Of a stretch of DNA of 64,000 bases, positions 1-64,000 are shown piece by piece. Source of the DNA: Prochlorococcus marinus bv. HNLC2 (GTDB lineage: Bacteria; Cyanobacteriota; Cyanobacteriia; PCC-6307; Cyanobiaceae); assembly GCA_000218745.1 (NCBI GenBank), contig GL947595.1, positions 1,230,399 to 1,294,398 of the forward strand. The letters are read 5' to 3'. The translations under genes were made by a program, and so were the position numbers. The notes under the pieces are model-generated. The model ran no database searches, was not told the origin of the DNA, and was given only the letters and a program-made list of their open reading frames with translations. How positions within the stretch are numbered: position 1 is the stretch's first letter; the number at the start of each line of letters is the position of its first letter.

Positions 1-700
1 CATAAGGTAAAACACCTCTCAAATAATCATTAAAAGATAACTTTTGCACAAGAGTCCAACTTCCATATGAATCCTTAATTAAATAAAACTCTTTCCCATA
101 CTCAACATTATTTATTTTTATATTTTCATTCGAAAAAATCCTTGTGATACTATCTAACTTTTGAAAAACATATTCATTGTTTATAAAAGGTACTATTTTC
201 TCTTCAATAGAAATCTTTTTTAATTTAAAGTTCTGATTTACAAGATTTTTTGCTCGAGTAGGTAGCCATATTTCCCAATCATTTGGATATGTGATTTTGG
301 GATCAAGTCCTTTTTCTTTTAAAGGCAAAGACGCTCTTTTCGCGGATTCAAAACTAGCAAATGGATCTGAAACAAGTCTTTCAATTAAAAGTGTTGTTGA
401 AAGAGGAACTCTATCAAATAAAATATCTACTTTCTTTGCTTTATATTCAAGACCATTTGATGAAATTATCTCCAACATACTGCCTTTTTTTGTTTCAAAA
501 CTTAAGAATCTATTTTGTGAAAATATATTTTTCTCTCTACCAAGATATTGTTTAATACCAATTAATAAATAACCTTTATTAATTTCTTCGTTAAGATTTA
601 ATTTCGTTAATTCTTCTGAATAACATTTAACAACATTTGTATTAAAACTGATACAAAATAAAATAAGTAAAATTAAGCGAAATTTTTTTATGATTTTCAT
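1..700 (-). CDS. SpoIID/LytB-domain protein, cut off by the window edge
   Basis: The ATG at 700 opens a minus-strand frame that stays open to base 1, giving 233 residues and no stop. It begins with a basic then hydrophobic segment (residues about 4-20), consistent with a signal peptide or membrane anchor. The last visible residues, 227-233, read LRGVLPY, the start of the LRGV(V/L)P motif of SpoIID/LytB proteins. In endospore formers SpoIID is a peptidoglycan lytic transglycosylase. Cyanobacterial homologues do not sporulate and are presumed to act on the cell wall, which is inference here. The catalytic part lies outside the window. The gene diverges from rpmI with about 100 bases between them. 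Confidence 0.75.
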   Translation of the reverse strand, partial: MKIIKKFRLILLILFCISFNTNVVKCYSEELTKLNLNEEINKGYLLIGIKQYLGREKNIFSQNRFLSFETKKGSMLEIISSNGLEYKAKKVDILFDRVPLSTTLLIERLVSDPFASFESAKRASLPLKEKGLDPKITYPNDWEIWLPTRAKNLVNQNFKLKKISIEEKIVPFINNEYVFQKLDSITRIFSNENIKINNVEYGKEFYLIKDSYGSWTLVQKLSFNDYLRGVLPY

Positions 701-775
701 AATATTTAAATTCTGTAGCAGCTTCTAGGTTTGAATCAAATAAATTTGTTTGCGACAATGCATATTAAGGTTTAG

Positions 776-789
776 ATTAGTAAACTAAT
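776..789. repeat. Short inverted repeat upstream of rpmI
   Basis: ATTAGT and ACTAAT form a perfect 6-base inverted repeat separated by AA, 15 bases before the rpmI start codon, in the 104-base region shared with the divergent SpoIID-like gene. It could be an operator or part of the rpmI leader. In such A+T-rich DNA a repeat of this size is also expected by chance. Confidence 0.25.
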
Positions 790-804
790 AATAAATGATT
801 TTTA

Positions 805-1002
805 ATGTCAAAACTAAAGACACGTAAATCAGCAGCAAAAAGATTTAAAGCTACAGCTACTGGTAAATTCATGAGAAGAAGAGCTTTTCATAATCATTTA
901 CTTGATCATAAAAGTTCTAAACTAAAAAGACACTTGTCTACAAAAGCAGTAGTTGATGAAAGAGATGCCGATAATGTAAGATTAATGATTCCCTACGCAT
1001 AA
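805..1002 (+). CDS. rpmI: 50S ribosomal protein L35
   Basis: A 65-residue, highly basic protein with the L35 pattern: [13 protein letters not shown] at the N-terminus, a [14 protein letters not shown] core and an LSTKAVV stretch before the C-terminus. L35 is a small late-assembling protein of the large ribosomal subunit. Length and content match the family. It is followed after 27 bases by rplT, the usual rpmI-rplT pair. infC, which precedes this pair in many bacteria, is not next to it here. Confidence 0.97.
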
Positions 1003-1029
1003 ACTTAACTTTATATAACCTAAACATCC

Positions 1030-1377
1030 ATGGCCAGAGTAAAAAGAGGAAACGTTGCAAGAAAAAGAAGAAATAAAATCTTAAGTCTTGCAAAAGGATT
1101 CAGAGGAGGAAACAAAAATCTCTTCAGAACAGCTAATCAAAGAGTTATGAAAGCTCTTTGTAATGCTTATAGAGACAGAAGAAGAAGAAAAAGAGATTTC
1201 AGGAAGCTATGGATATCAAGAATCAATGCTTCTGCAAGAATTAATGGTACTAATTACAGTCAATTAATTAATCAATTAAAATCTGCTGATATACGTATAA
1301 ATAGAAAAATGCTAGCTCAACTAGCTTTAAATGAACCTAAATGTTTTGAAAAAATAGTTACATCCTCTAAAAAATAA
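1030..1377 (+). CDS. rplT: 50S ribosomal protein L20
   Basis: A 115-residue basic protein beginning [17 protein letters not shown], followed by [17 protein letters not shown], the typical L20 N-terminal rRNA-binding extension. A globular half with the [10 protein letters not shown] motif follows. L20 is needed for early assembly of the 50S subunit and in several bacteria represses its own operon. No such control element is evident here beyond the small inverted repeat before rpmI. It is co-directional with rpmI, so an operon is likely. Confidence 0.98.
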
Positions 1378-1417
1378 TTAAAATAATTAGAATATAAGTG
1401 AAGAATGTTCTTGTTTC

Positions 1418-1975
1418 ATGGAGATTTCATCTTTTAAATCATATTTATTAATACTATTTATACTATTAGTTATAATATCAATATTTGTTTTTAGACAATT
1501 TTTAAAAACCAGAAACGAAGAAATTAGTCTTATAAAATATGAACAGAAAGGTATTGATTCACTTACCACGGCAACTGAACTTTATGAATTTGGTTCTATT
1601 CAAATAAAAAAAAGACTCTATCCTCAAGCAACAAAAACATTTTTAAAAGCGATTAAATTGGCAGAAAATGAACCAATAGAAGGTAAAGCAATTATTGAAA
1701 ATGCTCTTGGTTTTACATATGCAGCTCAAAAAGATTTCAAAAAAGCCATTAAATACTATAAGTTTGCAATTACTTCCTTACCTGATTACACAATAGCTTT
1801 GAATAATTTAGGCTCCGCTCAACAAAAATTATTTGATTATGCAGAAGCTTATTCGACCTATAAAAAAGTTTTAGAAATAGATCCAAAAAATAAAACTGCT
1901 TTAAAAAAATCTAAAGAATTAGAGCAAAGAACAAACTACAAACCTTTCACAGAGGCTAAAACCAAAGGATTTTAA
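1418..1975 (+). CDS. Membrane-anchored TPR-repeat protein
   Basis: A 185-residue protein with one hydrophobic segment at about residues 8-25 and then a soluble region with about three tetratricopeptide-like helical pairs (residues about 60-165). Signatures include [18 protein letters not shown] and [19 protein letters not shown] followed by a DPKN turn. TPR domains mediate protein contacts; the partner cannot be told from sequence. It lies 40 bases after rplT, and its stop is one base from the thiG start, so it is probably co-transcribed with thiG. No enzymatic motif is visible. Confidence 0.8.
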
Positions 1976-1976
1976 T

Positions 1977-2771
1977 ATGACAAACAATGACTCATTGCAA
2001 ATTGGAAATAAAAACTTTAAAAATAGATTAATGCTAGGAACTGGTAAATATAAAACACCAAATTTAATGGTAGACAGTTTACGAAGTTCTAATTGCGAAA
2101 TAGTTACAGTTGCTGTTAGAAGAGTCAAAAGTAATACTGATAAAGAAAATTTAATGCAATTTATAGATTGGAGTAAATATTGGATGTTACCAAATACTGC
2201 AGGTTGTACAAATTCAGATGAAGCCATAAGAATTGCAATGCTTGGTCGAGAATTAGCCAAGTTATCTGGCCAAGAGAATAATAACTTTGTCAAATTAGAG
2301 GTTATACCTGACAAAAAATATTTATTACCAGATCCAATTGAAACACTAAAAGCAGCAGAGTTTCTTATTAAGAAAAAATTTACTGTACTGCCTTACGTTA
2401 ATGCAGATCCATTACTTTCAAAAAGATTGGAAGAAGCGGGTTGTGCTACTGTCATGCCATTAGGTTCACCGATAGGTTCAGGACAGGGCATATTAAATGC
2501 GTCCAACATATCAATTATTATCGAAAACTCAAAAATACCAGTGATTATCGATGCAGGCATTGGAGTACCTAGTGAGGCTGCACAAGCAATGGAGTTAGGA
2601 GCTGATGGACTTCTTATAAATAGCGCCATTGCGTTGGCTCGCGATCCTGTAAAAATGGCTCAGAGTATGAATTACGGAGTTTTAGCTGGAAGATATGCTT
2701 ACTTAGCTGGCAGGATTCAAAAAAATTCTCATGCAAATCCAAGCTCCCCAGAAAAAAATATTTCAATATAA
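1977..2771 (+). CDS. thiG: Thiazole synthase
   Basis: A 264-residue TIM-barrel protein of the ThiG family. ThiG builds the thiazole phosphate moiety of thiamine from 1-deoxyxylulose 5-phosphate, dehydroglycine and ThiS-thiocarboxylate. Visible motifs are the N-terminal RLMLGTGKY, the Lys in VKLEVIPD (K106, equivalent to the Schiff-base lysine), the [10 protein letters not shown] phosphate-binding loop and the [23 protein letters not shown] stretch that is characteristic of the family. The start lies one base after the TPR gene stop. No thiamine riboswitch fits in the available space, and thiS is not adjacent. Confidence 0.96.
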
Positions 2772-2842
2772 ATTATTGAAGAAAGTTGTTTATTGATAAA
2801 TAATTAATTTTTTATTAGAAAATGCTAAAAATTTATGATTAA

Positions 2843-2866
2843 GAAAAAAGATTTGAAACTTTTTTC
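2843..2866 (+). terminator. A+T-only hairpin after thiG
   Basis: GAAAAAAG and CTTTTTTC form a perfect 8-base inverted repeat around an 8-base loop, with T residues in the 3' arm, about 70 bases after the thiG stop. It could act as a weak intrinsic terminator for the rpmI-thiG transcript. The single G-C pair at each end of the stem makes it weak. The rest of the 172-base gap before sqdB holds A+T-rich sequence without a recognisable gene. Confidence 0.35.
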
Positions 2867-2933
2867 AATAATTATGCACAGATTGAGAGCTTACTGTAGT
2901 AGTTTATTAATTAATAAATAGATAAGTTAACCT

Positions 2934-2937
2934 GGAG
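2934..2937 (+). promoter_or_regulatory. Shine-Dalgarno site for sqdB
   Basis: GGAG lies six bases before the GTG at 2944 and supports that codon as the sqdB start. The next residues (KVIVLGGDGFCGW) are the family N-terminus. Confidence 0.6.
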
Positions 2938-2943
2938 ATTTGA

Positions 2944-4137
2944 GTGAAAGTTATTGTTCTTGGTGGAGATGGTTTTTGCGGTTGGCCTTGCGCGGTTAAC
3001 TTAGCTGAACAAAATCACGAAGTTATTATCGTCGACAATTTAAGTCGCAGAAAAATTGATATTGATCTAGAAGTTGAATCTCTTACTCCAATTTCCTCAA
3101 TAAATGAAAGACTTAATGCATGGGCAGAAATTGGTGGTAAGCCAATGAAATTCATTAACATAGACATTTCAAAACAATATCAAAAACTTCTAAACTTATT
3201 GATTAATGAAAAACCTGACTCAATTATTCATTTTGCAGAACAAAGAGCAGCTCCATACTCCATGAAATCAAGTTTTACCAAAAGATATACAGTTGATAAC
3301 AACGTAAATGGAACTCATAATCTTTTAGCTGCAATTGTTGAAAGTAACTTAGATATACATATTGTTCATCTTGGTACTATGGGTGTCTATGGTTACGGTT
3401 CTCATAGAGGAGCTACGATTCCTGAAGGTTATTTAAAAGTTGAAGTACCTCAACCAGATGGAAGCAGATTTGAAGAAGAAATACTGCATCCTGCTAGTCC
3501 AGGAAGTGTATACCATATGACTAAAACCTTAGATCAATTACTATTCCTGTATTACAACAAAAATGATCTTATAAGAATCACAGATTTGCACCAAGGAATA
3601 GTTTGGGGAACAAATACTGATGCCACACTAAAGGATCCTAGATTAACCAATAGATTTGATTATGATGGCGATTATGGAACAGTCCTAAATAGATTTTTAA
3701 TGCAAGCTGCAATAGGCTATCCTCTCAGTGTTCATGGAACAGGTGGACAAACAAGAGCATTCATTCATATTAAGGATTCAGTAAAGTGTGTGCAATTAGC
3801 CTTGGAAAATCCTCCTAAACCTGGCGAAAGAGTTAAGATTTTTAATCAGATGACAGAAAGTCATCAAGTTGGAGAGTTGGCCAAAAAAGTTGCAGCTCTT
3901 ACTGGTGCAAAGATTAATTACTTACCAAACCCCAGAAACGAAGCAGTAGAAAATGATCTCATAGTCGATAATAGATGTTTTATAGAGCTAGGGTTAAATC
4001 CAACTACATTAGATAACGGACTACTTGTAGAAGTATTAGAAGTAGCTAAGAAGTACTCTAATAGATGTGACAAAAAAAGGATTCCATGTATTTCAGCATG
4101 GACTAAGACGCAACAAGAAGCTATACAATCAAAATAA
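2944..4137 (+). CDS. sqdB: UDP-sulfoquinovose synthase
   Basis: A 397-residue short-chain dehydrogenase/reductase-type epimerase that makes UDP-sulfoquinovose from UDP-glucose and sulfite, the head-group donor for sulfolipid in photosynthetic membranes. The NAD-binding Rossmann motif GGDGFCGW is at residues about 6-13, and FAEQRAAPYSM and YHMTK carry the Tyr/Lys pair. Long stretches such as LHQGIVWGT and the C-terminal NP(R)NEAVENDL match the SqdB/SQD1 family. It starts with GTG supported by a Shine-Dalgarno site. sqdX follows after 25 bases, the usual pathway pair. Sulfolipid spares phosphate, which suits an oligotrophic cyanobacterium. Confidence 0.97.
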   Translation: MKVIVLGGDGFCGWPCAVNLAEQNHEVIIVDNLSRRKIDIDLEVESLTPISSINERLNAWAEIGGKPMKFINIDISKQYQKLLNLLINEKPDSIIHFAEQRAAPYSMKSSFTKRYTVDNNVNGTHNLLAAIVESNLDIHIVHLGTMGVYGYGSHRGATIPEGYLKVEVPQPDGSRFEEEILHPASPGSVYHMTKTLDQLLFLYYNKNDLIRITDLHQGIVWGTNTDATLKDPRLTNRFDYDGDYGTVLNRFLMQAAIGYPLSVHGTGGQTRAFIHIKDSVKCVQLALENPPKPGERVKIFNQMTESHQVGELAKKVAALTGAKINYLPNPRNEAVENDLIVDNRCFIELGLNPTTLDNGLLVEVLEVAKKYSNRCDKKRIPCISAWTKTQQEAIQSK

Positions 4138-4162
4138 AGAATTTGAATGATTTCCTAAAAAC

Positions 4163-5305
4163 GTGAAAATTGCATTCTTTACCGAAACTTTTCTACCAAA
4201 AGTTGATGGAATAGTAACAAGATTAACAAAGACAATTGACAACCTTGTACAAAATGGTGACGAAGTTGTGGTGTTTTGCCCTGAGGGTTGTCCAACAGAA
4301 TATAAAGGAGCGAAGATAATCGGCGTAGCAGCTATGCCTTTGCCTTTATATCCTGAATTAAAATTAGGATTACCAGGTCCTGCTGTATCTGATGCCTTAG
4401 AGAACTTTAAACCTGATTTAATACATGTCGTTAATCCTGCAGTATTAGGTCTAGGAGGTATTTGGCTTGCTAAATCAAATAATATACCCCTAATCGCAAG
4501 CTACCATACACACCTTCCAAAATATCTTGAACATTATGGCATGGGAATGTTAGAACCCCTTTTATGGGAATTATTAAAAGCAGCGCATAATCAAGCATTA
4601 CTTAATCTATGCACCTCAACAGCGATGGTTGAAGAGCTCGAAAGTAAAGGTATTAAAAGAACAGCTCTCTGGCAAAGAGGTGTAGATACTGAAACATTCA
4701 AGCCTGAATTTAGAAATCAAAAAATGAGGAATAAATTACTTGGAAAATATCCTGACAAGAATTCTTTATTGATTTACGTTGGGAGATTATCGGCTGAGAA
4801 GCAAATAGAAAGAATTAAACCTGTTCTTGAAGAAATACCAGATGCATGTTTAGCACTTGTGGGTGATGGACCATATAGAAACCAACTAGAAAAAATTTTT
4901 GAAAATACACAAACAAATTTCATAGGCTACTTATCTGGAGAAGAATTAGCTAGCGCATATGCTTCGGGAGATATATTTTTATTCCCTTCTAGTACTGAAA
5001 CTCTTGGCCTAGTTTTACTAGAAGCAATGGCAGCAGGATGTCCTGTTATTGGAGCAAACAAAGGAGGTATCCCAGATATTATTAATGATGGAGTTAATGG
5101 ATGTTTGTACGATCCAGATGGAGTTGATCAAGGCAAATCAAGTCTGATTGAAGCTACAAAAAAGATCCTTAATAACAATACTAAAAAAGAAAATATGAGA
5201 ATTGAGGCTAGGAAAGAGTCAGAAAAGTGGAACTGGAGTCAAGCTACATTACAGTTAAAAAAATATTACGAAGAAACTCTTAAACAAGTTCAAAATTCTT
5301 ATTAA
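4163..5305 (+). CDS. sqdX: Sulfoquinovosyl-diacylglycerol synthase (glycosyltransferase)
   Basis: A 380-residue GT-B fold glycosyltransferase of the GT4 type. It transfers sulfoquinovose from its UDP donor to diacylglycerol, the last step of sulfolipid synthesis. The N-terminal domain has FTETFLPKVDGI and SYHTHLPKYLEHYG. The C-terminal donor site has YVGRLSAEKQIE and the EX7E region FPSSTETLGLVLLEAMAAGCPV (about residues 275-295). It uses a GTG start at 4163, with no clear Shine-Dalgarno site. Adjacency to sqdB supports the assignment over other GT4 enzymes. The stop overlaps the converging small gene at a TTAA. Confidence 0.95.
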   Translation: MKIAFFTETFLPKVDGIVTRLTKTIDNLVQNGDEVVVFCPEGCPTEYKGAKIIGVAAMPLPLYPELKLGLPGPAVSDALENFKPDLIHVVNPAVLGLGGIWLAKSNNIPLIASYHTHLPKYLEHYGMGMLEPLLWELLKAAHNQALLNLCTSTAMVEELESKGIKRTALWQRGVDTETFKPEFRNQKMRNKLLGKYPDKNSLLIYVGRLSAEKQIERIKPVLEEIPDACLALVGDGPYRNQLEKIFENTQTNFIGYLSGEELASAYASGDIFLFPSSTETLGLVLLEAMAAGCPVIGANKGGIPDIINDGVNGCLYDPDGVDQGKSSLIEATKKILNNNTKKENMRIEARKESEKWNWSQATLQLKKYYEETLKQVQNSY

Positions 5306-5553
5306 GCTACGTTTGGAGGAGGCGTTGGGCTATTTATAGAAGTTATGGGTAATACCAAAGTAGCTATATTCTGGTTCTTTTCAGGTCTTTTCCTTCTAGG
5401 AGCTCTAATCCCAAATGGAACTCTTATTACATTTGTACCAACGACTGAAAAAACTTCGTTTGTATTATTAAGCTTCTCAACAAAATCTGGTAATTTTATA
5501 AAATCACTAGAAAAATCTTTATTTTTTTCATCTTTTGATGAATCTTTTCTCAT
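5302..5553 (-). CDS. Small hypothetical protein
   Basis: An 83-residue frame with a charged N-terminal half (MRKDSSKDEKNKDFSSDF) and a middle segment GTNVIRVPFGIRAPRRKRPEK, ending in a proline-rich tail. I do not recognise the family. It is preferred over the overlapping plus-strand frame at 5345-5608 because its composition is hydrophilic and protein-like, and because its TAA pairs with the sqdX TAA at a shared TTAA, as other converging genes here do. It could be a picocyanobacterium-specific protein. It lies downstream of gcvP on the same strand, beyond a terminator-like hairpin. Confidence 0.55.
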   Translation of the reverse strand: MRKDSSKDEKNKDFSSDFIKLPDFVEKLNNTNEVFSVVGTNVIRVPFGIRAPRRKRPEKNQNIATLVLPITSINSPTPPPNVA

Positions 5554-5619
5554 AGCTTCAAATACCCCAAAAAATTTGATGCTTGAATATAGTAATAAAA
5601 AAAACTAAAAAAAATCTTT

Positions 5620-5647
5620 AAGAAAAAATTAATTTTTTATTTTTCTT
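5620..5647 (-). terminator. Probable intrinsic terminator after gcvP
   Basis: AAGAAAAA and TTTTTCTT form an 8-base inverted repeat around a 12-base loop. Read on the minus strand, the hairpin begins 35 bases after the gcvP stop and is followed by a T-rich run. Position and shape suit termination of the gcvP operon, but the stem is nearly all A-T. Confidence 0.45.
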
Positions 5648-5681
5648 GAATTTAACGAATGAATAAACAAAATGCCACCCC

Positions 5682-8591
5682 TTAAGCGCATTTTTTTTCT
5701 TCAATTAAATTTTCATCATTTTCAAAACTGCAAGAGCAAACAAGATTCCTATCGCCATAAGCATTATTTATCCTTGAAACAGGAGACCAATACTTATTAT
5801 AAAAGTTAATTTTATAAGGATAAGCGGCTCTCTCTTTGGAATAAGGTCTATCCCAATTTTCAATAATTAATTCTTTTAAAGTATGAGGAGCATTAATGAT
5901 TGGGTTATCGTTCCTTGGTAATAAATTATTTTTTATCTCCAGTATTTCTTCTCCAATGCTTAGCATAGCGTCACAAAATCTATCAATTTCTTTTAAAGAC
6001 TCACTCTCCGTAGGTTCAATCATCATCGTTTCAGCTACTGGCCAACTAATTGTTGGAGCATGAAAACAATAGTCTATAAGCCTTTTTGCAATATCATTAA
6101 CACCTAAACCTGAACTTTGTTTTAAATCCCTAAAATCCAAAATACACTCATGCGCAACAAAATTATTTTTTCCTTTATATAAAATTTTAAATTTTTCTTT
6201 TAATGAAAAAGCAATATAATTTGCCGATAATATTGCATGAGAACTTGATCTTCGCAGCCCTTGATAACCAATCATTCTTATATACATCCAACTTATTGGG
6301 AGAATACTAGCGCTACCATATTCAGATGAAGATACTGAATAAGATAAATGATCACCACTACTAAATTTGTTCAAGTTATGTTTTGGTAAATAAGGCTTTA
6401 AAACCTTTGAGACAGCTATTGGACCAACACCTGGACCTCCTCCTCCATGAGGAATGCAAAATGTTTTATGTAAATTCAAATGGCAAACATCAACTCCATA
6501 ATTACCAGGTTTGCATAATCCAACTTGAGCATTTAAATTTGCACCATCAAGATATACAAAAGCACCCGTACCATGAACTAAATCACAAATATCTCTTATT
6601 CTTTCCTCAAAAACACCATGAGTTGAAGGATAAGTAATCATTAAAGCCCCAATCTTGGAACCAAAAGTTTTGATCTTTAAGGATAAATTATCAATATCTA
6701 TATTACCTTCACCATCACATTCTATTGAAACCACTTTAAATCCAGCCATGACAGCACTAGCAGGATTTGTACCATGAGCACTTTTAGGTATTAAACATAT
6801 ATCTCTATCTAAATCATTTTTATCATAAAAATAAGATCTTATAGATAAAAGACCCGCTAATTCTCCTTGTGAACCAGCATTTGGTTGAAAAGAAACCGCT
6901 TCTAAACCAACAATCTCACTAATCCACTCCTCAAGGTCAGATATTACACTTAAAAAACCTCTCGTTTGAGATTTAGGAGAAAAAGGATGAACTGCAGAAA
7001 ATTTACTCCAAGAAATAGGACTTAATTCAGCAGCCGCATTTAATTTCATAGTACAACTGCCCAGAGGAATCATACCATCGACAAGTGAAAAATCTTTTTC
7101 TGCCAGTTGATATATATAGCGCATCAATTCACTTTCACTTTTATTGAGTTGAAATACATTTTGCTGCAAAAAATTATCCTTTCTGAGTGGGATACCATCA
7201 AGATGAAAATGCCTATCTAATTTATCCACAATTTCAATTTTTTTATTTATTGCGGTTGAAATAAAACTCAAAATCTTAAAAATTTCATTATCATCAGTTA
7301 TTTCATCTAAAGAGATACCAAAACCCTTAGCATCATTTATATCCACCCCTAAAGGTAGAATCCTTAAATTAAATCCTTCTTTTAAAGCTGCTTTATGAAT
7401 ATCTACTGCTTTTTCAGAATAAACATCAAAACTATCAAACCTTATACCTTGATCAATTTGAAAACCAAATTCGTGTAATTGTCTCTCTAAATATCTTCTA
7501 TAAATTACAATTCTTTCAGCGATTTTCCTTAATCCTGAGAAACCATGATAAATAGCATAGAAAGAAGAAGTAACCGCTAATAAAGATTGTGCCGTACATA
7601 TATTACTTGTAGCTTTTTCTCTTCTAATATGCTGTTCTCGAGTTTGCAAAGCTAATCTTAAAGATTTTTCACCACCTCTAGAAACTGTTTCACCAACTAT
7701 CCGTCCAGGGATCAATCTCTTGAATTTATCCATGCATGCAAAAAAAGCAGCATGTGGCCCACCAAAACCAATAGGGACTCCAAATCTTTGCATTGAACCA
7801 ATAGCGATATCTACTCCAAAATGAGCAATAGGTTTAATTAAAATCTGTGCCAAAGGATCAATAGCAGCACAGACACAAATATCTAATTTATGTGCTTTAG
7901 AAACTAGAAAGGAGGGATCAAATAACTCACCATTTTGTCCTGGCAGTTGAATTAAGATTCCAAAAACAGATGGATCAATATCACAATTATTACCATCAAA
8001 TCTTCTTAAAACTATTCCACTTGGATTAGCGCGTGTCACTAAAACATTATAAGAATGATTAAAAACTGATTCATGAACCAAAAAGACATTTGCGCCCTTA
8101 TTTTTCCTTGCTGCATAAGCTACTGCCATAGCCTCTGCAGCGGCTGTCCCTTCATCTAACAAAGATGCATTTGATATGGGAAATCCTGTTAGTTCACAAA
8201 TTAAAGTTTGAAAATTAAATAGTGCCTCGAGTCTCCCTTGAGATATTTCTGCTTGATATGGAGTATATGCTGTATACCAACGGGGATTTTCAAAGACGTG
8301 TCTTTTTATAACTTCTGGCATATGAGTCCCATAATAACCTAATCCAATTAAAGACCTCATCGAAATATTTAGATTTGATTTTTCTTCTAATTCACCTAAC
8401 GCTTTAAGTTCAGTAGTTCCTAAAGGCAATTTATGACTATTTTCTTGAGATTTAATTTCTTGAGGAATTACTTGACCAAGGAATTCATCCAAATCCCTAA
8501 AACCAAGCTTAGATAGCATTCGATTTTCATCGTCTTTGTTCAGCCCTAAATGTCTATCTTCAAACAAATCAGAATACTGATCTAATTTCAT
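5682..8591 (-). CDS. gcvP: Glycine dehydrogenase (decarboxylating), P protein
   Basis: A 969-residue single-chain P protein of the glycine cleavage system. It decarboxylates glycine with PLP and passes the aminomethyl group to the lipoyl arm of GcvH, a key photorespiratory step. The N-terminal half shows YTPYQAEISQGRLEALFNFQ. The C-terminal half has GSCTMKLN and the PLP lysine in NLHKTF, followed by a GGGGPG glycine loop (about residue 715 onward). Length matches the fused P1-P2 form. gcvH lies 52 bases upstream on the same strand, so the two are probably one operon, while gcvT is about 18 kb away. Confidence 0.98.
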   Translation of the reverse strand: MKLDQYSDLFEDRHLGLNKDDENRMLSKLGFRDLDEFLGQVIPQEIKSQENSHKLPLGTTELKALGELEEKSNLNISMRSLIGLGYYGTHMPEVIKRHVFENPRWYTAYTPYQAEISQGRLEALFNFQTLICELTGFPISNASLLDEGTAAAEAMAVAYAARKNKGANVFLVHESVFNHSYNVLVTRANPSGIVLRRFDGNNCDIDPSVFGILIQLPGQNGELFDPSFLVSKAHKLDICVCAAIDPLAQILIKPIAHFGVDIAIGSMQRFGVPIGFGGPHAAFFACMDKFKRLIPGRIVGETVSRGGEKSLRLALQTREQHIRREKATSNICTAQSLLAVTSSFYAIYHGFSGLRKIAERIVIYRRYLERQLHEFGFQIDQGIRFDSFDVYSEKAVDIHKAALKEGFNLRILPLGVDINDAKGFGISLDEITDDNEIFKILSFISTAINKKIEIVDKLDRHFHLDGIPLRKDNFLQQNVFQLNKSESELMRYIYQLAEKDFSLVDGMIPLGSCTMKLNAAAELSPISWSKFSAVHPFSPKSQTRGFLSVISDLEEWISEIVGLEAVSFQPNAGSQGELAGLLSIRSYFYDKNDLDRDICLIPKSAHGTNPASAVMAGFKVVSIECDGEGNIDIDNLSLKIKTFGSKIGALMITYPSTHGVFEERIRDICDLVHGTGAFVYLDGANLNAQVGLCKPGNYGVDVCHLNLHKTFCIPHGGGGPGVGPIAVSKVLKPYLPKHNLNKFSSGDHLSYSVSSSEYGSASILPISWMYIRMIGYQGLRRSSSHAILSANYIAFSLKEKFKILYKGKNNFVAHECILDFRDLKQSSGLGVNDIAKRLIDYCFHAPTISWPVAETMMIEPTESESLKEIDRFCDAMLSIGEEILEIKNNLLPRNDNPIINAPHTLKELIIENWDRPYSKERAAYPYKINFYNKYWSPVSRINNAYGDRNLVCSCSFENDENLIEEKKCA

Positions 8592-8643
8592 TTTTAATAT
8601 TTTTATTTAAAATAGCCGATATTCAGAAATTTGCTTTAAGTTG

Positions 8644-9033
8644 TTATTTTGGTGCAACTTTTGACTTATATTCTTCAGAACTCATTAAATTATCATAATT
8701 ATAATTGGGTTCTGGTTTAACTAAAATAAGCCAACCATCATTAATAGGGTCATTTTGGAGGATTTCAGGGTTATCAATCACTTCTTGATTCTTTTCAATA
8801 ATTTCTCCTTGAAAAGGAAGATAAACTTCCTCTACTGCTTTAACAGATTCAATTGTTCCAAAAGTATCGCCCTTCAATATCACTTCCCCTTTTTCAGCTA
8901 ATTCTACAAAGACTATATCTCCTAACTGATCAATAGCAAATTCACTAACTCCCATTCTTATTAGACCATTTTCTTCTTTAATATATTCATGCGTATCAGC
9001 ATATTTTAAATTTTCTGGAAAAGAATAAGTCAT
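8644..9033 (-). CDS. gcvH: Glycine cleavage system H protein
   Basis: A 129-residue lipoyl carrier protein that shuttles the aminomethyl group between P, T and L proteins. The lipoylation site ESVKA is at residues 62-66, with K65 as the modified lysine, inside the conserved GTIESVKAVEEVYLP stretch. The N-terminal YADTHEYIKEENGLIRMGVS is also typical. It starts six bases after the stop of the upstream PLP-enzyme gene and precedes gcvP by 52 bases, so co-transcription is likely. Confidence 0.98.
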   Translation of the reverse strand: MTYSFPENLKYADTHEYIKEENGLIRMGVSEFAIDQLGDIVFVELAEKGEVILKGDTFGTIESVKAVEEVYLPFQGEIIEKNQEVIDNPEILQNDPINDGWLILVKPEPNYNYDNLMSSEEYKSKVAPK

Positions 9034-9039
9034 AATTAT

Positions 9040-10326
9040 TTAAAAAGAATTTAAAAATTCCTTATTAATAAGATTTTCTTTCAATAATTTTAATATTAAC
9101 TGAATTAAAGCGATTTTGGCATGTGATATGTGTGTACCTCCTTGAACAAATAAATTATATGGCTCTCTTAAAGGCGCATCTGCTGAAAATTCACTTGTAC
9201 TACCCTCGACAAATGTTCCACCAGACATAATTAAATTTGAACTATAACCATTCATCGGAGATGGTAAAACATTTAAAAAAGAATCAACTGGAGAAGTACT
9301 TTGTAAAGATTGACAAATTATTTGCATAAGCAATGGATCTTTCAATTGAATTGATTGAATAATATCTGATCTATACAATCCTGCTTTTGGTAGCACATCA
9401 AAGCCAAGTTTAGAAAAAACTAAAGCAAATAAATCAGCACAATTTAATGATTCACAAACCATTTGAGGTGATAAAAACAACCCTTGGAGTATTAATCTCC
9501 CAAGTCCAAAATTTACTCCTCCCTCGGATCCAATACCTGGAGCAGTTAATCTAGAACAAGCCATTTCGACCAGATTTGAGTCTCCAACTACATATCCTCC
9601 TGTAGGAACTATTGTCCCTCCTAAATTTTTAATTAATGATCCTGCTATTATATTTGCCCCATTTACAATAGGCTCAGAATCTTCAACCAATTCCCCATAA
9701 CAATTATCAACAAAACATATACAATCAGGGCTTATTGAATGGACAAAGGAACAAATTCTCTTGATATCCATGTTTGTTAAAGATTTTTTCCAGCTATAAC
9801 CACAGCTTTTTTGAATAAAAACTAACTTACAATTTGTATTAATAATTAAATCCTTGGTATTTAAAAAAAATGATTTATCGTCTATAAAATCTAATTGCTT
9901 ATATTTAATACCAAAATCTATTAAGGAACCAACTTCTTCTCCTCGTAAGCCAATAACTTCCTCGAGAGTATCATAGGGAGAACCAGTAAGAGATATCATG
10001 GTATCTCCAGGTCTTAGTATTCCAAATAAAACAGAGCTAATTGCATGCGTTCCGCTTACGAATTGCATCCTTACAGCAGCCTTTTCAGCCCAAAAAAGTT
10101 TTGCAAAAATACTATCAATTTTTTCTCTCGAAATATCACCATATCCCACACCAGTTGATTGCTGAAAATGAGATGTTGAAAGTTTTTCATCTTTAAAAAT
10201 GGCAAGAATATGTTTTAATTTCAAATAAACTTTATTTGATCTCTCAATAAATATTTCTTTTAACTCGTTTTCGCAAGCAAAAACAAATTGTTCAATTTTA
10301 TGCAAATCATCTGCTTTATTAATCAT
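9040..10326 (-). CDS. PLP-dependent enzyme, methionine gamma-lyase-like ('aluminium resistance') family
   Basis: A 428-residue fold-type I PLP enzyme of the YnbB/'aluminium resistance protein' family, distantly related to methionine gamma-lyase and cystathionine synthases. The PLP-binding lysine is K233 in SLIKNLGG. Other family marks are VSGTHAIS near residue 90, LTGSPYDTLEEVIG near 115 and the VDNCYGEL aspartate motif at about 207-213. The true substrate is not known from sequence, and the aluminium link comes from an old annotation. The gene sits four bases after the 236-residue unknown gene and six bases before gcvH, suggesting an operon with glycine cleavage. Confidence 0.85.
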   Translation of the reverse strand: MINKADDLHKIEQFVFACENELKEIFIERSNKVYLKLKHILAIFKDEKLSTSHFQQSTGVGYGDISREKIDSIFAKLFWAEKAAVRMQFVSGTHAISSVLFGILRPGDTMISLTGSPYDTLEEVIGLRGEEVGSLIDFGIKYKQLDFIDDKSFFLNTKDLIINTNCKLVFIQKSCGYSWKKSLTNMDIKRICSFVHSISPDCICFVDNCYGELVEDSEPIVNGANIIAGSLIKNLGGTIVPTGGYVVGDSNLVEMACSRLTAPGIGSEGGVNFGLGRLILQGLFLSPQMVCESLNCADLFALVFSKLGFDVLPKAGLYRSDIIQSIQLKDPLLMQIICQSLQSTSPVDSFLNVLPSPMNGYSSNLIMSGGTFVEGSTSEFSADAPLREPYNLFVQGGTHISHAKIALIQLILKLLKENLINKEFLNSF

Positions 10327-10330
10327 TCAA

Positions 10331-11041
10331 CTAATATGTAGATTCTTTCTTTAAAACCATATTACGAAGTTCCTCTAAGAAAATATTAGGTCCATGATCA
10401 TCAAACAATGCTAATTTACGTGAAGTCTCATACAAATCTAAAAGTTCTCCATCAAGTTCCTCTGCAGTATAGTCTTTTAAACCAGCTATTACCTCTGCAA
10501 AACGCTCCCTTCTCGAAATCTTTGAGACTGAATAGGCATTCATAATATCATTCTTACAATGACGCCAAGGTCGACTTCTGCAAAAAAAATCTGAAAGAGC
10601 TTCACTTAATTGAGATGCTTCTTCATCTTCTATAAACCAATCAAAGGATGAAGGCAAGGGCTTTAAACCAGAAAAAATTTCGAATAATTCGCCTGCCGTT
10701 AAAGGATTACCGGAATCATTCTTTAAAGGATATGAAGAGTCTTTCAGTACCTTCCAAAGCTCTGGGTACTCCTCCTCTAATTGATCCCTAATCGATTCTA
10801 TTCCATGATCAAGAATCATATTGACTTGAGCTAGCGCCAAAAAAACCTCTGGCCCTGGAGAAGAAAGCTTACCATTTCTTAAATTTGAGATTTGTGAATT
10901 ATGAACTCTCCCTAAATCTAAAATATCTGACAGCAATGGCAAAATTTTATGAGACCAAGCATTACGCTCATGCCAAACATGTATCAAATGAGCCATAGCC
11001 CTACGACCCTTTGATAATTTATCGCGATATCCAGTGCTCAC
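10331..11041 (-). CDS. Conserved-looking hypothetical protein with helix-turn-helix-like N-terminus
   Basis: A 236-residue soluble protein I cannot assign to a named family. The segment around residues 40-75 (RVHNSQISNLRNGKLSSPGPEVFLALAQVN) resembles an XRE-type helix-turn-helix, a weak likeness seen by eye only. The rest is acidic and helical, with an SRRERFAEVIAGLKDYT stretch. It heads the minus-strand run ending in gcvP and may be a regulator or accessory of that operon. It diverges from the desaturase gene across 72 bases. No membrane segment or catalytic motif is seen. Confidence 0.7.
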   Translation of the reverse strand: MSTGYRDKLSKGRRAMAHLIHVWHERNAWSHKILPLLSDILDLGRVHNSQISNLRNGKLSSPGPEVFLALAQVNMILDHGIESIRDQLEEEYPELWKVLKDSSYPLKNDSGNPLTAGELFEIFSGLKPLPSSFDWFIEDEEASQLSEALSDFFCRSRPWRHCKNDIMNAYSVSKISRRERFAEVIAGLKDYTAEELDGELLDLYETSRKLALFDDHGPNIFLEELRNMVLKKESTY

Positions 11042-11113
11042 GGATAAGTAATTTGATCAATAGTATAGTATGATATTATTTCATATCGGCTCATTTGAAA
11101 ACTATTAAATATT

Positions 11114-12052
11114 ATGAATCAAGTTTTATTCCAAGAAACAGCAAAGTTATCTAAGCCTGTTCCCCCTGAAAAAGTAATTGATTTACATGAAAAATTTATT
11201 GCTCCTTCTTCAGAGACATCAAAATATCCACCTAAGCTCCATAAAACTTGGGGAACAATTTTTTTTATGATTGTTATTCACCTGCTTTCAATTGTTGCTT
11301 TACAACCAAAATTCTGGAGCATCCCATCAATAATGAGTTTATTTTTCTTTTATTGGGTAACTGCATGTCTCGGAGTAACTCTTGGCTATCACAGGTTGCT
11401 CTCACATAGAGCATTTATTGTTCCACTATGGCTAGAAAGATTTTTTGCTACATGTGGCGCACTAAGCTGTCAACATGGACCCATTGATTGGGTAGGTTTA
11501 CATAGACATCACCATTCATTTTCTGATACAGAGGTAGATCACCACAATAGTAAAAGGGGGTTCTGGTGGAGTCATATGGGATGGATGTTCGAAGATGTTG
11601 AAGCTCTAAAAGCAGTTCCAAAACTAAGCCGAGATCTTATTAAAGATCCTTATTATAGATTTCTTAATAAGTATTTTTTATTCTTACAAATTCCAATTGG
11701 ATTAACTTTATTTGCAATGGGAGAAAAATTAGGAGTTGGAGGATGGTCAATGGTTTTGTGGGGAATCCCATTAAGGTTAGTAGTTGTTTACCACATAACC
11801 TGGCTTGTTAATTCAGCTACTCACTGTTGGGGATCAATAGCTTTTGACAGTGGTGATGAGTCAAGGAATAATGCTTGGGTTGCTGCTTTAACATTCGGAG
11901 AGGGATGGCATAATAATCATCATGCTTTTCCTAATTCAGCCAAACAAGGTCTTTTTAAAGGGCAAATTGATCTAACATGGGAGCACATTAAACTTCTTGC
12001 AAGATTTGGCTTCGCAAAAAAGATAAAGTTACCCTCAAGGACTTATTATTAA
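11114..12052 (+). CDS. Acyl-lipid/acyl-CoA desaturase (delta-9 type)
   Basis: A 312-residue membrane di-iron desaturase. It carries the three histidine boxes of the family: HRLLSH (residues 93-98), HRHHH (130-134) and HNNHH (266-270), with hydrophobic segments around 48-90 and 185-240. Such enzymes put a first double bond into membrane fatty acids, usually at C9. A desC-type delta-9 enzyme is the likeliest role, but regiospecificity cannot be read from sequence. rplI follows after 18 bases on the same strand. Confidence 0.92.
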   Translation: MNQVLFQETAKLSKPVPPEKVIDLHEKFIAPSSETSKYPPKLHKTWGTIFFMIVIHLLSIVALQPKFWSIPSIMSLFFFYWVTACLGVTLGYHRLLSHRAFIVPLWLERFFATCGALSCQHGPIDWVGLHRHHHSFSDTEVDHHNSKRGFWWSHMGWMFEDVEALKAVPKLSRDLIKDPYYRFLNKYFLFLQIPIGLTLFAMGEKLGVGGWSMVLWGIPLRLVVVYHITWLVNSATHCWGSIAFDSGDESRNNAWVAALTFGEGWHNNHHAFPNSAKQGLFKGQIDLTWEHIKLLARFGFAKKIKLPSRTYY

Positions 12053-12070
12053 ATAAATTAATAAAATATT

Positions 12071-12526
12071 ATGGCTAAAAGAGTTCAAGTTGTATTAACT
12101 GAGTCAATTTCAAGCTTAGGAAGAGACGGAGATGTCGTAGACGTTGCTCCTGGTTATGCAAGAAACTATTTATTTCCGTTAGGGAAAGCCGTTAATGTGA
12201 CCCCATCTGTCCTTAAACAAATAGAAAAGAAAAGAGAAAAAGAAAAAATTGCCGCCGAAAAAGTTAAACAAGAAGCTATTGAATTTAAAACTGCTTTAAA
12301 AACAATCGGCAGGTTTTCTATCAAAAAACAAGTTGGCGAGGATGGAGTTTTATTTGGAACAGTCACTAATGGTGATGTCGCTGAAGTGATTAAGTCATCA
12401 ACTAAAAAAGAAATCGACAGGAGAGATATTACAGTTCCCGATATTCATTCACTTGGCTCATATAGTGTCTCAATCAAATTACACCCTGAAGTAAGTGCGG
12501 AAGTTAATATTGAAGTTATAAGTTAA
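12071..12526 (+). CDS. rplI: 50S ribosomal protein L9
   Basis: A 151-residue protein with the L9 N-terminal domain ([30 protein letters not shown]), a long charged connecting helix around residues 50-75 and a C-terminal domain ending in a strand-rich ADGVLFGSVT-like region. L9 binds 23S rRNA near the L1 stalk base and influences reading-frame maintenance. It is followed after 58 bases by dnaB, a common neighbour of rplI in bacteria. Confidence 0.98.
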
Positions 12527-12584
12527 ACAATTGGTTGCATATTTTTAAAAATTAGCCAGAGTATATATCTAAGTATTTATAAAT

Positions 12585-13958
12585 ATGGTTTCTATCCCAT
12601 TTCCTAATGATAAACAACGTAAAAAAGATTTTAACAATGATAATACAGGTCTAATCCCTCCACAAAACATACAAGCTGAGGAATCAGTATTAGGTGGGAT
12701 CTTATTAGATCCGGACGCAATTGGAAGAATAGCCGATATATTAAGGCCTGAAGCTTTTTATATCTCTGCGCATCAAGAAATCTACCGTACAGCTTTAATG
12801 CTGCATACCCAGGGAAAACCAACTGATCTTACATCAATGAGTGCATGGCTTGCAGACAATAGAACACTTGAGAAAATCGGAGGAAATAGTAAATTAGTAG
12901 AGTTAGTTGAAAACGTTTCATCTACAGCATCGATAGAACAAGTAGCTAATTTAATAAGCGACAAATTTCTACGTAGACAACTTATTAGATCTGGCAATGA
13001 AGTAATAGAACTTGGATTTGATCAATCTCAAGCAACAGATGAGGTACTAGATAAAGCAGAACAGAAAATTTTTGAAATTAGTCAAGAAAAACCAAGTAAA
13101 GGTCTAACTCAAGCATCTGAGATACTTACCAGCACGTTTAATGAAATTGAAGCGAGATCCCTAGGAACATCAGTAGCTGGAATTCCTGTTAATTTTTATG
13201 ATTTAGATGCAATGACTCAAGGTTTTCAAAGAAGTGATCTAATAATTGTTGCAGGCAGACCTTCAATGGGTAAAACATCAATGGTTTTAAACTTGGCAAA
13301 AAATGTTGCTCAATCACAAGATTTACCTGTTTGCGTTTTTAGCCTTGAAATGAGTAAAGAACAACTTACATATAGACTCCTTTCAATGGAGGTGGGTATT
13401 GAAAGTGGAAGACTCAGAACAGGAAGACTTCAACAAGATGAGTGGCCTTTACTTGGTGAGGGGATCAATTCACTTGGAGAATTACCTATATTTATTGACG
13501 ATAAGCCAAATTTAGGTGTTTTAGAGATGAGATCCCTTTGTAGAAGACTAATGGCTGAACAAGGGAAAGAACTTGGATTAATTGTTATTGATTATTTACA
13601 GTTAATGGAAGGAACTACTCCAGATAATAGGGTTCAAGAATTATCGAGAATAACAAGAGGATTAAAAAGTATGGCCAGGGAATTAAAAGTTCCGGTCGTG
13701 GCATTATCTCAATTAAGCAGGGGCGTTGAATCTAGAACAAACAAAAGACCAATGTTAAGTGATTTAAGAGAATCTGGATCTATAGAGCAAGACGCTGATT
13801 TAGTATTGATGATATATAGAGACGAATACTATAATCCCGAAACAGAAGACAGGGGAATTACAGAAATTATTGTGACCAAGCATAGGAATGGACCTGTTGG
13901 AACTGTAAAATTACTATTTGAGCCTCAATATACAAGATTTAGGAATTTAGCAAATTAA
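12585..13958 (+). CDS. dnaB: Replicative DNA helicase
   Basis: A 457-residue DnaB helicase. The N-terminal helical domain begins at IPPQNIQAEESVLGGILLD. The RecA-like domain has Walker A GRPSMGKTS near residue 224, Walker B LIVIDYLQLM near 335 and a C-terminal LSDLRESGSIEQDADLV with the arginine-finger region. The hexamer unwinds DNA at the fork. The length leaves no room for the intein found in some cyanobacterial DnaB proteins. mnmG starts nine bases after its stop. Confidence 0.98.
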   Translation: MVSIPFPNDKQRKKDFNNDNTGLIPPQNIQAEESVLGGILLDPDAIGRIADILRPEAFYISAHQEIYRTALMLHTQGKPTDLTSMSAWLADNRTLEKIGGNSKLVELVENVSSTASIEQVANLISDKFLRRQLIRSGNEVIELGFDQSQATDEVLDKAEQKIFEISQEKPSKGLTQASEILTSTFNEIEARSLGTSVAGIPVNFYDLDAMTQGFQRSDLIIVAGRPSMGKTSMVLNLAKNVAQSQDLPVCVFSLEMSKEQLTYRLLSMEVGIESGRLRTGRLQQDEWPLLGEGINSLGELPIFIDDKPNLGVLEMRSLCRRLMAEQGKELGLIVIDYLQLMEGTTPDNRVQELSRITRGLKSMARELKVPVVALSQLSRGVESRTNKRPMLSDLRESGSIEQDADLVLMIYRDEYYNPETEDRGITEIIVTKHRNGPVGTVKLLFEPQYTRFRNLAN

Positions 13959-13967
13959 AAAATTCAT

Positions 13968-15920
13968 ATGGAATTTAAATCAAAACAAAATGAGTCTTTT
14001 GATGTGATAGTTATAGGGGGAGGTCATGCTGGATGTGAAGCAGCTATCACATGTGCAAAGCAAGGATTCTCAACTGCATTATTTACGATAAATCTGGACC
14101 GAATAGCTTGGCAACCATGTAACCCAGCGGTTGGAGGACCAGCCAAAAGTCAATTAGTACATGAAGTAGATGCTTTAGGAGGAATTATCGGGCAGGTCGC
14201 CGATGAAACAGCTATACAGAAAAGAATATTAAACGCAAGCAGAGGTCCGGCTGTATGGGCATTAAGAGCTCAAACAGATAAACGCGAATATTCAAAAAGA
14301 ATGATAGAAATTCTTCAAAATACTGATAATCTCACTCTGAAAGAAGCAATGATTACAGATTTAGATATTCAAGAAAAGGAATACATTTCTAATAACCATA
14401 AAATTAAAAAAAAGAAAATCAAAGGAGTTAAGACTTTCTTCGGAAGCAATTACTCTGCTAAATCAGTAATTATCACAGCAGGAACTTTTCTTGAAGGGAA
14501 AATATGGATTGGGAATAAATCAATGTCCGCAGGAAGATCTGGAGAGCAAGCTGCACACGGACTTACTGAATGTTTGCATAATCTAGGTATAAAAACCGAA
14601 AGATTAAAAACTGGAACACCTGCCAGGGTTGATAAGCGAAGTATAAAATTTGATCAACTAGATGAACAACCTAGCACTGCAGAAAATAGATACTTTTCAT
14701 TCCTCCCAAATACTAGAAAGAATATGCGACAAATAAGTTGTTATATAACTAGAACAACTGGTGAAACTCATAAATTAATAAAAGATAATTTACATTTAAC
14801 TCCTATATATGGGGGGTTTATAGATAGCAAAGGACCAAGATATTGTCCATCAATTGAAGATAAAATTGTAAAATTTGCAGATAAGGAATCACATCAAATT
14901 TTTCTCGAACCAGAAGGTATCGATACACCTGAGATATATGTTCAAGGATTTTCTACCGGCTTACCTGAAAATCTTCAATTAGAACTTTTGAGAACCTTGC
15001 CTGGTTTAGAAGAATGCACAATGTTAAGACCAGCTTATGCAGTTGAATATGAATATATTCCTGCAACACAGTTAAAGCAATCGCTAGAAACTATTGAAAT
15101 AGATGGTCTTTTTTCTGCGGGACAAATAAATGGCACTACAGGGTATGAAGAAGCGGCTGCTCAAGGTTTAGTTGCAGGAATTAATGCTATTCAAAAACTC
15201 AAAGGATTAGATCCTGTTATATTCTCGAGAGAAAGTAGTTATATAGGCACAATGATTAACGATTTAATTACTAGAGATTTAAAAGAGCCTTACAGAGTGC
15301 TTACAAGCAGAAGTGAGTATAGACTTACCTTAAGAGGAGATAATGCGGATAGAAGACTAACCCCACTAGGTTATGAACTTGGATTAATCAGTAATTCAAG
15401 ATGGGCCCTTTTTCAACAAAAAATTGATGCTATTCGCAAAGAAAAAATAAGGCTTGAAAAAACCAGAATTAAAAGTTCTGATTTAATTGCGACAAAATTA
15501 GAGCAAAATTATAACTTTAAAATAAAGGGATCTTCAACCCTAAAAGATCTACTTAAAAAACCTAATCTCAATGCTGAAACACTTCTTACTCATGGCTTAA
15601 TTGATCAAACACTATCTCGAGAAGTTATAGAAGGAGTTGAAATAGATATTAAATATGAGGGGTACTTAAAAAGACAAAAAAATAATATTGATCAAATAAA
15701 TAAGCAAACCCTAAAATCTCTTCCACAAGAAATTGACTATAGAAAAATTGATACTTTATCTTTAGAAGCGAGAGAAAAATTAAATTCTATAAAACCAAAT
15801 AATTTTGGTGATGCATCAAAGATACCTGGTGTTAGCAAAGCTGATTTAACAGCTTTATTAGTTTGGTTAAAAATTAAAGAGCTTAAAAGTAATAATAAAC
15901 TTATTAAAAAACAGTTATGA
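13968..15920 (+). CDS. mnmG: tRNA uridine-5-carboxymethylaminomethyl modification enzyme, FAD subunit
   Basis: A 650-residue FAD protein (GidA). With MnmE it adds the carboxymethylaminomethyl group to U34 of certain tRNAs. The FAD motif [12 protein letters not shown] is at residues about 16-27, followed by [22 protein letters not shown]. Later motifs are [11 protein letters not shown], the CPSIEDK cysteine region, [21 protein letters not shown] and a C-terminal helical domain for MnmE binding. Length and order match the family. It is closely spaced after dnaB and before the chorismate lyase-like gene. Confidence 0.98.
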
Positions 15921-15922
15921 TC

Positions 15923-16550
15923 GTGAAAGTTTCTTTAAGTAACACTGAATAATAAACTTTTTCAATCACCTTTAATTTTATGGGAAGAGAAAGCCAGTAA
16001 CTTTCTAAGTGAAAATAATCTGCCTGAAATTCCAGGTGCCTGGAAACTAATGCTTTTAGGAGATGGCAGTCCTACTCGACATTTGCAGCTTCTAACTAAA
16101 CAAGAAACAAAAATTGAATTAATTGGAATGAATGAAAATAATCATTTTAAAGGTGAAGGTCCTAAAGAAATTCATCAATTAAAAAAACCATTAATAAGAA
16201 GGCAAGTTTGGATAAAAAATAATGAAAGAAAATTAGCTTGGGCTGAGAGTTGGTGGAATATTGAACAAGTAAAAGTTAATCTAACTAATAAAAAAGAACC
16301 AATTTGGAAAAATCTCACTCAAGATAGATCTGAATTATTTAGAGAGATAGATACAATTGGACTTGTGAAATCAAATTGGTTGGAAAAAGAATTCTCATGT
16401 AAAGGGCCTTTTTGGTCAAGAAACTATAGATTTTTTAGAAATAGAAAACCATTAACAATTATTAGAGAAGTTTTCAATCCATATATAGAAAAATGGATTG
16501 GAGATTCTGATATTAAAAAATTTGAAAATTTATATTCTTCTTCTTCTTGA
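15923..16550 (+). CDS. Chorismate lyase-like protein; 5' end probably frameshifted as sequenced
   Basis: The clear part (16050-16550, 166 residues) matches chorismate--pyruvate lyase-like proteins (DUF98 type), with LGDGSPTRHLQLLT, RRQVWIKNNERKLAWAESWW and a C-terminal FREVFNPYI-like segment. Such enzymes release 4-hydroxybenzoate from chorismate for plastoquinone synthesis. Upstream, the same frame continues with protein-like sequence (NNKLFQSPLILWEEKASNFL) back to a stop at 15936 but lacks ATG, GTG or TTG. A GTG at 15923, two bases after mnmG, reads KVSLSNTE and then stops at 15950. Dropping one base joins them into about 208 residues. A start at 16050 would lose conserved-looking sequence. 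Confidence 0.7.
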
Positions 16551-17084
16551 TTTTGGAAAACTTTTGGTTTTTGGGGTTCTAATAATTTCATTATCTCTTT
16601 CAGGATTAATTTCTTGTCTTTCATTAGTAGACCTCTGCCACTTATTAACTTTAAAATCAGTTTCTTCTGGCCAATCGTCAACTGGGTATAAAAGTCTTGC
16701 GGATTTATTTGAAACAGGTTCATTTAATTCTCTTAATGATCTAGCCTCTAAAGGCCTTTTGTTATTAAAATTTTCTTTTGTAGATTCTGAGTCTATATCT
16801 CTACTGAAATATTTAAATTGATTACTATTTTCATTCTCATCATACCAATCCTCAAAATCCTCGTCTTCAAAAATAGAATCAATCTTATTACTTACCCATC
16901 TGCCCATATCTTTGACATTTGCACGAGACAATCTATTAAACCTTCCTCTCCTTCTACTGCCTGGTCTTGTACCAGATACTCCGTCGACAAATTGTCGCCC
17001 TGCTTCAAAAAATTGATCCACTTTTTTATCAAGATTACCAATCTCAAAATTATTCTTATTATTCCTTCTTCTTGATGATTCCAT
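16530..17084 (-). CDS. Basic hypothetical protein
   Basis: A 184-residue hydrophilic protein of unknown family. The N-terminal third is basic with an FEAGRQFVDGVSGTRPGSRRRGRF stretch (residues about 25-48). The middle is acidic (EDEDFEDWYDENE) and the tail is low-complexity, ending KSRRRRI. It may bind nucleic acid or a membrane surface; no catalytic motif is seen. Its 3' end overlaps the converging chorismate lyase-like gene by 21 bases, where a run of four TTC triplets encodes serines on one strand and arginines on the other. Confidence 0.75.
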   Translation of the reverse strand: MESSRRRNNKNNFEIGNLDKKVDQFFEAGRQFVDGVSGTRPGSRRRGRFNRLSRANVKDMGRWVSNKIDSIFEDEDFEDWYDENENSNQFKYFSRDIDSESTKENFNNKRPLEARSLRELNEPVSNKSARLLYPVDDWPEETDFKVNKWQRSTNERQEINPERDNEIIRTPKTKSFPKSRRRRI

Positions 17085-17159
17085 AGGATAATTTTAAACC
17101 CAAATTAATCTAAATTATGTAAAAAAGCATTTTTAGAAACATAATCAATTTAAAAATCA

Positions 17160-17687
17160 TTAATCAAAGATAATCAAGCATTTTTTATTCCATAAACCAT
17201 TAAAAAAAAGATTACAACATTTTTTGCATGCAATATTTTTCATCCTTTTTCTATATAAATATTGATTACCACAATTAAGGCAAACTCCCACATATTTTAA
17301 TTCTTTTCTTAAAACTGGAAAATTATGCTTAATTGTTACTTTGAAATTGTTCTGTTGCAAATTAATTTGCTCCATTTTACTTATAAAATTGATTCCATGA
17401 ATTTCATTTATATTTAAAATCCGATCTATCCAAGCATGTATCATCTCATGACATAAAGTACTATGGATATTTTGCAATTCTGAATTTGCTAAAACTGGTT
17501 TGGATAGAATTATTTCTGACTGTATAGTTCCCTTGGTTTTTATTCTTTTATAAAAACCTGCAGTAGTTCTTAATCTATTATCACTCCATTTAATCTTTAC
17601 GATTGGTTCTTGATTAATTGTTAAAGTATTTTCAAAAAATAATTTATTGAACTTATGAAATATTGGGATGAGAGGAATTACTGCCAC
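17160..17687 (-). CDS. SprT-like zinc metalloprotease-domain protein
   Basis: A 175-residue protein with the gluzincin motif HEMIH at residues 80-84 and a third possible ligand, H97, in EIHGINF. A C-terminal zinc ribbon follows, with CLNC at 136-139 and CKKC at 154-157. This arrangement matches SprT/Spartan-type domains. Eukaryotic Spartan cleaves DNA-protein crosslinks, but the bacterial role is not established. The start is set by the first ATG after the divergent 83-base gap to the next gene. Confidence 0.85.
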   Translation of the reverse strand: MAVIPLIPIFHKFNKLFFENTLTINQEPIVKIKWSDNRLRTTAGFYKRIKTKGTIQSEIILSKPVLANSELQNIHSTLCHEMIHAWIDRILNINEIHGINFISKMEQINLQQNNFKVTIKHNFPVLRKELKYVGVCLNCGNQYLYRKRMKNIACKKCCNLFFNGLWNKKCLIIFD

Positions 17688-17770
17688 TATAAATAAAATT
17701 TATTATTATTTTGACAAATAAAACCATCAAAATCGATTTATTTCCCTAAAGTATTAAAAAAACTATCATT

Positions 17771-18190
17771 ATGGACGCAACACTAGTTAAAGATATTGGA
17801 GTTAAAGCCCTTTTGGCTGGCGGAGCAGTTTTAATTTCTTTTTGGACCTTTAATGCTGTTAAACTTGTTATCCGAGCTAGAGGAATTAATCCCCTAGTAA
17901 GAAAATTCTTTGATCAGATTGCTGCAGGTAGAATTGACGCTGCATATGGATTAACAAGCAAAACTTATAAAACTCATGTAAAAAGGCAAGATTTTTTAAA
18001 ATTTCTAGCCAGCTTAAATTTAAATAAATATAGAAATTTAAAATCTGGTACACCTAGAATCGAAGAAGATCAAATTATCATTACTCTTAATCTGAAAACC
18101 GAAGATAAAAAAGAAGAGCTACCATTAGACTTCACCTTCTCACAAATTGATAATGACTGGAAAATTGACAGAATATCAAAAGCAAAATAA
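17771..18190 (+). CDS. Membrane-anchored hypothetical protein (DUF4864-like)
   Basis: A 139-residue protein with one N-terminal hydrophobic segment (residues about 12-32) and a soluble domain. KFFDQIAAGRIDAAYGLTSKTY recalls small NTF2-like or DUF4864-type folds in which a helix pair is followed by a twisted sheet. This is a by-eye likeness only. No catalytic residues are evident. The gene is 12 bases upstream of ligA and probably co-transcribed with it. Confidence 0.75.
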   Translation: MDATLVKDIGVKALLAGGAVLISFWTFNAVKLVIRARGINPLVRKFFDQIAAGRIDAAYGLTSKTYKTHVKRQDFLKFLASLNLNKYRNLKSGTPRIEEDQIIITLNLKTEDKKEELPLDFTFSQIDNDWKIDRISKAK

Positions 18191-20401
<2,211 letters not shown>

Positions 20402-20405
<4 letters not shown>

Positions 20406-21007
20406 TTTTCAGAAGATTCTTTTATGACTTCATTAGAATATTTTGTCAAAAAGTAAACGATTAAAAATGTTGAAACTATACTTATTATTGTTGTTGTAGT
20501 GTTACCATTTAATTTTAAATTTTTTATCTCCTCTAAGTTATTTGACAAACTTCCAAGAGCACAATACAGATAGGTCCCAGGAATAATAAATAACAAGCCT
20601 ATAGAAAAGTCTTTATAACTTACTTTATTTAAACCATAAAAATAATTAAGAATACTAAAGGGGAAAAGAGGAGATAATCGAGTAAGAATTATTAATTTTA
20701 AACCCCCTTTATTGATAATTTTTTCTAAAAGTTTGATTTTAGGAAATCTACTAATTATTGTCTCAATCTTTTTAACAAAATATTCTTTAGCAAGGAAAAA
20801 GGATATCGATGCTCCTATGAAAGCACTTAAAAAGACAACAATTGAGCCGAAATATGGACCATACAAAAAACCTGCTAACAACGACAACCAAGAAGCGGGT
20901 AAAATTAATAAAACAGAAATTATATAAAAAAATACAAAAGTAACAATACCCCATCCAGTATCCAAATAAAATAAAAAATTTAAAAAATTATCGATTAGAA
21001 AAGACAT
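20402..21007 (-). CDS. VTT-domain (DedA/TVP38-type) membrane protein
   Basis: A 201-residue integral membrane protein with four to six hydrophobic segments. The VTT signature includes LPASWLSLLAGFLYGPYFGSIVVFLSAFIGASISF near residues 35-70 and LTRLSPLFPFSILNYFYG near 110-127. Family members are inner-membrane or thylakoid proteins, some of which act as lipid scramblases or in membrane homeostasis. The cargo here is unknown. Its start codon overlaps the valS stop by one base, so the two are probably co-transcribed. Confidence 0.88.
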
Positions 21008-23763
21008 TAATCTAGCATTTTTAATTTTTGAATAATAGATTTTGATTGGGAGTTGGCTTCATCTAATTTTAATTTGCATTCATTAACAATATCTTTGGGG
21101 GCTTTTTCTACAAAATTTTTATTTTCAATTCTTTTACTAAGAACCTCAATTTCTTTATTAACTTTAGAAAGATCATTTGTAAGTCTTTCTCTAAGAATAT
21201 CTAAATTTATGATTCCCTCGAATGGTAAATAAACCTCTAGATCTCCTACGATTCCAGAAAATGATTTCGCATAATCTTTTTTATTGATTTCAGCCTCTTG
21301 AAATATATAAACATTTTCTGACTTAGTAAATAACTTAATATCTGAGGCTAACTTGGTTAAGAAATTCAATAATTTTGAATTATTAGAGATTAAATATATT
21401 GAAATCAATTGCGAAGGTTTGAGTCCTATTTCAGCTCTAAGATTCCTGATTAATCTAATAATTTCAAAAAATTCTTCAAAAGACTTTTCTAAATCATTAT
21501 TTATATGATCACTAGAAATTGATGGCCATTTTTGCAATGATAATAATTTATTTTGAGAATGATTATTCAATGCATGCCAAAGTTCCTCTGTGATATGAGG
21601 CATAAAAGGATTAAGCATTATTAAAATATCATTCAAGATATGTATTAATAAATTTTCATCATTAGAACGACTGCTAGATTCATTTGCATTAAATCTTGGT
21701 TTTAAAAACTCAACATACCAATCACAAAAGTCATTCCATGTGAATTCATAAATAAGCTTAGCGGCCTCGCCTAATTTATAATTATGTATAAGATCCGTTA
21801 CTTTATTTTTAGTTTTATTTAATCTAGATAAAATCCATTGATCTGATAATTCTAATTTATTTGATTCAAATTCTATCTTTTCTATATTTACATTTTTAGT
21901 AGTATTAATCAACGCGAATTTAGTAGCATTCCAAAGCTTATTTGCAAAATTTCTAGAAGCTTCTACTGTAGATGATGTTTGCTTTTTTCTATCAAAATCT
22001 AACCTTATATCTTGCCCAGCTCCTGCAACTTCACGTATTAAAGCGAAGCGCAAAGCATCTGATCCATACTTTTCAATTAACAATAAAGGATCTATTCCAT
22101 TTCCTGCACTTTTACTCATTTTCTTATTATTTTCATCTCTTACAAGGCCATGAATATATACATCTTTAAATGGAATTTTTGCAGTAAATATATTTCCCAT
22201 CATTGTCATCCTCGCCACCCAGAAAAAAATAATATCAAAACCAGTTACCAGTAAACTATTGGGATACCACTTTTGAAAATCTTTACTATCTGTTGAAGGC
22301 CATCCCAAAGTAGAAAAAGGCCAAAGACCACTTGAAAACCATGTATCTAAAACATCTTTATCTCTAACAAGTTTGATATTTAATCCAAATTTTTCTTTAG
22401 CAATATTTAATGCTTCATTTTCATCATGAGCTATTACATAAGGTGTGCTCTGATCTACTTTATCTTCTGAATCATTTAAAACATACCATGCTGGTATTTG
22501 GTGGCCCCACCATAACTGTCTACTTATACACCAATCATTAATGTTGGTTAGCCAATCTTTATATACCTTTTGCCATCTCAAAGGAATAAAATTAGGTTCA
22601 TTGGAATTTAGTTTATCGAGACAATCTGAGGATATATTCTCCATTTTTAAAAACCACTGAGTTGATAAAAGTGGTTCAATTGGAACCTTTCCCCTGTCAG
22701 AGAAAGGAACAGTATGTGTATAATTTTCAATCTTAGTAAGCAATCCTATATCATCTAATTCTTGAATTATTTGTTTTCTAGCTTGGAATCTATCAAGATT
22801 CTCAAATTTACCTGCATTATTATTCAAAGTACCATCTTTGTTCATTATATTTATTTGCTTTAAATTATTTCTTTTGCCAATTTGAAAATCATTAGGATCA
22901 TGAGCAGGAGTAACTTTTACACAACCAGTTCCAAAGCTCATATCCACATGCGAATCACCAACAATTGGAATTTCTCTATTAACGAATGGAACCTTTACGT
23001 ACTTACCAATTAAATTTTGATATCTTTTATCTTCTGGATTTACTGCCACAGCTGTATCTCCTAATAAAGTCTCTGGCCTTGTAGTGGCAACTTCGAGATA
23101 TTGATCCTCAACATTTTGATCATCCATAATCAAAGGATATTTAAAATGCCAAAGAAATCCGTTAACCTCTTGCATTTCTACTTCTAAATCACTAACGGCA
23201 GATTGAGAGGAGGGACACCAATTCACCAAGTATTCACCTCTATAAATAAGATTTCTTTTATGCAATAAAACAAATGCCGATACTACAGCTTTATTTAACT
23301 GATCATCTAAAGTGAATCTTTCTCGCCCCCAGTCAACGGAATAACCAATACTTTTGAGCTGAGAAACAATATTACCTCCACTTTCCTCTTTCCATTTCCA
23401 TGCTCTTTTCATAAACTCTTCTCTTCCAATCTCTTCTAGATCTAATCCCTCTTTTTTAATTTGTTTTTCAAGAATAGTTTGCACCGCAATAGAAGCATGA
23501 TCTGTTCCCGGTAAACATAATACATTCTTACCTCTCAACCTTTGAAATCTAACTATGACGTCAATTAAAGCAGTATTAAAAGCATGCCCCATATGAAGCG
23601 ACCCAGTAACATTAGGCGGTGGGATTACTATACAAAAAGGCTCACCTCCTTTCTCAGAATCTGCATTAAAAGCTTTGAATTTTGCCCAATTATTCTGCCA
23701 TTTTTGCTCTATATCTGAAGGATCATAACTTTTTAAGGTAAAATCATCTTTTTCAATATTCAT
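21007..23763 (-). CDS. valS: Valyl-tRNA synthetase
   Basis: A 918-residue class I aminoacyl-tRNA synthetase charging tRNA-Val. The HIGH motif appears as HMGH in PPNVTGSLHMGHAF near residue 57 and the KMSKS motif as KKMSKSAGNGIDP near 560. The editing domain includes TTRPETLLGDTAVAVNPED. The C-terminal segment has the coiled-coil arm typical of ValRS. Length fits the family. Its cognate tRNA-Val gene lies about 460 bases upstream on the same strand. Confidence 0.98.
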   Translation of the reverse strand: MNIEKDDFTLKSYDPSDIEQKWQNNWAKFKAFNADSEKGGEPFCIVIPPPNVTGSLHMGHAFNTALIDVIVRFQRLRGKNVLCLPGTDHASIAVQTILEKQIKKEGLDLEEIGREEFMKRAWKWKEESGGNIVSQLKSIGYSVDWGRERFTLDDQLNKAVVSAFVLLHKRNLIYRGEYLVNWCPSSQSAVSDLEVEMQEVNGFLWHFKYPLIMDDQNVEDQYLEVATTRPETLLGDTAVAVNPEDKRYQNLIGKYVKVPFVNREIPIVGDSHVDMSFGTGCVKVTPAHDPNDFQIGKRNNLKQINIMNKDGTLNNNAGKFENLDRFQARKQIIQELDDIGLLTKIENYTHTVPFSDRGKVPIEPLLSTQWFLKMENISSDCLDKLNSNEPNFIPLRWQKVYKDWLTNINDWCISRQLWWGHQIPAWYVLNDSEDKVDQSTPYVIAHDENEALNIAKEKFGLNIKLVRDKDVLDTWFSSGLWPFSTLGWPSTDSKDFQKWYPNSLLVTGFDIIFFWVARMTMMGNIFTAKIPFKDVYIHGLVRDENNKKMSKSAGNGIDPLLLIEKYGSDALRFALIREVAGAGQDIRLDFDRKKQTSSTVEASRNFANKLWNATKFALINTTKNVNIEKIEFESNKLELSDQWILSRLNKTKNKVTDLIHNYKLGEAAKLIYEFTWNDFCDWYVEFLKPRFNANESSSRSNDENLLIHILNDILIMLNPFMPHITEELWHALNNHSQNKLLSLQKWPSISSDHINNDLEKSFEEFFEIIRLIRNLRAEIGLKPSQLISIYLISNNSKLLNFLTKLASDIKLFTKSENVYIFQEAEINKKDYAKSFSGIVGDLEVYLPFEGIINLDILRERLTNDLSKVNKEIEVLSKRIENKNFVEKAPKDIVNECKLKLDEANSQSKSIIQKLKMLD

Positions 23764-23865
23764 CTTAAATTACAAATTTCAAATTACCTCTTACTATCTT
23801 ATATTGGTCTGTGCAAATAATTACTCATAATTCTTTTTTTCGTTTTTTTGATAAAAGTTTAAAAA

Positions 23866-24207
23866 TCAAATCAAAAGCTTAAAACCAGAACCACAAGAAC
23901 ATCTTAAAGAGTTCTCTGGAGAAGATATCAAAAAACCTCCTCCACTTAAATCTCCATAGTAATCAAGAACTAACCCTTTAAAAAGAGAAAATTTTGCAGA
24001 ATCTGCAAATAATGTTACTCCTTCAGTTCTTGAAATTGGAGAACCATTACAATCTCCAGGCTTTAGCCGAATATGTAACCATCCTTCATTATCTAGATCA
24101 TTAATCAGATCAATAAACATTTGCCCAGGGGTTCCAGCAAAAGAAGCCTGCCTTGATAATTCAGCAGCTGCAGATTTACTAATAGAAAGATTAACAATCT
24201 CTGGCAT
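23866..24207 (-). CDS. IscA/SufA-type iron-sulfur carrier
   Basis: A 113-residue HesB/IscA-domain protein. The three cysteines of the family are present: C53 in GDCNG and the pair C103/C105 in CSCGSGF. A-type carriers bind iron or a cluster and hand it to target proteins. Compared with canonical SufA the central loop DCNGSPIS is unusual, and this may be one of the divergent cyanobacterial IscA-like proteins. It lies between valS and tRNA-Val on the same strand, 102 bases before valS. Confidence 0.85.
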   Translation of the reverse strand: MPEIVNLSISKSAAAELSRQASFAGTPGQMFIDLINDLDNEGWLHIRLKPGDCNGSPISRTEGVTLFADSAKFSLFKGLVLDYYGDLSGGGFLISSPENSLRCSCGSGFKLLI

Positions 24208-24225
24208 ATGAAATTTTTACTTTAA

Positions 24226-24297
<72 letters not shown>

Positions 24298-24396
24298 TTC
24301 TTCTTCCTATTCTAATAGATTAAGTAATAAGTTTTGAAATTAATATTCAAATATTTCAACTTTAAGGCAAAATTGAATTAATAATAAATATATTTT

Positions 24397-25221
24397 ATGG
24401 ATAATAAAGAGAAGTTGAGAAAATTTGAAGATTATAAGTTTGATACTTTAAATGAATTCAAAGAATTATTAGATAATATCAATGCTATTCGAAATAAAGA
24501 GGAAGGATGTCCATGGCATAAATCACAAACCCATCAAACTCTTTTGCCATATCTATTAGAAGAGAGTTATGAATTTATAGAGGCCTTAGAGAAACAAGAT
24601 AAGATTAATATGAAGGAAGAATTGGGGGATCTTTTATTACAAGTAATGCTCCATTCAGATATTGAATATGAGAAAGAAGTATTTTCTATTAAAGATGTAA
24701 TTCATTGTTTGAATAAAAAAATCAAATATCGACATCCACATGTCTTTCAAAAAAAAGAAAAGATTTCTAAAGAAAAAGCCGAGAAAATTTGGGAACAATT
24801 AAAACAAAATACACATAAAGTAGCATATGAAGATTCTTTAAGTTCTAGCCTGATTTCAAAATTAAAATATTTAGAACCTATTAAGGGAACGGAAATAATT
24901 TCCGACGAGGTAAGTAAATATGGATTTGCATGGGAAAATTATAGTCAAATTCTAGATAAGATTAATGAAGAATTAGGGGAACTTAAGGAGGCTCTAGAAA
25001 ATAAAGATGAACAATCTATTAAAGAAGAGATGGGAGATGTTTTTTTTACTTTAATTAACCTATCATTTTTCCTTAATATAAAAAGCCAAGAAACTCTTAA
25101 TCAAGCAAATAAAAAATTTATCAAAAGATTTGCATTTATTGAAGAAAAATTAGATGATAAAATAGATAAAGTCACTCGAAATGAATTGAAGAGACTTTGG
25201 GAATTAGCAAAAAAAGATTAA
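24397..25221 (+). CDS. mazG: Nucleoside triphosphate pyrophosphohydrolase MazG
   Basis: A 274-residue protein with two MazG helical domains. The first has GCPWHKSQTHQTLLPYLLEESYEFIEAL and EELGDLLLQVMLHS, the second EELGELKEAL and EEMGDVFFTLINL. The paired E-E-x-x-D acidic residues bind metal in both halves. MazG hydrolyses NTPs to NMPs and pyrophosphate, removing damaged nucleotides or tuning nucleotide pools; cyanophages carry homologues. This copy is the host chromosomal type by context. It precedes speE by ten bases. Confidence 0.95.
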   Translation: MDNKEKLRKFEDYKFDTLNEFKELLDNINAIRNKEEGCPWHKSQTHQTLLPYLLEESYEFIEALEKQDKINMKEELGDLLLQVMLHSDIEYEKEVFSIKDVIHCLNKKIKYRHPHVFQKKEKISKEKAEKIWEQLKQNTHKVAYEDSLSSSLISKLKYLEPIKGTEIISDEVSKYGFAWENYSQILDKINEELGELKEALENKDEQSIKEEMGDVFFTLINLSFFLNIKSQETLNQANKKFIKRFAFIEEKLDDKIDKVTRNELKRLWELAKKD

Positions 25222-25231
25222 ATAATTAAAA

Positions 25232-26098
25232 ATGAATAATGATCAAATTTGGATAGATGAAAATCACAAAGATTCGCGATATGGATTAAAAGGAAAATTA
25301 GTAGTTAGGAAAAAAACTGCATATCAAGAGATCATTATATTAAAAACATTTGAATATGGAAATGCTCTAATGCTTGATGGATGTTGGATGACTTCAGATA
25401 GAGACGAAAAGTATTACCATGAATGCTTAGTACATCCAGCATTAAGTAACTTATCAAAAATAAATACAGTTCTTATAATTGGAGGGGGAGATGGAGGAAC
25501 ACTTAGAGAATGCTTGAAATATAAAGATATAACAGCAATTGATTTAGTAGAAATTGATGAAGAAGTAATAAATTTATCAAAACATTTTCTCAAGAAAGTA
25601 GGAGGTAATTCATGGTTAGATAAACGACTAAAAATAAATATCTGCGATGGATGTAAATGGGTAAAAAATATTAAAAATAATTATTACGATGCAATTTTAA
25701 TAGACTGCTCTGACCCTTCAGACTTTGCAAATGGATTATTTAGTACTGATTTTTATAAAGAATGCAAAAGAATTCTTAAAGAGAAAGGTATTTTAGCCAC
25801 ACAAAGTGAATCTCCAGAATCATTTAAAAAGATTCATATTGAAATTATTCAATCTTTAAAATCTATTTTTAAAACATCATCAACAATGTATGCTTTTGTA
25901 CCTTTTTATCCAAGTGGGATATGGAGTTGGACTTTTGCCTCTAACAATGAGAAGGATTTCTTAATTCCGAAACATAATCAAATTAAATCGATAGAAAATA
26001 GCTGTGATGTTTGGAATTTAAATTATCAAGAGGGTGCACTTAAAATGATTCCAAATAAAATCTTAAAAGAACTTTTTAAGCAAAATACTAATGATTAA
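25232..26098 (+). CDS. speE: Spermidine synthase
   Basis: A 288-residue aminopropyltransferase that makes spermidine from putrescine and decarboxylated S-adenosylmethionine. The Rossmann motif VLIIGGGDGGTLRE is near residue 81, and YHECLVHPAL, DLVEIDEEVI and ILIDCSDPSDFANGLFS mark the active site. The C-terminal MYAFVPFYPSGIWSW is typical. Its last eight bases overlap the speB start, so the two are translationally linked. Confidence 0.95.
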   Translation: MNNDQIWIDENHKDSRYGLKGKLVVRKKTAYQEIIILKTFEYGNALMLDGCWMTSDRDEKYYHECLVHPALSNLSKINTVLIIGGGDGGTLRECLKYKDITAIDLVEIDEEVINLSKHFLKKVGGNSWLDKRLKINICDGCKWVKNIKNNYYDAILIDCSDPSDFANGLFSTDFYKECKRILKEKGILATQSESPESFKKIHIEIIQSLKSIFKTSSTMYAFVPFYPSGIWSWTFASNNEKDFLIPKHNQIKSIENSCDVWNLNYQEGALKMIPNKILKELFKQNTND

Positions 26099-26972
26099 TA
26101 ACAAACTATTTGAAAAAGAAGGGCCTATTTTTATGGGTTCTAACAAAACGAATATGGATCTTAATATAGGAATATTTGGTGTTAATTATGACGGAACTAC
26201 CTCTTATAAATCTGGCACCAGGTTTGGACCAAATGCTATAAGGATGGCTAGTCAAAGTTTAGAAACATATTGCCCCATTCTTAATAAAGATCTCAATGAA
26301 TTAGGTTATTTAGATTTTGGATCATTATCAATAGACTTAACTAATACTGAATCTGTAATTAATAAAGTTAATTATGCGACAAAACATATTATTGATAAAA
26401 ATCTTAAGCCACTCTTATTTGGAGGAGAGCATTCCATCACAACAGGAGTAGTTCAGGCACTGATAAAAAAATATCCTGATCTAATACTTTTACAATTAGA
26501 TGCTCATGCTGATCTAAGAGATTCATATTTAAATAATAAATTTAGTCATGCTTGCACCATGAAAAGATGTTTTGAGATTTTACCAAAACAAACAATTTTT
26601 CAAATTGGTATAAGAAGTGGAACAAAAGATGAGTTCGATTTCATGAGAAATAAAACTCAACTAATTAAGTTTGAAGAAAAAAAAGATATAAAATTGCTAA
26701 ATGAAAAATTGTCTAATTTTAAATCTTCACCTATCTATTTAACTGTAGATTTAGATTGGTTTGACCCTAGCTTAGTTCCTGGTACAGGTACACCTGAGCC
26801 TGGGGGATATTTCTGGAAAGACTTTGAAAGTATTTTAAAAATATTAAATCAATATAAACTTATAGGGGCTGACATTGTTGAATTATCTCCAGAGTTAGAT
26901 TCCAGCGGAGTAAGTAGTATCGTCGCTGCAAAAGTTGCTAGAAGCTTAATTATGACTTTAGACAATCTGTAA
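26091..26972 (+). CDS. speB: Agmatinase
   Basis: A 293-residue ureohydrolase. The manganese-binding motifs are GGEHSITTG, LDAHADLRD and DLDWFDPSLVPGTGTPEPGG, with VELSPELDSSGVS near the C-terminus. Agmatinase converts agmatine to putrescine and urea, feeding spermidine synthesis by the adjacent speE. Other ureohydrolases (arginase, guanidinobutyrase) share these motifs; the speE link favours agmatine. The ATG at 26091 overlaps speE by eight bases. Confidence 0.92.
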   Translation: MINNKLFEKEGPIFMGSNKTNMDLNIGIFGVNYDGTTSYKSGTRFGPNAIRMASQSLETYCPILNKDLNELGYLDFGSLSIDLTNTESVINKVNYATKHIIDKNLKPLLFGGEHSITTGVVQALIKKYPDLILLQLDAHADLRDSYLNNKFSHACTMKRCFEILPKQTIFQIGIRSGTKDEFDFMRNKTQLIKFEEKKDIKLLNEKLSNFKSSPIYLTVDLDWFDPSLVPGTGTPEPGGYFWKDFESILKILNQYKLIGADIVELSPELDSSGVSSIVAAKVARSLIMTLDNL

Positions 26973-27023
26973 AAAAAAGAATTAATTTAATAAAAAAGAT
27001 AGATTAAATTAACGAAATATCAA

Positions 27024-28136
27024 ATGGAACTTCTCAAAAGCCCTCTCCACGAAAAATATCAGGCATCTGGAGCAAAATTAATAAATTTTGCTGGCTGGGA
27101 AATGCCTATTACATTTTCAGGATTAGTAGAAGAACATGAAGCCGTTAGAGATAGTGCTGGATTCTTTGATATTTCTCATATGGGCGTAATTTCAATTAAG
27201 GGAACAAATCCAAAAGAAATTATTCAAAAGTTTTTTCCAACAAATCTCTATTCAATTACAAAAGGCCAAAGTTGTTATTCATTACTTCTCAACAATGCTG
27301 GTGGAATAATTGATGACTTAATAATATATGATTTAGGTTTACAAGAAAAAGATATTTCAGAGATTTTCTTAATAGTCAATGCAAGTCGTTATGAAGCTGA
27401 TTTTGAATGGTTAAGTAAAAATTTAAATAACAATAATATTCAAATTTCTAATGCAAAACAGAGTAATGCTTTGTTAGCAATACAAGGTAAAAAAGCGTAT
27501 GAGTATTTTGAAGAATGGTCTGGATATTCAATAAAACATTTACATAACTTTGGATGTGAATATCAACCATTAAAAAAATTTCAAGATTGTAAAAAAATAT
27601 TCATCTCTAAAACTGGCTATACAGGAGAAGATGGTATAGAAATATTATTACCTAAAAATCTTTCTATCAATTTATGGGAATTTTTACTATCAAAAGGTTT
27701 ATTACCTTGCGGTTTAGGTTCAAGAGATACCCTAAGATTAGAAGCAGGTATGCATCTTTACGGACAAGATCTTAATGAAGAAACAAACCCTTATGAAGCA
27801 GGGCTAGGATGGGTTGTTCATTTAGAAAACCAGCATGATTTCTTTGGAAGAGAGTCTCTGGAAAAGATCTCACAAAATGGAATTAAAAGAAAATTAGTTG
27901 GAATTAAAGTTTTGGGTAAGGCAATAGCCAGAAAAGGTTGCGAAATATTCCATGAGAATAAAAAAATAGGTGAGATCACAAGCGGAAGCTGGTCACCGAC
28001 GTTAAAAGAACCTATCGCTTTAGGATATATCAATACATATTATGCAAAGTCTAATACTGAAGTAGATATAAGAATAAGAGGTAAATTATTTAAAGGTATT
28101 ATTTCTAAAAGAGGATTCTATAAAAAAAATTACTAA
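27024..28136 (+). CDS. gcvT: Aminomethyltransferase, glycine cleavage T protein
   Basis: A 370-residue T protein that moves the methylene group from the lipoyl arm of GcvH to tetrahydrofolate and releases ammonia. The N-terminus has [25 protein letters not shown], then FDISHMGV, and the catalytic region includes [18 protein letters not shown] and [18 protein letters not shown]. Length is normal. It is about 18 kb from gcvP/gcvH and lies between speB and aspS, with 51 bases upstream, too short for a glycine riboswitch. Confidence 0.97.
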
Positions 28137-28186
28137 ATTAACACTTAAAGAATTATCATTAATATAAATAAAAATTTAAATTCTAA

Positions 28187-29989
28187 ATGCGAAACACAAT
28201 TTGTGAAGATCTTAATATTTCAGATATCGGTAAAGATGTAAACCTCTCTGGATGGGTTGATAGAAGAAGAGACCATGGTGGAGTGATTTTTATAGACCTG
28301 AGAGATCATAGCGGCTATTTGCAATTAACATTTAATCCTGAAGATGGAAATAAACTTTTTAAGAAAGCAGAAAACTTAAGAAATGAAACCGTAATATCTG
28401 TGACTGGAATTATTACAGAAAGGCCAACAGAATCAATTAATGAAAATATCCCAACAGGCAAAATAGAACTAAATGTAAAAGAATTAAAAGTTCTTAATGA
28501 AGTAAAAAATAATTTACCATTCCCAGTGTCTATTTATGATGATGAAAATACAAAAGAAGAGCTTAGGATAAAATATCGATATCTTGATTTAAGAAGGGGC
28601 AAATTAATAAAAAATCTTAAGACAAGGCATCAAATAATAAAAGTTGCAAGAAAATTTCTTGATGAAAATGGGTTTACTGAAATAGAAACACCTTTATTAA
28701 CCAAATCCACCCCAGAAGGAGCAAGAGATTTTTTAGTGCCTTCTAGATTATCAAAAGGTGATTTTTTTGCTTTACCTCAATCTCCACAACTTTATAAACA
28801 ACTTTTAATGATTGGAGGATTAAATAATTATTATCAAATTGCAAAATGTTTTAGAGATGAGGATCTTAGAGCAGATAGACAACCAGAATTTACTCAATTG
28901 GATATAGAGATGAGTTTTATTGAAGAAGAAGAAATAATTAATTTTAATGAAAGATTAATCAAAAAAATCTGGAAGGATATTTTAAATATTGATTTAATTA
29001 ATAATTTTCCAAGAATGACTTGGAAAGAAGCTATGGATAACTATGGAACAGATAGACCAGATACAAGATATGAAATGTTGCTAAAGAATGTAAGCTCTAT
29101 TATGGGAGATATAGGTTTTAATATTTTTACCAAAACTATAGATTCAGGTGGAGAAATTAAATGTATTACAGTAAAAGAGGGGAACTCAAGCATAAGTAAT
29201 GTAAGAATAAAACCAGGAGGTGATATTTTTAAAGTTGCTCAAGAAGCAGGTGCTGGAGGTCTTGCTTTTATAAGAGTAAAAGAAAATGATATTGATACCA
29301 TAGGAGCCATAAAAAATGGTTTAAATAAATCAAAAATAAATCAATTATTAGAACTTACTGGAGCAGAATCAGGCGATCTAATACTTTTTGGAGCAGGCCC
29401 AACAGCAATTGTTAATCAATCTCTTGATAAAGTTAGACAATACCTAGCTAAGGAATTAGACATTCTCAAAACAAAGAATAATAAGTGGAATTTCTTATGG
29501 ATAACTGATTTTCCAATGTTTGAGAGAAATGATGATGAGAATAGATTAGAAGCATTACATCATCCTTTTTGTGCTCCAAAAGAAATAAAAATCAATAATG
29601 AAAATGAATCAAATCATAAACTTGAAAGTTCCATAGCTCAAGCATATGATTTGGTTCTTAATGGCCTTGAATTAGGCGGAGGTTCAATACGAATACATCA
29701 ATCAGAATTACAAAAAGAAGTTTTAAAAACAGTTGGTCTTTCTGAAGCAGAAATTAATGATAAATTTGGTTTTTTAATTGAAGCTCTTGAAATGGGTGCA
29801 CCTCCACATGGAGGAATTGCATTTGGACTTGATAGAATTGTAATGCTAATGATTGGAGCTGATTCAATAAGAGAAACAATTGCTTTTCCAAAAAATCAAC
29901 AATCCAAATGCTTACTAACTAAAGCTCCATCAATTGTTTCAAAAGCACAATTAAAAGAACTTGAAATTGAAATAACAGTTGAAGAATAA
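28187..29989 (+). CDS. aspS: Aspartyl-tRNA synthetase
   Basis: A 600-residue class II synthetase. An N-terminal OB-fold anticodon-binding domain ([19 protein letters not shown]) is followed by motif 2 [23 protein letters not shown], the GAD insertion domain and C-terminal motif 3 [14 protein letters not shown]. Bacterial-length AspRS with a GAD domain can be discriminating or non-discriminating (Asp/Asn), which sequence by eye does not settle. It follows gcvT by 50 bases. Confidence 0.97.
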
Positions 29990-30009
29990 TAATAATTTAT
30001 GGTTGTTAA

Positions 30010-31663
<1,654 letters not shown>

Positions 31664-31696
31664 TGTAAACGTTTAATTTTAAAGTAAAAAAATTAA

Positions 31697-32353
31697 ATGA
31701 CAAAATATCTGCCTATTGTTGAAAAATTCCATTCACTTCAAGGTGAGGGTTTTCATAGCGGTAAAAGTGCATTTTTTATAAGATTAGCAGGATGTGAAGT
31801 AGGCTGCCCATGGTGCGACACAAAGCATTCTTGGAACAGCAAAAAATATCCTTTATTCTCAATTGATACTCTACTCTCAGAAATTCTAGAAGTAAGATTA
31901 AAAGGAGCCTCCTTTATTGTTCTTACAGGAGGTGAACCTCTTCAACATAATTTAGATGATTTCTGTAAAATCATTAAAAACGAAACTAATACTAAAAAAA
32001 ACAATTCTATAAAAATTCATATTGAGACAAGTGGGGTAAATAATTTTTCAGGTTTTTATGATTGGATAACTTTATCTCCCAAGAGACATAAACCCCCTAA
32101 AGATTATTTTCTGGAAAAATGCAACGAAATTAAAGTTATAATTAATGATTCAAAAGACATTCAATTCGCTCAAGATATTAAAGAAAAAGTCTCAAAAATC
32201 AAAAAACAAACAAATACATACAAAGAAAAAAAATTTTTTGTGCAACCTGCATGGGATAGCAACAAAGGATATAGACTTGCAATAAATTTTGCCAAAGCTA
32301 ATCCTGATTGGACTCTTAGTCTTCAAACTCATAAGTATTTAAGTATTCAGTAA
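31697..32353 (+). CDS. queE: 7-carboxy-7-deazaguanine synthase (radical SAM)
   Basis: A 218-residue short radical SAM enzyme. The cluster cysteines are in GCEVGCPWCDTKHSW (CX3CX2C, near residues 32-39), after the FHSLQGEGFHSGKSAFFIRLAG leader typical of QueE. TGGEPL binds S-adenosylmethionine and a SPK segment lies downstream. QueE forms the 7-deazaguanine ring on the way to queuosine. queC follows after three bases, which supports the call over nrdG-type activases, a frequent old annotation. Confidence 0.94.
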   Translation: MTKYLPIVEKFHSLQGEGFHSGKSAFFIRLAGCEVGCPWCDTKHSWNSKKYPLFSIDTLLSEILEVRLKGASFIVLTGGEPLQHNLDDFCKIIKNETNTKKNNSIKIHIETSGVNNFSGFYDWITLSPKRHKPPKDYFLEKCNEIKVIINDSKDIQFAQDIKEKVSKIKKQTNTYKEKKFFVQPAWDSNKGYRLAINFAKANPDWTLSLQTHKYLSIQ

Positions 32354-32356
32354 ATA

Positions 32357-33022
32357 ATGAACATTACCAGAAGAAAAGTGATTATTCTTGCCTCTGGAGG
32401 TTTGGATTCATCGACTGTCGCAGGAATAGCGAAAAGTTCTGAAGCTGAGATTTACGGATTATCTTTTGATTATGGCCAAAGACATAATAAAGAATTACAG
32501 GCTGCAAAAAAAATAGCTAAGCACTTTAAATTTAAGGACTTAAAAATAGTTAATATAGATTTATCTTTATGGGGCGGATCGTCTTTAACAGACAAAAAAA
32601 AGCTAATTCCAAATAAAGGTATTAATAAAAATATAATTCCAAATACGTATGTTCCTGGTAGAAATACTATTTTTATTTCTGTAGCATTAAGTTATGCAGA
32701 AGCAATAAATGCTGATTTTATAGGGCTAGGAGTCAATGCTTTAGACTACTCAGGTTATCCAGATTGCAGGCCTGACTATATTAAACAATTTCAAAAATTA
32801 GCAAGTCTCTCAAATAAAAGAGGAAGAGAAAATAAACCTATAAAATTATGGACACCACTTCTTGATTTAAATAAAGAGGAAATCATTGAAATGGCTTTTG
32901 TTCATAATGTACCTATTGAAGCAACTTGGAGCTGTTATGAGGGAGGGCGCACACCTTGTGAAAAATGTGATAGTTGTAGAATAAGAATTAAAGCATATGA
33001 GAACTGGTTGAGCAAAAGATAA
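32357..33022 (+). CDS. queC: 7-cyano-7-deazaguanine synthase
   Basis: A 221-residue PP-loop ATPase. The ATP-binding SGGLDSSTVAG is near residues 14-24, and the C-terminal zinc site uses the cysteines of SCYEGGRTPCEKCDSC. QueC turns 7-carboxy-7-deazaguanine plus ammonia into preQ0, the queuosine precursor. It is paired with queE and immediately precedes pabB by two bases, so queE-queC-pabB-pabC are probably one transcript. Confidence 0.96.
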   Translation: MNITRRKVIILASGGLDSSTVAGIAKSSEAEIYGLSFDYGQRHNKELQAAKKIAKHFKFKDLKIVNIDLSLWGGSSLTDKKKLIPNKGINKNIIPNTYVPGRNTIFISVALSYAEAINADFIGLGVNALDYSGYPDCRPDYIKQFQKLASLSNKRGRENKPIKLWTPLLDLNKEEIIEMAFVHNVPIEATWSCYEGGRTPCEKCDSCRIRIKAYENWLSKR

Positions 33023-33024
33023 AA

Positions 33025-34335
33025 ATGAAAATTAATTCAATACAAATTAATGATTGGATTGAACCTGAATATTTAGCACATTTTTTATCATCAAAATTCG
33101 GAGAGAATGGCCTTTCATGGTTAGATAGTGATGGAAGTGATAATGGTAGATATTCTTTTTTAGGAATACAACCAAAAAAAATAATATATTCTCGAAATAA
33201 AACAAATGAGGCTGACTTTGATAATCCCTTTGAAAAACTTAAAAAAATTGAAGGAGGTTTTTGGATAGGATGGCTAAGTTATGAAGCAGGTTATTGGTTA
33301 GAACCGAAAAATCCATGGCATCTATCTGAATTTGCAACATTATGGATTGCATCATACGATCCAATAATTAAATTCAATCTATTAAATAAAGAAATCACTA
33401 TAGAAGGTACTGAGATAAGTGAATTAAAAAAATATGAAAAACTTATAAAAGAAATAAATATCCCTTCTGTGAAAGAAAATATAAATAAGATCCTATACTT
33501 TGATTTTTCAAAGATAAATCTAAATAAAATTAGTAGTCAATTCAAGAAAAATATTATTAAAATCAAAAAGCTTATAGAAGAAGGAGATATTTTTCAAGCA
33601 AATTTAACAACAAAATGTGAATTAGAAGCATTAGATGACTATAAATATTTAGATATATATTCAAAAATAAGGGCTAAATTAAAAGCTCCATTTGGAGGAA
33701 TTATTATCAGTAATATTAAAGAAGCAGTTCTATCGACTTCACCTGAAAGATTTATACAAACAGATATTAATAGAAATGTTGAAACAAGACCAATAAAAGG
33801 AACCAGGCCAAGAAATAAAGATTGCGAGCTAGATTCATTAAATGCTATTGATTTAATAACAAATGAAAAAGATCGAGCTGAGAATATAATGATAGTTGAT
33901 TTACTCAGGAATGATCTTAGTAAAGTTTGTGAAAAAGGAAGTGTATCAGTATCAGAACTTCTTAAATTAGAAAGTTATCCTAAAGTACATCATCTTACAT
34001 CTGTAATAAGAGGAAAAATTAAAAAAGATAAGACTTGGTTGGATTTATTAAAAGCATGTTGGCCGGGTGGTTCAATCACAGGGGCTCCAAAAATCAGAGC
34101 TTGTAAAAGAATTTATGAACTTGAAAAATTTGATCGAGGGCCTTATTGTGGTTCTTTTATAAAAATTGATTGGTATGGTTGTTTAGATAGTAATATTCTT
34201 ATAAGGTCATATATTCTGAAGAATAAAAAAATAAAAATTCATGCAGGTTGCGGAATAGTGAATGATTCAATACCAACAGAAGAGGATGCAGAACTTAAAT
34301 GGAAAATATTACCATTAATTGAATCATTAAAATGA
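33025..34335 (+). CDS. pabB: Aminodeoxychorismate synthase component I
   Basis: A 436-residue chorismate-binding enzyme. The C-terminal half has EEGDIFQANLTTKCE, TRPIKGTRPR, the AENIMIVDLLRNDLSKVC motif and GGSITGAPKIRA, the chorismate/magnesium site. It makes 4-amino-4-deoxychorismate for folate synthesis. Anthranilate synthase component I (TrpE) is the main alternative. The next gene, a class IV aminotransferase with the look of PabC overlapping by four bases, favours PabB. Confidence 0.9.
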   Translation: MKINSIQINDWIEPEYLAHFLSSKFGENGLSWLDSDGSDNGRYSFLGIQPKKIIYSRNKTNEADFDNPFEKLKKIEGGFWIGWLSYEAGYWLEPKNPWHLSEFATLWIASYDPIIKFNLLNKEITIEGTEISELKKYEKLIKEINIPSVKENINKILYFDFSKINLNKISSQFKKNIIKIKKLIEEGDIFQANLTTKCELEALDDYKYLDIYSKIRAKLKAPFGGIIISNIKEAVLSTSPERFIQTDINRNVETRPIKGTRPRNKDCELDSLNAIDLITNEKDRAENIMIVDLLRNDLSKVCEKGSVSVSELLKLESYPKVHHLTSVIRGKIKKDKTWLDLLKACWPGGSITGAPKIRACKRIYELEKFDRGPYCGSFIKIDWYGCLDSNILIRSYILKNKKIKIHAGCGIVNDSIPTEEDAELKWKILPLIESLK

Positions 34336-35159
34336 TTAAAAATATTGGCTGGAAAAATGAAAAATGGCAAAAAATAGATGATATTAAAATATCAATAAAA
34401 GATCGAGGATTACGATTCGGTGATGCGATATTTGAAACTATTTTAATTAAAAACAAAAAACCAGTTTTCTTAGATGAACATATTCAAAGATTTAAAAATA
34501 ATTTAAAGATTTTGAAATTTGATACTATTATTGATGATCTTTTACTTCAAAAAATAATACTGGATGGTATTAATAAATTAAATATTAAAAAAGGAGAATA
34601 TGGCTCGATAAGGATTAATTATTCACGAGGAATAAATATAACTCGTTCAATCAAAGTTGACTCTATTGAATCAAGTTTCAATATAAATAATTTATGGATA
34701 GAATTTTATACCATTAACATAGACTTTGATCCAATAACAGTTCATATAAGCAAAGAGGAAAAAAGGAACGAACACAGTCTATTAAGTTCGTGTAAGACTT
34801 TCAATTATATCCAATCTATACAAGCTTTAATTGAGGCTAATAAAAAAAATTTCGATGACTCATTATTATTAAATACTAAGAATGAATTATGTTGCGGAAC
34901 TACTTTTAACCTAATTTTAAAAAGAAAAAATAAATGGTTGACTCCTCGAAAAGAGAGTGGTTGTATGCCAGGAATTATGATTAGGAAATTATTAGATTTA
35001 AAACTTATTGAAGAGGCACATTTATTCCCAGAATTCACTAAAGATGATACTTTAGTAGCTATCAATAGCTTATCTTGTCGTCAAATTATAAAAGTAAATG
35101 ATTTAGACCTAATATCCGAATTCAATCCTAAATTTTTTTGGGATATTTTATGTAATTAA
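34332..35159 (+). CDS. pabC: Class IV aminotransferase family protein, probable aminodeoxychorismate lyase
   Basis: A 275-residue PLP enzyme of the branched-chain aminotransferase/PabC fold. The N-terminal SIKDRGLRFGDAIFETI is typical, and the PLP lysine is K155 in SSCKTFNY. A CGTTFNLIL stretch matches the cofactor phosphate region. Aminodeoxychorismate lyase would give p-aminobenzoate, fitting the ATGA overlap with pabB. D-amino-acid or branched-chain transaminase activity cannot be excluded from sequence. Its stop shares a TTAA with the converging cobA. Confidence 0.82.
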   Translation: MIKNIGWKNEKWQKIDDIKISIKDRGLRFGDAIFETILIKNKKPVFLDEHIQRFKNNLKILKFDTIIDDLLLQKIILDGINKLNIKKGEYGSIRINYSRGINITRSIKVDSIESSFNINNLWIEFYTINIDFDPITVHISKEEKRNEHSLLSSCKTFNYIQSIQALIEANKKNFDDSLLLNTKNELCCGTTFNLILKRKNKWLTPRKESGCMPGIMIRKLLDLKLIEEAHLFPEFTKDDTLVAINSLSCRQIIKVNDLDLISEFNPKFFWDILCN

Positions 35160-35947
35160 ATTTTTTTAATTTTTGGCAAATTAACTGCAGATAATTTTGT
35201 TATTGTATTTTTTACTTGAAAATCAACTATTCTCCCAATTATTACTATTGCAGGCGGTTTTATATTATTTTCTTTAATAGCTTCAGGTAATTTAGATAAT
35301 TCTGTCATTAATGATTTCTGATTTTTCAATGTTGCCTCCTGTATTGCGGCACATTTAGTATCTCTTTTCATGCCTCCAATTATCAATTCTTCGACAATAT
35401 ATTCAATATTCCTTATACCCATATAAATTACGAGACTATTTGAAGATAACGCTAATTGTCTCCAATTAACACTTTTCTCTTGCTTTTCAGACGTTTCATG
35501 ACCTGTAACAAAAGTTACTGAACTTGCGCCATGTCTGTGAGTCAAAGGAATACCTACATACGATGATGCAGCTATTCCTGATGTTATTCCAGGTACAATT
35601 TCAACTGAGATACCATTTTCTTCTAAGAATGAAACTTCTTCCCCTCCTCTTGAGAAAACAAAAGGATCTCCCCCTTTAAGCCTCACAACATCCTTTCCTT
35701 CTTTTGCAAGTTTTAATATTAAAGAATTAATCTCTGATTGAAGAAATGAATTACATCCTGCTCTTTTGCCAACATAAAAAACTTCACACTTGGAATTTGC
35801 TTCTTTCAAGATCTCAGATGGAATTAATGCATCATGAACTAAAACATTGCAAGACCTTATTAACCTTAATGCTTTTAAGGTTAATAACTCAGGATCACCA
35901 GGACCTGCTCCAACTAAATAAACGATTCCAGACACAATATTCTCCAT
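35156..35947 (-). CDS. cobA: Uroporphyrinogen-III C-methyltransferase
   Basis: A 263-residue SAM-dependent methyltransferase that makes precorrin-2 for siroheme and cobalamin. Motifs are YLVGAGPGDPELLTLKA near the N-terminus, RLKGGDPFVFSRGGEE and GITSGIAASSYVGIPLTHR. I start it at MENIVSGIVYLVG. The frame stays open farther upstream to 36121, but that extension overlaps the divergent MFS gene and does not look like this family. It converges on pabC. Confidence 0.94.
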   Translation of the reverse strand: MENIVSGIVYLVGAGPGDPELLTLKALRLIRSCNVLVHDALIPSEILKEANSKCEVFYVGKRAGCNSFLQSEINSLILKLAKEGKDVVRLKGGDPFVFSRGGEEVSFLEENGISVEIVPGITSGIAASSYVGIPLTHRHGASSVTFVTGHETSEKQEKSVNWRQLALSSNSLVIYMGIRNIEYIVEELIIGGMKRDTKCAAIQEATLKNQKSLMTELSKLPEAIKENNIKPPAIVIIGRIVDFQVKNTITKLSAVNLPKIKKI

Positions 35948-35993
35948 TAAAGAGTATGGTAATAGATGTACCTCTGAAGTTGTTATATTTATC

Positions 35994-37268
35994 TTGAAAA
36001 AAAATTCTGCGAAACAAGGACAAAAACGAATTCTTTTAGCCTCTTTCTTTACTCTTCTTAATGACAGAATGAGTGAAAGTATACTTTTAGGTTTACTCCC
36101 TGGATTTGTAAGACAATACATTGATAGCGCAAGAGTATTTGCTTATATCTCATGTACTTACTCCTTAGCTCAATTCATAGCATCACCATCAATAGGCTTA
36201 TTTAGTGATAAATATGGAAGACGGCCTGTAATGTTAACTTGCATTTTAGGATCAATTGTTGGAATTTCTTTATTAGCTTTTACTGTACTTTTTGACTGGT
36301 CAAATACTTATTTCATACTTGGAGCATCTACACTATTTCCAATTTATTTACTTTTTGCTGCAAGATTAATTGATGGAATAAGTGGAGGTACTGTCGCCAC
36401 AGCTACCACTGTCTTAGCAGATATCTCTACTCCTGAGAACAGAGCAAAAACCTTCGGCTTAATTGGAGTAGCTTTTGGTTTAAGTTTTCTCTTGGGCCCT
36501 TCAGCCGTTCTAATATTTACAAAAAACTCAGAGAATGGATTCTTAATACCTGTTTTATTAGCTACTTTGATACCTTTCATAAATTTTCTATTAGTATTAT
36601 TTTATTTACCCGAAACAAAACCTCAAAGTAATAAATCAAAATTAATTAAAAAAACTGAATCGAATCCTTTTAAAGGATTATTTAAAGTTTTTAAAGACAA
36701 TAAAATCAAAAGGTTATCACTTGCTTTTTTCATATACTTTATTGCATTTACTGGTTTAACAACAATATTAGTTTATTTTTTACAGGAATCTCAAGGTTGG
36801 ACAATCAAGGCTTCTAATGGGCCTTTAGTTCTTGTTGGAATAGTTGCGATAATTGTTCAAGGAGGATTAATTGGCCCATTAGTTAAAAATTACGGGGAAT
36901 TAAAATTAACTCTTTCCGGAACAGCTTTTATACTATTTGCATGTTTTATTCTGATTACATTTCCAGAATATAATTCAGGAGCATATATATATTTAGCTGT
37001 AACTTTTCTGGCGATAGGTGCAGGCTTAATAACACCAACAATAAGAGCCTTAATTTCAAAAAAAATTGACAAGAACAGTCAGGGATCTATACTTAGCAGC
37101 CTTCAAGGATTACAAAGTCTTGGAAGCGTATTAGGTTATATCCTAGCTGGTAATGTATATGACTATTTTGGACCAAGAAGCCCATTCATAGCCGGAGGCC
37201 TTATTTTATCATTGATGATATGGCTTATTACTGGTAGCAAACTAGACAAAAAAGTTAAGGTAGTATAA
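35994..37268 (+). CDS. MFS transporter, drug-efflux type
   Basis: A 424-residue protein with about twelve hydrophobic segments. The major facilitator motif A is visible as GLFSDKYGRRPVM between helices 2 and 3, and FLLGPSAV and DYFGPRSPF stretches resemble TetA/multidrug efflux proteins. The substrate is unknown. The start appears to be TTG at 35994: the two nearby ATGs upstream (35955 and 35965) run into stops. It is divergent from cobA with 46 bases between them and 18 bases before ppk1. Confidence 0.9.
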   Translation: MKKNSAKQGQKRILLASFFTLLNDRMSESILLGLLPGFVRQYIDSARVFAYISCTYSLAQFIASPSIGLFSDKYGRRPVMLTCILGSIVGISLLAFTVLFDWSNTYFILGASTLFPIYLLFAARLIDGISGGTVATATTVLADISTPENRAKTFGLIGVAFGLSFLLGPSAVLIFTKNSENGFLIPVLLATLIPFINFLLVLFYLPETKPQSNKSKLIKKTESNPFKGLFKVFKDNKIKRLSLAFFIYFIAFTGLTTILVYFLQESQGWTIKASNGPLVLVGIVAIIVQGGLIGPLVKNYGELKLTLSGTAFILFACFILITFPEYNSGAYIYLAVTFLAIGAGLITPTIRALISKKIDKNSQGSILSSLQGLQSLGSVLGYILAGNVYDYFGPRSPFIAGGLILSLMIWLITGSKLDKKVKVV

Positions 37269-37286
37269 AGGTGTTTATAGATAAAA

Positions 37287-39395
37287 ATGAACATTGAGAA
37301 TTTTAATCAAAATAAATTTATAAATAGAGAATTAAGTTGGATTAAATTCAACGAAAGAGTTCTTTTGACTGGAATGGAAAAGGATTATAAGGTTTTAGAT
37401 AAGATTAAATTCTGCTCAATTTTTAGTAATAATCTTGATGAATTTTTCATGGTTAGAGTTGCGTCTTTAAAAGCCCAAGTAGATGCAGATATTCAAAAAA
37501 AAAGTATAGATGGATTAACTCCTCAGGAGCAATTAAATCAAATAAATCAAAATGTTAAAAATCTAACTTTAATACAAGAAAATTTTGTAAATAAAGAATT
37601 AAAAGAGGAGCTTGAGAAATCTGGTATTTACCTGAAGAAATACAAAGGACTTAATAAAAATGAACAAAGTTGGGCTAACAATTATTTTTTATCATCTATC
37701 TTTCCTCTTCTCACACCTTTAGTAGTTGATCCAGCTCATCCATTCCCTTTCATAAGTAACCTGAGTTTGAATTTAGCTGCATTAATAACTGACTCAGAAA
37801 TATCAAAAAATCAATTTGTAAGAGTTAAAATTCCAACAAAAAATATCGGTCGTTTTGTTCAGATCCCAAATGAAATAGTTCAAGCGCAACGCAAAGAGGA
37901 TCACTATTTTATAACTGTCGAAGATCTAATTGGAAATAACCTTGATAAATTATTCAATGGAATGAAATGCCTTAGTTTTTCTTTTTTCAGAGTTACAAGA
38001 GATGCTGATTTAGAACTCAAAGAACTTGAAGCTGATGATCTATTGATTGCAGTAGAAAAAAGTCTACAAAAAAGAAGAATTAGTGGAGATGTAGTTAGAT
38101 TAGAAGTAGAAGAAAATATACCTCAAAATATCCTCAATCTCCTTATTGAAGGAATATCTATTTCAGAAGAATATGTTTATTTTTCAAAGAGTTTATTAGG
38201 GCTAGATGATCTTAACCTACTTACAAAAATCAAAAGAAAAGATCTTAAAGAAAATCTTTTTATAGGTAAAACAAATACACAATTGAGAGAGATAAATTCA
38301 ACATCAAGCTCTGAAGCTAAATCTCTTTTTAAATTATTAAGAAAAAAAGATATCCTTCTTCATCATCCATATGACTTGTTTACTAGTTCGATTGAAGAAT
38401 TTATAAACAGAGCAGCTGATGATCCATCTGTGATGGCTATAAAAATCACACTATACAGGGTATCTAAAGACTCTCCAATCATTGAAGCATTAATTAGAGC
38501 AGCTGAAAATGGTAAAGAGGTGATGACTCTTGTTGAATTGAAGGCTCGATTTGATGAAGATAATAATATTCAATGGGCCAAACAACTTGAGCAAGCGGGT
38601 ATACATGTTGTTTATGGCATAATTGGTTTTAAAACACATACAAAAATATCCTTAATAGTTCGGAAAGAGAAAGGCAGATTAAGAAATTATTTCCATATTG
38701 GGACTGGAAACTATAACTCAATAACTTCATGCTTTTATACTGATATAGGATTACTATCTACAGACACAGAAATAGCATCAGACCTTATTGAATTATTTAA
38801 TTATCTATCAGGTTTTTCAAAGCAAAAAAACTACAAAAAACTTCTTGTCTCACCATTTTCAATGAGAAACAAATTTATATTTTTAATAAAAAGAGAAATA
38901 TCAAATGCAAAAAATGGAAAAAAGGGAGAAATTATTGCAAAAATGAATTCATTAGTAGACCCAGAAATAATCAACTTACTTTATGAAGCTTCGAAAGTTG
39001 GCGTAAAAATTAGATTAATAATAAGAGGTATTTGTTGCTTATATCCACAAAAAAATCAACTTAGTGAAAACATTTACGTAACTAGTATAATTGGTCATTT
39101 TCTTGAACATTCAAGAATCTTTTGGTTCTATAACGATAATAAACCTGAAGCTTACATAGGAAGTGCTGATTGGATGAGAAGAAATCTAGATAGAAGGATC
39201 GAAGCAATTACTCCTATAGAGGACATTAAATTAAAAAAACAATTGCATAATTTATTGAATATATACTTAAATGACTCATATTTCGCTTGGGAAATGGATG
39301 CCAAAGGAAACTATTTCAAAAAAGAAACTACTTTAAATTTAAATAAATCACAATTTGAATTAATTGAAGATTGGCATAAATTAAATAATGTATAA
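37287..39395 (+). CDS. ppk1: Polyphosphate kinase 1
   Basis: A 702-residue enzyme that polymerises the ATP gamma-phosphate into polyphosphate. The N-terminal domain begins FINRELSWIKFNERVL and continues FCSIFSNNLDEFFMVRVA. The catalytic domains carry HTKISLIVR with a likely phospho-accepting His, YFHIGTGNYN, and EHSRIFWF near the C-terminus. Length and domain order match PPK1. It follows the MFS gene closely, and 176-191 bases separate it from the sigma factor. Confidence 0.97.
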   Translation: MNIENFNQNKFINRELSWIKFNERVLLTGMEKDYKVLDKIKFCSIFSNNLDEFFMVRVASLKAQVDADIQKKSIDGLTPQEQLNQINQNVKNLTLIQENFVNKELKEELEKSGIYLKKYKGLNKNEQSWANNYFLSSIFPLLTPLVVDPAHPFPFISNLSLNLAALITDSEISKNQFVRVKIPTKNIGRFVQIPNEIVQAQRKEDHYFITVEDLIGNNLDKLFNGMKCLSFSFFRVTRDADLELKELEADDLLIAVEKSLQKRRISGDVVRLEVEENIPQNILNLLIEGISISEEYVYFSKSLLGLDDLNLLTKIKRKDLKENLFIGKTNTQLREINSTSSSEAKSLFKLLRKKDILLHHPYDLFTSSIEEFINRAADDPSVMAIKITLYRVSKDSPIIEALIRAAENGKEVMTLVELKARFDEDNNIQWAKQLEQAGIHVVYGIIGFKTHTKISLIVRKEKGRLRNYFHIGTGNYNSITSCFYTDIGLLSTDTEIASDLIELFNYLSGFSKQKNYKKLLVSPFSMRNKFIFLIKREISNAKNGKKGEIIAKMNSLVDPEIINLLYEASKVGVKIRLIIRGICCLYPQKNQLSENIYVTSIIGHFLEHSRIFWFYNDNKPEAYIGSADWMRRNLDRRIEAITPIEDIKLKKQLHNLLNIYLNDSYFAWEMDAKGNYFKKETTLNLNKSQFELIEDWHKLNNV

Positions 39396-39491
39396 CAATT
39401 TTTTAAAAATCTCTTAACATTTTTAATAATTCAATAAAATCTCTAAAAAACAAGTTATAGCAATGATTATAGTCAAAACCAGTGAGTTAAA

Positions 39492-39523
39492 TTTGCTTTC
39501 AGTCTTTAAAGTTTCAAAGCAAA
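39492..39523 (+). repeat. Inverted repeat in the leader region of the sigma factor gene
   Basis: TTTGCTTT and AAAGCAAA form an 8-base perfect inverted repeat around 16 bases, about 64 bases before the probable sigma start codon. The 176-base gap between ppk1 and the sigma gene otherwise shows only A+T-rich sequence. It may be a 5' leader hairpin, an operator, or a poor terminator for ppk1. Confidence 0.35.
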
Positions 39524-39573
39524 AGTAGTCTTACTCGCGATTTCAGTGCTAGTTTTCTAAAAAATCCACTTAT

Positions 39574-39578
39574 GGAGG
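39574..39578 (+). promoter_or_regulatory. Shine-Dalgarno site that sets the sigma factor start
   Basis: GGAGG lies eight bases before the ATG at 39587, the ideal spacing. The ATG at 39572 overlaps this site itself and is a less likely start. Confidence 0.6.
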
Positions 39579-39586
39579 CCAGGGTG

Positions 39587-40615
39587 ATGGGGATCCCTCT
39601 GGAATCTGGAAAGAGTTCTACAAAAAAAAATATTGTAGAACCTAGATTACCAAATACTACGAGAATTTCTCGTACAAACAAATCAGAAAAATCAAATTTT
39701 TCTAGCAAAACTAATCAAAGAAAATCTGTAAGACAAAGTACAGATTCAATTGGTTATTACTTAAGCTCAATAGGAAGAGTTCCTCTTCTTACACCTGCTG
39801 AAGAAATTGAATTGGCTCATCATGTACAAAACATGAAAAAGCTTCTTGAAATTCCAGAAATTAAAAGGACTTCCAGAAACCGCCAACAAATTAGGATGGG
39901 AAAACGAGCAAGAGATCGAATGATGGCAGCAAACCTTCGCCTTGTTGTCTCTGTTGCTAAAAAATACCAAAACCAAGGCTTAGAATTACTTGACTTGGTT
40001 CAAGAAGGTGCTATTGGCCTTGAAAGGGCTGTTGACAAGTTTGACCCTGCAATGGGATATAAGTTCTCAACTTATGCTTACTGGTGGATTAGACAAGGCA
40101 TGACAAGGGCTATAGATAATAGTGCTAGAACGATCCGCTTACCAATTCACATAAGTGAAAAACTTTCAAAAATGAGAAGAGTGTCGAGAGAACTTTCTCA
40201 TCAATTAGGTAGGCAACCAAATAGAAAAGAACTTGCTGAATCTATGGGAATTGAACAAAAAGATTTAGAAGATTTAGTCTCTCAAAGCGCGCCTTGTGCA
40301 TCGCTTGATGCTCATGCTAGAGGAGAAGAGGATAGAAGTACACTGGGTGAACTTATCCCTGACCCTAATTGCGAAGAACCAATGGAAGGGATGGATAGAA
40401 CAATTCAAAAAGAACATCTTGGAGGCTGGCTCGCACAACTAAATGAAAGAGAACAAAAAATAATGAGATTAAGGTTTGGCTTGGACGGAGAAGAACCATT
40501 AACACTTGCAGAGATTGGAAGGCAAATTAATGTTTCAAGAGAAAGAGTAAGGCAATTAGAAGCAAAAGCAATATTAAAACTAAGAGTTATGACCAATCAT
40601 CAAAAAGTTGCTTAG
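39587..40615 (+). CDS. Group 2 RNA polymerase sigma-70 factor
   Basis: A 342-residue sigma factor. Region 1.2 is DSIGYYLSSIGRVPLLTPAEE. Region 2 contains RLVVSVAKKYQNQGLELLDLVQEGAIGL and the FSTYAYWWIRQGMTRAI -10 recognition helix. Region 3 is HISEKLSKM. Region 4 has LAEIGRQINVSRERVRQLEAKA, the -35 helix-turn-helix. It lacks the long acidic N-terminus of a principal sigma, so it is a group 2 (SigB/C/D-like) factor; its exact class is not settled by eye. I chose the ATG with the GGAGG site rather than the ATG five codons upstream. Confidence 0.94.
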   Translation: MGIPLESGKSSTKKNIVEPRLPNTTRISRTNKSEKSNFSSKTNQRKSVRQSTDSIGYYLSSIGRVPLLTPAEEIELAHHVQNMKKLLEIPEIKRTSRNRQQIRMGKRARDRMMAANLRLVVSVAKKYQNQGLELLDLVQEGAIGLERAVDKFDPAMGYKFSTYAYWWIRQGMTRAIDNSARTIRLPIHISEKLSKMRRVSRELSHQLGRQPNRKELAESMGIEQKDLEDLVSQSAPCASLDAHARGEEDRSTLGELIPDPNCEEPMEGMDRTIQKEHLGGWLAQLNEREQKIMRLRFGLDGEEPLTLAEIGRQINVSRERVRQLEAKAILKLRVMTNHQKVA

Positions 40616-40618
40616 AAA

Positions 40619-41257
40619 TTGATATCAATTATTTTTATAATTTTTTATTTATCACTCTTATTTTTAATAACATTCATATATAAATTATTTAGACCAAATA
40701 ATAAAGAGCTTCTGAGAAAAATTATTCACATAGGTGTTGGACCCTTAATACCACTTGCGAAATTTTTAGAAATCAATCAAAATCTTGCTCAATATATTGC
40801 AGCATTAGTATCTGTTCTAGTTTTAATAAATTATATTTATAGACTATTTCCAATTATTGAAGATATAGATAGAAAAAGCTTTGGGACATTATTTTATTGT
40901 TTAAGTTTATTTATTTTAATAAGTTTTTTTTGGGACAAAGACCCCTCCTCCCTTTATGCAGGCGTTTTTATAATGACATTTGGAGACGGTCTGGCTGGAT
41001 TACTAGGTAAAAATTTTAAGTCAAGAAAGTGGATTATATTTAACCAAAAAAAATCATTAATTGGCACAGCAACAATGTTTCTAGTGAGTTTGATAATTAC
41101 AGGATCTTTAGCATATTTTGGAAGCCATGAAATTTCTTTCTTCCTCCCTTTAATTGCATTATTAGCGACTACAATCGAGCAATTTAGTATTGCAGGTATT
41201 GATAACTTTTTTGTCCCAATTGTATCTGCTATTGCATTTAATTTATTAGTAACTTAG
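40619..41257 (+). CDS. Phytol/polyprenol kinase-like membrane protein
   Basis: A 212-residue protein with about six hydrophobic segments. It carries LLRKIIHIGVGPLIPLA, the GDGLAGLLGKNF motif and a KKSLIGTATM stretch typical of the CTP-dependent VTE5/dolichol kinase/phosphatidate cytidylyltransferase group. In cyanobacteria the likely role is phosphorylating phytol released from chlorophyll for tocopherol or chlorophyll recycling; that is inferred from the family. The start looks like TTG at 40619, three bases after the sigma stop. Confidence 0.82.
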   Translation: MISIIFIIFYLSLLFLITFIYKLFRPNNKELLRKIIHIGVGPLIPLAKFLEINQNLAQYIAALVSVLVLINYIYRLFPIIEDIDRKSFGTLFYCLSLFILISFFWDKDPSSLYAGVFIMTFGDGLAGLLGKNFKSRKWIIFNQKKSLIGTATMFLVSLIITGSLAYFGSHEISFFLPLIALLATTIEQFSIAGIDNFFVPIVSAIAFNLLVT

Positions 41258-41260
41258 TAA

Positions 41261-42329
41261 TTAAGGAATTGACTCATACAAATTTGATAAAAGATTTTCG
41301 GTAGTTTCTATATCAATACATGCATCAGTAATACTTTTTCCATATTCAAGCTCATTTTTTGCTCCAAGTTTTTGATTACCCTCTTTTAAATGACTTTCTA
41401 ACATTACTCCTAAGATATTATTTTCTCCATCTTTTAGTTGCTTAGAAATATTATCTAATACTGATGCTTGCTTCCTAAAATCCTTATTTGAATTACCATG
41501 ACTACAATCAATCATGACTTTTTGTGGCAAATTACATTTAGATAAATCTGTAGAAATATTTTTAATATGAGAGTTATCAAAATTGGGGCCTTTTGTTCCA
41601 CCTCTAAGAACTATATGTGTATCAGGATTACCAGTAGTATTAACAATCGAAGCAAATCCATCACTATTTACACCCAAGAAATGATGTGATCTTGCTGCAG
41701 ATTGCATTGCATTTATAGCAGTTGAAAAAGAACCATCTGTACCATTCTTAAAGCCTATGGGCATTGATAATCCAGATGCCATTTCTCTATGAGTTTGACT
41801 CTCAGTAGTCCTAGCACCAATAGCTGTCCAACTAATTAAATCCGCAATATATTGAGGTACAATTGGATCCAATAATTCTGTTGCAGAAGGTATTCCTTCA
41901 GAAGCCAAATATCTAAGCAAGCCTCTAGCTCTTCTCAAGCCAGTATTAATATCATATGAACCATCTAAGTGTGGATCATTTATAAGACCTTTCCAACCAA
42001 TAGTAGTTCTCGGCTTTTCAAAATAAACTCTCATTACAATTTCTAATTTATCGCCGAATTTACTTCTGAATTCTTGTATGTATTTTGAATACTCTTTTGC
42101 AGCATCGATATCATGTATAGAACATGGTCCTACGATTACTAAAAACTTTGATAGAGTTTTTATGCAAAATATTTTTAATTAGCTCTCTTGAGCTAGAGAC
42201 GGTACTAGCAGAGGTATAATCAAGTGATAAATCCTGATGAAGTTGTCTTGGAGGTATTAATGGACGAGTTTCAACTACATGTAAATCAGATGTTTTCTCT
42301 AAAAATTGATTATTTGATGAAATTGTCAT
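41261..42329 (-). pseudogene. DAHP synthase (class I, AroG-type), frame broken once as sequenced
   Basis: 3-deoxy-7-phosphoheptulonate synthase starts aromatic amino acid synthesis from phosphoenolpyruvate and erythrose 4-phosphate. The 5' piece starts at 42329 and goes wrong after IKVF, stopping at 42111. The next frame reads VIVGPCSIHDIDAAKEYSKY, EIVMRVYFEKPRTTIGWKG and down to KVMIDCSHGNS and DACIDIETTE. The break lies in the A5 run at 42141-42145 (T5 on the coding strand), and removing one base restores 355 residues, a normal length. The gene is most likely intact in the organism. It diverges from acnB by 95 bases. Confidence 0.93.
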
Positions 42330-42424
42330 TGAATGAGAAATAACGTTGAATATGTAAAGAGCTTTATGAATACTATTCTTTTCATAATTAAAAATAACAA
42401 CAAATTAGGAATTAAACCCTAGAA

Positions 42425-44999
42425 ATGATGAATTTGGAAACATTGCTAAAAGATTATCATAATCATGTAAATGAGAGAGCAAATGACAAAATCCCTCCAT
42501 TGCCTTTAAATGCTGAACAAACAAATATCGTCATAGAGCTTTTAGAAAAAGTTGATAAATCTCAAAGTGATTATCTAATTAATCTACTCACAAATAGAGT
42601 TCCTCCAGGTGTTGATGAAGCAGCATATGTAAAAGCAAGCTGGTTAACAGCAATAGCTAATGGAGAAAAATTTTGTGATTTTGTTACGCCTGTAAAAGCA
42701 ATACATTTATTAGGAACAATGATTGGCGGATATAATGTAAATTCTTTAGTTGAGATTTTAAAAAAAGAAGACAAAGTCACTTCTCAAGAAGCAGCTAATG
42801 TCTTAAAGAAAATAATACTTGTGTACGATGCAGCAAATGATATTTTTGAATTATCTAAAAATAATCAATATGCGAGACAAGTAATAGATAGCTGGGCACA
42901 AGCAGAATGGTTTACTAACAAGAAATCACTACCTAAAGAAATTAAATGCTTGGTTTTTAAAGTAAAAGGAGAAACAAATACAGATGATCTTTCACCTGCT
43001 GTACATGCGACTTCTAGACCTGATATTCCACTACATGCCTTATCAATGTTGGAATTCAAAGAAGAAACTGGTTTAGATATTCTTGAAGATTTAAAGTCGC
43101 AAAATATTCAAATCGCATATGTAGGGGATGTCGTAGGTACTGGTAGCTCTCGAAAATCTGCAATTAATTCACTGGTCTGGCATATTGGTGAAGATATACC
43201 TTTTGTTCCAAATAAAAAAACAGGTGGAATTGTTATTGGTGGCAAAATTGCACCTATCTTTTTTAATACTGCACAAGATTCAGGTGCTCTTCCAATCGAA
43301 GCTGATGTCTCTAATTTAGATACTGGAGATTTAATAAAAATTGAGCCTTATAAAGGTTTAATAAAAAAAATTGATCCCCTTTCAAAAAGTGAAGAAAAAA
43401 TAAGCCAATTTGATTTAAAACCATCAACTATTACTGATGAAATACAAGCAGGTGGAAGAATCAATCTGATGATAGGAAGATCTCTGACAGATAAAATAAG
43501 AAGCAAACTTAAATTAAAACCTAGTACAGTTTTTATTCGCCCATCAAATCCAATAAATAATAATAATGGCTTTACTCAAGCACAAAAAATAGTAGGAAAA
43601 GCATGTGGTCTAGAGGGTGTATCACCAGGCATGACATGTGAACCAATAATGACCACGGTGGGAAGTCAAGATACGACTGGTCCTATGACCAGAGATGAGT
43701 TAAAAGAATTAGCCTGTCTAGGATTTACTGCAGATTTAGTAATGCAAAGTTTTTGTCACACTGCAGCATATCCAAAACCAGTTGATTTAATAACCCATAA
43801 AGAATTACCTGATTTTATTTCTCAAAGAGGTGGCGTGGCTCTTAAACCTGGAGATGGAATAATTCATAGCTGGCTAAATAGAATGCTTCTTCCTGATACG
43901 GTTGGAACAGGGGGTGATAGTCATACAAGATTTCCATTAGGTATTTCATTCCCAGGAGGATCAGGAATTGTTGCTTTTGCTGCTGCAATAGGTTCAATGC
44001 CATTAAACGTACCGGAATCAGTATTAGTAAAATTCAAAGGAGATTTACTTCAAGGCATTACTTTAAGAGATCTAGTAAATGCAATTCCGCTTTTTGCAAT
44101 AAAAAAAGGACTTTTGACTGTAGAGAAGGCTAATAAAAAAAATATATTTAATGGAAAAATAATGGAAATTGAAGGACTACCAAACTTAAAACTAGAGCAA
44201 GCATTTGAACTTACTGACGCAACAGCAGAACGTTCATGCGCTGGAAGCACAATCCTTTTATCAAAGGATACCGTAGAAGAATATTTAAAAAGCAATATTT
44301 GCCTTTTGGAGAAAATGATTGAAAGTAATTATGAGGATTCAAAGTCTATTTTGAGAAGAATAAATGATATGAAAAATTGGTTGAAGAATCCAAAATTGAT
44401 TCAACCTGACGCCAATGCAACTTATGAAGAAACAATAGAGATTGATCTATCAAAAGTTACAGAACCAATAGTTGCTTGTCCTAATGATCCTGACAATGTA
44501 AAAGAAATTTCAGAAGTAGCAAATACAAAAATAGATGAAGTATTTATAGGTTCTTGCATGACAAATATTGGACACTATAGAGCCGCAGCAAAAATCTTAG
44601 AGGGAGCTGGCAAAATCAAGTCAAAATTATGGATATGTCCACCCACAAAAATGGATGAAGAAACATTAAAAAAAGAAGGTTATTATAAAATTTTCGAAGA
44701 TTGTGGTGCAAATTTAGAACTTCCAGGTTGCTCATTATGCATGGGGAATCAAGCAAGAGTTGATGACGAAGCAATAGTTTTTTCTACAAGTACAAGAAAT
44801 TTTGATAATAGACTTGGAAAGAACGCACAAGTCTTCTTAGGAAGTGCTGAATTAGCTGCCGTTTGTGCTCTTTTTGGTAAAATTCCAACAGTTAAATGAA
44901 TATAAAGATATTACTAAAAATAAAATTGATCCATATTCAAAAGAACTTTATCGTTATCTTCAATTTGATGAGATAAAAAATTTCAGTTTATCAAAATGA
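42425..44999 (+). CDS. acnB: Aconitate hydratase B, 3' end frameshifted as sequenced
   Basis: Aconitase B interconverts citrate and isocitrate using a 4Fe-4S cluster. The N-terminal HEAT-like domain starts [22 protein letters not shown]. Catalytic motifs include [16 protein letters not shown] and [10 protein letters not shown], and the cluster cysteines appear in [18 protein letters not shown] and [14 protein letters not shown]. As read it stops at 44899 after PTVK. Dropping one A from the AAA at 44894-44896 gives [23 protein letters not shown] and a stop at 44999 that overlaps the clc ATG as ATGA, for 857 residues. The restored end is much the better model. Confidence 0.95.
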
Positions 45000-46339
45000 A
45001 CCAAAGTAATGGATATAAATTAAAAGCAGAAATTAAACAAAAAAGTAGTGATTCAGTCAAAAGCATAAAAAAATTATTAAGGCAACGTTCCTTAGTAGTA
45101 GCTTTTGCGCTCTTATTAACAGGTCTTGGAGCTTCAATTACAAGTATTTCCTTCAAAACTGGAATAGCTTTTATAAATAATTGGAGATTAGAGCTTTTAG
45201 AAAGTTATCCAGCGTATTTGGTCCTTCCTCTTTTTGGATTAATTGGTGGTGCTATCTCTGGTCTTTTAATCAAAAATCTTGCACCTGCTGCTAAAGGTTC
45301 TGGGGTGAGCCAGATCATGGGCTTTTTGAGACATAAAAGAGTTCCTATGAACTTAAGAGTTGGATTAGTCAAGCTTATATCTGGAATCATCTCCATAGGA
45401 AGTGGCTTTCCACTTGGACCAGAAGGTCCTTCTGTGCAAATGGGAGGCTCTGTCGCATGGCAAATGGCTAAATGGCTAAAAGCACCTATTGCATTTAGAC
45501 GAGTCATTGTAGCGGCAGGAGGAGGGGCTGGTATCGCAGCAGTATTCAGTGCACCTTTAGGAGGATTTATTTATGCAATCGAAGAATTATTAAATTCTGC
45601 AAGACCAGTAGTTTTATTATTAGTAATAGTTACTACTTTTATTGCTGATTCTTCAGCTATTTTTCTTCAAGGAGGATCTAATAAACCTGCCTTTACAATT
45701 GACTTATCCTTTTCGCCTAATGACTTTTTTTATCTTGTAATTCTTGGATTAATTATTGGAGTATTTGCAGAATTTTATTGTAAATATGTACTAATGATGC
45801 AAAATCTTGGAAAAAGGCTATATCAAAATAAATTTGTCTTAAAAATGAGTATATGTGGTTTTATTTTAGGAACTATCTACTCTCTACTAGGAGATGAATT
45901 TCATGATTTAGATAAATTAAAAAAAATTATAGCTACACAAAATTTAGATTTCTCTATAAATCCAGTTGAAAATATAATTATATGGGCAATTTTAGTAGTT
46001 TTTATATTATTTATTACTTCTGGATTAGCAGCAGCAGTAGGCGCTCCTGGAGGATTATTTTACCCAATGCTTATTCTAGGAGGAGCAACTGGCTTGATCA
46101 TCGGCAGTTTAATTCCAGAGAATGCGCCAAATACATACATATTTGCTGGAATGGGAGCATTTGTAGCTGGATGTTCTAGAACACCAATTACAGCGATGTT
46201 TCTCGCATTCGCTTTAACTAAAAATTTAATCATACTCAAACCGGTTCTTATAAGCTGTATTACTAGTTTCTTAATAGCAAGATTATTCAATGAAAAATCT
46301 ATTTATGAAAGACAAATTCAAATTGAGATAGAGAACTAA
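44996..46339 (+). CDS. ClC-type chloride channel or transporter
   Basis: A 447-residue membrane protein with about ten or more hydrophobic segments. The selectivity-filter motifs are GSGVSQIMG, GPEGPSVQMGG (the gating Glu is present, with Pro in place of Arg of the common GREGP) and GAPGGLFYPML. The external glutamate suggests a chloride/proton exchanger rather than a pure channel, but that is inference. No C-terminal CBS domains are present. It overlaps the frame-restored acnB end by four bases. Confidence 0.9.
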   Translation: MNQSNGYKLKAEIKQKSSDSVKSIKKLLRQRSLVVAFALLLTGLGASITSISFKTGIAFINNWRLELLESYPAYLVLPLFGLIGGAISGLLIKNLAPAAKGSGVSQIMGFLRHKRVPMNLRVGLVKLISGIISIGSGFPLGPEGPSVQMGGSVAWQMAKWLKAPIAFRRVIVAAGGGAGIAAVFSAPLGGFIYAIEELLNSARPVVLLLVIVTTFIADSSAIFLQGGSNKPAFTIDLSFSPNDFFYLVILGLIIGVFAEFYCKYVLMMQNLGKRLYQNKFVLKMSICGFILGTIYSLLGDEFHDLDKLKKIIATQNLDFSINPVENIIIWAILVVFILFITSGLAAAVGAPGGLFYPMLILGGATGLIIGSLIPENAPNTYIFAGMGAFVAGCSRTPITAMFLAFALTKNLIILKPVLISCITSFLIARLFNEKSIYERQIQIEIEN

Positions 46340-46349
46340 GTATAAGAGA

Positions 46350-47204
46350 TTAATCAAATACAGCTGTTTTACTGTTATAAACAAATACTTGATGATTAAG
46401 ATGCATTCTTACAGCCCTAGCAAGAGAAATTCTCTCAATATCTCTCCCTTTCCTAATTAAATCATCGACTTCATCTCTATGACTAACTCTAACGGTACAC
46501 TGATCAATAATTGGTCCCTCATCTAAATCTTTTGTGACATAATGAGCGGTTGCTCCAATTAACTTTACTCCTCTTTTCCAAGCACGATGATAGGGCTGGG
46601 AGCCTTTAAATGCAGGTAAAAACGAATGATGGATATTAATTATTTCAGAAAATTCATTCAAAAAAGATTCACTTAGAATTTGCATATATTTAGCTAAAAT
46701 TGCAAATTTTATATCAAAAAATTTTAACTTATTTAAAATTTGTCTCTCGATCTCTGATCTCTGGTTATTAATTGAATCATAATAAATAAATTGAGCATTA
46801 AAATCTTTTGCTAACCCTTCAAGATCAGGATGATTAGAAATGATTAATGGGACTTTCATCTTTAACTCTCCATTTCTAACCCTCCATAACAAGTCGATTA
46901 AACAATGATTTTGCTTACTTACGAATATTGCTACATTTGGAATTTCATCAGAATAATTTATAGTAAAGTTTGCATTAATATTATTTGCAATTTGTTGAAA
47001 TCCCTCAAATATCTCTAACTTATTTATTGGAAAACTATTTATACTCCATTCAATCCTACTCAAAAAGAGTTCTGCATCTTGATCTGTATGATGATCAGAA
47101 TGTTTGATATTTCCACCACAACTAGAAATCCAACTAGTTAGCTTGTATACCAATCCTGGTTGATCTGGACAAACAGTTCTTAAAATAATTGAAGGATTTT
47201 CCAA
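46350..47204 (-). CDS. purU: Formyltetrahydrofolate deformylase
   Basis: A 284-residue protein with an N-terminal ACT domain (ILRTVCPDQPGLVYKLTSWI) and a C-terminal formyltransferase-type domain. The catalytic Asn-His-Asp set is visible in INIHHSFLPAFKG and DLDEGPIIDQ, with the GATAHYV motif between them. It hydrolyses 10-formyl-tetrahydrofolate to formate and tetrahydrofolate, balancing one-carbon pools. It diverges from the FAD oxidoreductase across 46 bases. Confidence 0.96.
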   Translation of the reverse strand: MENPSIILRTVCPDQPGLVYKLTSWISSCGGNIKHSDHHTDQDAELFLSRIEWSINSFPINKLEIFEGFQQIANNINANFTINYSDEIPNVAIFVSKQNHCLIDLLWRVRNGELKMKVPLIISNHPDLEGLAKDFNAQFIYYDSINNQRSEIERQILNKLKFFDIKFAILAKYMQILSESFLNEFSEIINIHHSFLPAFKGSQPYHRAWKRGVKLIGATAHYVTKDLDEGPIIDQCTVRVSHRDEVDDLIRKGRDIERISLARAVRMHLNHQVFVYNSKTAVFD

Positions 47205-47238
47205 AAATGAATGATTTATTTAGATTTTTATAATTACT

Positions 47239-47244
47239 TATAAT
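47239..47244 (+). promoter_or_regulatory. Consensus -10 box immediately before the FAD oxidoreductase
   Basis: TATAAT, a perfect -10 hexamer, ends six bases before the ATG at 47251. A start of transcription about seven bases downstream would fall on the A of the start codon, giving a leaderless mRNA. In A+T-rich DNA this could be chance, and no clear -35 is seen. Confidence 0.45.
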
Positions 47245-47250
47245 ATAGTA

Positions 47251-48329
47251 ATGAATAAACTAAAAGATAAATTTAATAAGATCAAGATAATAATTGTTGG
47301 ATCAGGAATAATTGGGAAATCTAATGCTTTTGAATTATCAAAATATGGATTTGATATTACAATAATTGATCAAGATGAAATGCAAAACAGCAGTAATGCT
47401 GCTCTTGGAATTTTAATGGGGAAAATTTATCAAAAGAGAAAAGGTAGAAGTTGGATACTAAGACAAAAAAGTTCAGAATTATGGCCTAAATGGATAAATA
47501 TTTTGCAAAGATATAATCCAAAATTAATAATTGAAAAACCATTATTTAAACTAACTAGTGATCTAGAAAAATTTAAAAAATTAACTACATTTGTAAATAA
47601 TTATCCAAATGATGATCTAGAAATAGTAGAAGCTAATTCATATATTTTAAATCCAATTAATAAAATATTTAAAGGAAATAAATTACAAGGAATAATTTCT
47701 CATCAGGATGGCAGAATTAATCCAAAAATATTATTAGAAACACTTAATATAGCTTTAAAAACAAAAAATATTAAAACAATTAATAATCAAGTAATTCAAA
47801 TTGAAAAAAAAATCCAAAAATGGAATTTAAAACTTAAATCTGGTGAAATTTTAACAAGTGAAATAGTTATTCTTTGTAATTCCCTTGATTCATTGAAATT
47901 AATTAATCCAGAATTACATAAAATAAAACTTAAACCTGTACTTGGGCAAGCGATAGAAATATTTCACGAAGATAAAAATATAAATTTTTTATCCTACCAA
48001 AACTTTTAAATATTAATGATAAAAATTTAATAACTATAAGTAAGGAAAAAATAATAATAGGTTCAACTGATGAATATAACTTTAAACCAGAAGAGTTTTA
48101 TTTAAATGAACTATTTGAATTCCTAGAACATAAACCAAATTGGCTTAACAAAAAAAATATTTCTAGAAAATGGTTTGGAATCCGTTCAAGACCAGAAGGT
48201 GAGCCATCACCATTATTAAAATCATTAGAAAAAGGATTAATATTATGCTCAGGTTTTTATAAAAATGGAATACTACTTGCCCCTGCCTGTTCACATTGGG
48301 TCTCAGAAGAAATTAAAAAACATATTTAA
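47251..48329 (+). pseudogene. FAD-dependent amino-acid oxidase-like protein, frame broken once as sequenced
   Basis: The N-terminus has the dinucleotide-binding motif IIIVGSGIIGKSNAFEL and an Asp-ending second strand (ITIIDQD), as in D-amino-acid/glycine/sarcosine oxidases of the DAO family. The frame stops at 48009 after SYQNF. The next frame carries ILPKLLNINDKN, then WFGIRSRPEGEPSP and FYKNGILLAPACSHWV, the expected C-terminal FAD-contact region. The break is in the T6 run at 47985-47990; adding one T gives 359 residues and a stop at 48329, directly abutting the restored dnaK stop. Substrate is unknown. A sequencing indel is likelier than decay. Confidence 0.85.
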
Positions 48330-50223
48330 CTATTTTGATTCAGTAAAATCAGCATCAATAACATCATCTCCATCATCTTTAGCTGAAGATTTGTTCTGAA
48401 CTACCAGCAGCAGGAGATTGATTACCAGGCTGTTGATAAACAGAAGATCCAACAGCATAAAGTTCTTGTTGAAGCTCTTCAAGCAGTTTTTTCATTGAAT
48501 CATAATCTTCATTAGCAACAGCATCTTTCAATGCTTTACTCTTTTCTTCTACTTTAGATTTAGTAGCTTGATCAATCTTGTCTCCTAATTCTGCTAGTTG
48601 CTTTTCTGTTTGATAAACAAGAGTTTCAGATTGATTTTTTAAGTCAATACGATCTCTTTTTTCTTTATCAGCAGAAGCATTTGTTTCAGCATCTTTTACC
48701 ATCTTATCAACCTCATTATCTGATAAAGTTGAAGCACCTGTGATTGATATACTTTGTTCTTTACCACTACCTTTATCCTTTGCAGTAACACTCAAAATAC
48801 CATTAGCATCAATATCAAAAGTCACCTCAATTTGTGGAACACCTCTGGGAGCTGAAGGAATCCCATCAAGCCTAAAGGTTCCTAAACTTTTATTATCAGA
48901 AGCCATCTCCCTCTCTCCTTGAAGAACATGGATCTCAACATTAGTTTGACCATCAACAGCAGTAGAGTATGTCTCAGATTTCTTAGTAGGTACTGTTGTA
49001 TTTCTAGAAATCATTTTTGTCATAACACCTCCAAGAGTTTCAACACCTAAAGATAATGGAGTTACATCTAATAAAAGTATATCTTTAACTTCTCCAGCAA
49101 GAACACCTCCTTGTACAGCAGCTCCTACTGCAACAACTTCATCAGGATTAACAGTTTGATTAGGATCTTTACCTGTAATAGTTTTAACTAAATCTAATAC
49201 TGCTGGAATTCTTGAAGAACCTCCGACCATAACAACTTCATCTATTTCACTTGTTGAAATTTTTGCATCTTTAAGTGCTTGCTCAACAGGAATCTTACAT
49301 CTATCTATTAGTGATGCAGCTAATTCTTCAAATTTTGCTCTAGTTAAATTTAAATCTAGATGCTTAGGACCTTCAGGAGTAGCAGTAATAAAAGGTAAAT
49401 TAATTTCACTTTGTGTAGCATTTGATAACTCAATTTTTGCTTTTTCAGCAGCTTCAGTTAAACGTTGCAAAGCTTGCTTATCTTGTCTCAAGTCAATCCC
49501 TTCATTTGATTTAAATGTACTAGCTAAATGATCAACAATACATCTATCAAAATCATCACCACCTAAATGGGTATCACCAGATGTTGAAAGCACCTCAGTA
49601 ACTCCGTCACCAGCCTCAATAACTGAGACATCAAAAGTACCTCCTCCAAGATCAAATACAAGGATTTTTTCATTTTCCTTATCCAAACCATAAGCCAAAG
49701 CTGCAGCCGTTGGCTCATTTACTATCCTCAATACCTCAAGGCCAGCTATTTTTCCTGCATCTTTTGTGGCTTGCCTTTGCGAATCATTAAAATAAGCTGG
49801 AACAGTAATAACAGCTTGAGTTACTGTTTCTCCAAGATATTTACCAGCATCTTCAGCCAATTTTCTAAGAACTTGAGAACTTACTTCTTCAGGAGAAAAC
49901 TGTTTATCTAACACAGGACATTTTAATTTTACGCTTGAGCCAGATTTCTCAACCGCGTAACTAACTTCTTTAGATTCCTGGCTAACTTCATCTACTCTTC
50001 TACCAACAAAACGTTTTGCGGAATAGAAAGTATTCTCAGGATTCATAACTGCCTGTCTCTTCGCAATTTGACCAACCAACTTGTCTTGATTCTTTGTGTA
50101 GGCAACTACAGATGGCGTAGTTCTGAAACCTTCAGCATTTGCTATTACAGTAGGTTTACCACCTTCCATAACTGCTACACAACTATTTGTTGTACCTAAG
50201 TCAATTCCAACAACCTTCCCCAT
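48330..50223 (-). CDS. dnaK: Chaperone protein DnaK (Hsp70), C-terminal tail frameshifted as sequenced
   Basis: Hsp70 binds unfolded peptides under ATP control. The ATPase domain begins [21 protein letters not shown] and includes [19 protein letters not shown] and [14 protein letters not shown]. The substrate domain follows, then a helical lid. As read it ends at 48379 with SSEQIFS (614 residues). In the next frame the coding continues [21 protein letters not shown] to a TAG at 48330. Removing one base near 48390-48402 joins them into about 630 residues with the acidic tail expected of cyanobacterial DnaK2-type proteins. A strong Shine-Dalgarno site precedes the start. dnaJ and grpE are not adjacent, and I see no HrcA (CIRCE) operator upstream. 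Confidence 0.96.
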
Positions 50224-50233
50224 GGGTAAAAAT

Positions 50234-50240
50234 TCTCCTT
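50234..50240 (-). promoter_or_regulatory. Strong Shine-Dalgarno site for dnaK
   Basis: On the minus strand AAGGAGA lies ten bases before the dnaK ATG. It is one of the stronger ribosome-binding sites in the window, where many genes show none. Confidence 0.6.
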
Positions 50241-50339
50241 AATAATCTACATAATCGGTCATCCTCCTCTTTATTGTTACTCACAGACGAGGTGTGGTTT
50301 CCGAACAACAACCTTTTTTCTCTTTAAAAATGACTAAAA

Positions 50340-51199
50340 ATGATAAATAGTAAAACATCTTTCCTTGCTTTAATTGGTAATCCAGTAGAACATTCTTTGT
50401 CGCCAATAATGCATAATGCAGCGATAAAATTTTTAGAGTTAGATCTAGTCTATATAGCAATACCGTGTAAAAATGAAGATTTCCAAATAGTTATAAATGC
50501 ATTAAAAAGAATTAATTGTAAAGGTTTGAATATTACAATCCCATTTAAAGAAAAAGCTTTTAATTTATGTGATGAGATTTCTCCAATCGCAAAAAAAATT
50601 AAAGCGATAAATACCTTAAAAGTAAATCAAAATTTTGAATGGAGTGGAACTAACACTGATGTCGATGGTTTCATTGATCCAATAAAACACCTAAATTTGA
50701 TAGGGAAAAAATCTATCGTGATAGGCTCTGGTGGAGCGGCAAGATCTGCTGTTCAAGGATTAACTGATTTAAAATTATCAGAAATTTTAGTAATCTCTAG
50801 AAATGAATCAAATTTAAAAAAATTTTTAAATGACTTCAAAAATTTTAAATCTGTCAAAGGATTTGTAGCAAATTATAAAAACGTGACGATTTAATTAACC
50901 AGGCAGATTTAATTATTAATACAACGCCAATCGGGATGAAAAACTATAGTGCAGATTATGATGAATTACCTTTTGGTAAAGAGTTTTGGCGCTCTTTAAA
51001 TTCTAAATCGATAGTATACGATTTAGTCTACAATCCAAGAGTTACAAAACTTTTAAGATTTTCTGAAAACAAAGGTTGTCAGATTATTGATGGATCAGAA
51101 ATGTTAGTTGCCCAAGGAGCAAAGTCACTCTCTTATTGGACAGGTATAAAGGATATCCCTATCGAAATAATGAAACAAGCTATCAAAAAATATTTATGA
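50340..51199 (+). pseudogene. aroE: Shikimate dehydrogenase, frame broken once as sequenced
   Basis: AroE reduces 3-dehydroshikimate to shikimate with NADPH. The 5' piece has IGNPVEHSLSPIMHNAA, the catalytic lysine in ITIPFKEKA and the NADPH motif VIGSGGAARSAVQGL, then stops at 50894 after NYKNVTI. The other frame continues DDLINQADLIINTTPIGM and ends with VYDLVYNPRVTKLL, MLVAQGAKSLSYWTG and a stop at 51199. One base is missing near 50883 (for example GTGAC for GTTGAC). Adding it gives 286 residues, normal for the family. An indel error is the likely cause. Confidence 0.93.
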
Positions 51200-51252
51200 A
51201 TGATTTAGAATTTGATGAGAAAAAATTTTTTCTAAATAAAACCACAATATTG

Positions 51253-51258
51253 TATTCT
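51253..51258 (+). promoter_or_regulatory. Possible -10 element of rpsF
   Basis: TATTCT resembles a -10 hexamer. A start about seven bases downstream would place the RNA 5' end just before the nested hairpin at 51269-51311. No good -35 is seen. Confidence 0.3.
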
Positions 51259-51268
51259 AATAAGTGTA

Positions 51269-51311
51269 CAGACGCTCATGAAATATTATGAGCCTATTAT
51301 GACCTAGTCTG
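51269..51311 (+). promoter_or_regulatory. Candidate structured mRNA leader of rpsF
   Basis: CAGAC (51269-51273) is followed without a gap by GCTCAT (51274-51279). GCTCAT pairs with ATGAGC (51288-51293) around an 8-base loop, and CAGAC pairs with GTCTG (51307-51311), leaving a 13-base bulge on the 3' side. The structure ends three bases before the rpsF ATG, so it could hide the ribosome-binding site. Ribosomal protein S6 (with S18) is known in other bacteria to bind a bulged hairpin in its own mRNA leader. The hallmark CCG of that motif is not evident here, so kinship is uncertain. Confidence 0.4.
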
Positions 51312-51314
51312 AAA

Positions 51315-51770
51315 ATGCTTGATTCATCAATTTATTACGAAACAATGTATATTCTTCGCCCAGATATTGCGGAAGAAGAAGTCACTAAACATATAGAAAA
51401 ATACAACAAAACATTAGAAAATAATGGAGGAAAAGTTCTAGATAGTCAAATGAGAGGAAAAAGAAGATTGGCTTATCCAATTGCAAAACATAGAGAAGGT
51501 ATATATGTTCAACTTAGTCATCAAGGAGATGGACAACACATAGCAAAAATTGAAAAGGCAATGCGTCTTAGTGAGGATGTTATTAGATATTTAACTATCA
51601 AGCAGGAGGGCCCTTTGCCTACTCCAAAGCCTTCAAATAAAAACGCAAGTTCCTCGGATAATAAAGAAACCAGCAAAACTATTTCTGAATCAGAACCGAA
51701 TTCAAATGTAGAGAAAGATATTGAAAAAGTTGAAACAAAAAATCCTGCTAGTGTATCTGAAGAAAACTAA
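51315..51770 (+). CDS. rpsF: 30S ribosomal protein S6
   Basis: A 151-residue S6. The core [16 protein letters not shown] and the [20 protein letters not shown] stretch with a following VIRYLTIK strand are typical. The C-terminal 45 residues are a Ser/Glu/Lys-rich low-complexity tail, longer than in Escherichia coli and common in cyanobacteria. S6 pairs with S18 in the small subunit. Its stop at 51768-51770 abuts the converging argG stop with no bases between. Confidence 0.97.
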
Positions 51771-52985
51771 TTATTTAGAATCTTTTAAACTCGACTCTGC
51801 CCAGATTTTATTTGCCATCCCCCACATGTAAATAAACCCTTTAGCGTTTTCATGATTAAAACTATCGTCATGACTATAAGTAGCAAGGTCCTCTCTATAA
51901 AGCGAATTATTTGATGAATTCCTACCAACAATAATTGCATTACCTTTATGGAGTCTAATTTTAACGATTCCATTTACATTTTTTTGAGTGGATTCTATAA
52001 AAGAATCAAGAGCTTCTTTTAATGGTCCAAACCAAAAACCTTGATAAACTAACTGGCTCCATTTTTTTTCAATAAATTCTTTAAAGTCTATTACCTCTGG
52101 ACTTAATGTAATACTTTCCAACTCCTTATGAGCTTTGATTAATAAAAGCAACCCAGGCGTTTCATAAATCTCTCTACTTTTAATGCCTACAACACGATCT
52201 TCGATCATATCTATTCTTCCAAATCCATGCTTACCAGCGAGAATATTTGCACTTTTAATTAATTCTATAGATTTTAAATTTTCACCTCCAAATTTAATAG
52301 GATATCCATTCTTAAATTCTATTTCAACTTCCTCAGAGATATCTGGAGCCTCTTGAATAGAAGCTGTCATTTCGAAAACATCATCACTAGGAGGCCTCAT
52401 AGGGTCCTCTAAATAGCCCGCTTCGACACTTCTTCCAAGCAAATTAACATCTATTGAATAGGGTGATTTTTTTGATACTGGAGCAGGAATCCCAAATTTC
52501 TCTCCATAAGAAATAGCTTCTTCTCTACTCATCTTCCATTCTCGTGCAGGAGTAATGATTTCTAAATCAGGACCCAAAGCGTTTATAGCCAAATCAAATC
52601 TAACTTGATCATTCCCTTTGCCTGTACAACCATGCGCCACTGCCATAGCATCACAACTTCTTGCAGTAGCAACAAGGTTTTCAGCTATTAAAGGTCTAGC
52701 TAGAGCAGTTGAAAGAGGATATTTTCCTAAATAGAGAGCATTTGCTCTAATTGCAGGATAAGCATAATTTTCTATAAAAGATTCCACAAGATTTCCGATA
52801 AAGGCTTCTGAAGCGCCTGAATCAAGTGCTTTCTGTTTAACAATATTTAAGTCATCTCCCTGACCTAAGTCAGCAATATAAGCAATTACTTCTGACACTC
52901 CATATATATTTTTTAAGTAAGGAATACAAATGCTTGTATCTACTCCCCCTGAATAAGCAAGAACAACTTTTTTTGCAGCAACCAT
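51771..52985 (-). CDS. argG: Argininosuccinate synthase
   Basis: A 404-residue enzyme joining citrulline and aspartate with ATP in arginine synthesis. The PP-loop AYSGGVDTSICIPYL is at residues about 9-23. Other marks are AHGCTGKGNDQVRFDL, REWKMSREEAI and a YLEDPMRPPSDDVFEM loop. An AGGAGA Shine-Dalgarno site at 52992-52997 supports the start. Length is normal. Confidence 0.98.
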   Translation of the reverse strand: MVAAKKVVLAYSGGVDTSICIPYLKNIYGVSEVIAYIADLGQGDDLNIVKQKALDSGASEAFIGNLVESFIENYAYPAIRANALYLGKYPLSTALARPLIAENLVATARSCDAMAVAHGCTGKGNDQVRFDLAINALGPDLEIITPAREWKMSREEAISYGEKFGIPAPVSKKSPYSIDVNLLGRSVEAGYLEDPMRPPSDDVFEMTASIQEAPDISEEVEIEFKNGYPIKFGGENLKSIELIKSANILAGKHGFGRIDMIEDRVVGIKSREIYETPGLLLLIKAHKELESITLSPEVIDFKEFIEKKWSQLVYQGFWFGPLKEALDSFIESTQKNVNGIVKIRLHKGNAIIVGRNSSNNSLYREDLATYSHDDSFNHENAKGFIYMWGMANKIWAESSLKDSK

Positions 52986-53018
52986 TTAAATTCTCCTAAT
53001 AATAATAATGAAAATCAA

Positions 53019-53216
53019 TCAATTAGATTTCATTAACTTACTTAAACCTATCATTATTGTAACTATAAGAGCCGGTCCAAAAACCAAAGAAAATAGAACC
53101 CAGTTATTTATGAGAAAAGGCTCTGAATATTGACTCCCAATATATTTAAAAAAAAATGATAAAAAAAAAGATATTGGCCAAATTAAGTAAATTTTTAATC
53201 CTTTTTTATCAAACAA
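53019..53216 (-). CDS. Small two-helix membrane protein
   Basis: A 65-residue frame with two strongly hydrophobic segments (about residues 9-25 and 40-58) separated by a short polar loop, and basic residues at both ends. I do not recognise the family. Similar tiny membrane proteins are common in picocyanobacteria. It lies 33 bases upstream of argG on the same strand, and the 54-base gap to the divergent DUF3134-like gene would hold both promoters. Confidence 0.6.
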   Translation of the reverse strand: MFDKKGLKIYLIWPISFFLSFFFKYIGSQYSEPFLINNWVLFSLVFGPALIVTIMIGLSKLMKSN

Positions 53217-53270
53217 AGATTTAAAAATAGCACTTTATGTATTATGTTATAAAAAGAGACAAATATCTAG

Positions 53271-53549
53271 ATGGATTCGGGTAAGTTACAAAAAAGACTG
53301 AATGAAATTGCTGAAATAAATCCAGCTTTAACATGTTATAGCAGAGATGATGCTGCGCCAGTATTACCTTTAAGAGAAGAACCAGACCTATTGTCTTGGC
53401 TGGAAAACACAGGAAGATTAGTTGCCGAAGAACAGGGCGAATCTCAAGAAATCAGTACCATTGAAGAGGAAGAATTATCTGCTTTGATGGGTGAGAAAGA
53501 GGACTATAAAGGTGACGATGACATAATAGATGATGACTGGGAAGAGTAA
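53271..53549 (+). CDS. Small acidic cyanobacterial protein (DUF3134-like)
   Basis: A 92-residue protein. The middle part with VLPLREEPDLLSWLENTGRLV and a very acidic C-terminus (EEEELSALMGEKEDY, then a run of Asp) resembles the DUF3134 family of cyanobacteria, a likeness from memory. The function is unknown. Its end overlaps the mraY start by 20 bases. Confidence 0.78.
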   Translation: MDSGKLQKRLNEIAEINPALTCYSRDDAAPVLPLREEPDLLSWLENTGRLVAEEQGESQEISTIEEEELSALMGEKEDYKGDDDIIDDDWEE

Positions 53550-54606
53550 ATTATCAAGTTTTAAATATCTACTTCTAACATCTTTAATAGTCATAGTTGT
53601 AAGTACTATATACTTTCAAAACATATTTATATCTATTTTTTATTTTCTATCTTTATCCTTATCATTCTTATCTGTTAAGTATGGTATTAATGTAATTCAA
53701 AGTAAAAACTTACTTCAAAATATAAGAGCTGAAGGGCCACTAACGCATCTGAATAAGAGAAATACACCAACTATGGGTGGGATAATAATTATTCCAATAT
53801 TTTTATTAATAGTCTTATTAACTAATTTTCCAGGACTTGAACTTAAAATACTATTCTTATTTACCATCTTAGGTTTTTTCATAATTGGTTTATGTGACGA
53901 TTTTTTAGGTATTAAGAATAAAATCAACAAAGGACTTAGTGTTAAACAAAAACTATTTTTGCAAATTTTACTAGCAATAATTTTTACTATATTTGCCTGG
54001 AATAATAACTATATAAATTCAAATATTGCTATACCTTTCAACTATGAAATAGATATTAGAAAATTAATATTACCTTTGGCAATTTTTACGATAGTCTCAT
54101 TAAGTAATTCTGTAAATCTAACAGATGGGCTTGATGGATTAGCAGCGGGTTGCTGTTCAATAGTATTTTGCGGATTAGGAGTAGAAATATTATTAAATAA
54201 TGATCCAAGTCTTATAGTTTTCAGCTTACTTTCATTCAGTATGACTGGATTATGCTTAGGTTTTCTAGCCTTTAATAAGTTTCCCGCAAAAATATTTATG
54301 GGAGATACGGGTTCATTATGTCTTGGATCAATAATAGGCATGATTTGCGTGCTAACGAATAGCTATCTAACCACTTTGATATTTTCAGGTATTTTTCTTA
54401 TAGAAGCATTTTCTGTCATTCTCCAAGTTTCATATTTCAAAATAACTAAATTTTTACACCAAGAGGGAAAAAGATTATTACTGATGTCGCCATTGCATCA
54501 TCATTTTGAATTAAAAGGTAGTCATGAAACCATCATTGTAGAAAATTTTTGGAAAACTAACATTATGCTAGTGATTTTAGGTATAGTCTTAAAAATAAGT
54601 ATTTAA
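53530..54606 (+). CDS. mraY: Phospho-N-acetylmuramoyl-pentapeptide transferase
   Basis: A 358-residue integral membrane enzyme that loads phospho-MurNAc-pentapeptide onto undecaprenyl phosphate to form lipid I, the first membrane step of peptidoglycan synthesis. Motifs are NKRNTPTMGGIIII, DDFLGIKNK with the aspartate pair, NLTDGLDGLAAG, FMGDTGSLCLGS and the C-terminal HHHFELKG. About ten hydrophobic segments are visible. ATG at 53530 or 53533 is possible; both lie within the upstream small gene. Confidence 0.97.
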   Translation: MMTGKSKLSSFKYLLLTSLIVIVVSTIYFQNIFISIFYFLSLSLSFLSVKYGINVIQSKNLLQNIRAEGPLTHLNKRNTPTMGGIIIIPIFLLIVLLTNFPGLELKILFLFTILGFFIIGLCDDFLGIKNKINKGLSVKQKLFLQILLAIIFTIFAWNNNYINSNIAIPFNYEIDIRKLILPLAIFTIVSLSNSVNLTDGLDGLAAGCCSIVFCGLGVEILLNNDPSLIVFSLLSFSMTGLCLGFLAFNKFPAKIFMGDTGSLCLGSIIGMICVLTNSYLTTLIFSGIFLIEAFSVILQVSYFKITKFLHQEGKRLLLMSPLHHHFELKGSHETIIVENFWKTNIMLVILGIVLKISI

Positions 54607-54609
54607 CAA

Positions 54610-54870
54610 ATGCGCTTCTTTACATGGAAAGACAAAGGTCTCACAAGTGATTGTTCTAGTCTTGAAGCAATGGCATCAAGATTTGATGAATCAGCTAAGT
54701 TAATGAAAAAGTTATCTCAAAAAGGTTTCAAATTAAAAAAAGTAAAAGAGCGTCAACTTATTATCCACTCAGACTCTGACGTGTTCGAGGAGTGGGGCTT
54801 TATCAGTGAAGAACGTCCTTTTAAACAACTAAGTTTAATTCCAGAAGATGAAAGCATACTTAATTTCTGA
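54610..54870 (+). CDS. Small conserved-looking hypothetical protein
   Basis: An 86-residue soluble protein. It starts MRFFTWKDKGLTSDCSSLEAMASRFDESAKLMKKL, which reads like a helical domain, followed by strands ending EEWGFISEERPF. I cannot name the family. The gene begins four bases after the mraY stop. Its last 118 bases are overlapped by the 3' end of the converging sucrose-phosphate synthase gene as sequenced, which is unusual. Confidence 0.7.
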   Translation: MRFFTWKDKGLTSDCSSLEAMASRFDESAKLMKKLSQKGFKLKKVKERQLIIHSDSDVFEEWGFISEERPFKQLSLIPEDESILNF

Positions 54871-56201
54871 TCTTGAGAGCACATATTAAATAGATAATTT
54901 CTAACATGTGTTCCCCAACTAAAATGTCTGCTTACAGCTTCAATACCATTCCTACTCCATAATTTCCATTGGCTTTTATTAGAAATAGCTTTTTCAAGAG
55001 TATTTTTTAATTTATTTATATCAGTAACATCGGCTAATAATCCATTCTCACATTTCAATTTAATTTCGCGAGGACCTCCATCATTTGTTGCGACCATGGG
55101 CAATCCGCAAGAAGCAGCTTCCAACAAAGTAAGTCCAAAAGGTTCTGTTAAAGCAGGATTAACAAAAATACCTCCTTTGCTCGCAGCCCATCTATAAATA
55201 GCAGGTATCTGTTCAGGAGTATGTCTTTTCGGATAAGCAACTTTTCCGTAAAGATTATATTTATCAATAATTTCAAAAATCTGCTGAAAAACATCTTTCT
55301 GCTGAGAATCTAATTTAGAAATATTGTCTCTACATCCAAGGACTAAAATTAAATTATTATTTTTCTTAAGTTTTTCAGATCGCCCAAATGCCTCTACAAG
55401 TGAGGGTACATTTTTTCTTCTAACTGCACGTGAAATAGCTAAAAGAGGAGGTTTTGAAGGGTCCACGAGAAAAGGTCTCATCATAGTATCAATATCGCTT
55501 GTTTCTGTTGTTGAATGAATATGATGAAATTTTTTATGGTCAACACCTGGACAAATTACTCTTGATTTCAAAATCTGAAAATAATCATAAGCAGAGTATT
55601 GATGTACTGACTCTTGTTGAGTACTGGTTACAATCATAGAGGCTTTTTTCAAGGCTTCCTCCTCAGAAGCAATTCTCTTAGAAATACAATAGGTTTTCTC
55701 AATTTGAGAAGACTTCAAACCTGCATCTATTAGTCTTCTTTTCTTCTCACGACCTAAAGAGTGTGCCGTAAAAACAAGAGGAACCTTTAAATATTTGCTT
55801 AATTTAACACCTACATATCCTGCATCAGCATAATGAGCATGAATCCAGTTAGGTTTATTTTCTGGCTTACTATAAAAGCTGATTAATTGTTCGGTAAGTT
55901 GATCAAGAAAAGGCCATAATAATTCTTTTCTCAAATATTTAGATGGGCCAAATTCAAAGCGTAAAATTCTTGCTCCCAACTCAATGAACTCATTTGATAG
56001 AGAATACTCTTCACTGACTCTTTTATCTTTTATTAACCTGGTAACTAAATCAACCTGCTCAACCTCAGAAGTATTGGCTAAACTTTTTACCAGCTCAAGA
56101 ACATATTGTGTTTGTCCTCCAGTATCTGGGTCTCTACCAAGTTCTAAATCTTTAGAACGAATTAGGCCATGCAAATGTAAATGTAAAATTTTAAGGCCCA
56201 A
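54753..56201 (-). CDS. sps: Sucrose-phosphate synthase
   Basis: A GT4-type glycosyltransferase of 482 residues as read. It shows LHLHGLIRSKDLELGRDPDTGGQTQYVLELVKSLA at the N-terminus, ICPGVDHKKF, and EPFGLTLLEAASCGLPMVATNDGGP in the UDP-glucose site. These match SPS, which makes sucrose 6-phosphate from UDP-glucose and fructose 6-phosphate; sucrose synthase is the main alternative. There is no phosphatase domain. The last 40 or so residues run antisense through the neighbouring gene and look unlike the family. In the next frame a stop occurs at 54860, which a one-base shift would reach, so the true end may be there. Confidence 0.9.
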   Translation of the reverse strand: MGLKILHLHLHGLIRSKDLELGRDPDTGGQTQYVLELVKSLANTSEVEQVDLVTRLIKDKRVSEEYSLSNEFIELGARILRFEFGPSKYLRKELLWPFLDQLTEQLISFYSKPENKPNWIHAHYADAGYVGVKLSKYLKVPLVFTAHSLGREKKRRLIDAGLKSSQIEKTYCISKRIASEEEALKKASMIVTSTQQESVHQYSAYDYFQILKSRVICPGVDHKKFHHIHSTTETSDIDTMMRPFLVDPSKPPLLAISRAVRRKNVPSLVEAFGRSEKLKKNNNLILVLGCRDNISKLDSQQKDVFQQIFEIIDKYNLYGKVAYPKRHTPEQIPAIYRWAASKGGIFVNPALTEPFGLTLLEAASCGLPMVATNDGGPREIKLKCENGLLADVTDINKLKNTLEKAISNKSQWKLWSRNGIEAVSRHFSWGTHVRNYLFNMCSQDQKLSMLSSSGIKLSCLKGRSSLIKPHSSNTSESEWIIS

Positions 56202-56321
56202 TTTAATACCCTTGTAAGGACTATTAAATAAATAAGCTAAAAATTGATTTGAAATATTAAGAAAGGGTTATGATTTTATCTGCTAAAAAATTTAATCATA
56301 TCAAAAGCTTTACATAGCCTG

Positions 56322-56361
56322 ATATTTAGTTTATTTTAAAATTTTTTAAAATTCTAAATAT
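56322..56361. terminator. Long A+T-rich hairpin between sps and uvrA
   Basis: Two nested inverted repeats: ATATTTAG (56322-56329) with CTAAATAT (56354-56361), and ATTTTAAAA (56333-56341) with TTTTAAAAT (56344-56352). A T run follows on the plus strand. It lies about 40 bases past the uvrA stop, so it may end the uvrA transcript. The remainder of the 197-base gap holds the sps promoter region and no gene that I can see. Confidence 0.45.
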
Positions 56362-56398
56362 TTTTTTAATACAAAGAAATACAACAATAAAAATGACT

Positions 56399-59293
56399 TT
56401 AAGATAAAACCTCTTTTAAATATTTAGCAGTGTGACTTGTTGGATGCTCAGCAACTGATTCTGGGGTTCCTTGAACGACAACCTCACCTCCTTTATCACC
56501 TCCATCAGGGCCAAGATCAATTATCCAGTCTGAACACCTTATGACATCTAAATTATGTTCTATTACTATTACCGAATTACCCTTATCAACAAGACGCTGA
56601 ATAACATCCATCAATTTATGAACATCATAAAAACTCAAACCAGTTGTAGGTTCATCTATTAAATAAAGAGTTTTTCCTGTAGCCCTCTTAGATAATTCTG
56701 TCGCTAACTTTACTCTTTGTGCCTCCCCTCCAGACAAAGTTGGAGCTGGCTGACCTAGTTTGACATAACCAAGACCAACATCAACTAAAGTAGTTAATCT
56801 TTCAGACGCCTGGGGAATAGCACTAAAAGCTTCTGCAGCTTGCTCAACAGTCATCTCTAAAACGTCAGAAATAGTATATCCCTTATATTTAACTTGAAGT
56901 GTTTCCCTATTAAAACGAGCTCCCTTACATACATCACATTGAACATAGACATCTGGAAGAAAATTCATTTCAATAATATTTACTCCTTGTCCACGGCAAG
57001 CCTCACACCTGCCTCCTTTAACATTAAAGCTAAATTGGCCAGCTTGATAACCACGAGCTTTAGCTTCTATAGACGCCGCAAAAACTTGTCTAATCGGGTC
57101 GAAGGCGCCTGTATAAGTAGCAGGATTTGATCTTGGAGTTCTCCCGATCGGAGATTGATCAATAACAATAACTTTATCAATAGCCTTTATTCCTTTTAAT
57201 TCCTTTAATCCTTTAGGAAAGGGAACTTTAAGACCAAGATTATGGCTTAAAGCTGGATGTAAAAGTTCATTCACTAAAGTACTTTTTCCGCTTCCACTTA
57301 CCCCTGTAACAGAAACAAGTCGTCCCAAAGGAAACTCTACTGATATATTTTTAAGATTATTTTTATCACAGTTATTTAAAATTAAACTTTTTTTAACAGC
57401 AGAGCGACGTTCTGTTGGTGTAGGGATTCTTTTTCTTCCGCTTAAATAAGCTCCAGTAAGAGAATTATCCGCTTTTAAAACATCATCAAAAGAACCCTTA
57501 GCAACAATTTCTCCTCCATATACCCCAGCACCTGGACCAATATCTACTATATAATCAGCTGCTTTCATAGTATCTTCATCATGTTCAACAACAACTAATG
57601 TATTACCTAAGTCTCTCAATTTTTTAAGAGTCTCTAAAAGCCTGTCATTATCTCTTTGATGAAGGCCAATGCTTGGTTCGTCAAGAACATAAAGAACTCC
57701 TGTAAGTCCTGCTCCAATTTGTGTTGCGAGTCTTATTCTTTGAGCTTCTCCCCCCGATAGTGTCATAGCAGGTCTATCAAGCGTTAAATAATCTAACCCA
57801 ACATCAATTAAAAACCTTAACCTCAACCTTATCTCTTTTAAAACGAGCTCCCCGATTTGTTTTTGTCTATCAGATAAAACTACATTACCAGTATTATTGA
57901 GACCCATAATTTTTTCTATATGAAACAAGGTTTCAGAAACACTGATAGAAGTTAGATCTGTTATTGAATAAGGACCAAGCTTTACAGCTAAAGCTTCTGG
58001 TCTTAATCTTTTTCCACAACATGTCTTACAAGGAACCAATTCTAAATATTTTTCTAATTTTTGTCTCACAGACTCCCCATTTGCTTCACTAAGTTGACGT
58101 TCAAGAATATTAAGTATCCCTTCAAAAGGTCTTTCAAATCCTGGAGAGGAATTAAATCGACTATCAGCTTTTATAAGAATAGGTTTATCTGATCCAAGCA
58201 ATAAAACCTTTTGCTGTAATTCATTGAGATCTTTCCATGGTGTTTTTAATTCAAAGCCATATGCCTCCCCAACTGAATATAGTAATGAAAAATAATATGT
58301 ATTATCTTTTTCGCTCCATGGAGCAACAGCTGCATAAACAGGCAAATTTACCTCAGGAACAACTCTTTCAAAAGTGAATTTCTTTAAAAAACCAATGCCA
58401 TGACAATCAGGACAAGCTCCATAAGGACTATTAAAAGAAAACAAGCGAGGGGATAACTCCTCAACAATTGATCCGTGCTCGGGACAAGCAAAATTCTCAG
58501 AATATAATCTTTCCCTCACTAAAGTTGAAGGCAACTCCTCACCTTTTTTTGGAACAACTTCAACAATAGACAAGCCATCGCCTCGTTTCAATGAGGTTCT
58601 TAATGAGTCATTTAATCTCTCTTGAATACCCTCTCTAGCTATTAACCTGTCAACCACTACTTCTATATCATGTATATGATTTTTATCCAATTCTATACTG
58701 TCTGATAATTCTCTAACTTCACCATTAATTCTTACTCTTGCAAACCCTTCTGAAGCTAAACCGCTTAATAATTTTGCATGCGTACCTTTTTTTCCTCTCA
58801 CAACCGGAGAAAGAATCTGATACCTAGTTCCCTCTGGTAGTAATAAAATTTGATCTACCATTTCATCTATCGTTTGAGGGCTTATTTTTCTATCACAATG
58901 ATGACAATGAGGTTCGCCAGCTCTTCCAAATAATAATCTTAAGTAATCTTGAATTTCAGTTACTGTACCAACTGTTGAACGTGGATTATGACTAGTTGAT
59001 TTCTGATCAATTGATATAGCAGGAGATAAACCTTCAATATTATCTACATCAGGTTTATCTACTTGCCCTAAAAATTGTCTGGCATAAGCAGATAAACTTT
59101 CTACATATCTTCTCTGACCTTCAGCAAAAATCGTATCAAAAGCCAAAGAACTTTTTCCACTTCCACTTACTCCTGTAAAGACAACAAATTTATTTCTTGG
59201 TAAGGATAGATCAATATTTTTTAAATTATGCTGTCTTGCTCCTCTTATAACAATTCTATTTTCATTTAAGTTGTCATTATTTTTTCTAGGCAT
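56399..59293 (-). CDS. uvrA: Excinuclease ABC subunit A
   Basis: A 964-residue tandem ABC ATPase that finds bulky DNA damage with UvrB. Two Walker A motifs GVSGSGKSS and GVSGSGKST, two signature motifs LSGGEAQRIRLA and LSGGEAQRVKLA, and zinc-finger cysteine sets (CHHC, CPDC, and CEAC...CDVC) are all present. Length and order are normal and the frame is intact. recN lies 53 bases upstream on the same strand. Confidence 0.98.
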   Translation of the reverse strand: MPRKNNDNLNENRIVIRGARQHNLKNIDLSLPRNKFVVFTGVSGSGKSSLAFDTIFAEGQRRYVESLSAYARQFLGQVDKPDVDNIEGLSPAISIDQKSTSHNPRSTVGTVTEIQDYLRLLFGRAGEPHCHHCDRKISPQTIDEMVDQILLLPEGTRYQILSPVVRGKKGTHAKLLSGLASEGFARVRINGEVRELSDSIELDKNHIHDIEVVVDRLIAREGIQERLNDSLRTSLKRGDGLSIVEVVPKKGEELPSTLVRERLYSENFACPEHGSIVEELSPRLFSFNSPYGACPDCHGIGFLKKFTFERVVPEVNLPVYAAVAPWSEKDNTYYFSLLYSVGEAYGFELKTPWKDLNELQQKVLLLGSDKPILIKADSRFNSSPGFERPFEGILNILERQLSEANGESVRQKLEKYLELVPCKTCCGKRLRPEALAVKLGPYSITDLTSISVSETLFHIEKIMGLNNTGNVVLSDRQKQIGELVLKEIRLRLRFLIDVGLDYLTLDRPAMTLSGGEAQRIRLATQIGAGLTGVLYVLDEPSIGLHQRDNDRLLETLKKLRDLGNTLVVVEHDEDTMKAADYIVDIGPGAGVYGGEIVAKGSFDDVLKADNSLTGAYLSGRKRIPTPTERRSAVKKSLILNNCDKNNLKNISVEFPLGRLVSVTGVSGSGKSTLVNELLHPALSHNLGLKVPFPKGLKELKGIKAIDKVIVIDQSPIGRTPRSNPATYTGAFDPIRQVFAASIEAKARGYQAGQFSFNVKGGRCEACRGQGVNIIEMNFLPDVYVQCDVCKGARFNRETLQVKYKGYTISDVLEMTVEQAAEAFSAIPQASERLTTLVDVGLGYVKLGQPAPTLSGGEAQRVKLATELSKRATGKTLYLIDEPTTGLSFYDVHKLMDVIQRLVDKGNSVIVIEHNLDVIRCSDWIIDLGPDGGDKGGEVVVQGTPESVAEHPTSHTAKYLKEVLS

Positions 59294-59346
59294 TTAAAAA
59301 TATTTATATTAAAAATAGATTTCTTATTATAGTAAAACTTTTTAAA

Positions 59347-61035
59347 TTAAGCGGCTGCTTTGTCTATAAGTGTTAGAGCATAATCACTTGCTTCCTCGAA
59401 TCCCCCTCCAATTAATTCCGCTATCTCACTTTGCCTCTCTTTTTTTGTTTTTAATTTAGATAATGAAGTACAAGTAAAACCATTTTTAATATTCTTTTGT
59501 ACTTTAAAATGCACATTAGCAGATGCAGCTAATAAAGGATGATGAGTTATACACAAAACCTGTCTTTTAGAAGAAATGTTTTTCATTAATCTGATTAAAG
59601 CCAATAATGATTTACCACTTAAACCATTATCAATTTCATCAAAAAACAAAGTGCTAGAAATATCAGAAATTTGAGATTTTAATGCTAATAAAAACCTAGA
59701 CATTTCTCCTCCAGATATAACTTGAGACAAGGGAGCCAAAGACTGGTCTGGATTTGCAGAAAAAAGAAATTTTATCTCTTCATGTCCATTACAAGAATTT
59801 TCTGTAGGTTTGAAGTCAATTTTAAATATTGAATTTTGCAATCCCAAATCAGTAAACAAAGAAGTCACAGAAGTCTCTAATCTTTCTGCCACCTCTTTCC
59901 TTCTTTTCGATTGCATCTTATATAGATCAATCAGTTTAGTATTTAAACCTCTTAAATTATCTTTTAACTGATTTATCTCATCTTCTTTATAATTAAAGTC
60001 ACCAAAATTTCGAAGCTCATCCCTTTTTTTTATTAAATCAGGTAAATTCATTGAAAAACTTTTTTCAATATTTTGCAATTCAAAAATTCTTTGTTGAATA
60101 ATATTTAAGTTGTTATCATCATTATCAATCTCATACAAGTATTCATTTAAAGACAACTTGAAATTCTCTAATTGTGACTCAATGAAATTATTTGATCATA
60201 AAAATTATTTGCATTTTGATCATATTGAATAACTTTTTTAATAAATTTAATAATTTCACTTATAAAAGAACTTATAGTATTAGCTTCATAATTCGAATCA
60301 TCTATTAATAATAAAGAATCTGTAATTAAATTTTTTAATTCAAAATTATTAGCAAGTTTGATTTGCTTTGTTTTGAGTAAATCAATTTCATTATCATCAT
60401 TTAAATTAGAATCCTCAAGAATTTTAAGCATTTTAGAAGAGTTATTAAATTTATCTTTATCTTTTTCTAATTTAAGTAATTTTAAATCAAGTTGATCTTC
60501 AATTTCTTTGCATTTTCGCCATAGAGTTTTAACTTTTGAATTTATTTCTTTCAATGACTCATTACCAAATCCATCAATAATTGACATAGAGATAATCTTT
60601 TGATGAAAACAAAAAAGTATCTGATTGACCTGCAAAGTCGAGAAGTAGAGTACCTAAAGATTCTAAATATTTTCTTTTTAAAGAAATCTGATTTAAATAA
60701 AATTTACTAATAATTTTTGAATTTTTAATGACGCTTCTACGTTCAATATTTAACTCATCAGCGTTTTTAATACTTGAAGAAAAATTATTATTTTCAAGCC
60801 AATTTCTCACACAAGGAGTTAAATCAAATCTAGCTTGAATAAAACATTCAGTTTTTCCTGGACGAATTAAGTGATTTAGAGGTATATTAGTTCCACCAAA
60901 TAGTGAATTTAAAGAATCCAGTATCAACGACTTACCTGATCCTGATTCACCAGTAAAAACATTTAACCCTTTTTCAAAATTAATTTCTATAATCTCAATC
61001 AGGGCTACATTTTGTAATTTTAATCTTTTTAACAC
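59347..61035 (-). pseudogene. recN: DNA repair protein RecN, frame broken twice as sequenced
   Basis: RecN is an SMC-like ATPase for double-strand break repair. The first piece (61035 down) has the Walker A GESGSGKS at residues 29-36 and FAGQSDTFLFSS. The middle piece is the coiled coil with LKEINSKVKTLWRKC. The last piece (59347-60156) has ISGGEMSRFLLALKSQ and LFFDEIDNGLSGKSL. Removing one T at 60598-60601 and adding one T at 60191-60193 (both short T runs) joins all three into 562 residues, the normal RecN length. The two changes cancel, so the overall span is already right. Sequencing indels are the likely cause. Confidence 0.93.
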
Positions 61036-61106
61036 AATGATTTCTCTCTACACAAAAAAATTAGCCTCTTTTTACACAAAATAAAAGGTATTCACAATAT
61101 ATAGTT

Positions 61107-62960
61107 ATGAAAGAGGATTTTAAAGATTTTATAGAAGCTTCGGGATTACTGGAATATGATCCAGTAACTATATCGAAAATATATAGAAAAAATCCACAAA
61201 GACTTTTAAAACGTCTATGGCAAACTTTAATTCCTATCTTTTCTTATATACTTTCAGTCTTTTGGGATAAAATTACTGGTGCATTAAAAAATAAGCAGCA
61301 GGCAAGATTTAGAGCCACACAACTTACAAATTTACTTGTAGAGCTTGGTCCTGCTTTTGTAAAAGCAGGACAAGCACTATCAACAAGACCAGATATTATT
61401 CCTGTTGTACTTTTAGAAGAGTTGTCACAACTTCAAGATCAACTTCCAGGTTTTGACGGAGATGAAGCAATGGAGTTGATAGAAAAAGACTTAAATAAAG
61501 AAATTGATGAAATATTTTTAAAAATAGATAAGAACCCTATTTCTGCCGCATCCTTAGGTCAAGTTCATAAAGCAATATTAAAAGATGGAAATACTGTTGC
61601 TGTCAAAGTTCAACGCCCTGGACTTAGAGAACAAATTACTCTTGATCTTTACATCGTAAGAAATATAGCTCTTTGGTTAAAAAATAATATTGGACTTATC
61701 AGAAGTGATTTGGTGGCATTAATAGATGAACTAGGCAAAAGAGTATTTGAAGAAATGGATTATATAAATGAAGCTGATAATGCTGAAAAATTTAGAATAA
61801 TGCATGAAAAAAATATAAAAATTGCAGTCCCAAAAATCTATCAAGAATTTACTTCAAGAAGAGTTTTAACAATGGAATGGATTGATGGTACAAAATTAAC
61901 AAATCTTGAAGATGTAAAGAAATTAGGAATTGATCCTGATGAAATGATAGAAATTGGAGTTCAATGCAGCCTCGAACAACTTTTAGAACATGGTTTTTTT
62001 CATGCAGATCCTCACCCAGGAAATCTACTAGCATTAGAAGATGGAAGGCTATGTTATTTAGATTTTGGAATGATGAGTGAAGTATCTAGAGATTCAAGAT
62101 CTGGTCTTATACAAGCTGTTGTTCACTTGGTTAATAAAAATTTTGATAAATTATCTCATGATTTTGTTAAATTAGGCTTTCTTTCTAAAGAAGTTAACTT
62201 AGAACCAATAGTTCCTGCTTTTCAAGATGTTTTTGTAAATGCAATAGAATTAGGTGTCTCAAAAATGGATTTTAAAAGTGTTACTGATGATATGTCTGGC
62301 GTAATGTACAAATTTCCTTTTAAATTACCTCCCTATTACGCATTAATAATAAGATCATTGATTACTTTAGAAGGTATTGCTCTTAGTGTTGATCCAAATT
62401 TTAAAATTCTTGGTGCTGCTTACCCATATTTCGCAAGAAGATTAATGGAAGATCCCGATCCTCAACTTAGAGAAAGTCTTAAAGAAATGCTTTTTGACAA
62501 CAGTCAATTCAAATGGGACAGATTAGAAGATTTACTTTCAAATGCCGCCAAACAAACTGATCTTGATTTAGAAAAACTTTTAGATGAAGTGATAAATTTA
62601 TTATTTTCTCCAAAAGGAGGTTTTTTAAGAAATGAAATTATTGATGGTTTAACCAATCAAATAGATATGTTTAACTGGAAATTCATCAAAAATATAAATC
62701 ATTATTTACCTAAATCATTAAAAATAAATATTAATTACCAAGAAGATATGAACAATATTATTTTTTCAATTGAACCTTTTACAAAATTTTTAAATGTTTT
62801 ACAAAAAGTGCCTGGTTACTCTAATGAATTATTTTTCAAACAAATACCACGTTTACTTAATGAACCCTACACTAAAGAAATGAGTTTAAAAATTGCTCGA
62901 AGAGTCACCGAAAAAAGTGTAGTTCGATTAGTAAAAATTGCTGCTGGATCTGCTATTTAG
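61107..62960 (+). CDS. ABC1/UbiB-family atypical kinase
   Basis: A 617-residue protein of the ABC1K/UbiB family. Family motifs are KAGQALSTRPDIIP near residue 88, the AVKVQRPGL lysine motif near 165, HGFFHADPHPGNLLA near 295 and the metal-binding LDFGMM near 318. A C-terminal hydrophobic or amphipathic part follows. Members support quinone synthesis or chloroplast lipid metabolism, and ATPase or kinase activity has been shown for some. The role here, perhaps in plastoquinone or tocopherol metabolism, is inferred. Confidence 0.93.
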   Translation: MKEDFKDFIEASGLLEYDPVTISKIYRKNPQRLLKRLWQTLIPIFSYILSVFWDKITGALKNKQQARFRATQLTNLLVELGPAFVKAGQALSTRPDIIPVVLLEELSQLQDQLPGFDGDEAMELIEKDLNKEIDEIFLKIDKNPISAASLGQVHKAILKDGNTVAVKVQRPGLREQITLDLYIVRNIALWLKNNIGLIRSDLVALIDELGKRVFEEMDYINEADNAEKFRIMHEKNIKIAVPKIYQEFTSRRVLTMEWIDGTKLTNLEDVKKLGIDPDEMIEIGVQCSLEQLLEHGFFHADPHPGNLLALEDGRLCYLDFGMMSEVSRDSRSGLIQAVVHLVNKNFDKLSHDFVKLGFLSKEVNLEPIVPAFQDVFVNAIELGVSKMDFKSVTDDMSGVMYKFPFKLPPYYALIIRSLITLEGIALSVDPNFKILGAAYPYFARRLMEDPDPQLRESLKEMLFDNSQFKWDRLEDLLSNAAKQTDLDLEKLLDEVINLLFSPKGGFLRNEIIDGLTNQIDMFNWKFIKNINHYLPKSLKININYQEDMNNIIFSIEPFTKFLNVLQKVPGYSNELFFKQIPRLLNEPYTKEMSLKIARRVTEKSVVRLVKIAAGSAI

Positions 62961-62961
62961 G

Positions 62962-63534
62962 ATGAATATCATTAAATTTTCTTATAAAAAAATTATCATT
63001 TTAATATTTATTGGTTTATCAATTTTTCCTGCTAATAAAGTAAAAAGCGCTGAAGAAATCAAAATAGTCTATAGTATTTTCTCAAGAACGATAAATGTTA
63101 AAGAACTAAAAGAATTTGCTCTTTACGGAAACGCTGATAAAAATTTTAAAAGACTTTTAAAACTAACCAATACTAAAAATGATGAAATAAAAGAAATTCT
63201 AAGAAAAGAATTCCAGATTCCACTTTCAATAGCAAGCAAATTAATGTATTCAGAAATAGGAAATGTAATACTAACTAGATTATCAAAAATAATTCATCCT
63301 CCAAATGCGAGAGACGAAAAGACTGCCGTATTAGCTTTACGATCAAGTGTTATAAAAGGGATTGATATTGGAGAAGGGAAAATCAATACTATAACTTTCT
63401 TCGAAGGTTATCCTACAAAAAAAGTTATTTTAAATGTTAATGCTTTGAGTAAAATCATGAATAAAGTAGAATCAATTGCTGAATTACTAGAATTTTTTAC
63501 AAACTCACCTCTTACCAAAATCAAAACAGATTAA
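62962..63534 (+). CDS. Secreted protein with DUF1400-like domain
   Basis: A 190-residue protein. I start it at the ATG one base after the UbiB-like stop; an upstream ATG would overlap the previous gene by 23 bases. It has a basic N-terminus and a hydrophobic segment (about residues 10-27) ending in AEEI, a likely signal peptide. The mature part with [18 protein letters not shown] and [19 protein letters not shown] recalls the DUF1400 domain found N-terminal to some cyanobacterial alpha/beta hydrolases. No hydrolase triad is present, so only that domain is encoded. Confidence 0.78.
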
Positions 63535-63541
63535 TCTAATT

Positions 63542-64000
63542 ATGGTTCTTAAACTTATCAAAAGAAAATTAAAGCTAAATTATCGAAAGAAAAAATGGCC
63601 TGGATTAATTGAAGCCTACAGAAAGTATTTACCTGTTAGCTCAAAAACTCCAATAGTTTCTCTTCAAGAGGGTAATACTCCATTAATCCTAAGTGAAAAA
63701 CTAAGTGAAATTATCGGAAATAATACGAAAGTATTTTTAAAATATGACGGATTAAATCCTACAGGTTCCTTTAAGGATAGAGGGATGACAATGGCTATAA
63801 GCAAAGCTAAAGAAGAAGGTTGTGAAGCAGTGATTTGTGCAAGCACAGGCAATACTTCTGCTGCTGCTGCTGCCTACGCAGCAAAAGGAGGTCTTAAATC
63901 ATTTGTATTAATACCGGATGGCTTTGTAGCTCAAGGAAAATTAGCACAAGCATTAATGTATGGAGCAGAGGTAATTTCTATAAAAGACAACTTCGATAAA
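63542..64000 (+). CDS. thrC: Threonine synthase, cut off by the window edge
   Basis: The 153 visible residues match threonine synthase, which turns O-phosphohomoserine into threonine with PLP. EGNTPLI is at 43-49, and the PLP lysine K78 lies in [26 protein letters not shown] follows, the phosphate-binding loop. The ATG at 63542 is the first possible start after an in-frame stop at 63533. The gene lies seven bases after the previous stop. It continues past base 64000. Confidence 0.94.

Follow-up and report, generated by a model that had tools for sequence, protein, structure and literature searches.

Does the hairpin that lies directly ahead of rpsF, the gene for ribosomal protein S6, in Prochlorococcus marinus bv. 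HNLC2 serve as a leader through which S6 regulates its own synthesis? No photosynthetic cell is more abundant in the ocean than Prochlorococcus, which has kept few regulators. In E. coli, S6:S18 represses translation of rpsF by way of a leader structure, and a pair of cytosines in the RNA and residues K60 and R63 of S18 matter for this control, as described in PMC4647458. Across phyla, cytosines in the bulge of such leaders are described as mimicking C719 and C720 of 16S rRNA, and the leaders carry a CCG box in operons that mostly contain rpsF with rpsR (PMC4647458, PMC10931766). PMC7247131 describes the S6:S18 leader as very widespread and reports from Chlorobi a distinct leader that is unlike the rRNA site. 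The predicted fold, conservation, anatomy and position of the Prochlorococcus hairpin, together with the residues kept in S18, suggest that it is quite probably the widespread S6:S18 translational autorepressor leader in diverged form. The original prediction of a possible S6 autoregulatory leader thus gains support from conservation, anatomy and some covariation, with binding of S6:S18 putative.

The window, that is, the whole stretch of DNA that was analyzed, is 64 kb long. Features of the site are as follows, in which P1 and P2 are the outer and inner stems, a prime marks a 3' strand, and A1 is an alignment of leaders described below.

51253..51258, + strand: -10-like hexamer TATTCT (TAT..T without variation across 60 distinct genus leaders)
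51269..51273, + strand: 5' strand of P1, CAGAC (sequence, fold, alignment A1)
51274..51279, + strand: 5' strand of P2, GCTCAT (sequence, fold, alignment A1)
51288..51293, + strand: 3' strand of P2, ATGAGC (sequence, fold, alignment A1)
51294..51306, + strand: 3' bulge CTATTATGACCTA, 13 nt, proposed S6:S18 contact (bulge of 10-13 nt in 61 leaders of the genus)
51303..51304, + strand: cytosine pair 2 nt before P1', matching in position the CC that S18 contacts in the E. coli leader (C in both columns in 92/92 A1 rows)
51307..51311, + strand: 3' strand of P1, GTCTG, without a Shine-Dalgarno sequence (sequence, alignment A1)
51315..51770, + strand: rpsF, ribosomal protein S6 (open reading frame; Pfam Ribosomal_S6, E 6.1e-30)

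The hairpin is present as originally predicted, with eleven contiguous bases facing ATGAGC and GTCTG, a 13-base bulge, and an end three bases before the ATG. The unbroken 5' strand CAGACGCTCAT (CAGAC plus GCTCAT, 51269-51279) pairs with both 3' strands, and an AAA spacer separates P1' from the rpsF ATG at 51315. In the window's genome, GA/TT adds two more pairs to P2, one being G-U, and the loop is 4 nt long. The predicted fold of the 48-nt core is exactly P1, P2 and the 3' bulge, at -12.8 kcal/mol, and none of 200 dinucleotide shuffles folds as well (z -4.74). When longer flanks are included (91 nt), the folding excess is modest, with z -1.91 and 10/200 shuffles as good.

This arrangement is rare in its surroundings. 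We scanned both strands of the window for P1 and P2 of at least 5 bp that are contiguous on the 5' side, a G-C pair closing P2, a 3' bulge of 10-13 nt, and CC 2 nt before P1'. The scan was modelled on the E. coli plan and drawn up post hoc, with the site already known; its sole match is the rpsF leader. Twenty one-strand shuffles gave a mean of 0 sites with Watson-Crick pairs and 0.95 when G-U pairs were allowed, so only the Watson-Crick version of the scan exceeds chance. Model R1, a picocyanobacterial covariance model with promoter flank whose training includes the window site, has a single match at E <=10 in the window's own genome (150 of 342 candidates scored), again immediately ahead of the S6 start codon.

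To place the hairpin in a wider context, rpsF was located in 217 of the 266 genomes of the genus, and leaders were sampled from the genus (61), from other genera of the family (70), and from 40 of the 104 class genomes outside the family. The original prediction required that the stems be kept in close relatives, and they are. A strict descriptor of the E. coli plan, framed after leaders of the genus had already been inspected, fits 61/61 of them (3/3 plus 58/58) versus 37/1220 shuffles. Bulges in these leaders are 10-13 nt long, near the 12 nt of E. coli. In the rest of the family, the strict descriptor fits 10/70 leaders, no better than shuffles (173/1400), in our opinion because of P1 mismatches and longer leaders. 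A relaxed descriptor with CC at -2 accommodates 31 of the 35 A1 loci from outside the genus, as counted by eye and without a shuffle control.

Alignment A1 contains 92 distinct leaders of 96 eligible, 57 from the genus and 35 from other genera of the family, so that the hairpin can be aligned well beyond the genus; it omits 35 family leaders that are longer or unlike the others, as well as the 40 class leaders. The CC pair 2 nt before P1' is invariant (92/92 rows; the first P1' base is a gap in L058-L060). The base after CC is U in 75/92 rows and C in 17/92, and the G of the CCG box is not found. The inner four pairs of P2 form in every row, and the stem is kept across species while the apical loop differs in length and letters. 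P1 is less regular: its second pair fails in 33/92 rows and its outermost pair in 61/92. Among 12 leaders that were folded individually, three (L049, L074 and L088) lacked the motif, and L074 and L088 are among those left out of A1. In a separate named collection, which overlaps the main genome set and for which we took the best 80 of 402 loci, nearly all Prochlorococcus, the motif pattern fits 78 of these 80. The pattern misses L187 and L188, whose S6 is nearest to that of the window among these best 80 of 402; both have the hairpin, with a longer bulge.

Some family leaders look different. In genus g40 (L070, L078, L080 and L111), inspection by eye revealed a longer bulge and a seeming extra CCG...CGG hairpin before GUCC and P1'. 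By eye, no S6:S18 motif is recognizable before rpsF in L098, L099 and L101-L106 (genera g17, g31, g36 and g38), and these leaders gave no match to R3, a core model of the picocyanobacterial form, at E 1. L101 does fit the strict descriptor, probably by chance. The motif has possibly been lost or replaced before rpsF in these four genera.

The stems also show the compensating base changes that the original prediction called for, on few independent events. Counting outward, pair four of P1 reads A-U in 57 of the 92 A1 rows and C-G in 35, a switch that tracks one clade boundary. Changes between U-A and C-G and between A-U and U-A occur in single to few rows in P2, along with wobble changes. In A1, 88.6% of the paired cells can pair, versus 83.8% in shuffles and at most 35.1% in slid versions of the alignment, and both-sided changes occupy 48 cells versus 17.9 in shuffles. 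The covariation score of A1 is 0.130; controls slid by +/-2 columns reach 0.095-0.098. Two of five covariation measures are not clearly above shuffles, and the number of pairs with a both-sided change is not clearly beyond them (48/500 on A1, 224/500 on A5). RNAalifold, applied to A1, predicts only the four inner P2 pairs.

We then compared the leader with the known S6:S18 leaders. The Rfam model for these, RF02893 (RpsF_leader; gathering threshold 37 bits), finds the E. coli rpsF leader, our positive control, with 110 bits and misses the leader in the window, so that the Rfam search suggested in the original prediction came out negative. Between 51190 and 51340, the model is absent from 14 matches at E 10, low scores that we took as chance, and a search at gathering scores returned nothing credible. 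RF02893 is also over the cut-off in 0/41 cyanobacterial genomes under strict filters and misses 20/20 other cyanobacterial leaders. The model is narrow, as only one of 14 control genomes, E. coli, exceeds the cut-off; Bacillus subtilis, a described binder, falls below it.

The E. coli leader reads UCCUU-GCCUCC ... GGAGGC-UGAAUAAUCCGU-AAGGA, with a 12-nt 3' bulge and a Shine-Dalgarno sequence inside P1'. Like it, the Prochlorococcus hairpin stands ahead of rpsF, has P1 and P2 contiguous on the 5' side, closes P2 with a G-C pair and ends near the start codon. Exactly 2 nt separate its CC from P1', the spacing of E. coli (UCCGU|AAGGA), in a bulge of 13 nt rather than 12, and, as in leaders across phyla, the bulge cytosines are flanked by a stem and a hairpin. 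A bulge of a different kind had been anticipated, and this expectation was not really borne out: the CC pair keeps its place. Divergence from the known leader is seen in the third base, which is U not G (U or C in A1), and in P1, whose letters differ from UCCUU/AAGGA at all five pairs. Other differences from the known leaders are a score below the Rfam threshold, a P1' without a Shine-Dalgarno sequence, and an rpsF gene without rpsR, which lies far away. The Chlorobi leader is likewise lineage-specific and ahead of rpsF; by description it does not resemble the rRNA site, whereas the present leader keeps the CC anatomy.

Leaders of other cyanobacteria resemble that of E. coli more closely. Outside the family, 35/40 have CCnn followed by AAGG (GAGG in one) within 32 nt of the start, and 32/40 also have CCTTG within 150 nt upstream, giving UCCUUGCUU ... 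AAGCCAUUUGUCCAUAAGGA, close to E. coli; the same patterns occur in 43 and 10 of 2000 shuffles, respectively. The base after CC is A in 33 of the 35 and G in two. An alignment of 26 class leaders (A2) was rejected because P2' was misplaced, as bulge lengths differ. We therefore used ten class leaders picked for an 11-nt bulge (A3), a choice that favours agreement inside A3; 99.1% of its cells pair, and both-sided changes occur in four P2 pairs and in none of P1. Model R2, built from A3, matches 24 of 30 other class leaders at the leader. In 50 kb of E. coli, its sole match is the verified rpsF leader (E 0.0045, a rough value), with P1, P2 and CC aligned. The motif in most class leaders and this match indicate that cyanobacteria of the class outside the family mostly carry a predicted E. 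coli-type S6:S18 leader.

Covariance models do not join the two cyanobacterial forms. R1 matched none of 24 class leaders or E. coli and has a single match, in L090, a family leader that A1 omits. Searched against 37 family loci, R2 matched no leader and gave two antisense matches off the leader (L010 and L024), and R3, run against the 40 class leaders and E. coli, gave no match at the leader that exceeds chance (the best, E 0.087, falls elsewhere). The bridge between the forms is therefore anatomy, not a model match. Two family leaders left out of A1, L090 (E 0.0032) and L093 (E 0.11), look intermediate. The proposed link between the picocyanobacterial and class forms thus depends on position, anatomy, the CC-NN-P1' spacing and these intermediate-looking leaders.

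The other partner, S18, keeps KRAR (K60, R61 and R63 in E. coli numbering) in 20/20 cyanobacteria. Its gene, rpsR, is in a locus without S6 in all 20 (loci of ~3.15 kb; L177 and L267-L285). The L33 gene (rpmG) adjoins it in 18/20 loci, with no L33 match in the other two. In the window's own genome, rpsF and rpsR are about 0.8 Mb apart; in E. coli, they are near each other with priB between. We found no second copy of the motif near rpsR at E 1 in the 20 loci, and any feedback would be confined to S6. At the matching site, the 16S rRNA of the own genome has ACACCAGTGGCG. We considered whether the third base of CCn follows the 16S rRNA and dropped this, as leader and 16S letters disagree. The 16S pattern was found in 37/65 genomes, and all 22 of the family have ACCAG (confirmed as 16S in the own genome only), yet A1 leaders have CCU or CCC; in G529, G531, G604 and G613, the pattern is ACCGG and the leader has CCA.

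How might such a leader act? We infer that rpsF transcription starts a few nucleotides ahead of the hairpin. The -10-like hexamer TATTCT noted in the original prediction is present, and its T, A, T and last T do not vary at this position across 60 distinct leaders from the genus; a promoter consensus scan did not call it. With TAT..T 11-16 nt before P1, the 5' end of the mRNA would lie shortly ahead of the hairpin. An in-frame TGA at 51300-51302, inside the leader, excludes an rpsF-frame start upstream of the hairpin. The chosen start codon is 3-7 nt past P1' in 61/61 leaders of the genus. A Shine-Dalgarno-like 4-mer within 20 nt of the start occurs in 0/61 leaders of the genus, 2/35 other A1 leaders, 7/35 family leaders left out of A1, and 39/40 leaders outside the family.

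In the mechanism that we propose, S6:S18 heterodimers in excess of free 16S rRNA sites would bind the leader, and S18, through its equivalents of K60 and R63, would grip the CC pair in the bulge and clamp P1 and P2 shut. The clamped hairpin would then keep the 30S subunit off the AUG just past P1'. In most other cyanobacteria examined, P1' is itself the Shine-Dalgarno sequence (AAGGA), just as E. coli has it. The picocyanobacteria of A1, those of the genus included, differ in both P1 strands and lack the Shine-Dalgarno sequence, and repression there would depend on a direct block of the start region. Given the rarity of Shine-Dalgarno sequences near the start in these leaders, occlusion of the start site by bound S6:S18, rather than Shine-Dalgarno sequestration, is the most likely mechanism on the sequence evidence. 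A bolder proposal is that the leader is a Shine-Dalgarno-free operator of rpsF only, read by a heterodimer from separate loci, such that S18 supply sets S6 translation; this is conceivable, and we lean slightly against it.

The reading as an S6:S18 leader has to be weighed against others. The hairpin could act in cis at rpsF without binding S6:S18, for example as an mRNA-stability or start-site hairpin, or it could have another ligand (S6 alone, S18 alone or an RNase). Contact with S6:S18 is a prediction, the second P1 pair is mismatched in a third of A1 rows, and, with S18 encoded elsewhere, one would not first think of a co-encoded heterodimer as the ligand. However, an invariant CC at the E. 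coli position is unexpected for a generic stability hairpin, and both the anatomy common to the S6:S18-binding family and the KRAR kept in S18 make this alternative unlikely. We consider it quite improbable that an independent picocyanobacterial S6 leader converged on the same shape, although a separate S6:S18 leader is described in Chlorobi besides the widespread one (PMC7247131), the window's P1 is unlike that of E. coli at every pair, and no covariance-model match joins the two cyanobacterial forms. The same gene, the contiguous 5' strand, the G-C closing P2, the CC-NN-P1' spacing and the intermediate look of L090 and L093 argue instead for common descent with the widespread leader. A transcription terminator or attenuator, or a chance palindrome, might be suspected from a strong hairpin in an AT-rich intergenic stretch, but is very improbable, because 51150-51330 contains 0 terminator-like sites, the stem is conserved while the loop varies, and the Watson-Crick anatomy occurs once in 64 kb.

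Among the matches listed in our literature searches, no paper deals with the rpsF leader of a cyanobacterium. Other ribosomal leaders are named in two screens for RNAs of cyanobacteria, and rpsF, rps6 and S18 are absent from the main text of both (PMC1242208, PMC2662882). Cyanobacteria may figure in the alignments of Matelska 2013 or Fu 2014. The anatomy of the S6:S18 leader and its CC are known; apparently new is a picocyanobacterial form, a putative binder, that scores below the Rfam threshold and lacks the G of CCG. Rfam's present model misses the cyanobacterial forms examined here. If the S6:S18 reading is correct, autoregulation by ribosomal proteins reaches Prochlorococcus, and the CC bulge that the protein grips can persist in an RNA operator even where the Shine-Dalgarno sequence, hidden in leaders elsewhere, has been lost. 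With rpsR apart from rpsF, the leader would also offer a simple system for studying a two-part repressor with one part under its own control.

Just upstream of rpsF, aroE appears as two open reading frames in different frames, 50340-50894 and 50936-51199. The two halves share one frame in L002, L003, L005 and L010, so a frameshift, either real or an assembly error, lies within 50340-51199 here.
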